The notes under the pieces are model-generated. The model was not told the DNA's origin. It saw nothing but the letters and a program-made list of their open reading frames with translations, and did no database searches. A program made the position numbers and the translations under genes. Shown in pieces: positions 1-53,596 of a DNA stretch of 53,596 nucleotides (its first letter is position 1; the number at the start of each line of letters is the position of its first letter). Where the stretch lies: the NCBI GenBank assembly GCA_023511725.1, contig JAIMAY010000020.1, positions 1 to 53,596 of the forward strand. Direction: 5' to 3'. The DNA comes from Alicyclobacillus sp. GTDB lineage: Bacteria; Bacillota; Bacilli; Alicyclobacillales; Alicyclobacillaceae.

Positions 1-213
1 GAGCGTGGGGGTACCCGGGACCTCTACTATCTCACCCTGGCGCCTCGCTTGGGTCCCGTGCGAGTAAATCCTTGATAGGCAGGGTAGGGGGTGAGATTTG
101 GCGAACATATAAGGGGGGTAATCCCGTCCTTATGGGGTGAGCCACGGTTGAGGTTGACACGTGGCGTCCCGTGGGGATATGATGGGTGAGTTTCCAGCGC
201 CCATGGAGGACGA

Positions 214-1371
214 ATGGCGAAACGATTGACACAGGCATTGGGTGTGGACATCGGCACCCAGACCATGAAGATTGCCGCAGTGCGGCAGAGCAGGGAAAGC
301 GGCGTGGGAATCACGGCGCTCGGTTTGACACGTACCCCGGAAGGGACCGTGGACTACACGGGCATTTTTGACCCTCAAACCCTGGGTGCCAGTCTCCGGA
401 GCTTGATTACGGAAAGCCGTGCAGGGGTGCGGGATGTGGTGTTTTGCATTAACGGGCAATCTTCGGTGGTGGTGCGGAACCTGGAGGTTCCCCGCATGAG
501 CGAGAGCGATTTGGCTTCTCACATGCAGTGGGAGATAGAGAGGAACGTTCCTTTTGCAGAGAGCGAAACGGTGAGCGATTATCGTCCGATAGATAACCCT
601 GCGCTTGCCGGGACCGACAACATGGAAGTGGTGATGGCGGTGAGCCCGCGGAGTGCCATAGAGACGGTCCTGGCATTGATCAAGGCGGCGGGATGCAGGC
701 CCGCGGCGATAGATGTGGAGCCCTTAGGCATTGCCCGTGTTTTGAAGACCTGTCATCCAAATGACCTGGGGAGCAAAAATGTTTGTGTGGTTCATATCGG
801 GCATTCCACGACCGCGATCAACATGTACCGGTCGGTGACTCTGGCTTTCCCCCGTAGTGTGCCTCTTGGGAGTTCTCAGCTCACTCAGGCTATTGCGGAG
901 GCTTTTGGGATTACGATGGTAGAGGCGGAAGAGCGAAAGCATTCTGCGGGGGCCGTTCCTGAGGGGTTTACCGCTGGGGGTGGCGGAGTGACCGTCCAGA
1001 CCGAGTTTCAGCCTTATACGCCGTTTGGGGAGCCCCAGCCCGGTGGGGCGCCCTCTGTGACGCCAGCGGACCGTCTTTTCCAGGCGATTCAGCCCCACCT
1101 GGAGGAGTTCGTGGCGGAGCTTCGGCGCTCCATTGATTATTATCGGAGTCGTGGGGGTGAGGTGGACGAGATAGCCCTGAGTGGCGGGGGAGCCCGTCTG
1201 AAAGGTTTGGATCAATATATCCACCGTTCCCTTGGATTTCCGGTTAGTTTTGTTAACCCCTTCCAGGGGGTGGACCTATCTGGAGTGGAGGGGGCTGAAA
1301 CCTTTGTGAGGGATCATGCCTCTGAATTTGTAGTGGCGGTAGGTATGGGACTTCACATAGCCTATGATTGA
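214..1371 (+). CDS. pilM: type IV pilus assembly protein PilM
   Basis: 385 aa actin-like ATPase-fold protein. PilM is the cytoplasmic member of the type IV pilus alignment complex and binds the N-terminal tail of PilN. Seen in the sequence: phosphate-1-like motif GVDIGTQTMKIAAV at about residues 10-23, a second glycine-rich segment near VVHIGHSTTAINM (about 192-204) and an adenosine-type motif ALSGGGARLKGL near 321-332. Length is near the family norm of about 350 aa with an insert rich in Gly and Pro around 260-290. GGAGG lies four bases before the ATG. A pilN-like start follows 18 bases later, the usual pilM-pilN order. Base composition is less GC-rich than the rest of the window, and the segment probably comes from another genome (see the chimeric gene that follows). 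Confidence 0.88.
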   Translation: MAKRLTQALGVDIGTQTMKIAAVRQSRESGVGITALGLTRTPEGTVDYTGIFDPQTLGASLRSLITESRAGVRDVVFCINGQSSVVVRNLEVPRMSESDLASHMQWEIERNVPFAESETVSDYRPIDNPALAGTDNMEVVMAVSPRSAIETVLALIKAAGCRPAAIDVEPLGIARVLKTCHPNDLGSKNVCVVHIGHSTTAINMYRSVTLAFPRSVPLGSSQLTQAIAEAFGITMVEAEERKHSAGAVPEGFTAGGGGVTVQTEFQPYTPFGEPQPGGAPSVTPADRLFQAIQPHLEEFVAELRRSIDYYRSRGGEVDEIALSGGGARLKGLDQYIHRSLGFPVSFVNPFQGVDLSGVEGAETFVRDHASEFVVAVGMGLHIAYD

Positions 1372-1389
1372 TGTGAGGCAAGCGAAGCG

Positions 1390-2016
1390 ATGAAACTGAA
1401 CCTGGTTCCAAAAACGGTAGCCAAAGGAGTAGCGGCGCGGAATGCGCTCATTGTCTCCATCCTTTTGGTGGTGCTGAATTTGTTTTTGGCTTTGTTTTCT
1501 CATTTGTCCCACACCGCACGGCTTCAAGAATGGAAGAGCGCCTATGACCAGAAGAAGGTGGAAGCCCAAAAGGTGGTGGACACCTCCAAAAAGGCGGATG
1601 AAGTCATCCGGGATGCCACGATCATCTTGACGAACACCGCGCTGGTGAACGAGATCAAAGCCCTGGACAACGTGAACGCGGAAGCGGACGAACTCACCGG
1701 CGTCAACATCGTGCGGCGGGCGCTTGAGGCTCCTGTGCGGCAGATCGCCGACAACGCGGGTCTCGAAGGCTCTGTGGTTGTCGAGCGGCTCAAGAAGGAA
1801 GCTCCCGGCATCGGTTACAACGCGGCGACCGGCGAGTGGGTTGACATGATGGCTGCCGGTATTGTGGATCCGGCCAAGGTCACGCGCTCGGCGCTGCAGA
1901 ACGCGGCCAGCGTGGCGGCACTGTTCCTGACCACCGAGGCCATCGTGGCCGAGAAGCCGGAGAAGGAGAAGGCACCTGCCGGCGCAGGCAGCGGCATGGG
2001 CGACATGGACTTCTGA
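1390..2016 (+). pseudogene. chimeric ORF: PilN-like N-terminus joined to GroEL C-terminus
   Basis: Open frame of 208 codons made of two unrelated parts. Residues 1 to about 82 look like PilN: a short N-terminal tail MKLNLVPK, one membrane helix (about 20-40) and a coiled-coil-like stretch. From about residue 83 ([10 protein letters not shown]) onward the protein is the carboxy end of chaperonin GroEL: the segment with [21 protein letters not shown], the motif GYNAATGEW, then [20 protein letters not shown] and a terminal GMGDMDF. The first ~420 codons of groEL are absent and nothing resembling groES is present. The join lies at about 1627-1665, where composition also changes to GC-rich. The frame may be an assembly artefact rather than a gene. 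The groEL part belongs with the downstream sequence because its terminator follows directly. Confidence 0.85.
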
Positions 2017-2090
2017 TGCCGCGGAGCGTGAGTCACGAGATCGCGAGTCATCCATGTGGATTGGACCGAGGTGCAGGGTGCAGGGCTTGG

Positions 2091-2120
2091 GCCCGGCCGT
2101 CATGGCCGGGCTCTTTTTTT
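2091..2120 (+). terminator. intrinsic terminator of groEL
   Basis: Perfect 8-bp stem GCCCGGCC / GGCCGGGC with loop GTCAT, followed by TC and seven T. It lies 75 bp after the groEL stop codon on the same strand. Confidence 0.9.
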
Positions 2121-2133
2121 GTCGTTTTATAGG

Positions 2134-2161
2134 TATAATAGATTCGTTCCATCAAGGAACG
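2134..2161 (+). promoter_or_regulatory. -10 box and hairpin before the MltG-like gene
   Basis: TATAAT at 2134-2139, about a dozen bases after the groEL terminator T-run, with no convincing -35 hexamer. Just downstream CGTTCC (2145-2150), loop ATCAA and GGAACG (2156-2161) form a 6-bp hairpin whose last base is the first G of the GGAGGG ribosome site. The transcript would therefore begin at or inside this hairpin. Confidence 0.5.
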
Positions 2162-2171
2162 GAGGGATAAT

Positions 2172-3056
2172 GTGACGGCGAAGAATCGGGTGAATCCGCT
2201 GCTGACCTCGGTCGTACACCGGCCCCTGCGGAAGGCGTGCCAGGAGCTTGGCTTTCCGCTGCCGAACCGGGAACAGTTCGTGGCGGATGTGGACCCGCTC
2301 TTGAAGGATACACCGGGCCTTGCGGCCCATCCCGAGGGTCTGGCGGAGCGACTCTGGCATGCGGTGTTGGGCGGAGAGGTGCTGGCCGCCGAATGGCATG
2401 AGGACGGGCGGATGGTCTTCCACGTGCGTGGGCAACACGGTCGTGACGCGGTGGATGTTCGCCTCATGCATGACCGCGACCACTGGCAGGTGCAGGCGTT
2501 GACGTCGGTGCACACCCGGCCATGGCATACCACGCGCTGGGCGCGCCGGCTGGCGGCGGGTGCCGCGGTGGTGGTGGCGCTCGTCATCGGCTACATCCTG
2601 CCGCATCCGGGCAGTGGCGAAAAGGGCCTCCCGGCAGGCGAAACGGCGACGACGGCAGGTGCGGTGCCGGCAGGCAACACGGCGGTGGGAGAGGTCAACA
2701 CCCTCGCCTCCCGGTCCGAGGCGACGCGGCCCGCGTCGAACGCGGTGGCCGCGAATCAGACGGGGAGCGGCGGAAATCAGGCGGGATCGAACGCTTCGGG
2801 CGCTGGTGCGGCAGCCACACCGCCTGCCAAACCGGCGGTGCAGACGTTCACCTTCAACCTTCAGGAAGGGATGCCGCTCCACAACCTATCGGTGTTTCTG
2901 TACCAGCATCACCTGGTGAGTGACCCTGTGGCCTTCGACATGAAGATGAAGGATAGCGGGGTGGACCGGGATGTGCGCCCCGGTCAGTACGTGTTCAAGA
3001 GCAACATGACCGAGGCGCAGATCCTGCAGGTCCTGAAGAATGGCCCGTCCTCCTGA
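2172..3056 (+). CDS. membrane protein with C-terminal MltG/YceG-like N-domain module
   Basis: 294 aa starting at a GTG; GGAGGG ends six bases earlier and supports this start. Order of parts: about 125 cytosolic residues I do not recognise, one membrane helix (about 127-145, AAGAAVVVALVIGYIL), a low-complexity Ala/Gly/Asn/Thr linker (about 150-220), then an extracellular module of about 70 residues (TFTFNLQEGMPLHNLSVFLY to the end). That last module resembles the small LysM-like domain at the start of MltG/YceG endolytic transglycosylases (phrases such as RPGQYVF and QILQVLKNG). The catalytic transglycosylase domain is absent, so it may bind or sense glycan rather than cut it. It follows a groEL terminator and is probably transcribed alone. 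Confidence 0.65.
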   Translation: MTAKNRVNPLLTSVVHRPLRKACQELGFPLPNREQFVADVDPLLKDTPGLAAHPEGLAERLWHAVLGGEVLAAEWHEDGRMVFHVRGQHGRDAVDVRLMHDRDHWQVQALTSVHTRPWHTTRWARRLAAGAAVVVALVIGYILPHPGSGEKGLPAGETATTAGAVPAGNTAVGEVNTLASRSEATRPASNAVAANQTGSGGNQAGSNASGAGAAATPPAKPAVQTFTFNLQEGMPLHNLSVFLYQHHLVSDPVAFDMKMKDSGVDRDVRPGQYVFKSNMTEAQILQVLKNGPSS

Positions 3057-3061
3057 GACGG

Positions 3062-4057
3062 TCACACCTGCGAAGGCTCGGACAGGACGTAGATGGTGAT
3101 GACACGCCGACCCCAGTCCTCCGCCTGGCGCTCGGTGGCCACGCAGATGTCGATCCGGTCGCCGCGTATGGCGCCACCGGTGTCGGCCGCCACCACCTCG
3201 CCAAAGCCAGGGATGTACACATGGCTTCCGAGCGGGATGACGCTGGGGTCCACGGCGATCACGCCGGGTCTGGCGGGGGTGCCCGTGGCGGTGCGGCCAC
3301 CCTGCACGTAGGCGGTGGCCACGACCGTGAGCTTACACAGGAAGTGGCCCACCCCGGCGTCGCGGGAGGGATGGAGGGCGACGAAATCCGGACGCGGTCG
3401 GGTGCCCACCAGGATCACCTGCGTCACCGGCTGGCTGATAATCTGTCGCGTTGTGACGGTACGCGTCTTTCGCCCGTTCACGTACATGGTGACCGTCTGG
3501 GTCGCCAGCCACCCTTCCACACCGCGCGTCAGCACTCGCGTTTCGCCGGCGTACAGATCGCTGGTTTTCCGGCGCACGGTCTGGAACGGTATCGGATGCT
3601 TGGAACGGATGACAGTCCTCGTGACGCGCTGGATTTGGATGACCATCTCGTCCTGCACCGCGCTCTGCGGAGAAACGTTGATGCGGTCCAGCGGGCCGAG
3701 TTCGATGCCCTGCGCCGCGAGCAGTTCCGCCACGGTGCGGGCGAACGTCGTGATCTGCTCACGGCCATCGCCATCCTGGAGCCACACCCGTTTCGGGTGC
3801 TCGATGTCTATCTCCATGCTGCCGCGCACGGGGGTGTCCAGGGAGGGATAGACTCTATCCTGAGGGCTTACCTGGATGCCGTTGGCCTTGAGGAAACTGG
3901 CGACCGTACCGCCTGCGAAGCGACGGAACGTCAGGTCTTTGGAACCGTCATGGACCACGATGGTGCTGGTGGCGGCCTCCGCCACGGCGGCGGGTCCTCC
4001 GAGCATCGCGAGGGCGCCGACGGAGATGGCGGCGGCTTTTCTATGCCACAAACGCAC
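3062..4057 (-). CDS. YabE-like secreted protein: two DUF348, G5 and 3D domains
   Basis: 331 aa with a signal peptide (about 1-28, ending AEAA). Two DUF348 repeats (about 30-90 and 91-148) are followed by a G5 domain (about 149-220) and a C-terminal 3D domain (about 243-325). The 3D domain shows the aspartates that name the family: VIAVDPSVIPLGSHVYIP, AADTGG and GDRIDI. The architecture matches B. subtilis YabE and resembles resuscitation-promoting factors, which bind and remodel peptidoglycan outside the membrane. The start is a GTG preceded by GAGGAGTGAGG. The gene converges on the MltG-like gene with only five bases between stop codons. Substrate and lytic activity are inferred from family only. 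Confidence 0.88.
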   Translation of the reverse strand: MRLWHRKAAAISVGALAMLGGPAAVAEAATSTIVVHDGSKDLTFRRFAGGTVASFLKANGIQVSPQDRVYPSLDTPVRGSMEIDIEHPKRVWLQDGDGREQITTFARTVAELLAAQGIELGPLDRINVSPQSAVQDEMVIQIQRVTRTVIRSKHPIPFQTVRRKTSDLYAGETRVLTRGVEGWLATQTVTMYVNGRKTRTVTTRQIISQPVTQVILVGTRPRPDFVALHPSRDAGVGHFLCKLTVVATAYVQGGRTATGTPARPGVIAVDPSVIPLGSHVYIPGFGEVVAADTGGAIRGDRIDICVATERQAEDWGRRVITIYVLSEPSQV

Positions 4058-4110
4058 AACCTCACTCCTCTCGTGACGGGATCATGATCCACTCTATGTG
4101 CCCATCGCGT

Positions 4111-4122
4111 CAGACATGTCTG
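4111..4122. promoter_or_regulatory. 12-bp perfect palindrome upstream of the yabE-like gene
   Basis: CAGACATGTCTG reads the same on both strands and lies 54 bp before the GTG of the yabE-like gene, in a 231-bp divergent intergenic region that otherwise shows no clear element. It could be an operator for a dimeric repressor; no family is indicated. Confidence 0.3.
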
Positions 4123-4288
4123 TCAGTGCAAACGCGGGAATCCGGTGAAAGCGCTTGTGCATCCTCTCGATTTTTCGCACAATGAAACATAGGTGCAGCT
4201 TTGAAACCGGTGCGCGAGGCGTGCCCGATCGTGGTCCGATGGCATTGGGACCGCACGCGCGCGTCAACGACGGCAAGGGAGTGGCGTC

Positions 4289-5362
4289 ATGGACATCGAG
4301 ACGGTGAAGGGGACCATCCCCGTGCGGCCGGGGGAGGATTTTGACCGCGAGGCCGTGCTGCGTTACCTGCAGTCACAGGGGCTGGTCCATGGCGACGAGC
4401 CGCTGAAGGTGGTGCAGTTTCCCACCGGTGCTTCCAATCTCACCTACCTGATTCAGAGCGGCGATTTCGTGGCGGTGCTTCGCAGGCCGCCGTTCGGGCC
4501 GCTGCCGCCCAAGGCGCATGACATGAAACGAGAATCCGCCTTGCTGTCGCGCCTGTACCCGGTGTTTCACAAGGTGCCGCGGCCGTATGCGTTCTGTGAG
4601 GATGAGAGCGTGATCGGCGGCCCCTTCTATGTGATGGAATACCGGCCGGGCGTGACGCTGGACACGCGTTTTCCGGATGACATCGAGCCCACGCCGGCGC
4701 TGTGCCGGGCCATCTCGGAGACCGTGATCGATACGCTGGCTGAACTCCACCAGGTGGATTACCGCGCGGCTGGGCTGGCCGAGTTCGGGAAGCCGGAAGG
4801 GTTTCTCGAACGGCAGGTGCGAGGGTGGATTGACCGCTATCACCGCTCCAAGACCGACGACATCCCCGGGGCGGATCGGCTGATGGCGTGGCTGGCCGAC
4901 CACATTCCCGCCTCGCCGGAGGCCACGGTCATCCACAACGACTACAAGTTGAACAACATGCTGCTGGACCCGTCGGACCTCACGCGCGTGGTCGCCATTG
5001 TCGACTGGGAGATGGCCACCATCGGGGATCCGCTGTTTGATCTGGCGGTCACGCTCAGCTACTGGATTGAACCCGATGATCCGCCGATGTTCCGGCAGAT
5101 GATGCCGACGGTCACGCAGCTTCCGGGGTTCTACACGCGCGAAGCGTTCATCCACCGCTACGCGCTGAGGACGGGCCGGACAGTGGATCATTTCGGCTAC
5201 TACCAGGTCTTCGCCGATTTCAAGCTCGCCGTCATCCTGCAGCAGATCTACTTCCGCTGGAAGCGCGGCCAAACGCAGGACCCCCGGTTCGCCGGCTTTG
5301 GCGACCGGGTCAAGGCGCTGATGGAGCATGCGGTCGAACGGATGGAAAGGCAGGGAGGTTGA
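4289..5362 (+). CDS. phosphotransferase family protein (APH fold, ACAD10-like)
   Basis: 357 aa of the aminoglycoside phosphotransferase / choline kinase fold, in the branch found fused to acyl-CoA dehydrogenases in ACAD10/11. The Brenner-type catalytic motif VIHNDYKLNNMLLD (about 215-228) holds the Asp and Asn, and the metal-binding DWE appears in VAIVDWEMATIGDPLFDLA (about 237-255). A glycine-poor N-lobe loop FPTGASNLTYLI sits near residue 45. In ACAD10/11 proteins this domain phosphorylates 4-hydroxyacyl-CoAs; that role here is inferred. It is the first gene of a forward cluster, with only four bases between its stop and the next start. Aminoglycoside resistance is unlikely. Confidence 0.82.
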   Translation: MDIETVKGTIPVRPGEDFDREAVLRYLQSQGLVHGDEPLKVVQFPTGASNLTYLIQSGDFVAVLRRPPFGPLPPKAHDMKRESALLSRLYPVFHKVPRPYAFCEDESVIGGPFYVMEYRPGVTLDTRFPDDIEPTPALCRAISETVIDTLAELHQVDYRAAGLAEFGKPEGFLERQVRGWIDRYHRSKTDDIPGADRLMAWLADHIPASPEATVIHNDYKLNNMLLDPSDLTRVVAIVDWEMATIGDPLFDLAVTLSYWIEPDDPPMFRQMMPTVTQLPGFYTREAFIHRYALRTGRTVDHFGYYQVFADFKLAVILQQIYFRWKRGQTQDPRFAGFGDRVKALMEHAVERMERQGG

Positions 5363-5366
5363 ACCG

Positions 5367-6365
5367 ATGGATGCGTTTCGCGCGCTGTGGGTGGAGGCGG
5401 AAGGCAATGAGGGCCGGGTGGAGATCCGCCGTTTGAGCGAGGCGGATCTGCCTGCCGGCGAGGTGACGATTGCGGTACAATACTCCAGTGTGAACTACAA
5501 AGACGGCCTGGCGACACGGCCGTCGAGCAAAGTCGTGCGTGCGTATCCGATGGTGCCGGGCATTGACCTGGCGGGCGAGGTCATCGCGTCGGAGGACCCC
5601 CGCTTCCAACCGGGCGATCCGGTGCTGTGCACGGGCTACGAACTGGGCGTGTCTCATTTCGGCGGCTTCGCCGAGCGCGCTCGGGTGCCGGCGGCGTGGC
5701 TCGTGCGCCTGCCCGAAGGACTGACGCTGCGCGAGGCCATGATCTACGGCACCGCGGGCTTCACCGCGGCGCTGTCCGTGCATAAGCTGCTGGCTGCGGG
5801 TGTCACCCCGCAGGCGGGCCCCCTGCTGGTGACCGGCGCATCCGGCGGCGTCGGCAGCGTCGCGGTCGCCATTCTGGCCCGTTTGGGCTTCCACGTGGTG
5901 GCCAGCAGCGGCAAGCCGGATGCGGCCGCGTGGCTGCGGTCGCTCGGTGCGGCGGAGGTGATCTCGCGCGAGGAGACGGCGCCACCCTCGCCGCGGGCGC
6001 TGGAGAAAGAGCGCTGGGCTGGGGTGGTGGATCCCGTGGGCGGATCGCAACTGGCCCGGATCCTGCGCGCCGTGCGCTACGGTGGGTCCGTGGCGGTGAG
6101 CGGCCTGACCGGCGGGCCCGCCGTGGACACGACCGTGTTCCCGTTCATCCTCCGCGGCGTGAACCTGCTCGGGGTGGACTCCGTGTACTGCCCGCATGAC
6201 CTTCGGACGTCGCTCTGGCAGAAGCTGGCCGGGGAGTGGAAACCGGGCGCGGCGCTGGAGTCCATCGTGCACGAGACGGACCTCGAGGGCCTGCCCGCGG
6301 TGCTGGAGCAGATCCTTCGCGGCGAGGCGCGCGGGCGCACCATCGTACGCCTGGGCAAGGAGTGA
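5367..6365 (+). CDS. acuI: YhdH/AcuI-family NADPH-dependent acryloyl-CoA reductase or quinone oxidoreductase
   Basis: 332 aa medium-chain dehydrogenase/reductase without the structural zinc lobe. Start chosen at the ATG after GGGAGG (GAACCG spacing); an in-frame ATG 39 bases upstream lies inside the previous gene. The substrate domain opens with YSSVNYKDGLATRP (about 35-48) and the nucleotide-binding motif is VTGASGGVGSVAVAIL (about 156-171). AcuI enzymes reduce acryloyl-CoA to propionyl-CoA with NADPH; paralogs such as YhdH and YhfP have uncertain substrates. The position beside a probable acyl-CoA-related kinase fits an acyl-CoA role, but this is inference. Confidence 0.82.
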   Translation: MDAFRALWVEAEGNEGRVEIRRLSEADLPAGEVTIAVQYSSVNYKDGLATRPSSKVVRAYPMVPGIDLAGEVIASEDPRFQPGDPVLCTGYELGVSHFGGFAERARVPAAWLVRLPEGLTLREAMIYGTAGFTAALSVHKLLAAGVTPQAGPLLVTGASGGVGSVAVAILARLGFHVVASSGKPDAAAWLRSLGAAEVISREETAPPSPRALEKERWAGVVDPVGGSQLARILRAVRYGGSVAVSGLTGGPAVDTTVFPFILRGVNLLGVDSVYCPHDLRTSLWQKLAGEWKPGAALESIVHETDLEGLPAVLEQILRGEARGRTIVRLGKE

Positions 6366-6374
6366 CACTGGCGA

Positions 6375-7370
6375 TTGGCGAGTTACAGCATCGGCATTGA
6401 CCTGGGAGGCACGAAGATAGCGGCCGGCATCGTCGCTGACGATGGCCAGTTGCTGCATGAAACCTCGGTGCCCACGCCGAAGACCGGCCGCGACGACATC
6501 CTGGGCGCCATCTGGCGATTGGTGGCGGAACTGACGCGGCTGGCAGAGGAGCGTGGGTGGACACCGCTCATTGGCATCGGTGTCGGGACGGCCGGGCAGG
6601 TGGACTTTGCCACCGGCACGGTGCTCCGCGGCACCTCCAACATCGAGGATTGGGATGACGTGCCCGTGCGCGCCTGGCTCGGGCAGCACACGGATCTGCC
6701 CGTGTGGGTGGACAATGACGTGAATGTTCTGGCGCTGGCGGAGAAACACCTCGGTGCCGGCCGCGATGCGGATGACGTGATCTGCTTGGCGCTGGGGACC
6801 GGCGTCGGTGGCGGCGCGATTGTCGGCGGGCACCTGCTGCACGGCGCGTTCGGCGGGGCCGCAGAATTCGGACACATCACCGTGGACATGCGCGGGCCGG
6901 TGTGCAAGTGCGGCTTCCGCGGCTGCCTGGAGCTGTATGCGTCGGGGACCGGAATTGCCCGGCTGATGCGCGAGGCGCTGGCGGTGCCCGAACTGGCGGA
7001 CCACCCCGGGCGGCAGGCGGCGGACCTCAGCCGCGTCTCCAGCCGCGATGTGTTTGCCTGGTACAAGGCGGGCGATCCGGTCGCGCACCGCGTCATGGCG
7101 GACGTCTTCGACGCGCTCGCGGCCGGCGTGGTTTCGCTCATCCACACCTTCAACCCGCGCGTCGTGGTGCTCGGTGGCGGCGTGATGCGGGACGGGGCGT
7201 GGATTCGCGATGCCGTGGAGGAGCGGGTGCGACGCTGGGGTATCCCGGCGCTCGTCGAGGGTGTGGACATCCGCCTGGCGGCGCTGGGGCCGGAGGCAGG
7301 GCTCGTCGGAGCGGCCTGGCAGGCGCATGTGTATCACGGCATGGGAGCGGGGCAGGCGACCCGCGTATGA
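6375..7370 (+). CDS. glcK: ROK-family glucokinase
   Basis: 331 aa. The start is a TTG that gives MASYSIGIDLGGTKIAAGI, aligning with the family N-terminus; no ATG fits. ATP-binding DLGGTK (about 8-13), the sugar-binding phrases GVGTAGQVD and DNDVNVLALAE, LGTGVGGGAI, and the ROK zinc signature CKCGFRGCLE (about 177-186) with three of the cysteines visible. Product: cytoplasmic ATP-dependent phosphorylation of glucose to glucose-6-phosphate. The stop codon overlaps the ATG of pxpB, so translation of the two is coupled. GcK and N-acylmannosamine kinases cannot be separated with certainty by eye, but the motif set is typical of Firmicute glucokinases. Confidence 0.87.
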   Translation: MASYSIGIDLGGTKIAAGIVADDGQLLHETSVPTPKTGRDDILGAIWRLVAELTRLAEERGWTPLIGIGVGTAGQVDFATGTVLRGTSNIEDWDDVPVRAWLGQHTDLPVWVDNDVNVLALAEKHLGAGRDADDVICLALGTGVGGGAIVGGHLLHGAFGGAAEFGHITVDMRGPVCKCGFRGCLELYASGTGIARLMREALAVPELADHPGRQAADLSRVSSRDVFAWYKAGDPVAHRVMADVFDALAAGVVSLIHTFNPRVVVLGGGVMRDGAWIRDAVEERVRRWGIPALVEGVDIRLAALGPEAGLVGAAWQAHVYHGMGAGQATRV

Positions 7371-8068
7371 GCGCGGTCAGCCCTGCGTTTCTGGCGCTGG
7401 GCGAGTCGGCGCTGTTGGTGCGGTTCGCCGACCGCATGGATCCCCTCGCCTGGCGGCGCGTGCAGGCGCTGTACCGAGAGCTTGCGGAGCGGCCGCTGCC
7501 CGGGCAGGTGGAGTTGCTGCCCGCGTATGCGAGCCTCGGGATCTGTTTCGATCCGCTTCAGACCTCCCGCCCGGCGGTGGAACAGGGAGTGCGGGAGCGG
7601 ATGGCCGCGGTGCGTGAGGACGCGCCGCTGAGCGGCCGGGAGGTGGTCATCCCGGTGTGCTACGGGGGCGAGTTCGGGCCGGACCTCGAGGCGGTGGCGG
7701 ATGTGCATGGGCTGACGCCTGCGGAGGTGGTGGCGCTGCACGCGGGGGCCGAGTACACGGTCTACATGATTGGCTTCACGCCCGGCTTCCCGTATCTGGG
7801 CGGTCTTCCGCCGGAGCTCGCGACGCCGCGCCGTGAGACGCCGCGGACGCGGGTGCCGGCGGGCAGCGTCGGGATTGCGGGGGATCAAACGGGCGTGTAC
7901 CCGTTCGACAGTCCGGGCGGCTGGCAGATCATCGGGCGCACGCCGCTGAAGCTGTTCCAGCCGGATCGAGACCCGCCGAGCCTGCTGGCACCGGGGGACC
8001 GCGTGCGGTTTGCGCCCATCTCGCCGGAGGCGTGGGAGCGTTGGCCGGAGGGAGGCGGGCGCGGATGA
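7367..8068 (+). CDS. pxpB: 5-oxoprolinase subunit PxpB (KipI family)
   Basis: 233 aa. PxpB with PxpA and PxpC hydrolyses 5-oxoproline (pyroglutamate) to glutamate using ATP. Family phrases are present: the N-terminal LGESALLVRF, the core YMIGFTPGFPYLGGLP (about 127-142), then RVPAGSVGIAGDQTGVYPFDSPGGWQIIGRTP (given here as its recognisable parts). Start overlaps the ROK kinase stop in an ATGA arrangement, and its own stop overlaps the start of pxpC in the same way. B. subtilis KipI of this family also inhibits the sporulation kinase KinA; the intact pxpBCA cluster favours the metabolic role here. Confidence 0.92.
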   Translation: MSAVSPAFLALGESALLVRFADRMDPLAWRRVQALYRELAERPLPGQVELLPAYASLGICFDPLQTSRPAVEQGVRERMAAVREDAPLSGREVVIPVCYGGEFGPDLEAVADVHGLTPAEVVALHAGAEYTVYMIGFTPGFPYLGGLPPELATPRRETPRTRVPAGSVGIAGDQTGVYPFDSPGGWQIIGRTPLKLFQPDRDPPSLLAPGDRVRFAPISPEAWERWPEGGGRG

Positions 8069-9063
8069 CGGTCCGTGTGGTGCAGCCAGGACTGTTCACC
8101 ACGGTGCAGGACGCGGGGCGCCTCGGCTGGCGGCGCTTCGGCGTGCCCGTGAGCGGCGCGATGGATCCGCTTGCACTCGGGGTCGCGAACCGTCTGGTCT
8201 TCAATCCGCCCACGGCACCGGTGCTCGAAGGCACCATGCAGGGCCCGGTGCTGGAGTTTGCGGCGGATGCTCTCATCGCCATCGCGGGGGGCGAGGTGTG
8301 CGCCGAGGTGGACGGGGTGCCGCTGCCGCTCTGGCGGCCCCTGTTCATCCGCGCCGGGACGCGGCTGTCCCTCGAGCGGATGCGCAGCGGCTGCCGCATG
8401 TATGTGGCCATCGCCGGCGGCTGGCGGGTGCCGCAGGTACTGGGCAGCGCCAGCACGTACACGCGCGCCGGCTTTGGCGGGTTCGAGGGCCGGCCGCTGC
8501 GCGCAGGGGATGTGCTGGAGGCCGGCCATCCGGCGACCGGGGCGCGGGTGTGGGCGGATCGGCTGCGTACACTGGCCGAGCGCGCGGGCCGCGCCTGGGC
8601 TGCGCCGCGTTGGAGCGCGTCGGCGATGCTCCGCCCAGCGGCGGGCCCTCTGCGCGTGTTGCCGGGGCCGGAATGGGACAAGTTCACGGCCGAGGCGCGT
8701 GACAGGCTGCTGAACGAAGCCTATCGCGTCACGACGCAGGCGGACCGGATGGGTATCCGCTTGAGCGGTCCGGCGCTGACCGTGGCCGAGCCCACGTCGA
8801 TGCTGTCGGAGCCGGTGACGCCCGGGACCCTCCAGGTGCCGCCTGACGGGCAGCCCATCGTGCTGACCGCCGACAGCCAGACCACCGGCGGCTATCCGCG
8901 TCTGGCGGTGGTGATCCAGGCGGACCTGCCCCGGCTGGCGCAACTGGTGCCCGGGGAGACGGTGCGCTTCGCATGCGTCGACGAGGGGGTCGCGCGCGCC
9001 GCGCTGACCCGCGTGCAGCAAGAACTGCGGCTGCTCGAGGCGGGGCTCCGGTTGACGCTCTGA
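8065..9063 (+). CDS. pxpC: 5-oxoprolinase subunit PxpC (biotin-dependent carboxyltransferase-like)
   Basis: 332 aa. Typical opening [30 protein letters not shown] split over residues 4-33, and the C-terminal segment with [24 protein letters not shown] (about 264-287). The family is the KipA / allophanate hydrolase subunit 2 fold and partners PxpB. The ATG overlaps the pxpB stop by four bases. pxpA follows after 17 bases with its own GGAGGGGG ribosome site. Confidence 0.92.
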
Positions 9064-9080
9064 ACGGAGGGGGAGCGAGC

Positions 9081-9839
9081 ATGCGGTGTATCGACATCAA
9101 CGCGGACCTCGGGGAGAGCTTCGGTGCCTACCGGATGGGCGCCGATGAGCAGGTGGTGCGTTGGGTGAGTTCCGTGAACATCGCCTGCGGCTTTCATGCG
9201 GGCGATCCGTCCGTCATGCGCCACACCGTGGCGCTGGCGAAGCAGGCGGGTGTCGCGGCCGGCGCGCATCCCGGGTTGCCGGACCTCGCAGGGTTCGGCA
9301 GGCGCTGGATGGAGATTTCACCGGAGGAGGCGTACGACCTGACGGTGTACCAGGTCGGGGCGCTGGCGGCCTTCACCCGTGCCGCCGGTTGGCCGCTGCG
9401 CCACGTCAAACCGCACGGTGCGCTGTACAACCGCGCCGCGGCGGATGAGCGGCTGGCCGAAGCCATCGCGCACGCGGTGCGGGACGCAGAGGCTGACCTC
9501 TGCCTGTACGCGCTTGCCGGAAGCCGCCTGGCCGCCGTGGCCGAGCGGCTGGGCGTGCGCGTGGCGCATGAGGTGTTCGCCGACCGGACGTATCAGCCGG
9601 ACGGCAGTCTGACGCCGCGGCGGGCGCCGAACGCGCTGATCCAAGACGAGGACACCGCCGTCGCGCAGGTGCTGCAGATGGTGAGAGAGGGCCGCGTCCG
9701 CGCCGTGGACGGGACGCCCGTGCCCATCCGTGCAGACACGGTCTGCGTGCATGGCGATGGCCCCCATGCCGTCGCGTTCGCAAAGCGGCTGCGCGAGGCG
9801 CTGGAGGCCGAGGGGATCACCGTGCAGCCGCCGGCGTGA
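9081..9839 (+). CDS. pxpA: 5-oxoprolinase subunit PxpA (LamB/YcsF family)
   Basis: 252 aa. The LamB/YcsF signature [15 protein letters not shown] starts at residue 5, followed by [15 protein letters not shown] (about 33-47), [15 protein letters not shown] and KPHGALYN. PxpA is the ATP-dependent 5-oxoprolinase component that acts with PxpB and PxpC in the cytoplasm. It closes the pxpB-pxpC-pxpA operon. The last codons (QPPA stop) lie in an 18-bp sequence that is tandemly duplicated across the stop codon. Confidence 0.92.
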
Positions 9840-9870
9840 AGGCAGCCGCCGGCGTGAGGGCAGCCGCGCC
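9824..9870. repeat. 18-bp tandem repeat spanning the pxpA stop codon
   Basis: Unit 1 (9824-9841) and unit 2 (9842-9859) both begin GCAGCCGCCGGCGTGA and differ by one base near their ends; a third, partial unit starts at 9860. The first unit contains the pxpA stop, so the duplication does not alter the protein. Confidence 0.85.
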
Positions 9871-9955
9871 CCGGCATCACCTCGCGGGCGCACCGGGTCA
9901 CGCGGCGGCGCGGCGCGCGTGTCCAGCCGGACGGCGCGCCCGTGGGCCCGTGCGG

Positions 9956-10672
9956 TCAGCCGACGGTCAGGTGGTTGCACTTCGGGCAACGCGAACCGAT
10001 GGCGCGGTTGACGATGCGTGCGCGGTAGGTGTGGTGGCAATGCGAACAGATCCACCACGCGCGCTGATGGCTGCGGGCGCTCACCTGGTCGGGCGTGATG
10101 CCGCCGTTGAGCTCCGGATGCCACTCCTTGGCGACGTTGGGGCAAGCGGCCGCCAGCGTCTGGATGCCCGCCCTGGCGATCACGGCCCCCTCCGGCCGCA
10201 CCTCCCCCCGCTCGGGTCGGGAGCAGAAGCTGCACGGGTACTTGCGCATCACCTGGCTGAGCACGGAGGCCTGCCACTCGCCGCCGCACGACGGGCATTT
10301 CCACCAAAACTTCTTGGCGGAGGACTTGGACACCTGGTCCGGCGCGAGACCGTTCTTCTCGGTGTTCCACATCTTGGCAATCTCAGGATACGCCTCCGCC
10401 AACGACGAGAATCGGCGCCGCACGCGCCGCGGCCGAACCGCCTGCGCGAGCGTGGCCAACGCCTCAGCCGCGGCGGCCGCTTCGCCCTCCAGGCGGCCAC
10501 TGGCCTTATCCACTGCCGGCGTCTCCAACGTCGTGGAGGCGATTTCATCGAGCAGCGCGGACACAGCTTTCATTTCATCGGATAGCGTCAACAGAAGCTT
10601 CTTCACCTTGCGCAGGCGAACGTACAGGTCCGCCGCAGGCTGCGAAGGCTGCAACAACCGGTTCCACCCCAA
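9956..10672 (-). CDS. tandem treble-clef zinc-ribbon protein (DUF4379-like)
   Basis: 238 aa from a TTG; the start is uncertain because no clear ribosome site precedes it (an ATG at 10573 is an alternative). The N-terminal ~90 residues are helical and Ala-rich. Two repeats follow, each beginning with a helix ending in a W plus N/G segment (PEIAKMWNTEKNG and PNVAKEWHPELNG) and carrying two Cys pairs: CPSCGGEW ... CSFC, then CSHCHHTY ... CPKC. This is the zinc-ribbon family found in Vsr-like endonuclease relatives and in stand-alone proteins. No nuclease residues are evident, so I only predict nucleic-acid or protein binding. It is transcribed opposite to both neighbours. Confidence 0.7.
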   Translation of the reverse strand: MGWNRLLQPSQPAADLYVRLRKVKKLLLTLSDEMKAVSALLDEIASTTLETPAVDKASGRLEGEAAAAAEALATLAQAVRPRRVRRRFSSLAEAYPEIAKMWNTEKNGLAPDQVSKSSAKKFWWKCPSCGGEWQASVLSQVMRKYPCSFCSRPERGEVRPEGAVIARAGIQTLAAACPNVAKEWHPELNGGITPDQVSARSHQRAWWICSHCHHTYRARIVNRAIGSRCPKCNHLTVG

Positions 10673-10856
10673 TCATGCGAGATTCGCGGGACGTCCGTGG
10701 TTCTGCCGGATCCGATGACTGCGATGCGGGACGTGGGCCGCTTCGTGTACGGGAGTTCTGTCTAACACATATTATGGCACAATTGTGATAGAATTTCGAG
10801 TCTCACAGACGTGAAATTTGCGCTTACGGATGGGAAGATTTTCAGGAGGTGGCGAG

Positions 10857-11279
10857 ATGTTTGAACGCCGCGTGACGGTGCGCTTCAATGACTGCGACGG
10901 CCTGGGACATGTCAATCATGCCATCTACTTCACCTACATGGAGGAAGGCCGCCGCGACATCTTCGAGATCTTCAATCGTGGCGTGGACATCCGCCGCTGG
11001 AATCTGATCCTGGCCTCCGCTCGCTGCGATTATCTGGCCCAGGTGAGGTATGGCGAGGTGCTCACGGTGTACACCTGGATTGGCCGGATGGGCCGCACCA
11101 GCTTCAGCACCGAGCACGCCATCCGCAGGGAGGACGGCTCGTGGGCGGCACGCGGACGGGGGATTGTGCTGCGGTTCGACTATGAGGAGAATCGGCCTGT
11201 CCCGCTGGATGATGCGCTGAGAGCTCGCCTCGAGGCGCATCGCACACCCCCGGTGGGAGCGCCGGAGCTTCGCGACTGA
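10857..11279 (+). CDS. acyl-CoA thioesterase, 4HBT (YbgC-like) hotdog fold
   Basis: 140 aa. AGGAGGTGG lies shortly before the ATG. The N-terminal active-site motif VRFNDCDGLGHVNHAIYFTYMEEGR (about 7-31, key residues D12, G15, H16, N18) is that of 4-hydroxybenzoyl-CoA thioesterase-like enzymes. These hydrolyse acyl-CoA thioesters in the cytoplasm; substrate cannot be read from sequence. It stands alone, between a zinc-ribbon gene on the other strand and a convergent transporter. Confidence 0.85.
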   Translation: MFERRVTVRFNDCDGLGHVNHAIYFTYMEEGRRDIFEIFNRGVDIRRWNLILASARCDYLAQVRYGEVLTVYTWIGRMGRTSFSTEHAIRREDGSWAARGRGIVLRFDYEENRPVPLDDALRARLEAHRTPPVGAPELRD

Positions 11280-11318
11280 CGCGCTGCAGACGGCGCATCG
11301 CCGTGGCGGCACCGCGGT

Positions 11319-12530
11319 TTACGCGGCGCGCCGCCACGGCAGGGGTTTGTCACTCGGCAGAAGCAAGGAGATGACCGCCGCCACCAGCGGCAGCATGCCA
11401 ATCCACTGAAACACCAGCTGGACGCCGAAGTGATCGCTGACATACCCAAACAGGGTGGCGCCAATGCCGCCGGCACCCACGCCGAAGCCGACCATCAGGC
11501 CGCTGGCCAAACCGATGTTGCGCGGCAGAAGCTGCTGGCAGAACACCACCGTGGCCGCGAACGACGCGAGGATGGTGAAGCCGAACAGAAGTAGGTCGAG
11601 CGCTGCCCAGATACCGTGGGCGTAGGGGAGCAGCCAGGCGAACGGGATGGCGGCGACGAGGGACAGCGCCAGCAGCCACTTGCGTCCCAGCTTATCCGAC
11701 CACGCGCCGCCGATATAGGTGGAGATGGCTCCGGCGGCAAGGAACAGAAAGGTGAGCAGCTCCGCATGCGAGAGCGGGATGTGCTGGTGCGTGTAGTAGA
11801 ACGGCAGAAAACCGCTCACGCCAATCTGGCACCAGGACCTTAGGATGACGATGAACACCAACAGCACCACGGCACCCACCCGGTTTCGCCCTTGCACCTG
11901 ATGGCGCCGCTGCTGCTCCGCCCGTTGGTGGGCGGCGTACCAAGGCACGAGCCGCGCCGTCACAGCGAGCGCAAGCAGTCCCGTCAGAAGAAACCACAGC
12001 AACCCGTGCACGCCCGTGTCCAGGATGAACAGCGGGATCAGCGCGGGTCCGATGGCCTGGCCGGTGTTGCCGCCCACCTGGAAGATGGCCTGGGCGCGGC
12101 CGCGGGCACTCCCCGCCGCCAGGTGCGTCAGGCGCGATGCCTCCGGATGGAACGCGCCAGAGCCGAGTCCCGAGATGAACACGCACAGCAGCACCCATCC
12201 GAAACTTGGCGCCGCCCCCGTGAGCGCCAGCCCGGCGTTTGCCAAAAACACGCCCAGCGGCAGCAGCCAGGGCGCGGGTCGGCGGTCGGTAAACAGCCCA
12301 AACAGCGGCTGCATCACCGAAGACGCGAAGTAGGATGTCAGCACAATGAGGCCGGTCTGCAGATAGGTCAGGTGAAACGCCAGCTTGTAGACGGGAAGCA
12401 GGGCAGGTACCAGGCCCGTCGTCACCAGGTCGTTGAGCAGGTGCGCGACGCTCAGCGACCACACCGCGTCGTGTTTGATCCCGGCGGGTGCCGTCCGCTG
12501 CGGGGATTCTGTCACCGTGGCCTGTGTCAT
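11319..12530 (-). CDS. fsr: MFS exporter, fosmidomycin resistance (Fsr) family
   Basis: 403 aa with about 12 membrane helices. The start of the fold SVAHLLNDLVTTGLVPALLPVYKLAFHLTYLQTGL (residues about 28-62, quoted in part) is characteristic of the Fsr branch: an N-terminal H-x-x-N-D motif followed by LPALLP-type segments. A conserved RxxGxx-like loop FTDRRPAP joins helices 2 and 3. Fsr of E. coli exports fosmidomycin; most relatives have unknown substrates. It is probably monocistronic; gatD lies downstream of its promoter region on the same strand but starts independently. Confidence 0.85.
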   Translation of the reverse strand: MTQATVTESPQRTAPAGIKHDAVWSLSVAHLLNDLVTTGLVPALLPVYKLAFHLTYLQTGLIVLTSYFASSVMQPLFGLFTDRRPAPWLLPLGVFLANAGLALTGAAPSFGWVLLCVFISGLGSGAFHPEASRLTHLAAGSARGRAQAIFQVGGNTGQAIGPALIPLFILDTGVHGLLWFLLTGLLALAVTARLVPWYAAHQRAEQQRRHQVQGRNRVGAVVLLVFIVILRSWCQIGVSGFLPFYYTHQHIPLSHAELLTFLFLAAGAISTYIGGAWSDKLGRKWLLALSLVAAIPFAWLLPYAHGIWAALDLLLFGFTILASFAATVVFCQQLLPRNIGLASGLMVGFGVGAGGIGATLFGYVSDHFGVQLVFQWIGMLPLVAAVISLLLPSDKPLPWRRAA

Positions 12531-12611
12531 CGTCCAGCACCTCCAGGATCCTCAGAGTATGGAGAACGCCGCGTGCAGACGCGCGCTGGCGTCGCCTCGC
12601 GTATTTCTCCG

Positions 12612-13346
12612 TCAGCGCGTGCGCGCCGCCGGCAGCCGCCGCTCCAGCACCGCCTGCTGCGCGGCTTGCTCCAGATCATCGGGGAGCGGCGCAAGGTCCG
12701 CCGGCTCCCCGGCGTACTCGAGCGCTGTCCGGATCAGGTGGTCCGCCAACGCGGGGTTCTTGGGCAGCAGAGGCCCGTGAATATACGTGCCTATCACGTT
12801 ACGATACCGCACACCTTCCCATCCGTCCTCGCCGTTGTTGCCGTGCCCCGCGAGGACGCGCCCGAGCGGTTCATGGCGGTGACGCGTGCGGCCGGCGTGG
12901 TTCTCGAAGCCCACGATGGTGCCGAAGGCCGGGCTCTCGATGGCGATGTTGCCGATGAGGCGCGTGCGTCCTGCCGTGGTCTCCAGGTCCAACAGCCCCA
13001 GCCCTTCCACACGGCGGCCGTCGGCCAGTTCATAGAAGTGACCGAGCAGTTGGTAGCCGCCGCACACCGCCAACAAGGGGAGCCCCGCCTCCACCGCGGC
13101 GCGCAGGTCCTCACGCATGCCGCGCAGGGTTTCGGCGACCAGCATCTGCTCCCGGTCGGAGCCGCCGCCGAGCAGCACCAGGTGGGCGTGCGCGAGATCC
13201 GGCCTCTCGCCCCGCGGCACAGGTTGGACCTCGACGGGGATGCCCCGCCACTCGCAGCGCCGCCGCAGCACCAGGATGTTGCCCCGGTCGGCGTACAGGT
13301 TGAGCAGGTCCGGGTACAGGTGCAGGATACGGAGGGGCCGGGCCAT
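12612..13346 (-). CDS. gatD: lipid II isoglutaminyl synthase, glutaminase subunit GatD
   Basis: 244 aa class I glutamine amidotransferase. GatD supplies ammonia to MurT, which amidates the alpha-carboxyl of D-Glu in the lipid II stem peptide on the inner face of the membrane. The catalytic nucleophile is Cys95 in LLAVCGGYQLLG and the catalytic His190 lies in IGTYIHGPLLPKNP. The N-terminus ILHLYPDLLNLYADRGN is diagnostic for GatD/CobB-like amidotransferases. The ATG overlaps the murT stop codon (ATGA), indicating coupled translation and a fixed ratio of the two subunits. Confidence 0.94.
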   Translation of the reverse strand: MARPLRILHLYPDLLNLYADRGNILVLRRRCEWRGIPVEVQPVPRGERPDLAHAHLVLLGGGSDREQMLVAETLRGMREDLRAAVEAGLPLLAVCGGYQLLGHFYELADGRRVEGLGLLDLETTAGRTRLIGNIAIESPAFGTIVGFENHAGRTRHRHEPLGRVLAGHGNNGEDGWEGVRYRNVIGTYIHGPLLPKNPALADHLIRTALEYAGEPADLAPLPDDLEQAAQQAVLERRLPAARTR

Positions 13347-14734
13347 CACGCGGTCCCCCTTTCCTGCACCGCGCGTCCGCCGGTGGCTCCCGCGGGCCGG
13401 GCCTCCGCTTCGAGGCGGCGCAGGATGGCCGCCGCCGGATAGAGGGCGGTGTATGTGGTCAGGGCATACACCGGCAGATCCCCGGCGTCGCGGGCTGCGG
13501 CCAGGCTGAAGCGCAGCGCGCCTTCCAGATCCGGAATGCAGACGATGGCATCCGGCGCCATCCCCGCGTACTTCATGCGCACCGCCATGTCCTCGGCGCG
13601 CAGGCCGGAGGTTACGCACAGCCGGACATCGCCCGCCTCGACCAGCGTCTCGAAGTCCGCATCCCACAGCCACGAGACATCGCGTCCGTCCGCGGCCAGA
13701 TCGTTGATGGCGATGCAGACCACCTTCGCCCCGTGCTCGCTCGTGATGGCCTGCAGCACCGAGTCGCAGCCGGTGGGGTTCTTGACCAGGTTCAGCACCG
13801 TCTCCGGCGACGTGGCGTACGGTTGCATGCGCCCGAGGGGTGGCCGGAAGCGCGCCAGGCCCGCGCGGATAGTGTCGCTGTCGAGGCCGACGACGCGCGC
13901 CGCCGCGATGGCCGCCAGCGCGTTGTAGGCGTTGTACAGCCCCCGCACCGGCAGCCGGAAGACCTGCGGCGGCCGGTTCCCGTGCACCACCCGTAACAGG
14001 CCGTCCTCGTAGCTGCCGAGAAAGTCCGGGTGCGGCCGGCAGAAGTCGCAGGACGGGCAGTCGTACAGCCCGAGCCCGCCGTAGAAGAAGCCGTCGTACG
14101 CGAGGCGCGCGCCGCAGCGCAGGCAGAAGGCGCCATCGCGCGTCTGATCACGGTGCGGCTGCGCAGCCTGCGCTGGGTTCAGGCCGTAGTAGGAGACCGG
14201 CCGGCCACCTTCGAGGGCGATGTGGCGCGCGAGCGGATCGTCCCCGTTCACCACCAGGGTCGCTTTGCTGCGCCGCACGGCATCGAGGATTTTCTGCATC
14301 GTCGTGTCGAGCTCGCCGTAGCGGTCGAGCTGGTCCCGAAACACGTTGGTCAGCACCAACACGCGCACGGGCAGCTTGTCGATCACGCCCGGCAGCGTCG
14401 CCTCATCCACCTCCAGTACGGCCTGGCGCACGCGCAGCCGGCCCGTCCACGAGGTGTGGGCCAGCAGGGCCGTCGTCAGCCCCTGGGCCATGTTGGCACC
14501 CTCGGTGTTGTGCAGCCATGGCCCCTCCGCGTTGAGCGCGGCGGCGAGCAGCGATGCGGTGGTGGTTTTCCCGTTCGTGCCTGTCACCACGACGCAGCGC
14601 CGGAGTTGTCCGCCCAGCCGGCCCAACAGGCCGGGCGAGACGCGCAGCGCCAGCCGTCCGGGAAAGCTGGTGGCCCCGCGGCCCAGCAGCCGCAGCAGCC
14701 ACAGCGCGAGTTTGCCAAGCCAAATCCCCAGCAT
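13346..14734 (-). CDS. murT: lipid II isoglutaminyl synthase, Mur-ligase subunit MurT
   Basis: 462 aa from the ATG preceded by GAGGAGTGGACAGG; a longer frame adds 25 codons but overlaps the promoter. Mur-ligase P-loop VVVTGTNGKTTTAS at 48-61. Central zinc ribbon with CLRCGARL ... YDCPSC, a feature of MurT not found in MurC-F. The C-terminal domain ends the protein after the DUF1727 region (VLNLVKNPTGCDSVLQ). MurT activates D-Glu of lipid II with ATP for amidation by GatD. The order murT-gatD matches other Firmicutes and Actinobacteria. Confidence 0.94.
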   Translation of the reverse strand: MLGIWLGKLALWLLRLLGRGATSFPGRLALRVSPGLLGRLGGQLRRCVVVTGTNGKTTTASLLAAALNAEGPWLHNTEGANMAQGLTTALLAHTSWTGRLRVRQAVLEVDEATLPGVIDKLPVRVLVLTNVFRDQLDRYGELDTTMQKILDAVRRSKATLVVNGDDPLARHIALEGGRPVSYYGLNPAQAAQPHRDQTRDGAFCLRCGARLAYDGFFYGGLGLYDCPSCDFCRPHPDFLGSYEDGLLRVVHGNRPPQVFRLPVRGLYNAYNALAAIAAARVVGLDSDTIRAGLARFRPPLGRMQPYATSPETVLNLVKNPTGCDSVLQAITSEHGAKVVCIAINDLAADGRDVSWLWDADFETLVEAGDVRLCVTSGLRAEDMAVRMKYAGMAPDAIVCIPDLEGALRFSLAAARDAGDLPVYALTTYTALYPAAAILRRLEAEARPAGATGGRAVQERGTA

Positions 14735-14771
14735 CCTGTCCACTCCTCGCAGCCGCCTGAGTTCCACCTGG

Positions 14772-14777
14772 ATTATA
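14772..14777 (-). promoter_or_regulatory. -10 box of the murT-gatD operon
   Basis: TATAAT on the minus strand, about 38 bp before the murT ATG, which leaves a short leader. A weak CTGCCG occupies the -35 position 17 bp upstream. Confidence 0.5.
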
Positions 14778-14885
14778 CTATAGTCACCGCTTGCCGGCAG
14801 CGAAGCCACGTGGGCGCTCGGCGGCGCGTACTTAAGCGAGTTCGCGGCCGCGCGTGGCGTCGTGCCGGCTGAGGAGGAAGCCAGG

Positions 14886-15398
14886 ATGTATGAGCATCAA
14901 GCCATCTCCGCCGCGACCAAGGCGGAATTCTACGAAGCGCTGGGCAATCAGCTGCGCCACCTGATGGATGGGGAGCCATCGCCGCTCGCCAACCTCAGCA
15001 ACGCGTCCGCGCTGCTCTACGCCCACCTGACGGACATCAACTGGGCGGGCTTCTACCTGTGGTCGGACGCGGATCAGTGCCTCATCCTCGGGCCATTCCA
15101 GGGCAAACCCGCATGCATCCGCATCCCCGCGGGCAAGGGCGTGTGCGGTACCGCATGGTCGCGGGGCGAGACGGTCGTGGTGCCGGACGTGCACCAGTTC
15201 CCAGGGCACATCGCGTGCGATCCCGCCTCTCGCTCGGAGATTGTCGTCCCCCTGCGCACGGCGGAGGGCCGCGCGGTCGGGGTGCTGGATATCGACAGTC
15301 CGCAAACAGGCCGCTTTGACGACGAGGATGCCCGGGGGTTGGAGGCGTTCGCGCGGGTCCTCGGCGCGGGTTGCGATTGGCGCCGTCTGTCGGTGTGA
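14886..15398 (+). CDS. msrC: free methionine-(R)-sulfoxide reductase, GAF domain
   Basis: 170 aa single GAF domain. fRMsr reduces free L-methionine-(R)-sulfoxide to methionine, recycled by thioredoxin. The three conserved cysteines are at about 77 (KPACIRIPAGKGVCG), 87 (same segment) and 111 (GHIACDPASRSEIVVPL). The family phrase NWAGFYL is at 52-58 and GVLDIDSP near 134. Start chosen at the ATG after GAGGAGGAAGCCAGG; eight extra upstream codons in frame lack a ribosome site. Confidence 0.92.
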   Translation: MYEHQAISAATKAEFYEALGNQLRHLMDGEPSPLANLSNASALLYAHLTDINWAGFYLWSDADQCLILGPFQGKPACIRIPAGKGVCGTAWSRGETVVVPDVHQFPGHIACDPASRSEIVVPLRTAEGRAVGVLDIDSPQTGRFDDEDARGLEAFARVLGAGCDWRRLSV

Positions 15399-15452
15399 AC
15401 CCGCGCCCATCCAAGCCGCGCGTCGTGCACCAACGGTGAAGGAGGGGGAGGC

Positions 15453-15803
15453 ATGGAGTTCTATGGATACAAGCGCTGCACCACCTGTCGCCGCGCCCAT
15501 GAATATTTGAGGGAACTCGGCGTGGACGTGCCCTTTCACGACTTTGTGACGGATCCGCCCACGCCGGAGCAGGTCCGCGACTGGGCCCGCCGCGCGGGAG
15601 GTGTGACCGCGCTGCTCAACACACGGGGCCGCCACTTCAAGGAGCAGGGGCTCACGCCCGACGCGTTCGATGAGGACGGCTGGGTGCAGCGGCTGTCGCA
15701 GGACGGGCGGCTGCTCAAACGGCCCGTGCTGGTGACGGGGGATGGGATCGTGATCGGCTTTGACCCGGAGGCGTACCGGCGCGCCGTGGAGGCGGCGCGG
15801 TGA
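15453..15803 (+). CDS. ArsC/Spx-family protein (YusI-like)
   Basis: 116 aa thioredoxin-fold protein with a CXXC motif (Cys9 and Cys12, YKRCTTCRRA) and the family segment TALLNTRGRHFKEQGL. GGAGGGGG precedes the ATG. It lacks the RPI-type arginine pattern needed for arsenate reductase to be confident, and lacks the long C-terminal part of Spx that contacts RNA polymerase, so YusI-like is the best label. The function in redox stress is inferred. The stop codon overlaps the GTG start of thpR. Confidence 0.85.
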   Translation: MEFYGYKRCTTCRRAHEYLRELGVDVPFHDFVTDPPTPEQVRDWARRAGGVTALLNTRGRHFKEQGLTPDAFDEDGWVQRLSQDGRLLKRPVLVTGDGIVIGFDPEAYRRAVEAAR

Positions 15804-16396
15804 AGACGCGGCGGTTGTTCTTCGGCCTGGCCACGGATGCGGGCCTGCAGCGGCGCATCACCGCATTCGTGCAGCCGCTGCGGGCGTTGCCGGCGTTGCG
15901 CGATGCCCGGTGGTCGCACCCTTCGCTGTACCACATCACGGTGCGCTTCATCGGTGAAACTCCGGAGGACCATCTCGCGGCGCTGGCCACCTGCGGGGAA
16001 CGCGCAGCCGCGGCGGTGGCCCCGTTCCAGCTGACGCTGACAGAGGTGGGGATGTTCGCGCGCAGCCGCGTGCTGTGGCTCGGGCTGCGTGACGACGAGG
16101 GGATGCGGGCGCTCCGGAGGCTGCACCAAGCCCTCTCGGAGGCGCTGGCGGTGGCGGGGTTGGCGCAACCCGAAGGAAGGCCGTACCAGCCGCATCTGAC
16201 GCTGGCGCGCGAGATCCGGGTTCGGAGTCTCGACGCGGTGCCGGCGCGCCTGCGGACGTTTCCCGGCGCGGGCGCGGGCTGGCCGGTGCCTGGGCTGGTG
16301 CTGTTCGAATCGGTGCGCACCCCGGAAGGACTGCGCTACCCGCAGCTGGCGTCGTGGGCGCTCGGCGGTCCGGGGACGGATGACGCCCGCGCGTGA
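15800..16396 (+). CDS. thpR: RNA 2',3'-cyclic phosphodiesterase ThpR
   Basis: 198 aa 2H phosphoesterase. The two catalytic HxTx motifs are HITV (45-48) and HLTL (132-135), spaced as in the LigT/ThpR family. The enzyme opens 2',3'-cyclic phosphate at RNA ends. GTG start overlapping the stop of the ArsC-like gene implies co-transcription. The first residues RRLFFGLA match the family N-terminus. Confidence 0.9.
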   Translation: MKTRRLFFGLATDAGLQRRITAFVQPLRALPALRDARWSHPSLYHITVRFIGETPEDHLAALATCGERAAAAVAPFQLTLTEVGMFARSRVLWLGLRDDEGMRALRRLHQALSEALAVAGLAQPEGRPYQPHLTLAREIRVRSLDAVPARLRTFPGAGAGWPVPGLVLFESVRTPEGLRYPQLASWALGGPGTDDARA

Positions 16397-16437
16397 AGCG
16401 CATCGTCCAACGACGCCGCGTCTCTCCAAAACGCGAA

Positions 16438-16461
16438 GGGCCGGCCCATCGTGGCCGGCCC
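16438..16461 (-). terminator. GC hairpin, probable terminator of the metallo-hydrolase gene
   Basis: Perfect 9-bp stem GGGCCGGCC / GGCCGGCCC with a 6-nt loop, between the convergent thpR and metallo-hydrolase genes. On the minus strand it is followed after a few bases by CGTTTT; the U-tract is weak. Confidence 0.55.
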
Positions 16462-16504
16462 GAGTCATGTCAGCGGCGTGACGTGCATGGTGCGCGCCGC
16501 CGTG

Positions 16505-17458
16505 TCAACCCTTCTGCAGTTGCTGCGCGTAGTGCAGCAGCCCCATGCTGTCCAGCAGCAGATCCATCTGCAGCGGCCCCAGCGACGGGTCCGGCGAGAG
16601 CCCCATGCGCGCCAGGTCCTGCTGCATCCAGGCGCGCAGCGCGTCCACCAGCTGTGTCAGGCCGCCGCCGCGGGCCACCACATCGCGGGCGATCTCGGCG
16701 AACGCATCGGCGGCCCGCACCGTGTCGCGGATGGCCTCGTCCTTCGGCGAGGGGCCGAAGTGGCCATGGTACACGATGGAGAAGGGTGCCTCGGCCAGCA
16801 TCGCCGCCGTGCGGTGGATGGCCTCGGGGTCAAAGTCGACGGGTGACGTGCTGGGCCACACCCACTCTTTGTCCCAGCCGGTGAAACCCGTGCGGTAGCG
16901 GATACCGAGGGCGTCGCCGGCGTACAGGGCGTCGGCGACAGGATCCAGGATGGTGAAATGGTGCTTGGCATGCCCGGGCGAGTCGAAAAATGTGAGCATC
17001 CGGCTGCCGATGTCCAGCGTTTCGCCGTGGTTGCGGATCAGCACCCGTTCCGCGGGCACCGGCAGGATGGAGCCGAACAGGTCCGCCAGTTTGTCACCGT
17101 ACACGCTGTACGCACCCTGCCACAACCGCGATGGATCAATCATGTGCCGACCCGCTCGCGGGTGTGCGACGAGGGTTGCGTTCGTCGCCTTGGCCATCAG
17201 GTGGCCCGCGCCGCCGGCGTGATCCAAGTGGACATGCGTCACAATCACGTACGCGAGGTCCTCCGGCTTCACGCCCACCGCTGCCATGCCCGCCAACAGC
17301 GCGTCGTGGGACTTGGCGGATCCCGTCTCCACCAGCGTGATCTTCTCGTCGAGGATGAGGTACCCCGCCGTGCGATACGGCATCCCCTGCTCCATCAGGT
17401 CAATCATCCACACGCCATGGCCCAGGTCGACGGGTGCTGGAGGTGCTTGCTGTGCCAT
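16505..17458 (-). CDS. metallo-beta-lactamase-fold hydrolase
   Basis: 317 aa with the zinc motif HVHLDH (about 75-80), followed by AGHLMAKATNATL, a HDHxH-like later His cluster in the segment with SPGHAKHHFTI and a C-terminal helical region. This arrangement is that of single-domain MBL hydrolases such as glyoxalase II-like enzymes and YflN-type proteins. Substrate unknown. ATG is chosen; a GTG one codon earlier is equally placed after GAAAGGACC. The start overlaps the end of the ftsW gene on the same strand, so it is probably the last gene of that operon. Confidence 0.85.
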   Translation of the reverse strand: MAQQAPPAPVDLGHGVWMIDLMEQGMPYRTAGYLILDEKITLVETGSAKSHDALLAGMAAVGVKPEDLAYVIVTHVHLDHAGGAGHLMAKATNATLVAHPRAGRHMIDPSRLWQGAYSVYGDKLADLFGSILPVPAERVLIRNHGETLDIGSRMLTFFDSPGHAKHHFTILDPVADALYAGDALGIRYRTGFTGWDKEWVWPSTSPVDFDPEAIHRTAAMLAEAPFSIVYHGHFGPSPKDEAIRDTVRAADAFAEIARDVVARGGGLTQLVDALRAWMQQDLARMGLSPDPSLGPLQMDLLLDSMGLLHYAQQLQKG

Positions 17459-17461
17459 CAC

Positions 17462-18889
17462 TCACCGGTCCTTTCTCGTGGGTTTCCCGCGTCTGCCCTT
17501 GCCGTCGCCCTTCCACGGCTTGTCGGGACCTGCGCGGGCGGTCTTGCGCCAGCCGCCGAGGGAGAGCGGCGCCCTCTCCCGTCCCGCCTTGCTGGCCGCC
17601 GTTTCGCGCCGCGTCCGCCAGTTGCCGCCGCCGCTGTACGTTTTGTCCCGCACCTTGTGGAGGGGGATGACGGCGCCCTCGCCGCGCGGCCGTGTGGGTG
17701 GCGCCGACACCCGCGGCGGCAGACCGCCCGGTTTGACCTCAATCACATCCGCCAACTCATCGCTCTCCGGTTCTATCTCCAGCGTGGTCCTCGAGACGCT
17801 GAGCAGGATCCCGGCCGCCGCCAGGTTCACGACCAGTGAGGACCCGCCGTAGCTCACGAAGGGCAGCGGGATCCCGGTGACTGGCATCAGTCCCGTGACG
17901 GCGCACAGGTTGATCAGCGTCTTCACCGTGATCATGCTCGTGATCCCGACGGAGAGCAAGGCCCCGAACCTGTCCGCCGCGTGGCGTGCGACCGAGAAGC
18001 CGCGCCAGATCAGAACGGCGTACAGCAGCAGCAGCGCGATGGCCCCCACCAGTCCCCATTCCTCCACGAACACGGGGAAGATGAAGTCCGCCTGCGGCAC
18101 CGGCAGATAGCCCAGCTTCTCGAGGCTCATTCCGTAGCCGCGGCCGAACAGGCCACCCTGGGCAATCGCCGTCCAGCCCTGCAGAAGTTGGTACGACTTG
18201 TCGGTTGCGCTGTCGAAGGGATGGAGAAACGCGAGCACGCGGCGAACCCGGTACGGCTCCAGCAGCGCCGCCGCCAGGACCACGGGGATCAGTGCGGCGC
18301 CGGCGAGAAGCAGCGGCCGGAGGCGTACGCCGGAGGCAAACATCACCGCCAGCGCCGTGAGCAGCAGCGTCATGGCGGTGCCCATGTCGGGTTCCGCCAG
18401 GATCAGGAGAAAGGCAAGGCCCGTGACAATCGCGGCCGGTCGCAGCGTCCGCCGCGAATCATGGAGCAGCGTGACCTTTTTCGTGAACAGGAAGGCCAGG
18501 TAGATGGCCAGCACCACGATGGAAATCTCTGAGGGCTGGATGTGAAACGCGCCGGAACCCAGCCACCGACGCCCACCGTACGCGCTGCTGCCGATCCCGA
18601 GGACAATCACGAGCAACGCGAGTGCGGCGACGAGCAGCCGCGGCGCCCAGCGATACAGCGCCCAGTGCGACATGCGCATGCACAGAAACAGCGCCAATCC
18701 GCCGACCGCCGCGGCGATGGCCTGGCGAACAGCGTAGTAGTTGGGGGGAAGCGGCACCGTCTTACCGTCCACGGTGTTGTGCAGCGCAAGCCAGGTGCTG
18801 GCGGAGAACACCGTCACCACACCGACGGCGGTGAGGACGAGGACGGTCATGAGCAGGGTGTAGTCCGGATGATGCCGCGGAGTCTGCAC
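17462..18889 (-). CDS. ftsW: FtsW/SpoVE-type SEDS peptidoglycan glycosyltransferase
   Basis: 475 aa with ten membrane helices. SEDS family markers: GGRRWLGSGAFHIQPSE (about 105-121), LAEPDMGTAMTLLL (about 163-176, containing the E/D pair involved in activity), and the C-terminal PFVSYGGSSLVVNLAA. SEDS proteins polymerise lipid II with a partner class B PBP at the septum. Unlike typical ~380-400 aa relatives, it has an extra 90-residue cytoplasmic tail rich in Arg, Lys, Gly and Pro (about 385-475). FtsW versus SpoVE cannot be decided; the second SEDS gene at 19868 is the RodA candidate. A metallo-hydrolase follows immediately. Confidence 0.88.
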   Translation of the reverse strand: MQTPRHHPDYTLLMTVLVLTAVGVVTVFSASTWLALHNTVDGKTVPLPPNYYAVRQAIAAAVGGLALFLCMRMSHWALYRWAPRLLVAALALLVIVLGIGSSAYGGRRWLGSGAFHIQPSEISIVVLAIYLAFLFTKKVTLLHDSRRTLRPAAIVTGLAFLLILAEPDMGTAMTLLLTALAVMFASGVRLRPLLLAGAALIPVVLAAALLEPYRVRRVLAFLHPFDSATDKSYQLLQGWTAIAQGGLFGRGYGMSLEKLGYLPVPQADFIFPVFVEEWGLVGAIALLLLYAVLIWRGFSVARHAADRFGALLSVGITSMITVKTLINLCAVTGLMPVTGIPLPFVSYGGSSLVVNLAAAGILLSVSRTTLEIEPESDELADVIEVKPGGLPPRVSAPPTRPRGEGAVIPLHKVRDKTYSGGGNWRTRRETAASKAGRERAPLSLGGWRKTARAGPDKPWKGDGKGRRGKPTRKDR

Positions 18890-19004
18890 GAACCGTCACC
18901 TTCTCTGTCAGGATCCGCCGGCCATGGTGGCCGCGGAAGGCCATACGTTCCCTTTTTCGACGTGGAAACCGCGGATCCCTGCACCCGCGCGGCGCTGAAG
19001 GCGG

Positions 19005-19010
19005 TATAAT
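19005..19010 (+). promoter_or_regulatory. -10 box before the glycerophosphodiesterase gene
   Basis: TATAAT, 32 bp before the chosen ATG. No strong -35 is seen. The upstream ATG of the longer open frame lies inside this hexamer, which argues for the downstream start. Confidence 0.55.
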
Positions 19011-19041
19011 GGATAGACGATGCGCGGGGAGGTGGGCCGGG

Positions 19042-19866
19042 ATGCGTAGGCGGTTTTCGCTGGTATCGCCCGGTGCCCGCGTGATTTTGGCGCACCGCGG
19101 CGCGAATCGAAAGGCGCCGATGAACACGCTGCCGGCGTTTGCGCAGGCGATGGCCGACGGCGCGGATGCGCTGGAATTGGACATTCACTGGACGCGCGAC
19201 GGCGTGATTGTCGTGTCTCATGACGAGACGGTGGATGCGTGCAGCAACGGGTCCGGTCGCATTCAGGACATGACGTTCGCCGCGTTGAGAGCGCTCGATT
19301 TTGGATACCGGTTCACCCCGGATGGCGGCCGGAGCTTTCCGTGGCGGGGCCGCGGTGTCGTGATGCCGACGCTGCGGGAGGTGCTCGCCGCGTTCCCCGC
19401 TGTCCCCGTGACCATTGAGGTCAAGCCCAAGCGGCCACCCTCGCTGGCGCAATTCCTGCGGGAACTGCATGAACTGGGTGCACTCCCGAGGGTCCTGGTC
19501 GCATCCTTTCACCACGGGGTGCTGCAGCGGCTGCGCCGCATGGAGCCGCGGCTGTGGACCAGCGCGTCGCCGCGGGAGGCGGCATGCTTTCTGGCGCATG
19601 CCCAAGCGGGCCGCACGCCGCGGCGCCTGCCGTTCGCAGCGCTCCAAGTACCCCCGCGCCTGCGCGGCTTGCCCGTCCTGCGACCGCGCGTGCTGGAAGC
19701 CGCGCATCGCGCACGGATTCCGGTGCATGTGTGGACGGTGGACGATGAGGCGGAGATGCGCCGCTGGTGGCAAGCGGGGGTGGACGGCATGGTGACCAAT
19801 GAGCCGGACGTGGCTTGCCGGATCCGGGACGAACAGATCCAGGGCCCGTCCGTGAAGGAGGCATGA
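19042..19866 (+). CDS. glycerophosphodiester phosphodiesterase (GDPD/UgpQ type)
   Basis: 274 aa TIM barrel. Catalytic residues are visible: His18-Arg19 (ILAHRGANRKAPMNTL), Glu45 and Asp47 (ALELDIHWT), His60 (VVSHDE). The enzyme hydrolyses deacylated phospholipids to glycerol-3-phosphate and an alcohol. No signal peptide, so cytosolic. The start is set by GGGGAGGTGG before the ATG. rodA begins one base after the stop codon and shares its ribosome site with the end of this gene, so the two genes are co-transcribed. Confidence 0.9.
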   Translation: MRRRFSLVSPGARVILAHRGANRKAPMNTLPAFAQAMADGADALELDIHWTRDGVIVVSHDETVDACSNGSGRIQDMTFAALRALDFGYRFTPDGGRSFPWRGRGVVMPTLREVLAAFPAVPVTIEVKPKRPPSLAQFLRELHELGALPRVLVASFHHGVLQRLRRMEPRLWTSASPREAACFLAHAQAGRTPRRLPFAALQVPPRLRGLPVLRPRVLEAAHRARIPVHVWTVDDEAEMRRWWQAGVDGMVTNEPDVACRIRDEQIQGPSVKEA

Positions 19867-19867
19867 T

Positions 19868-21043
19868 GTGGATACCATTCGCCGCATGTGGCGGGATGTC
19901 GATTGGCTGCTGATTGCCGTGGTGCTGGTGCTGACCGGCATCGGCTGCATCGCCGTGGGCTCGGCGACGCGCAGCCACGCCAACCCGTCGATGCCCACGC
20001 ACGCCGCGCTCAAGCAGGCGGTGTTCGCTCTCATTGGCCTGGTGGTGATGGTCTTCGCCACCTGGTTTGACTACCGCATGCTGCGCCGGGTGCGCTGGAT
20101 CCTGTACGGGCTCAGCCTGGTGCTGTTGGTGGTCGTGTTCGCATTCCCCGAGGTCAACGGCGCCAAGTCGTGGATTCAGCTCGGCCCGTTCAGTTTCCAG
20201 CCGTCGGAGCTGGCGAAGCTGACGCTGATCCTCGTGATTGCCTCGTACATGGCCGGCATCGACGAATCGGAGGTACCCGATTACCGGCTGTGGCGCTGGC
20301 TGCCGGTCATCGCCATGTGGCTGCCGCCGTTTGCCCTGACGATGAAGGAGCCGGCGCTGGGACAAGCTCTGGTGATGTTCGCCATCACCTGCACACTGCT
20401 CGCCACGTTTGCCAAGACGTCGCAATTTCGCTGGATGACAGCGCTGTTTGTGGTCGTGGTCGCGGGGCTGGTGGTGATCTCTGTGTTCTTCGACCAGCAG
20501 GCGGTGGCGGTGGTTCAGTACATGGTGCAGAAGCACTGGCTTCACGATTATCAGGCCAACCGCATCCTGACCTGGCTGGATCCTGCGTACGGCCCGCGCA
20601 CCGTGGGCTACAACGTTCACCAGGCCGAGGTGGCCATCGGTTCCGGCGGCGTGTTCGGTGCCGGCCTGTTCCGGGGGACGCTGACGGGCGGTGGCTGGGT
20701 GCCGAACCAGTGGACGGACTACATCTTCAGTGCCATCGGCGAGGAGATGGGGTTCGTCGGCAGCAGCCTGGTGGTCGTGCTATACATCCTGTTGGTGCAG
20801 CGGCTGGTGCGGATTGCCGGATTGGCCACCGACACCTTCGGTACCTACCTGGTGATGGGTATGGTCGGGATGTTTGCGTTTCAGGCGTTTGAGAACATCG
20901 GCATGGACCTGTACATGAGCCCGTCCACGGGCATCACGCTGCCGTTCGTGAGCTACGGCGGTACGTCGCTGGTCGTCAACTACCTGTGCATCGGTGTGGC
21001 CATGAGCGTCGCCGTCCGGCGCAGGAAACTGCGCTTCCACTGA
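19868..21043 (+). CDS. rodA: RodA-like SEDS glycosyltransferase
   Basis: 391 aa, ten membrane helices, starting at GTG with AAGGAGG five bases before. Family markers: NGAKSWIQLGPFSFQPSELAKL (about 97-118, quoted in part), the M-K-E-P-A-L-G-Q segment where FtsW has A-E-P-D-M-G, GTLTGGGWVPNQWTDYIFSAIGEEMG in the middle, and PFVSYGGTSLVVN near the C-terminus. RodA polymerises glycan strands for side-wall growth with PBP2. It has no C-terminal tail, in contrast to the ftsW gene that is transcribed divergently 2 kb away. Confidence 0.88.
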   Translation: MDTIRRMWRDVDWLLIAVVLVLTGIGCIAVGSATRSHANPSMPTHAALKQAVFALIGLVVMVFATWFDYRMLRRVRWILYGLSLVLLVVVFAFPEVNGAKSWIQLGPFSFQPSELAKLTLILVIASYMAGIDESEVPDYRLWRWLPVIAMWLPPFALTMKEPALGQALVMFAITCTLLATFAKTSQFRWMTALFVVVVAGLVVISVFFDQQAVAVVQYMVQKHWLHDYQANRILTWLDPAYGPRTVGYNVHQAEVAIGSGGVFGAGLFRGTLTGGGWVPNQWTDYIFSAIGEEMGFVGSSLVVVLYILLVQRLVRIAGLATDTFGTYLVMGMVGMFAFQAFENIGMDLYMSPSTGITLPFVSYGGTSLVVNYLCIGVAMSVAVRRRKLRFH

Positions 21044-21108
21044 GAGAGTACGCCGCGCTGGGGAAGGGGAAGATCTCTCCCGAATGCACATTGCGGGAGG
21101 GATAACCC

Positions 21109-21438
21109 ATGGACGCCATGTTTCGGCAGCGGGGTGTGGTGATGCGCGAGATCGACGGCCTGCCATTCAAGGTACACCAGGTGGCCAAGGATGGCTGGCA
21201 GATCTGCATCGACAACTGCGAGCGTCTGCCGGCTGGCTACACCTTTCCGAAGGTGTACCGTTCGTTCGAGGAGGCGGTGGCGGCACTCGCGGCGTGGCCG
21301 GAGACGGGCCGCCTGGTGCCGGGTGCCGGCCAGGCGGGCGGCGCTGCCGGGTGGATGGCGGCCGGCGATGATACCGGCGTGATCGGCGAGATGGCCTGGG
21401 ACAAGGTCTCCGCACAGAGGGAGGAGTTGCAGGAATGA
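21109..21438 (+). CDS. small protein of unknown function upstream of the aminotransferase
   Basis: 109 aa, no recognised family, no membrane segment and no Cys motif (two cysteines, separated). Residues 1-60 look like a compact globular unit (VHQVAKDGWQICIDNCERL), and the C-terminal half is rich in Ala and Gly. GGGAGGG precedes the ATG at good spacing. Its stop overlaps the ATG of the aminotransferase in an ATGA arrangement, implying translational coupling. Confidence 0.7.
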   Translation: MDAMFRQRGVVMREIDGLPFKVHQVAKDGWQICIDNCERLPAGYTFPKVYRSFEEAVAALAAWPETGRLVPGAGQAGGAAGWMAAGDDTGVIGEMAWDKVSAQREELQE

Positions 21439-22607
21439 CATGGACGATGGCCGCGCGCATGGAGCGGCTGCCCAAGCAGTTTTTTGCGAATCTGGTGGCG
21501 CGCGTGAGCGCCCGCGTGGCGGCCGGCCACGATGTGATCAACCTGGGGCAGGGCAATCCAGACCTGCCGACGCCTGCGCACATCGTGGAGGCGCTGCGGG
21601 TGGCCGCCCTGGACCCAGCCAATCACCGGTACGGCCCGTTCTCCGGCTTGCCGGACCTCAAGCGTGCGGCCGCGTCGTTCTACGAGCGCGAGTACGGGGT
21701 GAAGCTGGACCCCGAGCGCGAGGTCGCCATCCTCTTCGGCGGCAAAACGGGATTGGTGGAGGTCAGCACCATCTACCTGGAGCGCGGCGATGTGGCGCTG
21801 GTGCCTGACCCGGGCTACCCCGACTACTGGTCGGGCATCGCCTTCGCGGGGGCGGACATGTTTGGCCTGCCGCTGCGCGCGGAGAACGGCTTTCTCCCGA
21901 ACTACGAGGAGATTCCGGAGGATGTCTTGCGCCGCGCCAAGCTGCTGTTCCTCAACTACCCCAACAACCCCACCGGCGCCGCGGCCGATCTCGCCTTCTT
22001 CGAGCGCACCGCCGCCTTCGCGCAGCGGCACGGGCTGTTGGTGATCCATGATTTCGCTTACGGCGCCATCGGCTACGATGGCTTTCGGCCGCCGTCCTTC
22101 CTGCAGGTGCCGGGGGCGAAGGCGTGCGGAATTGAGATCTACACGCTCAGCAAGACGTACAACATGGCGGGGTGGCGCGTGGCATTCGCGGCGGGTCACC
22201 CGGACGTGATCCGGGCCATCAACCTGCTGCAGGACCACTATTACGTCTCCTTGTTCCCGGCTGTGCAGTGGGCTGCGGTAGAGGCGCTGACCGGATCGCA
22301 AGAGGCTGTGCGGAGGCTGGTCGCCACCTACCAGCGCCGGCGCGACGCGTTCATCGGCACGCTGCAGGCGCACGGCTACCGGTGCGAGGCGCCGCGCGGC
22401 ACATTCTTCGCCTGGCTGCCGACACCGGGCGGGATGTCCTCCGCTGCATTCGCGGATCTGTTGCTGGACCAGGCGGATGTGGCGGTGGCCCCAGGCATTG
22501 GGTTTGGACAGCACGGGGAAGGCTACGTGCGCGTGGGCCTGCTGACCGACGAGGCGCGGCTCACGGAGGCGGCGCGCCGCATCGCCGAGTGCGCGGCGCG
22601 CCTGTGA
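21435..22607 (+). CDS. mtnE: class I/II aminotransferase, methionine transaminase-like (MtnE)
   Basis: 390 aa PLP enzyme. Lys240 (YTLSKTYNMAGWR) is the Schiff-base lysine. Other markers: NLGQGNPDLPTPAHIVEA (36-53), FGGKTGLVEV, PDPGYPDYW (123-131), NYPNNPTGA (174-182), HDFAYG. The phrase set matches B. subtilis MtnE (YkrV), which transaminates 4-methylthio-2-oxobutanoate to methionine in the salvage pathway. The related LL-diaminopimelate and alanine aminotransferases remain possible. Start overlaps the small upstream gene; no other salvage gene is nearby, so the pathway label is by family only. Confidence 0.82.
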   Translation: MTWTMAARMERLPKQFFANLVARVSARVAAGHDVINLGQGNPDLPTPAHIVEALRVAALDPANHRYGPFSGLPDLKRAAASFYEREYGVKLDPEREVAILFGGKTGLVEVSTIYLERGDVALVPDPGYPDYWSGIAFAGADMFGLPLRAENGFLPNYEEIPEDVLRRAKLLFLNYPNNPTGAAADLAFFERTAAFAQRHGLLVIHDFAYGAIGYDGFRPPSFLQVPGAKACGIEIYTLSKTYNMAGWRVAFAAGHPDVIRAINLLQDHYYVSLFPAVQWAAVEALTGSQEAVRRLVATYQRRRDAFIGTLQAHGYRCEAPRGTFFAWLPTPGGMSSAAFADLLLDQADVAVAPGIGFGQHGEGYVRVGLLTDEARLTEAARRIAECAARL

Positions 22608-22614
22608 GCGTGGC

Positions 22615-23559
22615 CTACGGCCGCTCCGGGCCTTCGCCCGGTTGCGTATCGCTGCGGAAGCGGTCGGCGAGCTCAACCAGCCAAATGTGGTGGTACGGCT
22701 CCTCGTAAAACACCGGTTCAATCCGCGTGTCGCCGGGGCCAATCTTGTACATCCAGACGGTCGTCTCCGCCGGAACGCCCGGGTGGACGCGGATCCCGAA
22801 GTGGATGGCATCGCGGTAACCGTTCTTGTAGACAATGACGCCGAGTTGGCCGTGCAGTTCCTGGACCATCGGGCGGAAGCGCGGGTCGCGGACAATCGGG
22901 GCGTCGAACCACGGCGTCCAGCCGTCCGGGCCGGTGGTGAGCCGCTGCTCCGTCTCAATCAGCACCACCTCCGCGCCGGAGATGGGCTGCTGCGTGCGGC
23001 CGTCAATCACATGGACGCGCATGCGCTCCGTGGGCCACGGCAGGTACGGGCTGAACGGAGCCGGATCCGTGGGCAGCGACACGCGCGGTGTGCCGGGCGT
23101 CGTGATCGGTGGCGCGCCGGGGACCGGTGCGGTCGGGCTCGGTGTGGGCGCGGCAGGCCCCGGTGCGGCAGGGCTGGGCGTGGTGGCGTTGGCCTGTGGC
23201 TGCCCCGCCGGGGTCTTGGGCTGGGAAGCGTTCGGCGCAACCGGTGCAGCGGGCTGCTGCGCGGGCACGGGCATCGTTTGCGTCTGCAACGGGTGAGCGC
23301 CAACGCGGCCCCCAGCACCGGTCTGCGCGTTGCTGCTCGTGCTCGCCTGCGCGTCGTCGGCCGCGTCTGGCACCGCGACGGCGGTGGGTACTGCACCGCG
23401 CAGCGAGTGCGGTGCGTGCTGCCGGTGCAGCCCCGCCCACTGCCAAGGGGTGCTGTCTGCCGGCAGTGACCACAGGACGAGCGCGACGGCACCCGCCGAT
23501 AGGATCACGGTGCGCGGCGACGGAAGTTTGCGGATGAGATGACGGCTCCACCTGCGCAT
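22615..23559 (-). CDS. exported protein, Pro/Ala-rich linker plus Ig-like C-terminal domain
   Basis: 314 aa. Start chosen at the ATG with AAGGAGG eight bases before, which opens MRRWSRHLIRKLPSP and then a membrane/signal segment (about 17-35). Next is a linker of about 120 residues dominated by Pro, Ala, Thr and Gln, then a folded C-terminal domain of about 130 residues. The latter begins with MRVHVIDGRTQQPISGAEVVLIETE, which resembles the start of carboxypeptidase-regulatory or other Ig-like surface domains. No enzyme motif is seen. It is 33 bases upstream of the next exported gene on the same strand, whose stop is at 23592, so the pair is probably one operon. Confidence 0.65.
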   Translation of the reverse strand: MRRWSRHLIRKLPSPRTVILSAGAVALVLWSLPADSTPWQWAGLHRQHAPHSLRGAVPTAVAVPDAADDAQASTSSNAQTGAGGRVGAHPLQTQTMPVPAQQPAAPVAPNASQPKTPAGQPQANATTPSPAAPGPAAPTPSPTAPVPGAPPITTPGTPRVSLPTDPAPFSPYLPWPTERMRVHVIDGRTQQPISGAEVVLIETEQRLTTGPDGWTPWFDAPIVRDPRFRPMVQELHGQLGVIVYKNGYRDAIHFGIRVHPGVPAETTVWMYKIGPGDTRIEPVFYEEPYHHIWLVELADRFRSDTQPGEGPERP

Positions 23560-23591
23560 GCATGGGACCTCCTTCAACGTTGCGCCTGCCG

Positions 23592-24221
23592 TCAGCGGTA
23601 GCGCTGCAGTTGCCGATCCATGTAGTAAAACTGCAGGATCTGAATCCAGTTGCGCCCGCGTTCCGCCCAGTACTGCGATCCCCACTGCGCCATCTTCTGC
23701 GCATTCCGGTACTGCCAGTTCGGACTGTTGCGGTAGCCCGCGCGGTAGTTGAGCTCGATGATCTCACCGCCTTGCTTGGTGTACGCGTAGGATCGAACGG
23801 CGGCGATGGCGCGGTTCGTATCGGGCTGGCGCGACAGATAACGAAACGTCTGAAAGTTCACCGTATTGTCGACATCGAAGGTGAACCCGTCGATGGTGAC
23901 GGGGTGCAGGTGGTGGTACCAGGCGAACATCTTGACGGCGATGGCGCCGGCTTTGAGCGCCTCCATGTGCCACGACGGCACCCACTCGTTCGGCAGCACA
24001 TCCTCGCAGTACTGCTCAAACGGCACTGTCTGCACCCACAGGACGCGCCCGCGAGGATCCGGCTCACCCCATGGGTTGAGGCCGCGGATGGCCACCCGGA
24101 TGGTGGAGGGCTCCGGTGTGTTGAAGACGGTGGGTGTGGCGGCCTGGGCCACCGCGGCGTGCCCCGACGCCAGCGTCAGGCTGAGCGCCGCGGCCAGGAT
24201 CCGGACGGACCTACGGCTCAT
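23592..24221 (-). CDS. secreted SpoIID-fold (SpoIID/LytB) protein
   Basis: 209 aa with a signal peptide (about 1-27, ending VAQAA). The core resembles the SpoIID peptidoglycan-processing domain: VPFEQYCEDVLPNEWVPSWHMEALKAGAIAVKMFAWYH (split here; PFEQY at about 66) includes the conserved E that acts in stem cleavage of glycan. SpoIID itself is ~340 aa; this one has only the core and no extra repeats. In B. subtilis SpoIID degrades septal peptidoglycan at engulfment, but the gene does not lie in a spore locus here, so I infer only cell-wall processing. ATG with GGGAGG in front. Confidence 0.78.
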   Translation of the reverse strand: MSRRSVRILAAALSLTLASGHAAVAQAATPTVFNTPEPSTIRVAIRGLNPWGEPDPRGRVLWVQTVPFEQYCEDVLPNEWVPSWHMEALKAGAIAVKMFAWYHHLHPVTIDGFTFDVDNTVNFQTFRYLSRQPDTNRAIAAVRSYAYTKQGGEIIELNYRAGYRNSPNWQYRNAQKMAQWGSQYWAERGRNWIQILQFYYMDRQLQRYR

Positions 24222-24292
24222 CCCTGCTGCCTCCCGCTCTGCCAGGATGGAATGATACTTTTACCGTGCCCAGAAAGCGGAGGCTCATGCAT

Positions 24293-24321
24293 GTGACAGG
24301 GGGACGTGAACGCATTACAAT
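24293..24321 (+). promoter_or_regulatory. sigma-A-type promoter of ywhD-speA
   Basis: GTGACA at 24293-24298 and TACAAT at 24316-24321 with 17 bp between, 33 bp before the ywhD ATG. Confidence 0.6.
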
Positions 24322-24354
24322 GAGGAATGGCAAACCGGAAGCGGGGTGTGGTGG

Positions 24355-24822
24355 ATGGAAAAGCTGTCGATCACGGGCCGCGCCGGCCACGGCAGCAGCG
24401 ACGACACGCTGCGCGGCCTGTCGGCCGTGCTGGTGGACGGCGACCAGGTGTTCATCGATAATGGGGCGATTCATGCAAAGAGCCGGATCGAAAAAGGGAT
24501 CCGGTTTGTGCCGGACCCGGCGCAGGTCCCTCAGCCTCGCCGCGTGTGGGGCTTTTGGGTGACCCTCAAGCGCCGAGAGGGCGGTGTGCAGGGCTTTCAC
24601 GGCATCATGCCGTTTGAACTGGACATTGACGCCCAGGCGGGTGTGGGCTACAAGAACCTGGGACGCCAGGTGAACCACATGGAGAAGGCCGTCAAAGGTG
24701 AGGCGGACCTGACCGGTGTGCCCGCCGAGGTGCGGGAGAAGCTGCGCGCGTTCCTGCAGCAGGTGCGTCCGGATCTGTGGGACAACGCGGCGGATGCGTT
24801 CAAACAGGCGCTGCAAGGTTGA
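24355..24822 (+). CDS. ywhD: YwhD-family protein
   Basis: 155 aa. Matches B. subtilis YwhD along its length: glycine-rich opening ITGRAGHGSSD, then the phrase VFIDNGAIHAKSRIEKGIRF (given in parts) and the VWGFWVTLKR strand, ending in a helical tail. The family is cytosolic and uncharacterised. Start from an ATG with GGGGTG six bases before; an upstream in-frame GTG has no such support. In B. subtilis ywhD lies near spermidine genes; here speA follows 24 bases downstream, a similar polyamine link. Confidence 0.88.
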   Translation: MEKLSITGRAGHGSSDDTLRGLSAVLVDGDQVFIDNGAIHAKSRIEKGIRFVPDPAQVPQPRRVWGFWVTLKRREGGVQGFHGIMPFELDIDAQAGVGYKNLGRQVNHMEKAVKGEADLTGVPAEVREKLRAFLQQVRPDLWDNAADAFKQALQG

Positions 24823-24846
24823 GGCAAGCGGAGGAGGCAGGCCGGA

Positions 24847-26304
24847 TTGGACCAATCGGAGACACCGTTGTTCAGCGCGCTGCTGCGCCACGTGGCGAGA
24901 CAGCCGCTGCAGTTTCATATCCCGAGTCACAAGCGGGGGCGGGGGATGGAGTCCAGCTTTCAGCAGTTCATCGGCGAACGCGCGCTGGCGCTTGACCTGA
25001 TCAACATCGCGCCGCTCGATGACCTCCATCAGCCCACCGGGCCCATCCGTCAGGCGCAGGAGCTGGCGGCCGAGGCGTTTGGCGCGGACGTGACGCTGTT
25101 CTCCGTGCAGGGGACGAGCACCGCCATCATGGCGATGGTGATCGCCACCGTCGGCCCCGGCGATAAGATCCTGGTGCCGCGGAACGTGCACAAATCGGTG
25201 CTGGCCGGGATCATCCTCGCTGACGCGCACCCGGTGTTCCTGCGGCCGGAGCTGGATCCGGAGTTCGGCATCGCGCACGGCCTGTCCGTGGAAACGGTGG
25301 AGGAAGCCTTCGACATGCACCCGGACGCCAAGGCGCTGATGGTGATCAACCCCACGTATTTCGGTGTGGCGGCGGACCTGCGGCGGATTGTGGAGCTGGC
25401 GCATGCCCGCGGCATCCCCGTGCTGGTGGACGAGGCGCATGGGGTGCACACGCACTTTCATGACCGGCTGCCCATTTCAGCGATGGACGCAGGGGCGGAC
25501 ATGGCGGCGACGAGTGTGCACAAGCTGGGCGGATCGCTCACTGGGTCCAGTGTGCTCAACATCCGTCGCGGCCTCGTGGACCCGCGCCACGTGCAGGTCG
25601 TGTTCAGCATGCTGACGACCACATCCACGTCGTACCTGCTGCTCGCATCGCTCGACGCGGCGAGAAAGGAGCTGGCGCTAAACGGGCACGAGCGGGTAGA
25701 GCGGGCGATTCAATTGGCCGATAGGGCGCGGCGTGCCATCAACGAGATCCCGGGTCTGCACTGCATGGGACCGGAGGTGCTGCGCGGATCCGCCACGTAC
25801 GCGATGGATCCGACCAAACTCACCATATCGGTCAAGGACCTCGGTATTCGCGGCTACGATGTGGAGCGCATGCTGCGCGAGGAGTTCAACATCGAGGTCG
25901 AGCTGTCGGATCTGTACAACATCCTCTGCATCATCTCGTGGGGAGACACGGAAGAGGACGTGGACCGGCTGGTGGATGCGCTGCGGCGGATCGCCATGGC
26001 TTACAGCGGGCAATTGGGCAAGCGGCCGGTGCGCGTGCATCTGCCGAGCATGCCCAAGCTGTGCATGAACCCGCGGGCGGCCTTCTACGCGAAAACCGAG
26101 GTGGTGCCCATCCAGGAGTCGGTGGGGCGCGTCATTGCCGAGATGATCATGGTGTATCCGCCGGGCATCCCCATCCTGCTGCCGGGAGAGCTTGTCACGC
26201 AGGATAACATCGATTACATTGAAGAAAACCTGCGTGCGGGTCTGCCGGTCCAGGGGCCGGATGACCCGGAGATCCGGTATCTGAAGGTGGTTCGCGAGAG
26301 TTGA
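24847..26304 (+). CDS. speA: arginine decarboxylase SpeA (Orn/Lys/Arg decarboxylase family)
   Basis: 485 aa PLP enzyme of the aspartate aminotransferase fold used by Gram-positive biosynthetic decarboxylases. Lys226 in ATSVHKLGGSL binds PLP; other markers are FHIPSHKRGRGME (23-35, the shortened family start), SVQGTSTAIM, PRNVHKSV, VLVDEAHGVH and the C-terminal PPGIPILLPGE. The reaction is arginine to agmatine, the first step of polyamine synthesis. TTG start with GGAGGAGG eight bases upstream. Lysine decarboxylase is the main alternative, but the close match to SpeA segments favours arginine. Confidence 0.88.
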   Translation: MDQSETPLFSALLRHVARQPLQFHIPSHKRGRGMESSFQQFIGERALALDLINIAPLDDLHQPTGPIRQAQELAAEAFGADVTLFSVQGTSTAIMAMVIATVGPGDKILVPRNVHKSVLAGIILADAHPVFLRPELDPEFGIAHGLSVETVEEAFDMHPDAKALMVINPTYFGVAADLRRIVELAHARGIPVLVDEAHGVHTHFHDRLPISAMDAGADMAATSVHKLGGSLTGSSVLNIRRGLVDPRHVQVVFSMLTTTSTSYLLLASLDAARKELALNGHERVERAIQLADRARRAINEIPGLHCMGPEVLRGSATYAMDPTKLTISVKDLGIRGYDVERMLREEFNIEVELSDLYNILCIISWGDTEEDVDRLVDALRRIAMAYSGQLGKRPVRVHLPSMPKLCMNPRAAFYAKTEVVPIQESVGRVIAEMIMVYPPGIPILLPGELVTQDNIDYIEENLRAGLPVQGPDDPEIRYLKVVRES

Positions 26305-26322
26305 CCTGCGGGAGGGATGAGG

Positions 26323-26805
26323 ATGACGACGCTGAAGGCGGGGGATCCGGCGCCGGCGTTCGAGCTGCCGAACCAGGACGGCGCCATCGTGCGACTGGCG
26401 GATCAGCGAGGCAAAGTTGTGGTGCTGTACTTCTATCCGAAGGACGACACGCCGGGATGCACCAAGGAAGCGTGTGCGTTCCGCGATATGCGCGCCGAGT
26501 TTCAGGCGGCGGGTGCGGAGATCTTCGGTGTGTCCAGGGATTCGGTGCGTTCACATCGCAAATTTGCCGACAAGTACGGCCTGCCCTTTGAACTGTTGGC
26601 GGACGAGAAGGGTGAGGTGTGCCGGGCGTACGGCGTGATCAAGGAGAAGTCGCTGTTCGGCAACACCGCACTGGGGATTGAGCGGACGACGTTCGTGATT
26701 GACCCGGAGGGCCGCATCGCCCGCGTCTTCCCGAAGGTGAAGGTGGACGGGCACGCGGAAGAGGTGCTGGCGGCGGTGCGCGAGGCGGCGCAGACCAAGG
26801 CGTGA
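26323..26805 (+). CDS. bcp: thioredoxin-dependent peroxiredoxin Bcp (PrxQ)
   Basis: 160 aa. Start at the second ATG because GGAGGG sits too close to the first one. The peroxidatic Cys46 and the adjacent Cys51 (DTPGCTKEACAFRD) are the PrxQ pattern. Bcp reduces hydrogen peroxide and organic peroxides with thioredoxin. The conserved arginine and the GIERTTFVIDPEG strand near 120 are present. It follows speA after 18 bases, but expression may be independent. Confidence 0.94.
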   Translation: MTTLKAGDPAPAFELPNQDGAIVRLADQRGKVVVLYFYPKDDTPGCTKEACAFRDMRAEFQAAGAEIFGVSRDSVRSHRKFADKYGLPFELLADEKGEVCRAYGVIKEKSLFGNTALGIERTTFVIDPEGRIARVFPKVKVDGHAEEVLAAVREAAQTKA

Positions 26806-26858
26806 GCCGCCTCCCCCGGCGCGCCGGCGCCCTGTGGGCGGGCACCGGTATCCGCCCG

Positions 26859-26888
26859 GTGACAACGCGGATCCGCCGGGGGTATAAT
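26859..26888 (+). promoter_or_regulatory. promoter of the HesB/IscA-type gene
   Basis: GTGACA at 26859-26864 and TATAAT at 26883-26888, 18 bp apart, 28 bp before the start codon. An upstream in-frame ATG overlaps the -10 box and is rejected as start. Confidence 0.65.
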
Positions 26889-26916
26889 GAAGGGGATCCG
26901 GAAAGGGGTGAGCGGC

Positions 26917-27270
26917 ATGATCACATTGACGGGTAGGGCCGTCGATAAGATCCGCGAGCTGATGGAAGGGCGCGGGCCGGACGAGCAGGCGCTGCGCATC
27001 TTCATCCGTCCGGGTGGTTGCACGGGCTTCACCTACGGCCTGGCGCTGGATGCGGCGCGGGACGGAGATCACGTCTTTGACGTGAAAGGCGTTCAGGTTC
27101 TCGTGGATCCGGACAGCCTGGAGTTGGTGGACGGTTCCGAGGTGGACTACGTGGACGATTTCACCGGCCAGGGTTTCCGCATCAACAATCCGAATGCCGT
27201 ATCCACCTGCGGATGTGGGTCCAGCTTCCGTACAGCGACTCGCGCGGGACAACCCGGTTCATGTGAATGA
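26917..27270 (+). CDS. HesB/IscA-family iron-sulfur carrier (A-type)
   Basis: 117 aa. The three A-type ligand cysteines are Cys35 (RPGGCTGFTYG), Cys98 and Cys100 (STCGCGSSF). The domain opens ITLTGRAVDKIRELM. These cytosolic proteins deliver [4Fe-4S] or [2Fe-2S] clusters to target proteins. No suf/isc gene is adjacent. The last 17 residues are an unusual Arg/Gly/Ser tail compared with ErpA or IscA. A terminator follows directly. Confidence 0.88.
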   Translation: MITLTGRAVDKIRELMEGRGPDEQALRIFIRPGGCTGFTYGLALDAARDGDHVFDVKGVQVLVDPDSLELVDGSEVDYVDDFTGQGFRINNPNAVSTCGCGSSFRTATRAGQPGSCE

Positions 27271-27276
27271 ACGGAG

Positions 27277-27308
27277 AGCCCGAAGGGACGACCCTTTGGG
27301 CTTTTTTA
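27277..27308 (+). terminator. intrinsic terminator of the HesB/IscA-type gene
   Basis: Stem AGCCCGAAGGG pairing with CCCTTTGGGCT (one mismatch), loop ACGA, then six T. Located six bases after the stop codon. Confidence 0.88.
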
Positions 27309-27382
27309 TGGCTCCGAACGGGCGCGAGGCGTGGAGTGCAGCTTTGCGCCGAGGTCAGCCGGACACAGTCGGGAGGACAGGC

Positions 27383-28693
27383 ATGACAAGTTTCGTCAAG
27401 GTTCTGAAGGATCCGGTGCATGATGAGATCCTTGTGGAGGACCCATGGGTGTGGCGCCTCATCAACACCGCCGCCCTGCAGCGGCTGCGCCGCATCCGGC
27501 AACTGGGGACCTCGTATCTCACCTTCCACGGCGCGGAACACAGCCGCTTCACGCACTCGCTGGGTGCGTACGAGACGATGCGCCGGGTGTTGATCCAGCT
27601 CGAGCGTGAGTGCGGCTGGCCGAGGGATGAGCGGGATCGGAAGCTGGCCCTGTCGGCGGCGCTGCTCCACGACGTCGGACACGGTCCGTTCTCGCACACG
27701 TTCGAGGCCGTGTATCCCGTTCACCACGAGCAGTGGACGCGCCGCATCCTGCTCGAGGACGACGAGCTGGCGACGGTGCTCGGCGAGGTGGACGACGCAT
27801 TCGCGGACGATTTGGTAGGCGTGCTGGAGAAGCGCGGGCGTTTTCCTATCGTCGAGCAGCTCATCTCCAGCCAGCTCGATGTCGACCGGATGGACTATCT
27901 GCTGCGCGATGCCATGAACACGGGCGTTTCCTACGGCCGCTTTGAGTTGGCACGGCTGATCCGTTCGCTGTCGCTGGCTGGGGACCAGGTGGTGCTGAAA
28001 GCCAGCGGCCTGCACACGGTGGAGCAGTACATCCTGGCCCGCTACTTCATGTACACGCAGGTGTACTTTCATCCGGTGACGGTGGGCAGCGACGTGCTGG
28101 TGATGCAGATCCTGCGGCGTGCCGGAGAGGTGTGGCAGGCCGGTGGGATGGAGGACATGCCGCCTGAACTGACGGTGTTCTGGCGCGGATCCGCGGATCA
28201 GGTGCGCGTCCAGGATTACCTGGCCATCGACGAGTCCACCCTCGTGTACGCGTTCCACTGCTTTGCGCGCAGCGCGGATGTGGTTCTGGCTGATCTTGCC
28301 CGCCGCTTCCTCCACCGCCGCCTCCTGGCGCCGGTGATCCGTCCGGAGCCGACGCAGGAGGAATGGGCGGCGCTGCGGACCGCCGCGCGCGCGCTGGGAT
28401 TTCATCCCGACTATTACATCTCGGGCCGGGCGTCGGCGGTGGCCGGGTACGTGTACCGGGGCGAGGGAATCAGCGTCCTGATGGCGGACGGCCGGGTGTC
28501 AGAACTCAGCCGAGAATCCAAACTTGTCCGGTCGCTCGTTCCCGAATCGGAGTATCGGTTGTTCCTGCCGAAGGAAATGATCGAAGGTGACACCCCCGTG
28601 CATGAGCGGGTGCGCTCCATCCTCGGGATGCACGCTTCACGCGTCGGCGCGGGGGCGTCTGCGGCCAAGCCAGAACCAGACGACCGCCCCTAA
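27383..28693 (+). CDS. HD-domain phosphohydrolase (YwfO-like, dNTPase-type)
   Basis: 436 aa. HD motif HxxxH type: His53 (FHGAEHSRFTHSLG), then His96-Asp97 in LLHDVGHGPFSHTFE, and D in LISSQLDVDRMDYLLRDA. This is the SAMHD1/dGTPase-related family of B. subtilis YwfO, an Mg- or Mn-dependent hydrolase of dNTPs. The start at ATG 27383 has GGGAGGA before it; an upstream frame extension of 63 codons covers the previous terminator. The last 57 bases overlap the convergent DedA gene. Confidence 0.85.
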   Translation: MTSFVKVLKDPVHDEILVEDPWVWRLINTAALQRLRRIRQLGTSYLTFHGAEHSRFTHSLGAYETMRRVLIQLERECGWPRDERDRKLALSAALLHDVGHGPFSHTFEAVYPVHHEQWTRRILLEDDELATVLGEVDDAFADDLVGVLEKRGRFPIVEQLISSQLDVDRMDYLLRDAMNTGVSYGRFELARLIRSLSLAGDQVVLKASGLHTVEQYILARYFMYTQVYFHPVTVGSDVLVMQILRRAGEVWQAGGMEDMPPELTVFWRGSADQVRVQDYLAIDESTLVYAFHCFARSADVVLADLARRFLHRRLLAPVIRPEPTQEEWAALRTAARALGFHPDYYISGRASAVAGYVYRGEGISVLMADGRVSELSRESKLVRSLVPESEYRLFLPKEMIEGDTPVHERVRSILGMHASRVGAGASAAKPEPDDRP

Positions 28694-29233
28694 CAGCACG
28701 AGGGCTCCGAAATATGTAAGGGGCTTCACATAGTGCGCCACCTGTTCCCAGTGCTGGCCCAGTTTGAAGCCGCCGTAGGCGAGCAGAAAGTTCCACGGCA
28801 GCGAACCGAGCGCCGAATAGAAGATGAAGCGGCCGATGGACATCCGCGCAATCCCCGCGGGCAGCGAGATGAACGTTCGCAGGGCGGGTAGCAGACGGCA
28901 CACGAACACGGTCCATTCCCCGTAACGCTGGAACCAGCGTTCGGCGCGGGCGAGGTGGTCCGGTCGCAGCAGCACATACCGACCCCAGCGAAGGATCACC
29001 GCGCGGCCGCCCCAAGCGCCGACGGCGTAGGCGATGAGCCCGCCGACCACGTTGGCGATGGTGGCGATCACGACAATCGCCACGAGGCCGAGATCGCCCC
29101 GCCAGGCCATGAAGCCGGCAAACGGCATGACGACCTCACTGGGGATGGGGATACAGGCGCTCTCGAGGGTCATCAGGATGAACACGGCGGCGAGGCCGTG
29201 GCTGGAAATGAACTGCAGCAGTTGGCCGGTCAA
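28637..29233 (-). CDS. DedA-family membrane protein
   Basis: 198 aa. Start is a TTG after GGAGGAGGG; the longer frame runs back through upstream repeats and lacks support. DedA core phrases: ESACIPIPSEVVMPFAGFMA (about 30-49), GRY at the re-entrant loop, FVCRLLPALRTFISLPAGIARM with the two arginines, and a hydrophobic C-terminus ending GRRRPRADA. DedA proteins (UPF0043, SNARE-associated) are undecaprenyl-phosphate or phosphatidylethanolamine flippases. Convergent with the HD gene, overlapping it by 57 bp. Confidence 0.88.
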   Translation of the reverse strand: MTGQLLQFISSHGLAAVFILMTLESACIPIPSEVVMPFAGFMAWRGDLGLVAIVVIATIANVVGGLIAYAVGAWGGRAVILRWGRYVLLRPDHLARAERWFQRYGEWTVFVCRLLPALRTFISLPAGIARMSIGRFIFYSALGSLPWNFLLAYGGFKLGQHWEQVAHYVKPLTYFGALVLLGAVVWFWLGRRRPRADA

Positions 29234-29288
29234 ACGAAGCCCTCCTCCGTGGACATGCGATGGCACCATGTCCCCATGGTACACCATC

Positions 29289-29332
29289 GCGCGGTGGACG
29301 CAAGCGATAAGCGCGGTGGACGAAGGCGACAA
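29289..29332. repeat. 22-bp tandem repeat between divergent genes
   Basis: Two adjacent units (29289-29310 and 29311-29332) both begin GCGCGGTGGACG and differ at three positions further on. They lie in the region between dedA and the glycosyltransferase, where promoters are expected. Confidence 0.8.
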
Positions 29333-29410
29333 GCTTCCATTGACAGGCCATCGCCTTGCGGTCATCATAGATATGATGGGCGTTCGAGACCTCAAGTAGA
29401 AAGTTGAGGG

Positions 29411-30661
29411 ATGCTCGTGTCCCTATTGCATATCCTGCTTAACACTTTGTACATCCTGATGCAGGTTTTCACGGGGCTGATAGGCGTTTACCAGATTGCC
29501 CTGTCGTTCTTCGGCATCTGGTATCGACGCAAGCCGCTGCGTCATGCGCCGCAGAAGCGCTTCGCGGTGATCATCCCAGCGCATGACGAGGAGCGCGTGG
29601 TGGGGCCGCTGATCGACAGCCTGATGGCGCAGGATTACCCGCGCGAGCTGTTCGACGTGCATGTCGTGGCGGACAACTGTACGGATCACACGGCCCAGGT
29701 GGCCGAGCGCCACGGGGCCATTGTTCATGTTCGGCGGGATGCCGAGCGGCGGGCCAAAGGCTACGCCATCGAGTGGATGCTGGAGCGGTTGTGGAAATCG
29801 GCTGCGCACTACGATGCCGTCGTCATGTTCGATGCGGACAACCTCGTCGCACCGGATTTCCTGCGGATCATGAATGATAGGCTGTGCGACGGGCACCAGG
29901 TGATCCAGGGCTACCTGGGGGTGAAGAACCCCTTCGACACCTGGGTGAGCGTGTCGATGGCCATATCCTATTGGTTCAGCAACCGGATGTGGCAGAATGC
30001 CCGACAAAACCTGGGACTGTCGTGCTCGCTCGGCGGGACGGGGTTGTGCATCGATATGGCCCTGCTGCGGGAGATGGGCTGGGGGGCCACCGGCCTCACG
30101 GAGGACCTGGAGTTTGGGGTGCGCTGCGTCGAGCGCGGCATCCTGCCCATCTGGGCGCACGACGCGAAGGTGTACGATGAGAAGCCGACCACGCTGCTGG
30201 CCTCGATGCGACAGCGCCTGCGATGGATGCAGGGGCATTTCCACTGCGCGCGCCACCACATGTGGCCGCTGATCCGCGCAGGTCTGCGCGAGCGGAGCCT
30301 GGCCAAGCTGGACGCGGGCATCTACCTGTTTCAGCCGATGCGGTTTCTCATCCTGTTCCTGACGTCGCTGATGATGCTGTTCCAAATCCAGACGCCGCAG
30401 ACGCCATGGCATCACATCACGGCGCTCTTGCCCACCACCTTCTGGGTGGTCGTCAACGTGCTGTTGTATCTGCAGATGCCGTTGGCGTTGCTGTTGGAGC
30501 GATGCAATTGGCGTGCGTACTTCGGGCTGATCATCCTGCCGTTCTTCCTGTGGACGTGGGGACCCGTGGTGCTGCAAGCGTACTTCACGAAATCCAATCG
30601 ACACTGGGTGCACACGGTGCACAAGCGCGCCATTCGGCTGGACGAGTTGCGCAGCCGGTGA
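29411..30661 (+). CDS. membrane family 2 glycosyltransferase (cellulose synthase/hyaluronan-like)
   Basis: 416 aa with N-terminal helices, a GT2 domain and a C-terminal membrane portion (about 300-400). Motifs: AHDEE (56-60), VVMFDADN (metal-binding DAD at about 140-142), TGLTEDLEFGVR (TED, catalytic) and QRLRWMQGHFHC ((Q/R)xxRW). These are the processive-type signature but the family also includes diacylglycerol glycosyltransferases. Donor and acceptor are unknown. It has no partner genes for cellulose or poly-GlcNAc. The gene diverges from dedA, with a 22-bp duplication in the shared upstream region. Confidence 0.85.
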   Translation: MLVSLLHILLNTLYILMQVFTGLIGVYQIALSFFGIWYRRKPLRHAPQKRFAVIIPAHDEERVVGPLIDSLMAQDYPRELFDVHVVADNCTDHTAQVAERHGAIVHVRRDAERRAKGYAIEWMLERLWKSAAHYDAVVMFDADNLVAPDFLRIMNDRLCDGHQVIQGYLGVKNPFDTWVSVSMAISYWFSNRMWQNARQNLGLSCSLGGTGLCIDMALLREMGWGATGLTEDLEFGVRCVERGILPIWAHDAKVYDEKPTTLLASMRQRLRWMQGHFHCARHHMWPLIRAGLRERSLAKLDAGIYLFQPMRFLILFLTSLMMLFQIQTPQTPWHHITALLPTTFWVVVNVLLYLQMPLALLLERCNWRAYFGLIILPFFLWTWGPVVLQAYFTKSNRHWVHTVHKRAIRLDELRSR

Positions 30662-30748
30662 CGGCGCTGGTGTCCGCGCCACGGCCCGGCAGGCCGCGGC
30701 GGCGAGTCCATCCTGCGTCGACCAACGCAAACGCTGCGAGGCGGTCCG

Positions 30749-31060
30749 TCACGGGGCCGCCTTCATGCGTTTGAGCGCTTCCCGGACCGGCATCCCGGGC
30801 CGAATACCCAGTGCCTCCGCCGCCTGCGTGCACGATTCGACCGTCCCATTCAGCAGCTCATCGAGGGTGCGGACGCCCACCGCACGGGCTGCGACAATGC
30901 CTCGGTCGGCCAGGCGCGTGCGCAGCAGGGACACGTCCAAAGCGCCGCACATGACATAGCCTGTGTCGCAGGTGATGGCCATCAGGTGCGTCTTGGGCAG
31001 CGCCACTTCCACGGCGGTGAACGGCTCGCCGTCAATCCATATCGGTTTCAGTTCGATCAC
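30749..31060 (-). CDS. yunC: YunC-like DUF1805 protein
   Basis: 103 aa from GTG, with GGGAGGATGGCGGC before it; the longer upstream frame (about 39 residues) has no such support. It resembles B. subtilis YunC: PIWIDGEPFTAVEVALPKTHLMAITCDTGYVMCGALD (quoted in part) and GIVAARAVGVRTLDELL. The function is unknown; the family is small and cytosolic. It converges with the glycosyltransferase and diverges from the M42 peptidase. Confidence 0.85.
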   Translation of the reverse strand: MIELKPIWIDGEPFTAVEVALPKTHLMAITCDTGYVMCGALDVSLLRTRLADRGIVAARAVGVRTLDELLNGTVESCTQAAEALGIRPGMPVREALKRMKAAP

Positions 31061-31204
31061 GCCGCCATCCTCCCATGCGCCGAGTTGCGTTTTAGCATAT
31101 GGCGCGCGCCGGCCTACGGTGATTCCCAGGACAGGATGTGCTACCATGAGATCTGCGTGGATTTTGTCACTGGCCATACATAAGCACAGGGAGGATGCAC
31201 ACAG

Positions 31205-32284
31205 TTGACGACACAGCGGCTGGAAATCATTCGCCGGTTGTCCGAAGCCGGCGGCGTGCCAGGTTTTGAGTCACCCGTGCGCAAACTGATGGAGGAACTG
31301 CTGACGCCGGTGTCGGAGGAGCTCATCCGAGATCACTTCGGCAGTGTGGTGGGCCGCAAGACCGGCGATGCGTCGGGACCGAAGGTGCTGGTGGCGGGGC
31401 ACTTGGACGAGATCGGCATGCTTGTCACGCAGATCACGGACGAGGGCTTTCTCCGCTTCCAGACGCTGGGCGGTTGGTGGTCGCAGGTCATGCTCGCCCA
31501 GCGCGTGACGGTGCAAACGCGCAAAGGTGATCTGGTCGGCGTCATCGGCTCCAAGCCGCCGCACATCCTGCCCGCGGAGGAGCGCAACAAGGTTGTCCAG
31601 ATGAAGGATATGTTCATCGACATCGGTGTCTCCAGCCGTGAGGAGGCGGAGGAGGCGGGGGTCCGGCCGGGAGATCCCATCATCCCCTGGAGCCCGTTCA
31701 CGCCGCTGGCGAATGGCAAGTTCTTCGCGGGCAAGGCGTTCGACAACCGGCTCGGCTGTGCGACCGCGGTGGAACTTCTGCGCGAGCTGCAGGGTGTGCA
31801 GCATCCCAACGTGGTGTTCGCCGGCGCGACGACGCAGGAGGAAGTCGGCCTGCGCGGGGCGCAGACGCTGGTGCAGACCGTCGAGCCGGATGTGGCGTTC
31901 GCTGTCGATGTCGGGATCGCCGGGGATACACCGGGCATCAAAAAGCACGAGGCGATGTCCAAGTGCGGCAAGGGCCCGCTGATCCTGCTGTACGACGCGA
32001 CGATGGTGCCCAACCCGCGGCTGCGCGACTTCGTGCTGGACACGGCGGCGGACGAGCACATCCCGGTGCAGGTGGACTATGTGCCGGGCGGCGGGACGGA
32101 CGCGGGCCGCTTCCAGACCTTCGCGAGCGGCGTGCCGTCGCTGGCCATCGGCTTCCCGACGCGCTACATCCACAGCCACGTGGGTGTCTATCATCAGGAC
32201 GACTTCGATAACGCCGTTCGCCTGTTGACGGAGGTGCTGCGGCGCCTCGACTGGTCGACGGTTCGCACGATTCGCGAGTGGTGA
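31205..32284 (+). CDS. M42-family metallo-aminopeptidase (FrvX/YtoP-like)
   Basis: 359 aa starting at TTG with GGGAGGATG before it. The M42 zinc and catalytic residues appear in AGHLDEIGM (about 64-72), FDNRLGC (about 180-186), TTQEEVGLRG (about 212-221, catalytic Glu), AVDVGIAGD and YIHSHVGVYH. Members are cytosolic leucyl/glutamyl aminopeptidases or cellulase-like deblocking peptidases; substrate cannot be set. It is followed 61 bp later by yuiD. Confidence 0.9.
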   Translation: MTTQRLEIIRRLSEAGGVPGFESPVRKLMEELLTPVSEELIRDHFGSVVGRKTGDASGPKVLVAGHLDEIGMLVTQITDEGFLRFQTLGGWWSQVMLAQRVTVQTRKGDLVGVIGSKPPHILPAEERNKVVQMKDMFIDIGVSSREEAEEAGVRPGDPIIPWSPFTPLANGKFFAGKAFDNRLGCATAVELLRELQGVQHPNVVFAGATTQEEVGLRGAQTLVQTVEPDVAFAVDVGIAGDTPGIKKHEAMSKCGKGPLILLYDATMVPNPRLRDFVLDTAADEHIPVQVDYVPGGGTDAGRFQTFASGVPSLAIGFPTRYIHSHVGVYHQDDFDNAVRLLTEVLRRLDWSTVRTIREW

Positions 32285-32345
32285 GCATCTGACGGCGGGG
32301 ACCCGGCGGGGTCGTGCGCCCTGCCGGGAACGTTGGAGGAGAAGG

Positions 32346-32837
32346 ATGAGACCCGACGTACTTGCCTTCATGCAGGGGCTTTGGCGCAATGCCCCCCTGA
32401 TGGCGGCCCTGACGGCCATCGTGTTGACGCAGATCCTGAAGGTCCCCATCCACTGGGCCCTGTTTCGACGGTTTGACTGGCACAAGGTGGTGGATGCCGG
32501 GGGTATGCCGAGCTCCCACGCCGCGGGCGTGGCTGCGCTGACCGCTGCGCTGGCGTATGTGACCGGCCCGACCTCGCCGGTGTTCGCCACCGCCGTTGTG
32601 TTCTCCGCCATCGTCATGTATGACGCCGGCGGCATCCGGCGTCACGCCGGCGAGCACGCGGTGCTGCTCAACCGCATCGCGGAGGAGATGGAGCGCGCCG
32701 GTATTTCCGTGGAAACATCGGCCACCGACGAGGAAGGCGAGCGTCTGAAGGAGATCCTCGGGCACGAGCCGCAGGAGGTTGTGGTCGGGGCCATCATTGG
32801 GATCGTGATCGGCATGTGGTTCGGGAAGTTCTGGTAA
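32346..32837 (+). CDS. yuiD: divergent PAP2-family membrane protein (YuiD)
   Basis: 163 aa, about four membrane helices. The family opens with a helix containing TQILKVP and the phrase GGMPSSHAAGVAALTAALA (about 54-72), the SSH of acid phosphatase-type enzymes. The third motif near the C-terminus is less clear and the conserved GHEPQEVVVGAIIG segment is typical of YuiD. The likely role is a membrane phosphatase on a lipid; no experimental substrate is known to me. ATG after GGAGGAGAAGG. Confidence 0.88.
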   Translation: MRPDVLAFMQGLWRNAPLMAALTAIVLTQILKVPIHWALFRRFDWHKVVDAGGMPSSHAAGVAALTAALAYVTGPTSPVFATAVVFSAIVMYDAGGIRRHAGEHAVLLNRIAEEMERAGISVETSATDEEGERLKEILGHEPQEVVVGAIIGIVIGMWFGKFW

Positions 32838-32941
32838 GCGCGGGCGCGGGCAGGGCGGGGGCGATGCCACGGGCTGCGGTGCAGCCGGTGTCGGGTCGGC
32901 GGCGGTGCGCCTCCGGCTGCGGCGGCGGTGCGGCGCGGCGC

Positions 32942-33238
32942 CTAGCGTTCCGCCGGCCCTGGGCTCGCGCCGTCCGCGTTCATCCGCGGTGCGAACCGGT
33001 CGATCCGCTCCATCACCGTCTTCAACGCCTCCGCCCTCGCCCCGCACACAGGCGATCCGTACACCACCAACCGCTCCCCCTCGCGCGGCACCGCAATGGC
33101 GTACCACGTCCCGTCGCTGTTCTGGAATACTTCCACGTCGTACACGCCGGTGGGGTGCGTCAACTCGTACGTCTCGCGCCGCCGCAGGGTGGCGCCGGCC
33201 GGCAACGAGAGCCCGCGCATCCACGAAGGCATCGTCAT
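32942..33238 (-). CDS. hypothetical protein of 98 aa coupled to a DUF4149 gene
   Basis: 98 aa. The ATG overlaps the stop codon of the DUF4149 gene (ATGA), so translation is coupled. Sequence shows a globular segment with YELTHPTGVYDVEVFQNSDGTWYAIAVP (first half, quoted in part) and GSPVCGARAEALKTVMERIDRF. It looks like a small beta-rich plus helical protein with no catalytic motif. I do not recognise a family. Confidence 0.7.
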   Translation of the reverse strand: MTMPSWMRGLSLPAGATLRRRETYELTHPTGVYDVEVFQNSDGTWYAIAVPREGERLVVYGSPVCGARAEALKTVMERIDRFAPRMNADGASPGPAER

Positions 33239-33732
33239 CTCGCCATCTCCCTTCGCGCATCGCGCCAGACGATGCACAGCGCGGCGAGTGCGGCGCAGAG
33301 GATCATGGCGAGATCGAGCAGCATGGAGATGCCATGCACCATGCCGAACTGCCGCAGCATCGCCGGCGATGCGTGCGATACCGGACCCATGCGCTGCTCG
33401 ATACCCTGAATCATCGGCAGCAGGACGAAGGCGTTCACCCAGGCGATCACGCTGCCAACCGCGAACAACACATGCGACACCACGCGGGCCCGGCGCACCG
33501 GCGCGAGTCCCGGTGCCGCGCGGTACGCCCAGGCGGCGAGCAGCCAGCCAAGCGGCGCCAGCACCGCGCACAGGCGGAAGAAGGTGGGGAACAGCAGACC
33601 CACCGCCCGCCCCGCGGTGTCCACGTCCAGCCCCGCGAACAACGCCGGGGCCGCGAACAGCGAGAAGTAGGTGGAGGCGCCGAGCCAGAGGGCGAGATCA
33701 AGCGTGAGCAGCCAGTGCGCAAGTTTGGCCAT
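33235..33732 (-). CDS. DUF4149 membrane protein
   Basis: 165 aa, four membrane helices. The first helix carries LTLDLALWLGASTYFSLFAAPALF, typical of DUF4149 (also seen in TMEM205-like proteins). No ligand or enzyme residue is evident. ATG at 33732 after a GAGGTGA-type site. It heads the two-gene unit with the downstream 98-aa protein. Confidence 0.75.
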   Translation of the reverse strand: MAKLAHWLLTLDLALWLGASTYFSLFAAPALFAGLDVDTAGRAVGLLFPTFFRLCAVLAPLGWLLAAWAYRAAPGLAPVRRARVVSHVLFAVGSVIAWVNAFVLLPMIQGIEQRMGPVSHASPAMLRQFGMVHGISMLLDLAMILCAALAALCIVWRDARREMAR

Positions 33733-33764
33733 GAACGTGCAATCACCTCACGGAAGGAGATGGC

Positions 33765-34271
33765 ATGCCATCCATGTCCCATTGTAACACGTGGCCGCCG
33801 GCACGCGATCTCCACACCGACCCCTCCCGTCGCCGCCCCCCGCACGCGGTGATGGTCTGCCCCGTGTTCCGCGGCGCGCTGGTGTGGGTCAAGCACGCCG
33901 AACGCGGCTGGGAGCTTCCCGGCGGCAAGGTGGAACCCGGCGAAGCGCCCGAAGCCGCCGCCATCCGCGAAGCGTGGGAGGAGGCCGGGCTCCGCCTGGG
34001 GCGGCTGGTGTGGCTGGCCGAGTATGTGTATGATCTGCCCGCCCGCGCGGACCGGCCCGCGCAGACCCAGGTGAAGTGGGTGTACGCCGCGCAGGTCCTG
34101 GACGCCGGCGCGCGCGCAGCCAGCGCCACCGGGGAGACGCTCGAGGTGCGTTGCTTCCGGCCCATCCCGTCCCCCTCCGATCTCCACACCTGGCCCGACG
34201 CCAGCCCCATCATGCGCGACGCCGTGTACCCCCTCGTGCTGTCGGAGCTGCGCGCGCAGGGGTGGCTGTAG
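33765..34271 (+). CDS. NUDIX hydrolase
   Basis: 168 aa. The Nudix box is intact: [23 protein letters not shown] (about 53-75; key residues G53, E58, R69, E70, E73, E74 by position in the motif). Preceding strand [11 protein letters not shown] places it in the classical family. Mg-dependent cleavage of nucleoside diphosphate-linked substrates is expected; which one is unknown. GGAAGGAG precedes the ATG. It diverges from the DUF4149 unit. Confidence 0.9.
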
Positions 34272-34371
34272 GCCGTCGCGCCTGCGGGGGCGGGGCGCGA
34301 GTGGCCGGCGGGGGTGGCGCGATGGGCCGCGAGCGCGCCTGCCATCCCGCTCGCAAAGGCAGGCGACGCAC

Positions 34372-34418
34372 AAAAAAGCCCGGGGAAGGGTGCGGCGGAT
34401 AGGCATCCTTCCCCGGGC
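34372..34418 (-). terminator. intrinsic terminator of the korAB operon
   Basis: On the minus strand a perfect 12-bp stem GCCCGGGGAAGG / CCTTCCCCGGGC with a 17-nt loop, then six U. It lies 87 bp past the korB stop. Confidence 0.9.
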
Positions 34419-34504
34419 GTCTGCATATGCATCGGTATCCGCGCCACGCCTGCGCCACTCGGCTCGCGCCACCCGGCCCGCACCGTAGCCGAGCCGCGGC
34501 CTGA

Positions 34505-35371
34505 TCACGCGAACTCGCGCAGCGTCTGCTGGAACACCTCCGGGTCCATGGCGAGATCGAGCTGGCTTAGCGGTTCCTCGTGGTAGCCCGGGATGAGGTC
34601 CTCGTACGGGACGCGGCTGTCGTCGCGGTAGATGACGCCGGTGCACAGGCCGTTGGTCTCGATGACCATGCGCATGGCGGCCGCTCTGTCCGTCGGGTCA
34701 TAGTCGGGCACGTTGTCGAGGTTGTAGACGTGCTCCTTGTACCAATCGTACGTGTTGATCTTGTTGTAGGTCACGCACGGGCTGAAGACGTTGAGCAGCG
34801 AGAAGCCGCGGTACTGGATGGCCTCCTGCACGAGCCGGACCAGCTGGTTGATGTCGCTGGAGAAGCCTTGGGCGAGGAAGCCGATGCCGGCGGCGAGCGC
34901 AATCTGCGCGGGCACCAGCGCGTGCTCGATGTTGCCGGTCGGCGTGGTCTTGGCCTTGAAGCCGTGCGCCGAGGTGGGCGAGTGCTGGCCCTTGGTCAGG
35001 CCGTAGATCTGGTTGTCCATCACGATGTACGTGATGTCCATGTTGCGCCGCACCGCGTGCATGAAGTGGTTGAGGCCAATGCCGAAGCCGTCACCGTCGC
35101 CACCGGAGGCTATCACGGTGAGGTGACGGTTGGCGAGCTTCACGCCCTGCGCTGTGGGCAGCGCGCGCCCGTGCACGCCGTGGAAGCCGTAGCTGTGGAT
35201 GTAGCCGGAGATACGCCCGGAGCAACCGATACCCGAGATGATGGCCACCTCATGCGGTTCCTTGCCGAGGGCCGCCAGCGCACGCTGGATGGCGGCCTGC
35301 ACGGAGAAGTCGCCGCAACCGGGGCACCAGTTGGGCCGGATGTCGTTGCGAAAATCCTTCACTGTGGCCAT
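34505..35371 (-). CDS. korB: 2-oxoacid:ferredoxin oxidoreductase subunit beta
   Basis: 288 aa TPP-binding subunit. WCPGCGDF (16-23) and the downstream Cys residues carry the [4Fe-4S] ligands; the diphosphate-binding GDGD appears in SGGDGDGFGIG (about 88-98), with TPP-contact phrases CSGRISGYIHSYG before it and DNQIYGLTKGQHSPTS after. KorAB converts 2-oxoglutarate plus CoA to succinyl-CoA with ferredoxin reduction. Pyruvate is an alternative substrate. The gap between the korA stop and the ATG here is one base. A strong terminator follows. Confidence 0.92.
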   Translation of the reverse strand: MATVKDFRNDIRPNWCPGCGDFSVQAAIQRALAALGKEPHEVAIISGIGCSGRISGYIHSYGFHGVHGRALPTAQGVKLANRHLTVIASGGDGDGFGIGLNHFMHAVRRNMDITYIVMDNQIYGLTKGQHSPTSAHGFKAKTTPTGNIEHALVPAQIALAAGIGFLAQGFSSDINQLVRLVQEAIQYRGFSLLNVFSPCVTYNKINTYDWYKEHVYNLDNVPDYDPTDRAAAMRMVIETNGLCTGVIYRDDSRVPYEDLIPGYHEEPLSQLDLAMDPEVFQQTLREFA

Positions 35372-35372
35372 C

Positions 35373-37103
35373 TCAGATCAGCTCCTTACACGCATCGTAG
35401 ATCTCGCTCGGCAGGAACGGTTGACCGTTGTACTTGAGCAGGCTGTGGACCTCGCCCTCCGGATTCGCGTCGAAGAACGACATCAGGTGCCGCAGCTGCG
35501 CGGTGGCGTTGTTCTCCACGACCAGCACCTTGCGTGCGCCGGCCAGCGCCGCCAGCAGTGCCTGGCGCGGGAACGGCAGCAGCGCCTTGACGTGGACGTG
35601 GCTCACCCGGTGACCTTCCGCACGCAGCCGCTCCATCGTCTCCTCGATGGGGCCGATGTTGGAGCCGATGCCCACGATGGCCAGCTCCGGCGCCTCGTCG
35701 CCACTGCGGATGACGCTGTTCGGCAGCTCGACGCCCTTGAGCTTGCGCATCCGCTTCTCCATCATCACCTTGCGGTTCGGCGAGTTCTCGTTCGGCCGGC
35801 CCGTCTCCATGTGCTCCACGCCGGTCACGTGGTGGATGCCGCCCTTCGCGCCGGGGAATACGCGCGGCGAGATGCCCGTCTCCGTCATCTCGTAGCGCTT
35901 GAAGTCCTTGCCGGGCGGCGTCTGCGCCAGTTGCTCCGGCGTTGCCAACAGGCCGCGGTCAATGCGGATGCTGTCCAGCGACAGCGGGTCCGTCGTCTGC
36001 TTGCTGAGCGAGAGCGCCAGGTCCGTCATCACAATCACCGGGCACTGGTACTGCTCCGCGTAGTTGAAGGCGTCTGCCATGACCGTGAAGCAGTCCTCCG
36101 TCGTGGCGGGGTTGAGGACAATCTTCGGGATCTCGCCGTGGTTACCGAACAGCGCAGCCAGCAGGTCCGACTGCTCCTGCTTCGTCGGCAGACCCGTCGA
36201 GGGGCCGCCGCGCTGCGTGTCGACAATGACCACCGGCGTCTCCGTCATGCCTGACAGGCCAATGGCCTCCATCATCAGCGACAGGCCCGGGCCAGACGTG
36301 GCGGTGAACGCGCGCGCCCCGCCGTAGTTGGCGCCGATGGCCATCGTGATGGCGGCAATTTCGTCCTCCGTCTGCACCACCACGCCGCCCACCTGCGGCA
36401 TCTTGCGGATCAGGTACTCCATGATGTCGGATGCCGGCGTGATGGGGTAGGCCGACATCACGCGGGCGCCGGCCGCCAGCGCGCCGAGGGCAATCGCGTC
36501 GTTGCCCATCATGAGCAACCGGCGCGTGCCGTCCGCGGGTTTGAGGGCGAAGGCGGGATCGGCACCGCCGGCTTCCTTCATGAAGGCGTAGCCGCGGCGG
36601 ATGGCTTCCATGTTCTGCTCGACCACGCGCTGACCCTTGCGGCGGAAGCGCTCCTCCACGACCTCCGCGAAGATGTCTACCGGCAGGCCGAGGACGGCGG
36701 CGGATGCGCCGAGCGACACCATGTTCTTCATGATGGCGGCGCCGCATTCCTCCGCAATCTGGGTCAGCGGCACCGCGAATAGCCTCACGTGGTCCGGCGC
36801 CGTCGGATTGAACTTGGCATCGGCGATCACGATACCCCCCGGACGCACCTCACCCGCGTTCACGTCGATGGACTCCTGATCAAACGCGAGCAGCACGTCG
36901 GTGTAGTCCGCGCTGGCCCGGTAGCGTTTGACGCTGACACGGACTTTGTCGTTCGAGTGGCCACCCTTGATCCGTGAAGAAAAATGACGGAATGAGTAGA
37001 CATAATAGCCCTGACGGTTGAGCGCCACGGCGAACGTCTCGCCCGTGCTCTCGACGCCTTCTCCCTGCTGCCCGCCGACCTTCCAGGACAGTTGCTCCAG
37101 CAT
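35373..37103 (-). CDS. korA: 2-oxoacid:ferredoxin oxidoreductase subunit alpha (fused gamma-alpha)
   Basis: 576 aa: an N-terminal gamma domain (KVGGQQGEGVESTGETFA, about 8-25) is fused to the alpha subunit (from about 190, LKPADGTRRLLMMGNDAIALGALAAGARVMSAYPITPASDIMEYL). This fused arrangement is common in Bacteria. Also visible: GPGLSLMMEAIGLSGMTETPVVIVDTQRGGPSTGLPTKQEQSDL around 285-330, which includes the substrate-loop motif. The start is the ATG with AAGGAG 11 bases upstream. korB follows at the end, so one transcript. A longer open frame of 226 more codons upstream runs through the DUF86 gene and is rejected. Confidence 0.92.
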   Translation of the reverse strand: MLEQLSWKVGGQQGEGVESTGETFAVALNRQGYYVYSFRHFSSRIKGGHSNDKVRVSVKRYRASADYTDVLLAFDQESIDVNAGEVRPGGIVIADAKFNPTAPDHVRLFAVPLTQIAEECGAAIMKNMVSLGASAAVLGLPVDIFAEVVEERFRRKGQRVVEQNMEAIRRGYAFMKEAGGADPAFALKPADGTRRLLMMGNDAIALGALAAGARVMSAYPITPASDIMEYLIRKMPQVGGVVVQTEDEIAAITMAIGANYGGARAFTATSGPGLSLMMEAIGLSGMTETPVVIVDTQRGGPSTGLPTKQEQSDLLAALFGNHGEIPKIVLNPATTEDCFTVMADAFNYAEQYQCPVIVMTDLALSLSKQTTDPLSLDSIRIDRGLLATPEQLAQTPPGKDFKRYEMTETGISPRVFPGAKGGIHHVTGVEHMETGRPNENSPNRKVMMEKRMRKLKGVELPNSVIRSGDEAPELAIVGIGSNIGPIEETMERLRAEGHRVSHVHVKALLPFPRQALLAALAGARKVLVVENNATAQLRHLMSFFDANPEGEVHSLLKYNGQPFLPSEIYDACKELI

Positions 37104-37202
37104 GCCTAGGTCCACTCCTTGCCTGCCTCTTCCGAACCATGCAAATTTGGGCTTTGGCTTCGTACGACGAGCTGCGGCGCCATACCGCTGGTTCGGGATG
37201 AT

Positions 37203-37232
37203 TTGGAGTCTTGCACCGAACTTCATTATACT
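37203..37232 (+). promoter_or_regulatory. promoter of the DUF86 gene
   Basis: TTGGAG at 37203-37208 and TATACT at 37227-37232 with 18 bp between. An ATTATA at 37225-37230 gives TATAAT on the opposite strand, so the korA promoter probably overlaps. Confidence 0.5.
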
Positions 37233-37307
37233 GTACGAGGATCGGCAAGGAAACGGATCAGGGGAAATCTTCTCACAAGGTAAGATGTGACAGGGAAGGG
37301 ACCGAGC

Positions 37308-37736
37308 ATGTTCATCACCGAGGAGTTGCAAAAGCGCATTGACGGGATTCTCCAGGCCATCGAGGTGCGGGCCGATTGGCTGGCGCGGCTGGCCGAGCAG
37401 CCGGGTTGGAGCGCTGATCCCGGGCGTGTGTGGGCGGCCGAGCGCGCGCTGCACGTCGCCATCGAGTGTGTGACCGATGCCGCGAGCGACATGATTGATG
37501 CGCTCGTGATGCGCGATCCCGGCAGCTACGCCGACATCGTCCGCGTCCTGATGGAGGAGGGCGTCGTCAGCGCCGACTGGTTTCACGCGTTCGAGCCGGC
37601 GCTGACGTACCGTGATAAACTGGTGCGCCGTTACCGCGAACTGACAGCGGCTGAAACGGAGGAAGCGGTTCGCCGCTGTGCGCCGCTGCTTCGTCCCTAC
37701 TGTGATGCGGTGCGGCGGTATCTCGGGATGGCCTGA
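37308..37736 (+). CDS. DUF86 (HepT-like HEPN) protein, YutE-like
   Basis: 142 aa. HEPN fold with the N-terminal helix ITEELQKRIDGILQAIEVR and the core ERALHVAIECVTDAASDMI. HepT-type toxins carry RX4HXY, which attacks RNA or is AMPylated by its MntA partner. The equivalent stretch here is YRDKLVRRYRELT: the histidine is replaced by arginine, so catalytic activity is doubtful. No nucleotidyltransferase partner lies nearby. The gene ends inside a convergent 3D-domain gene (170-bp overlap). Confidence 0.82.
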   Translation: MFITEELQKRIDGILQAIEVRADWLARLAEQPGWSADPGRVWAAERALHVAIECVTDAASDMIDALVMRDPGSYADIVRVLMEEGVVSADWFHAFEPALTYRDKLVRRYRELTAAETEEAVRRCAPLLRPYCDAVRRYLGMA

Positions 37737-38427
37737 CATAGACGCGTACGTGTTTGCGCACTCCAAACGCCAGCGCCGCATCGTCCGACGGCAGCAGAAT
37801 GTCGATGTGGCGCCCCTTCACCAGGCCGCCGGTGTCCTCGGCCCGGCGCCAACCCACCCCCTCGATGTACACCCAGGCACCAAGCGGAATCACGCGCGGG
37901 TCCACCGCGATGGTGACGCCCACGCGAGCCCGGTGGCCGCTCGCGGTGATGCCGAAGCCCGGATCGCCCGGTCGTTTGCCGGTGGATCGCTTGGACAGCG
38001 CGTAGGCGGTGAGCGTCACATCGTCCATCGCGAGCAGATCATCCGCCGCCGCGACGGGCCGGGCGGGGGTATGCCCTGGCGCAGGCGTCACCGCTAGGTG
38101 AGAAAGCGTTGGGGCCGAGGCGTGGCAGCGTCGTCCGCGGTCTCCGGTATGCGCCGGAGCCAGGGGGTGGCCGCCGTGCTCGCGTTCCACGCTTCGCGGT
38201 CGACTTCGCTGGCCCCTCTCCGTCGCTGCAAGCGCGGCGCGCTGTGACTCGCGCCTATGCATGAGGGGCGGGCGGCCATGCGACGATGTACCTATCGCCG
38301 GGACGGCTGCGCTGTGCCGGGCCGGTGCCGGGCCTCCAGCCGCCAGCAGCGTGCTGCAGGTGAGGAGTGCGCCCGCCAGCAGGGCGGGAAGCGTTTGTCG
38401 AGTCCACAACCATCCATCGGTGTCCAT
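37567..38427 (-). CDS. secreted 3D-domain protein with antisense C-terminal tail
   Basis: 286 aa. N-terminal signal or membrane segment (about 12-30, TLPALLAGALLTCSTLLAAGG), a long His/Arg/Pro-rich linker (about 35-130), then a 3D domain (about 133-230) with TLTAYALSK, VGVTIAVDPRVIPLGAWVYIEG, RRAEDTGGLVKGRHID and VRVYV. This is the catalytic-type fold of YabE and stationary-phase proteins. The domain ends almost exactly at the DUF86 stop codon; the remaining ~57 residues are the reverse complement of DUF86 codons. No clear ribosome site precedes the ATG at 38427, so start and end are both less certain than the domain. Confidence 0.72.
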   Translation of the reverse strand: MDTDGWLWTRQTLPALLAGALLTCSTLLAAGGPAPARHSAAVPAIGTSSHGRPPLMHRRESQRAALAATERGQRSRPRSVEREHGGHPLAPAHTGDRGRRCHASAPTLSHLAVTPAPGHTPARPVAAADDLLAMDDVTLTAYALSKRSTGKRPGDPGFGITASGHRARVGVTIAVDPRVIPLGAWVYIEGVGWRRAEDTGGLVKGRHIDILLPSDDAALAFGVRKHVRVYVRPSRDTAAPHHSRDEAAAHSGEPLPPFQPLSVRGNGAPVYHGTSAPARTRETSRR

Positions 38428-38623
38428 GGCAAGCGGTAGCGTACGCCGCGCCAGGATGATCTATACATGCCGCTTCGTTCCGCCTTGACAGCGCTTTCGT
38501 GGGCTGGGTATGGTGGACTTGACGACACGTGGCGGACGGCGCGGGGACATGCGGCGGACCGTGTCCGGTACGCCATCCGCCACGGACACAGGGCGGCACC
38601 CGCCGCTGGGAGAGGGGAAGCGA

Positions 38624-40606
38624 ATGAGTCGGGTGAAAGAGGGAGACCTGTTGTGGACGCCGCCGTCAGAGCTGGCGGAACATTCGCATCTGAAGCGCTA
38701 CATGCGCTGGCTGGAGGAGACGCGCGGCCTGTCCTTTGCGGATTACGAGGCGCTGTGGCGCTGGTCCGTGACAGATCTGCCCGCGTTCTGGGCGTCGGTG
38801 TGGGACTTTTTTGAGGTGAAGAGCAGCGCGCCCTACGAGACCGTGCTGGCCGAGGAGAAGATGCCGGGGGCGCGCTGGTTTCCAGGCGCGCGCCTCAACT
38901 ACGCCGAGCACCTGGTGCGCCACGCGCGGCCGGATGCGCCGGCCATCATCGGCCGGTCCGAGCTGCGGCCGCTGGTGACATGGTCGTGGCAACAGCTGTT
39001 GGACACCGCCGGGGCGCTGGCCGCCACCCTGCGTCGGCTTGGCGTGGGTGAGGGGGACCGGGTGGTGGCGTATCTGCCCAACATCCCTGAGACCATCGCG
39101 GCGTTTATCGCCACGGCGAGCCTCGGCGCCATCTGGTCCAGTTGCGCGCCCGAGTTCGGCACGCCGAGCGTCATCAGCCGCTTCCAGCAGATTGAGCCGA
39201 AGGTATTGTTGACCATCGACGGGTATGCCTATCAAGGCAAGGCGTATGATCGGCTGCCCGTGGTGGCCGAGTTGCAGCGCGCGCTGCCGACGGTGGAGCG
39301 AACCATCCTCATCCCGTATCTCAGCCCACAGCCACAGCTGGACGGCCTGCGCAACGTGATGCTGTGGCAGGAGGCAACGGCCGCGCCTGCGCCGCTGACG
39401 TTCGCACAGGTGCCATTTGACCACCCTCTCTGGGTGCTGTACTCCTCCGGCACCACCGGCCTGCCCAAGCCCATCGTGCAGGGCCACGGCGGGTGCCTGT
39501 TGGCGCATCTGGTGATGCAGGGACTGCACTCCAACCTCGGGCCGGACGACAGGTTCTTCTGGTTCACGACGACGGGGTGGATGATGTGGAACGTGGTGGC
39601 GGCATCGCTGCTCACAGGATCCACCGCGCTGGTGTATGACGGTAGCCCGGCGTACCCAGACTTGGGTGCACTCTGGCAGTTCGCCGCCGACGCGGGGATG
39701 ACGGTGTTTGGTACCAGTGCAGGCTACATCAGCTCCTGCATGAAGGCGGATCTGCATCCCGGGCGGGATTACAATCTGAGCCGCCTAAAGGTGCTGGCGT
39801 ACACGGGATCACCGCTGGCACCTGACGGTTTTGCATGGATCTACGAACGGGTCAAGCCCGACATCTGGCTGTACCCGGCGAGCGGCGGTACCGACGTCTG
39901 CGCCGCCTTCGTGCTGGGGAGCCCGCTGCACGGCGTGCGCGCCGGCGAGTTGCCGTGCCGCATGCTCGGGGCGAGTGTCGAGTGCTTTGACGACGAGGGC
40001 CATTCCATTGTGGGCGACGTGGGCGAGCTGGTGATCACGCGGCCATTCCCGTCGATGCCGCTCTTCTTCTGGAATGATCCGGACGGCCGGCGCTATCATG
40101 AAAGCTACTTCGATACGTATCCGGGGGTGTGGCGCCACGGAGATTTGATCAAGATCACGGATCGTGGATCGGCGGTGATCTACGGCCGGTCCGACGCCAC
40201 CATCAACCGCCAGGGCGTACGCGCAGGGACCAGCGAGATCTATGCGGCGGTCGAGGGGTTGCCGGAGGTGCTGGACTCGCTCGTGATTGACACCACACAT
40301 CTCGGCCATGACGGCGAGATGCTGCTGTTCGTGGTGCTGCGCGAGGGTCTGACGCTAACGGAGGAGCTGAAGGCGCGCATCCGCCAGACGCTGCGCGAGA
40401 ACGTATCGCCGCGCCATGTGCCGGACGCCATGTTCCATGTACCGGAAGTGCCCCGCACCCTCAACGGCAAGAAGATGGAGGTGCCCATTCGCAAGATCTT
40501 CCTGGGTGCGCCGCTGGAGAAGGCGGTCAATCGCGATGCCATGAGCAATCCCGACGCGCTGCAGGTGTACCTGGAGCTGGCTCGGAATTACGGCACTCGC
40601 GGGTGA
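38624..40606 (+). CDS. aacS: acetoacetyl-CoA synthetase
   Basis: 660 aa ANL-superfamily adenylate-forming enzyme. Start ATG has GAGAGGGG before it; the upstream in-frame region (38 codons) is not supported. Phosphate-binding VLYSSGTTGLPKPIVQGHGG (about 270-289), the A8-like hinge region YGRSDATINRQGVRAGTSEIYAAVEGL, and the C-terminal lysine stretch with RTLNGKKMEVPIRKI. The N-terminal YMRWLEETRGLSFADYEALWRWSVTDLPAFWASVWDFF is typical of AacS and differs from acetyl-CoA synthetase. Reaction: acetoacetate plus ATP plus CoA to acetoacetyl-CoA. Converges on the SRAP gene with two bases between. Confidence 0.9.
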   Translation: MSRVKEGDLLWTPPSELAEHSHLKRYMRWLEETRGLSFADYEALWRWSVTDLPAFWASVWDFFEVKSSAPYETVLAEEKMPGARWFPGARLNYAEHLVRHARPDAPAIIGRSELRPLVTWSWQQLLDTAGALAATLRRLGVGEGDRVVAYLPNIPETIAAFIATASLGAIWSSCAPEFGTPSVISRFQQIEPKVLLTIDGYAYQGKAYDRLPVVAELQRALPTVERTILIPYLSPQPQLDGLRNVMLWQEATAAPAPLTFAQVPFDHPLWVLYSSGTTGLPKPIVQGHGGCLLAHLVMQGLHSNLGPDDRFFWFTTTGWMMWNVVAASLLTGSTALVYDGSPAYPDLGALWQFAADAGMTVFGTSAGYISSCMKADLHPGRDYNLSRLKVLAYTGSPLAPDGFAWIYERVKPDIWLYPASGGTDVCAAFVLGSPLHGVRAGELPCRMLGASVECFDDEGHSIVGDVGELVITRPFPSMPLFFWNDPDGRRYHESYFDTYPGVWRHGDLIKITDRGSAVIYGRSDATINRQGVRAGTSEIYAAVEGLPEVLDSLVIDTTHLGHDGEMLLFVVLREGLTLTEELKARIRQTLRENVSPRHVPDAMFHVPEVPRTLNGKKMEVPIRKIFLGAPLEKAVNRDAMSNPDALQVYLELARNYGTRG

Positions 40607-40608
40607 AC

Positions 40609-41262
40609 TCAGGGGAGGGGCCGGATCAGCGAGGGTTCGTCGATCCGGCTGTTCCCCACAGCCGCCGACACGGGATAGGCGGTCATCTCCTCCGTCGGCA
40701 CGGGCCCGAGCAGGGCGAGGGCGGCGTCGGGAGGCAACGCCGGATCCAACCAGGCGGACATGGCATCTTCCGCGAGAATGACGGGCATGCGGTCATGGAT
40801 GCGCGCCATGAAGCGGTTGGGCGCGCACGTGACGATGGTGCAGTGCCAGATCCGTTTACCGTCCGGCGTGACCTGCTGGTCGTACAGCCCCGCGAAGGCG
40901 AACACCCTGCGCGAGACGAGTTGAATGCGATACGGCTGCTTCCCACCATCGTCCCGCTTCGCCCACTCGTAGAAGCCGTCGGCTGGCACGAGGCAGCGCC
41001 GGCGCGGCACGAGCCGGCGGAAGGTGGGCCGCTCCAGAAGCGTCTCGGCGCGCGCGTTGAACAGGACACCTGCGCGCTGTGTCTTGAGCCCCCACACCAT
41101 CCAGCGCGCGACACGCCGCCCGTCCTCCTGCAGGATGACGGGCACGAGCTGCGTCGGTGCGATGTTGTAGCGGGGCTGGAAACCATCCATCTCCGAAACC
41201 TCCACCGCGAAATAAGCCTCGATGAAGGACCAATCCTCGGTCAGCGTGAAGCGGCCGCACAT
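40609..41262 (-). CDS. SRAP-family (HMCES/YedK) abasic-site DNA-protein crosslink protein
   Basis: 217 aa. Start set at MCGRF because Cys2, which becomes the catalytic N-terminal nucleophile after Met removal, forms the thiazolidine crosslink with abasic sites. Other markers are YNIAPTQLVPVIL, WMVWGLKTQ, NARAETLLERPTFR, CLVPADGFYEWAKRDD and the active-site His in FMARIHDRMPVIL. SRAP proteins protect ssDNA abasic sites during replication and are often SOS-associated. No LexA box was looked for successfully. The last coding base is two bases from the aacS stop. Confidence 0.92.
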   Translation of the reverse strand: MCGRFTLTEDWSFIEAYFAVEVSEMDGFQPRYNIAPTQLVPVILQEDGRRVARWMVWGLKTQRAGVLFNARAETLLERPTFRRLVPRRRCLVPADGFYEWAKRDDGGKQPYRIQLVSRRVFAFAGLYDQQVTPDGKRIWHCTIVTCAPNRFMARIHDRMPVILAEDAMSAWLDPALPPDAALALLGPVPTEEMTAYPVSAAVGNSRIDEPSLIRPLP

Positions 41263-41343
41263 GGGGATGCTCCTTTCATTCGGCACGAACGTGTTGTTCA
41301 GTGCCGGACCCTCGTCTTTCTATCCTTCGCTGCGAACCCGTAT

Positions 41344-41349
41344 TATAAT
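41344..41349 (+). promoter_or_regulatory. -10 box of the fatty-acid-hydroxylase-like gene
   Basis: TATAAT (inside TATTATAATAA) 42 bp before the GTG start; -35 is poor. Confidence 0.5.
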
Positions 41350-41391
41350 AAGTCTATCAGATTCCATCGCCATCCAGGAGGTGAGTACCAA

Positions 41392-42018
41392 GTGAACGCG
41401 TATCTGCGCGAGTTCTGGACCGACAAACGGGTGCTGTTCATCTCATTTGAGTTTCTCCTGGCGCTCGCGATTTCCATCGCCACCCCTGGCGCCGGCCTGG
41501 GGCGCAGCGCGCCGTGGTTTGTGGGAGGCATCGTCTTTTTCTTCTTCGCCGAGTACCTGATCCATCGCTTCATTCTGCACGGCATCCTGCGCTATATTTT
41601 GCCACCGGCGTACAAGGGCCATGTGCTGCACCATGCGCGCCCGACGGACATGGAGTGGCTGCTCACGCCCAACGTGTACAACATCCCATCATACGCGGCG
41701 GTGTGGCTCATTGTCTGGCTGATCACGCGCGACTGGCACGCGACATCCACCTTCATCGCCGGCACCAGCTGCTACCAGGTCTACTACGAGTGGACGCACT
41801 ACGTCTCGCACCGTCCCATCATTCCGAAGACGCCCTGGGGGCGTTGGATGAAGAAGTTCCACCTGTTGCACCACTACAAGAACCCGCATTACTGGTACGG
41901 CGTGACGCATCCGACGATGGACGTGCTGTTTGGGACGCACGTGGATTGGCACAACGTGCAGACGGAGCGGACCGCGGAAGAGCCCGGCATGAAGCACTCG
42001 GAGGCGCCCGCTCGCTGA
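41392..42018 (+). CDS. sterol desaturase / fatty-acid hydroxylase family membrane protein
   Basis: 208 aa from GTG; CAGGAGGTG lies before it. Four membrane helices. The di-iron histidine clusters are HRFILH (HxxxH, about 59-64), HVLHH (HxxHH, about 77-81), HLLHH in KFHLLHHY and the last GVTHPTMDVLFGTH. This resembles the C-terminal domain of fatty-acid 2-hydroxylases and bacterial carotenoid/sterol desaturases. Substrate unknown. It is the last gene of ordinary composition before the less GC-rich teichoic-acid cassette. Confidence 0.82.
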   Translation: MNAYLREFWTDKRVLFISFEFLLALAISIATPGAGLGRSAPWFVGGIVFFFFAEYLIHRFILHGILRYILPPAYKGHVLHHARPTDMEWLLTPNVYNIPSYAAVWLIVWLITRDWHATSTFIAGTSCYQVYYEWTHYVSHRPIIPKTPWGRWMKKFHLLHHYKNPHYWYGVTHPTMDVLFGTHVDWHNVQTERTAEEPGMKHSEAPAR

Positions 42019-42409
42019 CGCAGGTCGGCGGGGCGGGTGCCTGCCGATGGCAGAGTTCAAACACTCGCCGGTACGGCCTGCGTATCATGCGTTTTTGCCC
42101 TTGGATTTGGTTGTGGGATTATATAGAAATCCCACAGACCATGTCCGAGGGGTGTCGAAATATGGAGCTTGCTGAAAAGGTCCCAGCACGGAATAATAGA
42201 AACGGGTTTCCGTACGTTACAAGGGTAAATAGCATGTCGACCTGTTTTCGCTGAGTGCGCCGGCGTGTCCGGCGTTCAATCTTGTTATAGGCGTCCAAGC
42301 GTTTCTCAATCCACCCCAGATCATATTCCCTAATGCACACCAGCGTACACCACGGTGGACTGGACGCCACAAGGGTCGCGCAAAAAGGCTTACGCAGGGT
42401 GAGGGTGCT
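42019..42409. other. intergenic segment at the left edge of the teichoic-acid cassette
   Basis: 391 bp without a gene I can support. Composition drops here from GC-rich to near 50 percent. Part of the minus strand (42119-42370) stays open for 83 codons and has a plausible basic-charged helix but no family I recognise, so it might be a fragment of a former gene. GGAATAATAGAAAC near 42190 is a possible -10 region. Confidence 0.4.
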
Positions 42410-43669
42410 GTGCGGAAGAAAGTCGATGGAGGATGGTTATATCGAGTGAGTCAGGGTCTTCGGGAAATATGTGTTGAACTGTATCTGTGGGTCTGGCGAG
42501 TGGCCTTCATCTTTCTACGTCTTCTGCCACTGCGTAATAAGGTTGTATTCGTGGATTCCTTTGGACAGAACAGCGTCCTTGTCTATGATGAAATGCAGCG
42601 CCGCAATCTAAACGTTACCTGTGTCTTCCTTCGTGCACAGCGCTGTGTTTACGCACGGCCACCCAAAGCCACAATCATCACACTGCGATGGTGGCCGGTG
42701 TGGGATTGGATCAGGAATGTATATCATCTTGCCACCGCTCGCGTTGTGTTTGTGGACAACTACTTCCCTTTTCTTGCTGTTGTTCGGTTTCGGCCGGAGG
42801 TACGGTGTATCCAACTCTGGCATGCAGCAGGAGCCATTAAAGCATTCGGTTTGAGAGCTGTGTCGACTTGCCAGCGGTCAGAGCGGGCTCGGCGCAGGTT
42901 TGTTCGTGTTTACAATCGCTTTGACAAGGTCGTTGTCGGGTCCGATGCCATGGCGCATGTGTTCAAGCAAGCCTTTGGTATTGGAGAAGACCGGATTTTG
43001 CGGACGGGCTTTCCGCGAACGGACCCACTCTATGACATGGACTGGGGTCGGGAAACCGCGCAACGGCTGGTGAGAGAGAATCCGGCTCTTGCTTCAAAAC
43101 GGGTGCTCCTTTATGCTCCAACCTATCGAGATCATGAATTGGACTGCTTTCGCATGCAGTTGGATTTGGACAAGATGTATGCTGAACTACGAGAGGATCA
43201 CGTTCTCGTCCTTCGGCTGCATCCAGCTGTGAAGCACCGAGAAGACTATGAGCGCCGCTATCCCGGTTTCGTCTATGATTACACGGATTACCCGGACATC
43301 AACGATCTGCTGTGGGTAACCGATTGCCTGATCACAGATTACTCATCGGTGATTTACGAGTACGCTTTGCTCGGACGGCCCATGGTCTTCTTTCCGTATG
43401 ATCTTGAGGAGTACGTGAAGGACCGGGGATTGTGGGGAGAATACAGCACATTGGTGCCTGGGCCCATCGTTCGATCGACAGCGGAATTGATTGAATGTCT
43501 ACGGGCGAACCGCTTCGATATGGACAGGATCCGCGCGTTTGCGGAAGAATGGAATGAGTTTTCCCGTGGGACGGCATGTGCCAATCTGGTAACTTTCCTC
43601 GAACAGCACTATTTGACGCCGGTGGGAAAGGTGCTTACGAATGCCGAGAATCACCGGCTGTCGGTTTGA
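42410..43669 (+). CDS. CDP-glycerol glycerophosphotransferase family (TagB/TagF-like)
   Basis: 419 aa, GTG start after GAGGG. Glyphos_transf domain: VVVGSDAMAHVFKQAFG (about 173-189), ILRTGFPRTDPLYD, LYAPTYRDHELD (about 233-244, conserved), the Asp-Tyr-Ser-Ser motif DYSSVIYEYALLGRPMVFFPYDL (about 303-325). The N-terminal amphipathic region (MRKKVDGGWLYRVSQGLREICVELYLWVWRV) anchors it to the membrane. These transferases add glycerol-phosphate units to teichoic-acid linkage units. Too short and lacking paired domains for TagF; TagB is the closer size (about 380 aa). First of three co-directional cassette genes. Confidence 0.86.
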   Translation: MRKKVDGGWLYRVSQGLREICVELYLWVWRVAFIFLRLLPLRNKVVFVDSFGQNSVLVYDEMQRRNLNVTCVFLRAQRCVYARPPKATIITLRWWPVWDWIRNVYHLATARVVFVDNYFPFLAVVRFRPEVRCIQLWHAAGAIKAFGLRAVSTCQRSERARRRFVRVYNRFDKVVVGSDAMAHVFKQAFGIGEDRILRTGFPRTDPLYDMDWGRETAQRLVRENPALASKRVLLYAPTYRDHELDCFRMQLDLDKMYAELREDHVLVLRLHPAVKHREDYERRYPGFVYDYTDYPDINDLLWVTDCLITDYSSVIYEYALLGRPMVFFPYDLEEYVKDRGLWGEYSTLVPGPIVRSTAELIECLRANRFDMDRIRAFAEEWNEFSRGTACANLVTFLEQHYLTPVGKVLTNAENHRLSV

Positions 43670-43720
43670 TGTATCGGGATGGACATGCCGAGTGACGTGG
43701 TGGCGAGAAAGGAGCAGAAT

Positions 43721-44524
43721 ATGGCGGCAGTCGCCCTTGTCTTCAGAGAACACTTGCGGAACTTGTACCTGATCCGCCGGTTATCCTGGTTTGAGCTGAA
43801 GGCGGAAACTCGTAAACACTACTTGGGTTTCTTTTGGGAAATCTTTAATCCGGCTGTTCAAATATGTATTTACTGGTTTGTTTTTGGGGTTGGGATTCGG
43901 GCAAGCCGCACGGTGGAGCATGTACCGTATGTGTTGTGGATATCCGCCGGGATGGTGGTGTGGTTCTTTGTCAACCAGGCGGTGCTCGCTGCGTCCCGGT
44001 CCGTATTCAGTCGAATTCGGATTGTGGCGAAGATGAATTTTCCCGCAAGTATCATCCCGAGTTACGTCATTATATCGAAGTGGTATCCCCACCTTGTACT
44101 CACAGTGTTGTTGCTCCTATGGTTCAGCTTGCGCGGATACATGCCGTCCTTGTATCTGCTTCAGTTGCCGTATTTCATGTTTTGCCTGCTGCTGCTTCTG
44201 GTGGCGGTCTCCCTTATCACGTCCACACTGTCGACAGTGGTTCGGGATGTGCACATGGCGGTGGCGTCGCTGATGCGTGTGCTTATGTACCTCACGCCTG
44301 TTCTGTGGAGCCCGAAAGGTCTGGGTTGGCTCGAGCTAGCCATGAAGGCCAATCCTTTGTACTACGTGGTGGAGGGATATCGGGCGGCACTGTTTGGTGA
44401 CGGTTGGTACTTCCTGCAGCACGCTCGATACACGCTCTATTTCTGGGTGGTCGTGGCTGTTCTGTTTCTAATTGGTGCAGTTTTGCATGGAAAGTTTCGG
44501 GCTGATCTCGTGGACTACGCATAA
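43721..44524 (+). CDS. tagG: teichoic acid/polysaccharide ABC transporter permease (TagG-like)
   Basis: 267 aa with six membrane helices in the ABC-2 fold. AAAGGAG is seven bases before the chosen ATG; an earlier in-frame ATG is less supported. The start KAETRKHYLGFFWEIFNPAVQICIYWFVFGVGIR is typical of TagG/Wzm. The gene sits between the glycerophosphotransferase and the ATPase. Export across the cytoplasmic membrane of a polymer on an undecaprenyl linker is the expected job. Confidence 0.88.
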   Translation: MAAVALVFREHLRNLYLIRRLSWFELKAETRKHYLGFFWEIFNPAVQICIYWFVFGVGIRASRTVEHVPYVLWISAGMVVWFFVNQAVLAASRSVFSRIRIVAKMNFPASIIPSYVIISKWYPHLVLTVLLLLWFSLRGYMPSLYLLQLPYFMFCLLLLLVAVSLITSTLSTVVRDVHMAVASLMRVLMYLTPVLWSPKGLGWLELAMKANPLYYVVEGYRAALFGDGWYFLQHARYTLYFWVVVAVLFLIGAVLHGKFRADLVDYA

Positions 44525-44555
44525 AGATGCCCGAGAACGCGGGACGGGAGATGAC

Positions 44556-45296
44556 ATGGTCAAATCCGTGATTGCACAGCACGTGACGAAAGTGTATCGC
44601 ATGTATCAATCCACCTCACAGCGATTGTTGGATCTGTTACTTCCCTTGCGTACTGGGGAGGAGTTTTATGCGCTGCGGGACGTAAGCTTCGAGGCGGACA
44701 AGGGTGACGTGATTGGGATTGTCGGTTTGAACGGGTCAGGGAAATCAACCCTGTGCAACATCATCGCCGGAGTGATTCAACCGACCGCAGGGGAAATCCA
44801 CGTGGATGGACAGACATCCTTGGTGGCCATTCAGGCGGGCCTCAGCACAGAATTAACGGGTCGGGAGAACATTGAACAAAAGTGCCTGATGTTAGGGTTT
44901 AGCAAGAAAGAGATCCGTGAATTGGAATCTGAGATTGTGGAGTTCGCCGATATAGGCCCCTTCATCGACCAGCCCGTAAAAAATTACTCCAGTGGTATGA
45001 GATCCAGACTCGGCTTTGCGATTTCCGTATGCGTGGATCCGGACGTCCTGGTTGTGGATGAGGCGCTCTCCGTTGGAGATGCCGTCTTCTCCGCCAAATG
45101 TATGGACAAGATGAACGACTTTAAACGCCGGGGTAAAACCATATTCTTCATCAGCCACTCCATGGCCCAGGTGAAGAGCTTCTGTGAAAAGGCACTGTGG
45201 CTCGACCGCGGTGTCGTGCGGGCATACGGTGATGTGGCCAGCGTGGTGCCTGAATACGAACGGTTTGTGAAGCAAAACCGAGCATCTGCTCCCTAA
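44556..45296 (+). CDS. tagH: teichoic acid/polysaccharide ABC transporter ATP-binding protein (TagH-like)
   Basis: 246 aa, one nucleotide-binding domain: Walker A GLNGSGKST (57-65), signature NYSSGMRSRLGFA, Walker B VLVVDEALSVGD (about 165-176) and H-loop FFISHSM. The phrase YALRDVSFEADKGDVIGIVG at 37-56 is diagnostic of the polysaccharide-export family (Wzt/TagH/RfbE). B. subtilis TagH has an extra ~250-residue C-terminal part; here it is missing, so the protein is the minimal form, as in many wall-polysaccharide exporters. ATG after GGGAGA. It ends the cassette. Confidence 0.88.
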   Translation: MVKSVIAQHVTKVYRMYQSTSQRLLDLLLPLRTGEEFYALRDVSFEADKGDVIGIVGLNGSGKSTLCNIIAGVIQPTAGEIHVDGQTSLVAIQAGLSTELTGRENIEQKCLMLGFSKKEIRELESEIVEFADIGPFIDQPVKNYSSGMRSRLGFAISVCVDPDVLVVDEALSVGDAVFSAKCMDKMNDFKRRGKTIFFISHSMAQVKSFCEKALWLDRGVVRAYGDVASVVPEYERFVKQNRASAP

Positions 45297-45300
45297 TGTA

Positions 45301-45480
45301 TCAGAGCTCATTGCACCACCGAGGCGGTGGCGACGAACGATGGTCCCATCTGCACGCTGACCGATGGCGACGCGCGGCTGATAACTGTAGCTGTCCGGCG
45401 CCACGTCCTGGCCGCGCCAGTTCCACTCAATGAGCCGAAGTAGCGATGTCGTGTCGAACAGCTCATGGGCCACGGCTCCA
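45301..45480 (-). pseudogene. possible C-terminal relic of a phosphoesterase-type gene
   Basis: On the minus strand a short open stretch downstream of the GT39-like gene reads HELFDTTSLLRLIEWNW followed by a poorly conserved tail. This resembles the late segment of secreted phospholipase C/acid phosphatase-family (PF04185) enzymes, where a DxTS-x-LRxIE phrase recurs. The frame has no start of its own and runs into the GT39-like coding end, and an alternative frame is open over the tail. It may be what remains of a gene replaced when the teichoic cassette arrived. Confidence 0.3.
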
Positions 45481-46707
45481 CGGTGCTTCCGTTGCCGGGG
45501 TTCGTGTCGTCCTGTCGCGTGCACGGATGGTGCGCAGCGCGATACCCACGCCCAGGCAGAACAGCGGCATCGTCGGGAAGGCGTAGCGCGCGAGCGGGAG
45601 AAATGGCAGCTGGACCAGGACGAGAAACAGCGCCAGCACGCTCCACCAGCGGATCCTGCGCCGAAACAGCCCTACAACTATCCCGATGGCTCCAAGGACC
45701 AGGATCACCCAGTGCTCGGCCTGGGTGAACGCGTGCAGCCACGCCGGCATCCCCTGGGGGACCCAGGGCTGGGCGTACAACCAGTCAATCTTTCCCACTG
45801 TATACCAACGCAGATACAGACCGGGTTGCTGCGTGAATCCCTCGACGATCCGGTGGATGGCCAGCGCCTTCTGATCCGCCGGGGGCTGAAATCCCGCGGG
45901 CACGCGCATGTCGGGGAACGACCCAAACAGGAGCGGGTTCGCCGAGTCGTCATCAGTGAGCAGCAGGCGGTGAAGGACGACGGCGTTGCGGATCCACCAC
46001 GGCAGCATGCACAGGATGAAGCCAACCACGTGGATCAGGGCGCTGCGCCACGCCCGCCGCTGCGAAGCACTGCGCTCCAGCCACCAGGCTGTGAACGCGG
46101 TGACGACGACGAACGGCAGCGTCACCGGGCGCACCAAGGTGGTCAGAGCCAGCAGCACCCCGGCCGAGAACCACAACCCGGGCTGACCTGTGCTGCACGC
46201 GGCCGTCCACGCCCAGAGGAACAGCAGCAGCAGTGAAACATAGAGGCATTCCGTGAGGGGCAGGCTCGTGGCCCAAACGGCCGGGTAGTAAGCGCACCAC
46301 AAGAGCGCGGTCACGAGCGCCGGCAGCCTCCCCAGCCAGCGGCGGGCCGCCATGTACAGACCCACACAACCGGCGGTCGCCACAACGGCCTGCACCAGGT
46401 AGGTGACATGCAGCCCCACAAGGCTGGACGGAGAGATGTGGGACGCCAGCCAATAGCAGAACGCCAGGAACAGCGGGAAGCCCGGTGTCACGAACGCGTC
46501 CGGGATGTCTCCCCAATACGCGTAGATGTGGCGGGTCAGGATCATCCGCGCCAGATGATCATAGTGCCGCATATCGTCGCCCCAGAGGCTGTAGGTGGGG
46601 TGGCGATACGCGAACCACAGGCGTGTGATCAGCGCTATCACGAGGATCACCACGGCGCCCACATCCAGCTGGCGCGCCGGGCGGATGGGCGAGGCATCGG
46701 GCCGCAT
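45463..46707 (-). CDS. GT39/ArnT-like membrane glycosyltransferase (PMT family)
   Basis: 414 aa with about ten membrane helices. Start ATG has GGGAGG eight bases before; a Met 12 codons earlier has none. After the first helix the loop YSLWGDDMRHYDHLARMIL contains the acidic DD pair used by PMT/ArnT glycosyltransferases to coordinate the lipid-linked donor. Next come a periplasmic/extracytoplasmic loop (VTPGFPLF), long hydrophobic stretches and a final loop (QGMPAWLHAFTQAEH). Donor and acceptor are unknown. The 3' end abuts the fragment described above. Confidence 0.78.
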   Translation of the reverse strand: MRPDASPIRPARQLDVGAVVILVIALITRLWFAYRHPTYSLWGDDMRHYDHLARMILTRHIYAYWGDIPDAFVTPGFPLFLAFCYWLASHISPSSLVGLHVTYLVQAVVATAGCVGLYMAARRWLGRLPALVTALLWCAYYPAVWATSLPLTECLYVSLLLLFLWAWTAACSTGQPGLWFSAGVLLALTTLVRPVTLPFVVVTAFTAWWLERSASQRRAWRSALIHVVGFILCMLPWWIRNAVVLHRLLLTDDDSANPLLFGSFPDMRVPAGFQPPADQKALAIHRIVEGFTQQPGLYLRWYTVGKIDWLYAQPWVPQGMPAWLHAFTQAEHWVILVLGAIGIVVGLFRRRIRWWSVLALFLVLVQLPFLPLARYAFPTMPLFCLGVGIALRTIRARDRTTRTPATEAPWSRGP

Positions 46708-46805
46708 CAACCGGACCTCCCATTCGTATCTGAACATGCGCATGCGTCATGCGCTGGTGGACACGAATGGATTGTACCATGGGCCGGCCGCCCGCGCCGC
46801 TGGAT

Positions 46806-47699
46806 TCAGTGGATGCTGCGCTTTTTGAAGCGCCCGCCGCGCACTTCCGCGATGGGGGCGATGGCGATGAAGGCTTCGGGATCAATATCCTCGACGATGG
46901 TTTTCAGCTTCGCTTCCTCCAGGCGCGAGATCACGCTGAACAGCACCTTCTTGTTGTCGCCGGAGAACGCGCCCTCGCCGTGCAGATAGGTGACGCCGCG
47001 ACCGAGGCGGTGGAGCATGGCTTCGCCGATGTCGTCACAGAGATCACTGATGATCCACACGGATTTGGTCTCCTCAAAGCCGGCCACGACGACGTCAATC
47101 GCCTTGAAGGCGATGAAGTACGCGATCAGCGAATACATCGCGTGGTCCCACCCGTACACAAACCCCGCGGATCCGAGGATGAAGATGTTGAAGAACATGA
47201 TCACCTGGCCGATGGACCACGGCACATGGCGGCTGATGAGGATGGCGACGATGTCGAGACCATCGGACGATCCGCCATTTCTCAAAATCAGCCCCACCCC
47301 AATGCCGAGCAGGATGCCGCCGAACACCGCTGCGAGCAGCGGATCATGCGTGATACCGGGTACCGGTACCAACAGAGATGCGAGACCGGAGAGGATGACG
47401 ACGGAGAACAGCGTGGACAGTGCGAATGTCCGTCCGATTTGCTGATACCCGATGAGGAAGAACGGCGCATTGAGCAGAAAGAGGAAGATGCCGAGCCGCC
47501 AGCCCGTCCAGTCGGACAGCATGATGGAGATACCGGTGACGCCGCCGTCGATGATGTGGTTGGGGACCAGGAAGATCTCCAGTGCCACCGCGGCGAGCGC
47601 CGCACCGACGGCCATGAAGACGAGGCGCTGCAGCCACCGAAGCGCCGGATGCCTGGGGCCGTGCGGCCTCCCGCGTGCCGTCTGCGTTGCCGCCAGCAT
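46806..47699 (-). CDS. YitT/DUF2179-type membrane protein
   Basis: 297 aa. Five to six helices (VFMAVGAALAAVALEIFLVPNHIIDGGVTGISIML and following) and a C-terminal DUF2179 domain of about 80 residues (GRGVTYLHGEGAFSGDNKKVLFSVISRLE and FIAIAPIAEVRGGRFKKR). The family (YitT, YpjC, YqfU in B. subtilis) is uncharacterised; DUF2179 resembles a ligand-binding regulatory domain. GGAAAGGGGG precedes the ATG. It may diverge from the sigma-factor gene with a shared regulatory gap. Confidence 0.9.
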   Translation of the reverse strand: MLAATQTARGRPHGPRHPALRWLQRLVFMAVGAALAAVALEIFLVPNHIIDGGVTGISIMLSDWTGWRLGIFLFLLNAPFFLIGYQQIGRTFALSTLFSVVILSGLASLLVPVPGITHDPLLAAVFGGILLGIGVGLILRNGGSSDGLDIVAILISRHVPWSIGQVIMFFNIFILGSAGFVYGWDHAMYSLIAYFIAFKAIDVVVAGFEETKSVWIISDLCDDIGEAMLHRLGRGVTYLHGEGAFSGDNKKVLFSVISRLEEAKLKTIVEDIDPEAFIAIAPIAEVRGGRFKKRSIH

Positions 47700-47828
47700 G
47701 CGATAACCCCCTTTCCAGCTGGAATTAGATATGATTCAACTATAGTATAGCAGATTCTTGACACCCGGTGGGGGTATGGGAAGGCTCTGCGATGTCACAC
47801 GACGGCCGGGGTGTAATGCGATGGCCTT

Positions 47829-48401
47829 ATGGTGCGTCAGTATAAGCAGAGTCACGCCCGGGCAAGGGAGGTACGCCTTCTGGATGTTCCTTCCGTGATC
47901 GAACGCTGGTTCGCCGAATATGGCGATGACATATACCGCTACCTCGTGTACACGCAGCGCACCTCGGATGTGGAGGACCTCGTGCAGGAGACGTTTGTTC
48001 GCGCCATGGACAGCCTGTTCCGAGGGCGGCGCGTGGACCACCCGCGGGCGTTTCTGCTGAGGATAGCCCGGAATCTGTGCATTGACGCGGCCCGGCGACG
48101 CAAGGCGTGGCTGCGCCTCGCACCGCGGTTGCGCGACGATGCGGCCGAGGCGTCGCATGAGCAGGCGGTCGTGCTCGACGCCTGGGTCGCCGACGTCTTG
48201 GCGCGCCTGGAGCGAGCGAATCGCGCATATCACGATGTGGTTGTGCTGCGCGGGCTGCAGGGGCTGAGTTCCGAAGAGGCGGCGCAGGTCTTGGGCTGGA
48301 CGCCCAATCATGTGAATGTGGCCTACCACCGCGCACTCAAGCTGCTGCGAAGCCTGGTAGCGTCCGAGGGAGGTGAGCAAGCGTGCATGAAGACGGAATG
48401 A
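47829..48401 (+). CDS. ECF-type RNA polymerase sigma factor
   Basis: 190 aa as an open frame, but the start is unclear: ATG 47829 lacks a ribosome site, while GGGAGG (47866-47871) fits an in-frame CTG at 47880. Region 2 is visible (FAEYGDDIYRYLVYTQRTSDVEDLVQETFVRAM with DVEDLVQETF), then RAFLLRIARNLCIDAARRRK and region 4 (VVLRGLQGLSSEEAAQVLGWTPNHVNVAYHRALKLL). It is a typical group IV sigma factor for extracytoplasmic stress. The stop overlaps the start of the downstream gene, the usual sigma/anti-sigma arrangement. Confidence 0.88.
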   Translation: MVRQYKQSHARAREVRLLDVPSVIERWFAEYGDDIYRYLVYTQRTSDVEDLVQETFVRAMDSLFRGRRVDHPRAFLLRIARNLCIDAARRRKAWLRLAPRLRDDAAEASHEQAVVLDAWVADVLARLERANRAYHDVVVLRGLQGLSSEEAAQVLGWTPNHVNVAYHRALKLLRSLVASEGGEQACMKTE

Positions 48402-49117
48402 ACCGTCTGTTCGGATCATCGGATCTCCGCATGCCGGAGGAGATGCGGGAGCGGATCCTCCACAATCTGCGGACCGAGGCACAGCGGCGTGAACGCCGCA
48501 TGCGTTTCATACCCGCCCTGCGCTACATCGGCGTGGCCTGCCTCGCCTTGGTCTGCGCCGGCGGGCTCTGGAACCTCTCGCGGCACAACGCCGCTTTCCC
48601 CGGCACCACCGTCGCACAGCATGGCGCTACGAATGCCGTGGCGGAGACGTATATGGCGGGATCGAACGTCCTCGCGACAGCCGACGTCGCCCCCGGTCCG
48701 CAACAGGTCATCGCAGCATCCTCGGCGCAACCGCTGCAGTTTGCGACCACGCTGGAGGATGCCCGGCGCATTGTGCCCTTTCCTCTCCTGGTCCCGGAGG
48801 TGCCCGGTTATAAGCTGCAGGATATCCGCGCCACCAGCAACGGCCAGACCGCCACTGTGGATCTCACGTACACGGATGGCAAGCATCCGCTGGCGGTGGA
48901 CGTGGCGATGTTTCCGGCGGACTACCCCGTGCAAATCCTCAGCTCAGGCGCCGGCGGCAAAGTGATCATCGGCGGTCACACGGTGGTGTATGGGCGGATG
49001 GACGGCGGTGGAACGTGGTACGAGGTCAACATCGGCGGCGTGCAGTACGTGGTGGATGTCCCGGCCGGACAAAACGGGCTGAACATCCTCGGGTCCATGA
49101 TGGCCCAGGCCAAGTAG
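48383..49117 (+). CDS. probable anti-sigma factor, membrane-anchored
   Basis: 244 aa from GTG, overlapping the sigma gene by 19 bases. A short cytosolic N-terminus (MNRLFGSSDLRMPEEMRERILHNLRTEAQRRERRMRF, quoted for position, about 6-42), one helix (about 46-65, IGVACLALVCAGGLW), then an extracellular part of about 175 residues that has a DUF4367-like look (FPLLVPEVPGYKLQDIRATSNGQTATV, VTYGRMDGGGTWYEV). No zinc-binding anti-sigma HxxxCxxC motif is seen, so anti-sigma activity is inferred from position. Confidence 0.65.
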   Translation: MHEDGMNRLFGSSDLRMPEEMRERILHNLRTEAQRRERRMRFIPALRYIGVACLALVCAGGLWNLSRHNAAFPGTTVAQHGATNAVAETYMAGSNVLATADVAPGPQQVIAASSAQPLQFATTLEDARRIVPFPLLVPEVPGYKLQDIRATSNGQTATVDLTYTDGKHPLAVDVAMFPADYPVQILSSGAGGKVIIGGHTVVYGRMDGGGTWYEVNIGGVQYVVDVPAGQNGLNILGSMMAQAK

Positions 49118-49132
49118 CGCCCGTGGCGTGAC

Positions 49133-49573
49133 CTAGTCCAAGCACCGGAACGGCACGTGGTGCCTCTCCGCCCAGGCGCGCAGCTCCTCAGACAGAGCGC
49201 GGAACTGCCGTCTGGGCACCTTCACCGACAGCCGCGTCTGTGCGTCGTCCGCGAGGAGTACCACGAGGGATCGGCACTGCGGCTGGACGGCCACCGTGTC
49301 GATCTCGCTCACCCCATAGAGCGCCCCCTCCAGCTGGATCCCCGCGTCGGTCAGCTCCAGAAACGCGGGGACCATGCGCCGGTAGAGCGGCTCTCCCAGC
49401 ACGAACAGCAGAATGCCGGCAATCAGGCTGACGGCGTGGGCGCGTGCCCCGGGATGGGTCCAGCCGGAACGAAAGACCAGGTATCCACATTCGTAGCAGG
49501 CAATCAGCACCAACCACTGCTCCCACTTTCGCCGCATGGTTCGCATGACCCGGTAGGTGCGGGCTCCGCTCAT
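49133..49573 (-). CDS. small membrane protein of unknown function
   Basis: 146 aa, about two helices (WLVLIACYECGYLVFRSG and AVSLIAGILLFVLGEPLY) followed by a soluble C-terminal domain (GIQLEGALYGVSEIDTVAVQPQ and beyond). This is similar in layout to PH-like YdbT or DUF-type regulators but I see no decisive family signature. It converges with the anti-sigma gene, separated by 15 bases. Confidence 0.6.
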   Translation of the reverse strand: MSGARTYRVMRTMRRKWEQWLVLIACYECGYLVFRSGWTHPGARAHAVSLIAGILLFVLGEPLYRRMVPAFLELTDAGIQLEGALYGVSEIDTVAVQPQCRSLVVLLADDAQTRLSVKVPRRQFRALSEELRAWAERHHVPFRCLD

Positions 49574-49766
49574 CCGCCATCGCCTCCGTCACGAGGGCAT
49601 GGTGTTCGACCGCGTCTCACTCTAATACATACCAAGAGACCGGGCTGGTGGGAAGTGGGTTTGAGGCCAAAGCGTATCAGCCACTTCCGCGCGCGTCGCT
49701 TGCGGAGTATGATACAGGATGCCGGTACGGGGGGTGTGCCGGATCGGCCAAGAGGGGGCGACACGG

Positions 49767-50063
49767 ATGTCAACACGGCGCATGGCCCTCGCGGGACTGT
49801 GGTGCGTGACGGCGCTTCCGGTGCTGTTCGCGAGGTTGAGTGCGGCGGGGGTCATCGTTCGCGTGCCGGCGATGATCTGCCTGGCCATCGTCGTCTTCCT
49901 GACCATCACACGCCGCCACGCCCAGTCTCCCTGGTGGCGAACGGCGTATCTCGTCGGCGGGGCGCTTGTACTGCTGTCGGCTGTGCTGGTGCTCACCGCA
50001 AAGGGAACGGGCGCGGAGGCGCACGTGACGGGTTTCGTGCTGCGGACGGGATCGACGGTGTAG
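49767..50063 (+). CDS. small membrane protein of unknown function
   Basis: 98 aa, three membrane helices, N-terminal MSTRRMALAGLWCVTALP. GGGGG precedes at good spacing. Longer upstream frame has no ribosome site. No family recognised. Confidence 0.5.
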   Translation: MSTRRMALAGLWCVTALPVLFARLSAAGVIVRVPAMICLAIVVFLTITRRHAQSPWWRTAYLVGGALVLLSAVLVLTAKGTGAEAHVTGFVLRTGSTV

Positions 50064-50181
50064 GGGGCGATGCGGCGAAGGCGGCGCGGGGGCGGGAGGT
50101 GCAGCGGCGCGCAGCTGGGATTCCGCACGGAACGAAGCCCTGGGCCGACGCACCGGCGAAACCACCCGGTGACAACCTCGC

Positions 50182-50442
50182 TCAGTTGTGTCGATTCTTA
50201 TCCTGAGGGACAATGGCGATCCCCTTCTGCCCTTCATCCCCCAACAGCACCTCGAAAATCGCGTCGTCGTCATCCTCCTCCGCCAGATCCACCATGTGAC
50301 CGAAGAAGGTCCACCCTTTGCTGTCGAGCCACGCCATGAACTCATGGGCAACATCTTCAGCCGCCAAGTCGGCATACACATTGCCGATCACGCGCACTGT
50401 CTGCTTGCCCTGCGGACGTTCGAGAATCGGATACTTGGACAC
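50182..50442 (-). CDS. small acidic protein of unknown function
   Basis: 86 aa from GTG with AGGAGG seven bases before. Soluble, acidic (LAEEDDDDAIFEVLLGDEG) and with aromatic core WLDSKGWTFFGHMVDLAEE. No family recognised, but the good ribosome site and codon use make it likely real. Confidence 0.65.
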   Translation of the reverse strand: MSKYPILERPQGKQTVRVIGNVYADLAAEDVAHEFMAWLDSKGWTFFGHMVDLAEEDDDDAIFEVLLGDEGQKGIAIVPQDKNRHN

Positions 50443-50574
50443 ATTATCGCCTCCTGTCCTGACGGAGCGTCGGGATCCACCGTCCCGAGCGCATCCACCA
50501 GACGTTAGCCTATCCTTGGGCCGCGTCTGCTGATGCGACGACGGTCGCGGCGGCGTACGGACGGCGGATGAGGA

Positions 50575-50641
50575 GCGGAACGGAGTTCCGCTAGGGGGGC
50601 TGGCGGCGTCAAATCGGGCCGCTAGCGGAAGCGGTTTCCGC
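50575..50641. repeat. two GCGGAA palindromes leading into the 52-bp array
   Basis: GCGGAAC / GTTCCGC with loop GGA (50575-50591) and GCGGAA / TTCCGC with a 5-nt loop (50625-50641). The pair starts 50 bases apart, and the second shares its last base with the first position of the array. Both are flanked by TAGC, or its complement, on the side facing each other. Confidence 0.8.
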
Positions 50642-50871
50642 CAACGTGGTTTTTCCGGCTTATCCGGCGCCGCGGCGCCCCGGGCGGGGCGGATAAGCTG
50701 GTTTTTCCGCCTTATGCAGCGCGATCGCGGCCTCGGTGCGGCGGATAAGCGGGTTTTTCCGCCTTATGCGGCACCGCGGCGGCTCCCGCGAGGCACATAA
50801 GCCGGTTTTTCCGCCTTATCGCGCGCTGCGGCGGCATCGTGGCGGCGCATAAGAGGGTTTTTCCGGCTTAT
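50641..50871. repeat. array of five 23-bp palindromes at exact 52-bp period
   Basis: Copies start at 50641, 50693, 50745, 50797 and 50849. Each full copy has a left arm ATAAGCNGG, a TTTTT centre and a right arm CCGSCTTAT; copy 1 keeps only the right part (GG plus T5 and arm). Copy 5 has ATAAGAGGG. The four separating spacers are each 29 bp and are all different and GC-rich (spacer 1 is pure GC, the others 24-25 of 29). Arms can also pair across spacers. The T-run follows the GC hairpin in the + direction, so terminator-like folding is possible. No cas genes are present. Confidence 0.92.
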
Positions 50872-51021
50872 CGGCACTGCGTTTGCAAAACAATTGCCGT
50901 GATTGGATATTGTGTTGATGATTGGAAGCGTGGGCTTAGGTCAGAGTAATATAGATGCCTTGGTTGGGGTTTTAGTGTTCTTCGTATATATTTTGGAAGC
51001 CACTTTATCCCCTGATCGCCT
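50872..51021. other. AT-rich segment between array and insertion sequence
   Basis: Composition changes sharply from GC-rich to AT-rich right after the last palindrome. I see no gene or motif I can support; it ends at the tentative left end of the IS. Confidence 0.5.
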
Positions 51022-52370
51022 AAAACCTCAACAGCCCATCGGTTTGTAGGCATGTTACCGTTAAATGGATGATGAGGGTTTTAACGGATGATGGTCTTTA
51101 CCGCCTTGAGTTTCTTCGGGTGCTTCCGTGGCCGGCCTCGTTTTCGCTTTCGCACCCGACCCCTCGATGTGCGGGTCGGCTTCCGATAAAGCGCAGCCAG
51201 GAACTTGTCCCATCCGTTAAACCAGTGGCTCTTGAGCAACCGTAAAATTCTCGAGAGACGGACCTTTGTCCCAAGCTCAATGCGCACGAGCTCCAGCAGG
51301 CCATAGGCGATCATCGCCAACAAGATTTGGTTCCACACGGCCGTAGGGTTATAGTTGTACAGCCGCACGACCTTGAGGTGTTGCTTCATCCATTTGAAGA
51401 ACAGTTCAATCGCCCATCGCTGCTTGTAGATATCCGCGATCTCGGTGGCCTCCAAGTCCCACCGGTTCGTCACCACGCGGTACACGCGACCTTGGTCATC
51501 CTTGTACTCCACGAGCCGCAGCTCGAACGTGTTCGTCTTGCCATATTGCAGTTGTACCCGCGCGTCCCGCGTTACGTTCGTTCCCTCAGGCATCGCAAAC
51601 TCTTCGAGAATGGTTGTTTTGGAGTTGGCCTTAATGCGGCAAACAAACTTCTGCCCATTTGTGTCCCAGTCGTGGTACATCGCGTAGTTGATGTACCCGC
51701 GATCCAAGACGTACGTTGCGTCCTTGTCCCGGACCAACTCCACTGCGCCCTCTTGGTCCGACACGGCTGCGGTCGACATCACGAACCGGTCAGGATATGA
51801 AACGTCAGGACCCAGAACCACGTATCGCATGTGGACCTTAATACCGTTCAGGTCCTTGGAACAATAGGCCCAGTCCTCCGTGCGCTTGGGCAAGCTGATC
51901 TGCGTGGAATCCACCACGTGCAATGGTCCGACTTTCGTTGACGGTGTATGCGTCCGATAGTACCTGTCCACCGCACCGAGAATCTTCAAGGCCAGGTGCT
52001 GCAACCACTCCGTCGGCAGCGACTCGAACTTCCGATGCAGGCTGGAGTAGTGAATGGAATCCAGTCCGATCAATCGCTGGAGTTCCTCGTTTGAATCGAG
52101 GTGTTCTCGGATGTCATCCAATGTCTCCAGTTTGCGAAGTTGGGCCTCGATGCTCAGTACAGCGGTAGGACCGGTGTAAAGCTTCTTGGCATACACATCG
52201 GCGAACGGATGCTGAAACTTGGCCACGTCACCGTCTCTTGTGTCCGCGAAGCGATTCAAGATCCCGATGACCTTTTCACAAGTCAATCCATACGGTAGAC
52301 TGTTACCCACGGGGAGCCTCCTTCGTGAGGGAGTGGGCAACATGCCTACTCCTTCACAATAGGAGGTTTT
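51022..52370 (-). mobile_element. IS4-family insertion sequence, about 1.35 kb
   Basis: Contains one transposase gene. Tentative ends: AAAACCTC followed some 16 bases later by GTAGGCATGTT at the left (51022-51056, + strand), and the same two words in the same order on the minus strand at the right (52363-52370 for AAAACCTC, 52339-52349 for GTAGGCATGTT), with a 3-base difference in spacing. They behave like imperfect terminal inverted repeats but I could not find a target-site duplication, so the ends are approximate. Confidence 0.6.
51081..52343 (-). CDS. IS4-family DDE transposase
   Basis: 420 aa. Start at the ATG with AAGGAG six bases upstream; 12 more codons in frame have no site. The YREK motif of IS4 transposases is intact: YKQRWAIELFFKWMK, with Tyr, Arg at +3, Glu at +7 and Lys at +14. 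The first Asp is in LHVVDSTQISLP, the second in ATYVLDRGYIN. The C-terminus is highly basic. The protein seems full length, so the element may be active. Codon use is less GC-rich than the host genes. Confidence 0.92.
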   Translation of the reverse strand: MLPTPSRRRLPVGNSLPYGLTCEKVIGILNRFADTRDGDVAKFQHPFADVYAKKLYTGPTAVLSIEAQLRKLETLDDIREHLDSNEELQRLIGLDSIHYSSLHRKFESLPTEWLQHLALKILGAVDRYYRTHTPSTKVGPLHVVDSTQISLPKRTEDWAYCSKDLNGIKVHMRYVVLGPDVSYPDRFVMSTAAVSDQEGAVELVRDKDATYVLDRGYINYAMYHDWDTNGQKFVCRIKANSKTTILEEFAMPEGTNVTRDARVQLQYGKTNTFELRLVEYKDDQGRVYRVVTNRWDLEATEIADIYKQRWAIELFFKWMKQHLKVVRLYNYNPTAVWNQILLAMIAYGLLELVRIELGTKVRLSRILRLLKSHWFNGWDKFLAALYRKPTRTSRGRVRKRKRGRPRKHPKKLKAVKTIIR

Positions 52371-52615
52371 TTCTTGCACAGCAATGAACGATGACCTATC
52401 TTTGGGCCTACCTAGGAAATCGCTACAATACCTTCATGTTGTTTGCAAACGCAGTGGGCTATTGCAGTAAATGCGGCAGGTGCATGAGGGGAAAGATTCC
52501 GTTATTAGCCGGGGACGTCTTCCCAGTACGTCGATACTACCTTAACCGCCATCAAGAGGCGGCGCTGCACGGGCAAGGAGTGAGCGGCTCTCAGCGCATA
52601 CGAGAGTTTGTGAAA

Positions 52616-52642
52616 ACGGGGCCCTATCGAGGCCCCGTCTTC
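52616..52642 (-). terminator. terminator-like hairpin
   Basis: ACGGGGCC / GGCCCCGT with a 7-nt loop. On the minus strand it is followed by TTTTC, suiting a terminator for the short minus-strand frame upstream at 52685-52846. Confidence 0.55.
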
Positions 52643-52684
52643 ACTTACTGTGGATGATGGTTTGCGTTTTGCCCAAGCGTCGAC

Positions 52685-52846
52685 TCACTTCCTGACCTGA
52701 ACGATTTCCCCAGTCACAACATGTTCCTGCGCTTTGGCATCGGCCCGAGCGACCACGACCTCCGAGCCGCTTGGTTGCAGGGCCTTTGCACCCTTTTCCT
52801 CGCTGAGAACCAGTGCAATAACCCGTTTTATCCGTTTGGCCCCCAC
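52685..52846 (-). CDS. possible small ORF (53 aa)
   Basis: From GTG 52846 to TGA 52685. The frame reads like a protein (MGAKRIKRVIALVLSEEKG ... VVTGEIVQVRK) and its upstream, in the same frame, also looks coding back to a stop at about 52885. No ribosome site supports the GTG. A terminator-like hairpin follows. No family recognised. Confidence 0.35.
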   Translation of the reverse strand: MGAKRIKRVIALVLSEEKGAKALQPSGSEVVVARADAKAQEHVVTGEIVQVRK

Positions 52847-52937
52847 GGGACGGTATTGATGGACTTGTTGGTCTCCGTCTCCTCAATTCCCGCTCCATAT
52901 TTTCTCGCCAGGAGTTAAGCCAGAGACTACGGCTACA

Positions 52938-53339
52938 ATGGTCAACTCGTGTGACGTTGTGTTTAGCGTCATACTGGCCGCACCCTCAACCTTCGAGTTG
53001 CCCTGTGGTGTAGGGTGGCAGTCGCACTCGTCGAGTCCTGACCGTCGTGGTCAACTTATGCGGGCTTGTATGGAATTTCTAACGTGGCTTCGTAAAGAGC
53101 AATTCCCCATGTACGCTCCATCCGATATACCCACGTGTTTCCTGATGCGGGGCCACCTTGTAGGGCATCGTCGTCATCTAATTCTGAAAGGCACACGTAA
53201 GAATTTGACATACTCGACAATGAAACGCTACATGCAACATTTCGTGGCATGGGTTAGATGGATGTGCGACGAAAGGAAGATTGGCGGGATCGACACTACC
53301 GGACTTGTCATTCGAAAATTTAGTAGTCAACAGACATGA
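52938..53339 (+). pseudogene. possible tyrosine-recombinase N-domain fragment
   Basis: 133 codons. The stretch LTYSTMKRYMQHFVAWVRWM looks like the SAM-like core-binding domain that precedes tyrosine-recombinase catalytic domains, and MRACMEFLTWLRKEQF resembles its first helix. No catalytic R-H-R-Y part is present, and the N-terminal third has no recognisable fold. Fragment rather than a functional gene. Confidence 0.3.
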
Positions 53340-53375
53340 TGATCATCGGTTTGTGGTAGCAAGTTGTAACTAGGG

Positions 53376-53404
53376 CACGCCTCAGAGATGGGGTGTGATT
53401 TTTT
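53376..53404 (+). terminator. terminator-like hairpin after the recombinase-like frame
   Basis: 8-bp stem CACGCCTC / GGGGTGTG (two G-T pairs) with a 6-nt loop, followed by ATTTTTT, 37 bp after the stop codon of the preceding frame. Confidence 0.65.
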
Positions 53405-53482
53405 GATGGGACGACTTATTTCTTATCTGAAAATCGTGAGGTAATGGAACGTTTTCTGAAAATGACTATACGGTCAAGTTCG

Positions 53483-53516
53483 AAAAAGAGGGTTCTCATG
53501 AGAAGGGCTCCTTTTT
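53483..53516. repeat. 34-bp inverted repeat around TTCTCATGAGAA
   Basis: Perfect 12-bp palindrome TTCTCATGAGAA at 53493-53504, flanked by GG / GG and then AAAAAGAG on the left and CTCCTTTTT on the right (a one-base bulge). It could be a bidirectional terminator or an element end. No gene follows up to the window end. Confidence 0.6.
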
Positions 53517-53596
53517 GGGGAACATACATATCAAGACTCATAAGTTAGTAGGGACGAGCCCCCACTTAGGCTGGTGTATTGTCGTAGAGAGGTTTG

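Follow-up and report, generated by a model that had tools for sequence, protein, structure and literature searches.

The closest described relatives of the arrays reported here are REP/BIME sequences and the STAR arrays of staphylococci; in layout STAR comes nearest, though its motif is another. REPs and BIMEs are species-specific extragenic palindromes that go together with RAYT transposases and for which a role in chromosome organisation has been proposed (PMC2817692). The part of the STAR description used here (PMC3532100) presents a short intergenic motif that recurs as small arrays at a number of loci; the spacers differ from locus to locus but are of near-constant length (40-44 bp, for a unit of about 50 nt). 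On that description, our arrays share with STAR a short motif, small intergenic arrays at multiple loci and near-constant spacer length, but their motif is the dyad TAAGnC-N9-GnCTTA rather than a GC-rich staphylococcal sequence, and their spacers in the genome studied here measure 29 bp; the genera and the numbers of loci differ as well, and steps of 4, 5 or 6 whole helical turns do not figure in that part of the STAR description. With REP/BIME-2 they have in common extragenic palindromes, regularly spaced rows and species-specific sequences. However, REPs alternate in direction, carry a GTAG-type tag and come with RAYT, whereas the arrays here run in one direction at whole turns and most of the genomes that carry them lack RAYT. 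In 250 kb of E. coli sequence, REPs indeed alternated in direction, at spacings of 35-37, 52-57 and 75-77 bp. In sopC of the F plasmid, tandem 43-bp units each contain a short inverted repeat and are bound by a SopB dimer; this is a single plasmid locus served by its own partition genes, in contrast to dozens of chromosomal loci without such neighbours. The res site of Tn3-type resolvases also places dimer sites at whole-turn spacing (about 53 bp from site I to site II), but consists of three sites at one locus beside a recombinase gene.

We analysed a stretch of 53,596 nucleotides from an Alicyclobacillus sp. genome (hereafter, the window). Positions 50641-50871 contain five TTTTT-centred elements at a step of exactly 52 bp, so that the coordinates agree with the row of five 23-bp elements proposed by a first-pass annotation of this DNA (Table 1). 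The 29-bp spacers of 83-100% GC that it had described were likewise recovered by measurement, and the arms ATAAG and CTTAT are both present in four of the five elements (2-5). No Rfam family matched within the window.

Table 1. Features of the array in the window and of the adjacent insertion sequence.
Feature	Position	Strand	Description
Lead-in palindrome 1	50575..50591	.	GCGGAACGGAGTTCCGC; sequence and inverted-repeat pair I1
Lead-in palindrome 2	50625..50641	.	GCGGAAGCGGTTTCCGC; sequence and inverted-repeat pair I1
Element 1	50641..50663	+	CCAACGTGGTTTTTCCGGCTTAT; right arm only, left arm absent
Spacer 1	50664..50692	+	29 bp, 100% GC
Element 2	50693..50715	+	ATAAGCTGGTTTTTCCGCCTTAT; scored for the dyad TAAGnC-N9-GnCTTA
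Spacer 2	50716..50744	+	29 bp, 83% GC; includes GCGATCGC
Element 3	50745..50767	+	ATAAGCGGGTTTTTCCGCCTTAT
Spacer 3	50768..50796	+	29 bp, 86% GC
Element 4	50797..50819	+	ATAAGCCGGTTTTTCCGCCTTAT
Spacer 4	50820..50848	+	29 bp, 86% GC
Element 5	50849..50871	+	ATAAGAGGGTTTTTCCGGCTTAT
IS4-family insertion sequence	50875..52456	-	Terminal repeats CACTGCGTTTGCAAA / TTTGCAAACGCAGTG; not part of the array

The insertion sequence encodes a transposase (51081-52310) with a DDE_Tnp_1 domain, which scored above the cut-off of the IS4 family model NF033592 and whose best plasmid relative, from Alicyclobacillus dauci, shares 35% identity with it. Because the element begins three bases past element 5 and the array does not continue to its right, the array in the window may have been cut off by the insertion. 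No target duplication is evident. The suggestion that the array is a hotspot for insertion rests on this one IS4-family element at its right end.

The genome-wide search that the first-pass annotation had recommended revealed dozens of dispersed sites. Used as a BLAST query, the window array gave 57 matches in its own genome (G000; 2.66 Mb in 76 contigs), itself included, and the core GGTTTTTCCGnCTTAT, with one mismatch allowed, occurred 136 times, versus 0 occurrences of the reversed control pattern; the array is thus far from a chance occurrence. The sites fall into about 25 arrays, dispersed between genes and each roughly 3-15 units long, a count that comes from sequence searches and may be incomplete. 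The first bases of contigs C8, C35, C50, C71 and C75 fall inside an array; arrays therefore interrupt the assembly, and more units are likely present than were counted. The retrieved loci contained 168 clustered sites, all units within any one array point in the same direction, and 134 of 143 gaps between neighbouring sites measured exactly 52 bp. Alignment of 136 full units yielded the consensus GGTTTTTCCGCCTTATGCGGCGCGATCGCGGCCCCGGCGGGGCGGATAAGCC, and the spacers of this genome are therefore degenerate copies of one sequence. Array-specific variants exist (for example, TTTTTTCG in one array and GGTTTTCCCG in another), as do two divergent spacer types (contigs C29/C11/C75/C50 and C35c), which still keep the 52-bp step. 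The four spacers of the window array, which had been called different, are within this genome degenerate copies of one consensus. As the spacers copy one unit, the step of 52 bp stays constant inside the genome through array-wide homogenisation.

The pattern of the Alicyclobacillus genome was found in no other genome among 200 of the class, but arrays of the underlying 21-bp dyad occur in five further genomes of the order (G007, G036, G006, G017 and G050). In G007, from another genus of the family, a weak match pointed to arrays of ATAAGGCACGAAAGGTGCCTTAT-like elements with a 53-bp step, and one of these arrays has units of 63, 63 and 43 bp. A search for TAAGGC-N{6,14}-GCCTTA returned 69 sites in G007 and 15 in G036; all of the G036 sites listed had a middle of nine bases, and fixing the middle at nine again gave 69 in G007. 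We then used an open pattern, TAAGnC-N9-GnCTTA followed by TAAGnC after 16-46 bp, which detected arrays in G000, G007, G036, G006 (TAAGACG), G017 (TAAGTCG; 454 matches) and G050 (TAAGCC), the last a member of a second family. Reversed-pattern controls gave 0-3 matches per genome, and isolated matches elsewhere in the class lay at scattered spacings. The TAAG/CTTA core and the nine-base middle are constant, whereas arm base 5 is lineage-specific, differing between genomes symmetrically in both arms.

Beyond the order, a pattern scan of the genome_contigs collection retrieved nine stretches, four of which, from Paenibacillus and Cohnella, carried arrays of at least 4 units. In these arrays, three of them in Paenibacillus cymbidii and the fourth in Cohnella nanjingensis, TAAGCCGGTTTTTCCGGCTTA-like sites recur every 50-52 bp for 4-6 units and the spacers are unrelated; 4/4 arrays lie outside predicted genes. 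Across the array-bearing genomes as a whole, sister species in the same genus lacked arrays, so the distribution is patchy. The collection of papers searched contained no description of the TAAGnC-N9-GnCTTA dyad or of such repeats in Alicyclobacillus or Paenibacillus.

Several further observations were made in these genomes. One array is common to G035 and G036, which are listed as different species, within a region identical over about 610 bp (L173:1-640 on a 5-kb contig of G035, L135:850-1560 in G036); this reflects recent transfer, very close strains or contamination. A second palindrome, TGTCTTA(A/T)TAAGACA, borders many arrays of G036 (L138:1044-1750 and other loci, L133-L145); in it the same half-sites face outward, and its position next to a 51-62-51 composite is fixed. 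In G007, a tandem repeat that is nearly perfect, with lags of 30, 80 and 120 bp, lies immediately upstream of a dyad array (L100:2500-2900). Perfect 27-bp palindromes, gaaTAAGTCGGCTTTGCCGACTTAttc, were seen in an uncultured Clostridia MAG, where they form pairs (57 and 50 bp apart) that enclose 'attgctaattgct' runs (L043:3061-3139, L046:2218-2289); these probably belong to a different repeat family.

To compare spacing between genomes, we scored sites with at least 8 of the 10 fixed bases of TAAGnC-N9-GnCTTA and recorded centre-to-centre gaps of 36-80 bp. Across six genomes of the order, 535/535 gaps fell at 41-43, 50-54, 61-63 or 72 bp and 0/535 at 44-49, 55-60 or 64-71 bp, gaps inside one array not being independent since arrays grow by duplication. 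Eleven G017 loci retrieved afterwards obeyed the same rule in 89/89 gaps. The same scoring picked up 59 loose sites in 250 kb of E. coli sequence, none of them paired at 36-80 bp. When the spacers were clustered at 70% identity and periods of 7-16 bp were fitted, the best period over the resulting 45 families was 10.35 bp (R 0.90), that is, one helical turn, although the family count overstates independence because duplication propagates a period within an array and, in G036, the alternation of 51 and 62 bp may descend from one composite element. The agreement between genomes is independent of the family counts: with a single value for each genome and spacing class (n=14), R was 0.91 at 10.5 bp, a value reached in 0 of 200,000 uniform draws. 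Spacing at whole turns is thus kept independently of spacer sequence, across genomes whose spacers have no detectable similarity. This supports the proposal that all centres face one side of the helix. It also bears on a check named in the first-pass annotation, whether length is held at 29 bp while spacer sequence varies: the distance is strongly conserved, as whole turns, and the spacers within the Alicyclobacillus genome are copies of one unit. Degenerate copies with no conserved distance had been named as the outcome that would count against a special array; the copies are there, but so is the conserved distance.

For the placement of arrays, genes were called with a codon-usage script. 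None of 66 arrays overlapped a predicted gene; 27 lie between tandem genes, 18 between convergent and 7 between divergent ones, and 14 at contig or locus ends. Convergent settings outnumber divergent ones (one-sided P 0.02), and the median distance is 200 bp to a gene start versus 110 bp to a gene end. We looked beside the arrays for a recurring neighbour gene that could encode a cognate protein and found none that was consistent; only a few loosely shared families recurred. An apparent avoidance of the terminus on a first map of G007 was dropped because the locus at 36.8 kb turned out to hold a full array, which leaves the largest array-free gap non-significant (P 0.08; P 0.07 in G036).

Taken together, the sequence data make it fairly probable that the arrays are helically phased binding arrays for a putative dimeric DNA-binding protein, since whole-turn spacing with free spacers fits dimers seated on one face of double-stranded DNA. 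Each element would be a dyad site for one dimer of this putative double-stranded-DNA-binding protein, and sites placed at 4, 5 or 6 helical turns (5 turns, 52 bp, in the Alicyclobacillus genome) would bring the bound dimers to one DNA face, where they could contact one another and so bind cooperatively, or curve the DNA within a single plane. The rows, with 3-20 such sites each and present between genes at dozens of places on a chromosome, would then be probable nucleoprotein anchor points. A role in chromosome architecture is probable in view of the number of the arrays, their dispersal, their intergenic placement and the lack of a tie to particular genes. The binding array for a dimeric protein, one of the roles listed in the first-pass annotation, is thus supported as to its phased layout, its binder being putative. 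Against a phased binding array stands the existence of sister species without arrays, an odd distribution for an essential system. The absence of a recurrent neighbour gene, the growth of arrays by duplication with the possible composite origin of the G036 alternation, and the homogenisation of spacers within the Alicyclobacillus genome also count against it.

In the Alicyclobacillus genome, positions 5 and 17 could pair in 37% of 99 distinct sites, versus 40% after shuffling, so this pairing is not maintained. In G006, a hairpin is conceivable, given some complementarity at 5/17 and 8/14, which speaks against the binding-array reading, and either strand of the array folds moderately better than shuffled sequences (z -3.1 and -2.3). 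However, single-strand hairpins do not readily account for spacing at whole turns when the spacer sequence is free.

This consideration weighs on the first alternative, that the arrays are selfish intergenic palindromes of the REP/BIME kind, hairpins amplified by a nuclease or transposase and lengthened by unequal crossover, with no host function and with helical spacing as a by-product of element copying. We regard this as unlikely, though several features speak for it: the arrays are high-copy and extragenic, prefer convergent over divergent settings, differ in sequence between lineages and in presence between sister species, and fold moderately stably on both strands. However, the arms are unpaired at 5/17 in most units of the Alicyclobacillus genome, its arrays do not alternate in orientation, and the direction and spacings of E. 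coli REPs are unlike those found here. Neither the 52-bp consensus nor the units examined contain the GTAG-type tetranucleotide. A cognate RAYT (Y1_Tnp) is missing from 5 of the 7 array genomes (G000, G036, G017, G006 and G050; present in G007 and G035), and mobility by RAYT was rejected on this ground. Copying also leaves whole-turn spacing across unrelated spacers unexplained.

A second alternative, which we consider quite improbable, is an anchor for DNA gyrase or another topoisomerase, with phased AT centres and GC-rich spacers wrapping the enzyme, as reported for E. coli BIME-2. It is retained because the gyrase motif, 130 bp long, has a GC periodicity of 10.75 bp and the enzyme prefers BIME-2 (PMC6379681), and units of the Alicyclobacillus genome alternate a T-run with a GC-rich spacer. 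However, strongly GC-rich spacers were not seen in the arrays of G036 and Paenibacillus, and an enzyme that reads a degenerate GC periodicity would have no need of conserved dyad arms; the arm base is also lineage-specific.

Dimeric-site geometry and intergenic position would also suit clusters of operators for a regulator of the neighbouring genes, but this is very unlikely, given that the arrays favour convergent settings, which offer no promoter, lie farther from gene starts than from gene ends and have no recurrent neighbour genes. Lambda-type tyrosine recombinase cores have inverted 7-bp arms around a 7-bp middle, and the elements can be drawn in this 7-N7-7 form with a variable middle; yet sites that number in the dozens, stand 52 bp apart and differ in their middles would give no useful recombination, and no recombinase gene recurs beside the arrays, which makes recombination cores highly improbable. 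Equally slight is the chance of tandem intrinsic terminators or a transcription insulator, another role that had been suggested. In the Alicyclobacillus genome, each TTTTT can be drawn with a GC-rich hairpin in front of it, but in tandem settings there the T-strand runs with the genes in 5 arrays and against them in 6, a scan found no terminator-like site at the array, and the T-run is absent in relatives (centre GAAA in G007, mixed in G017); this reading was rejected. A CRISPR-type array, for which the constant repeat and spacer lengths speak, is next to impossible and was rejected by spacer homology, the spacers being copies of one unit at about 25 separate loci; the check for phage and plasmid origin that the first-pass annotation had called for found no match for the window array or for a Paenibacillus array, and the single viral_contigs match was not an array.

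Most interspersed intergenic repeats of bacteria have no agreed function. The phased binding arrays offer a clue in that 4, 5 or 6 turns are held while the intervening DNA changes freely, which points to a double-stranded, protein-bound state. We tentatively suggest, as a possibility that is more doubtful than the phased arrays themselves, that a fast-evolving, putative DNA-organising protein of Bacilli acts through them chromosome-wide, its recognition base changing between genera while the TAAGnC-N9-GnCTTA geometry and the whole-turn spacing stay fixed. If one protein binds the arrays, Alicyclobacillus-like and Paenibacillus-like bacteria would have a new way to mark or fold their chromosomes, and the recognition code would differ between genera.
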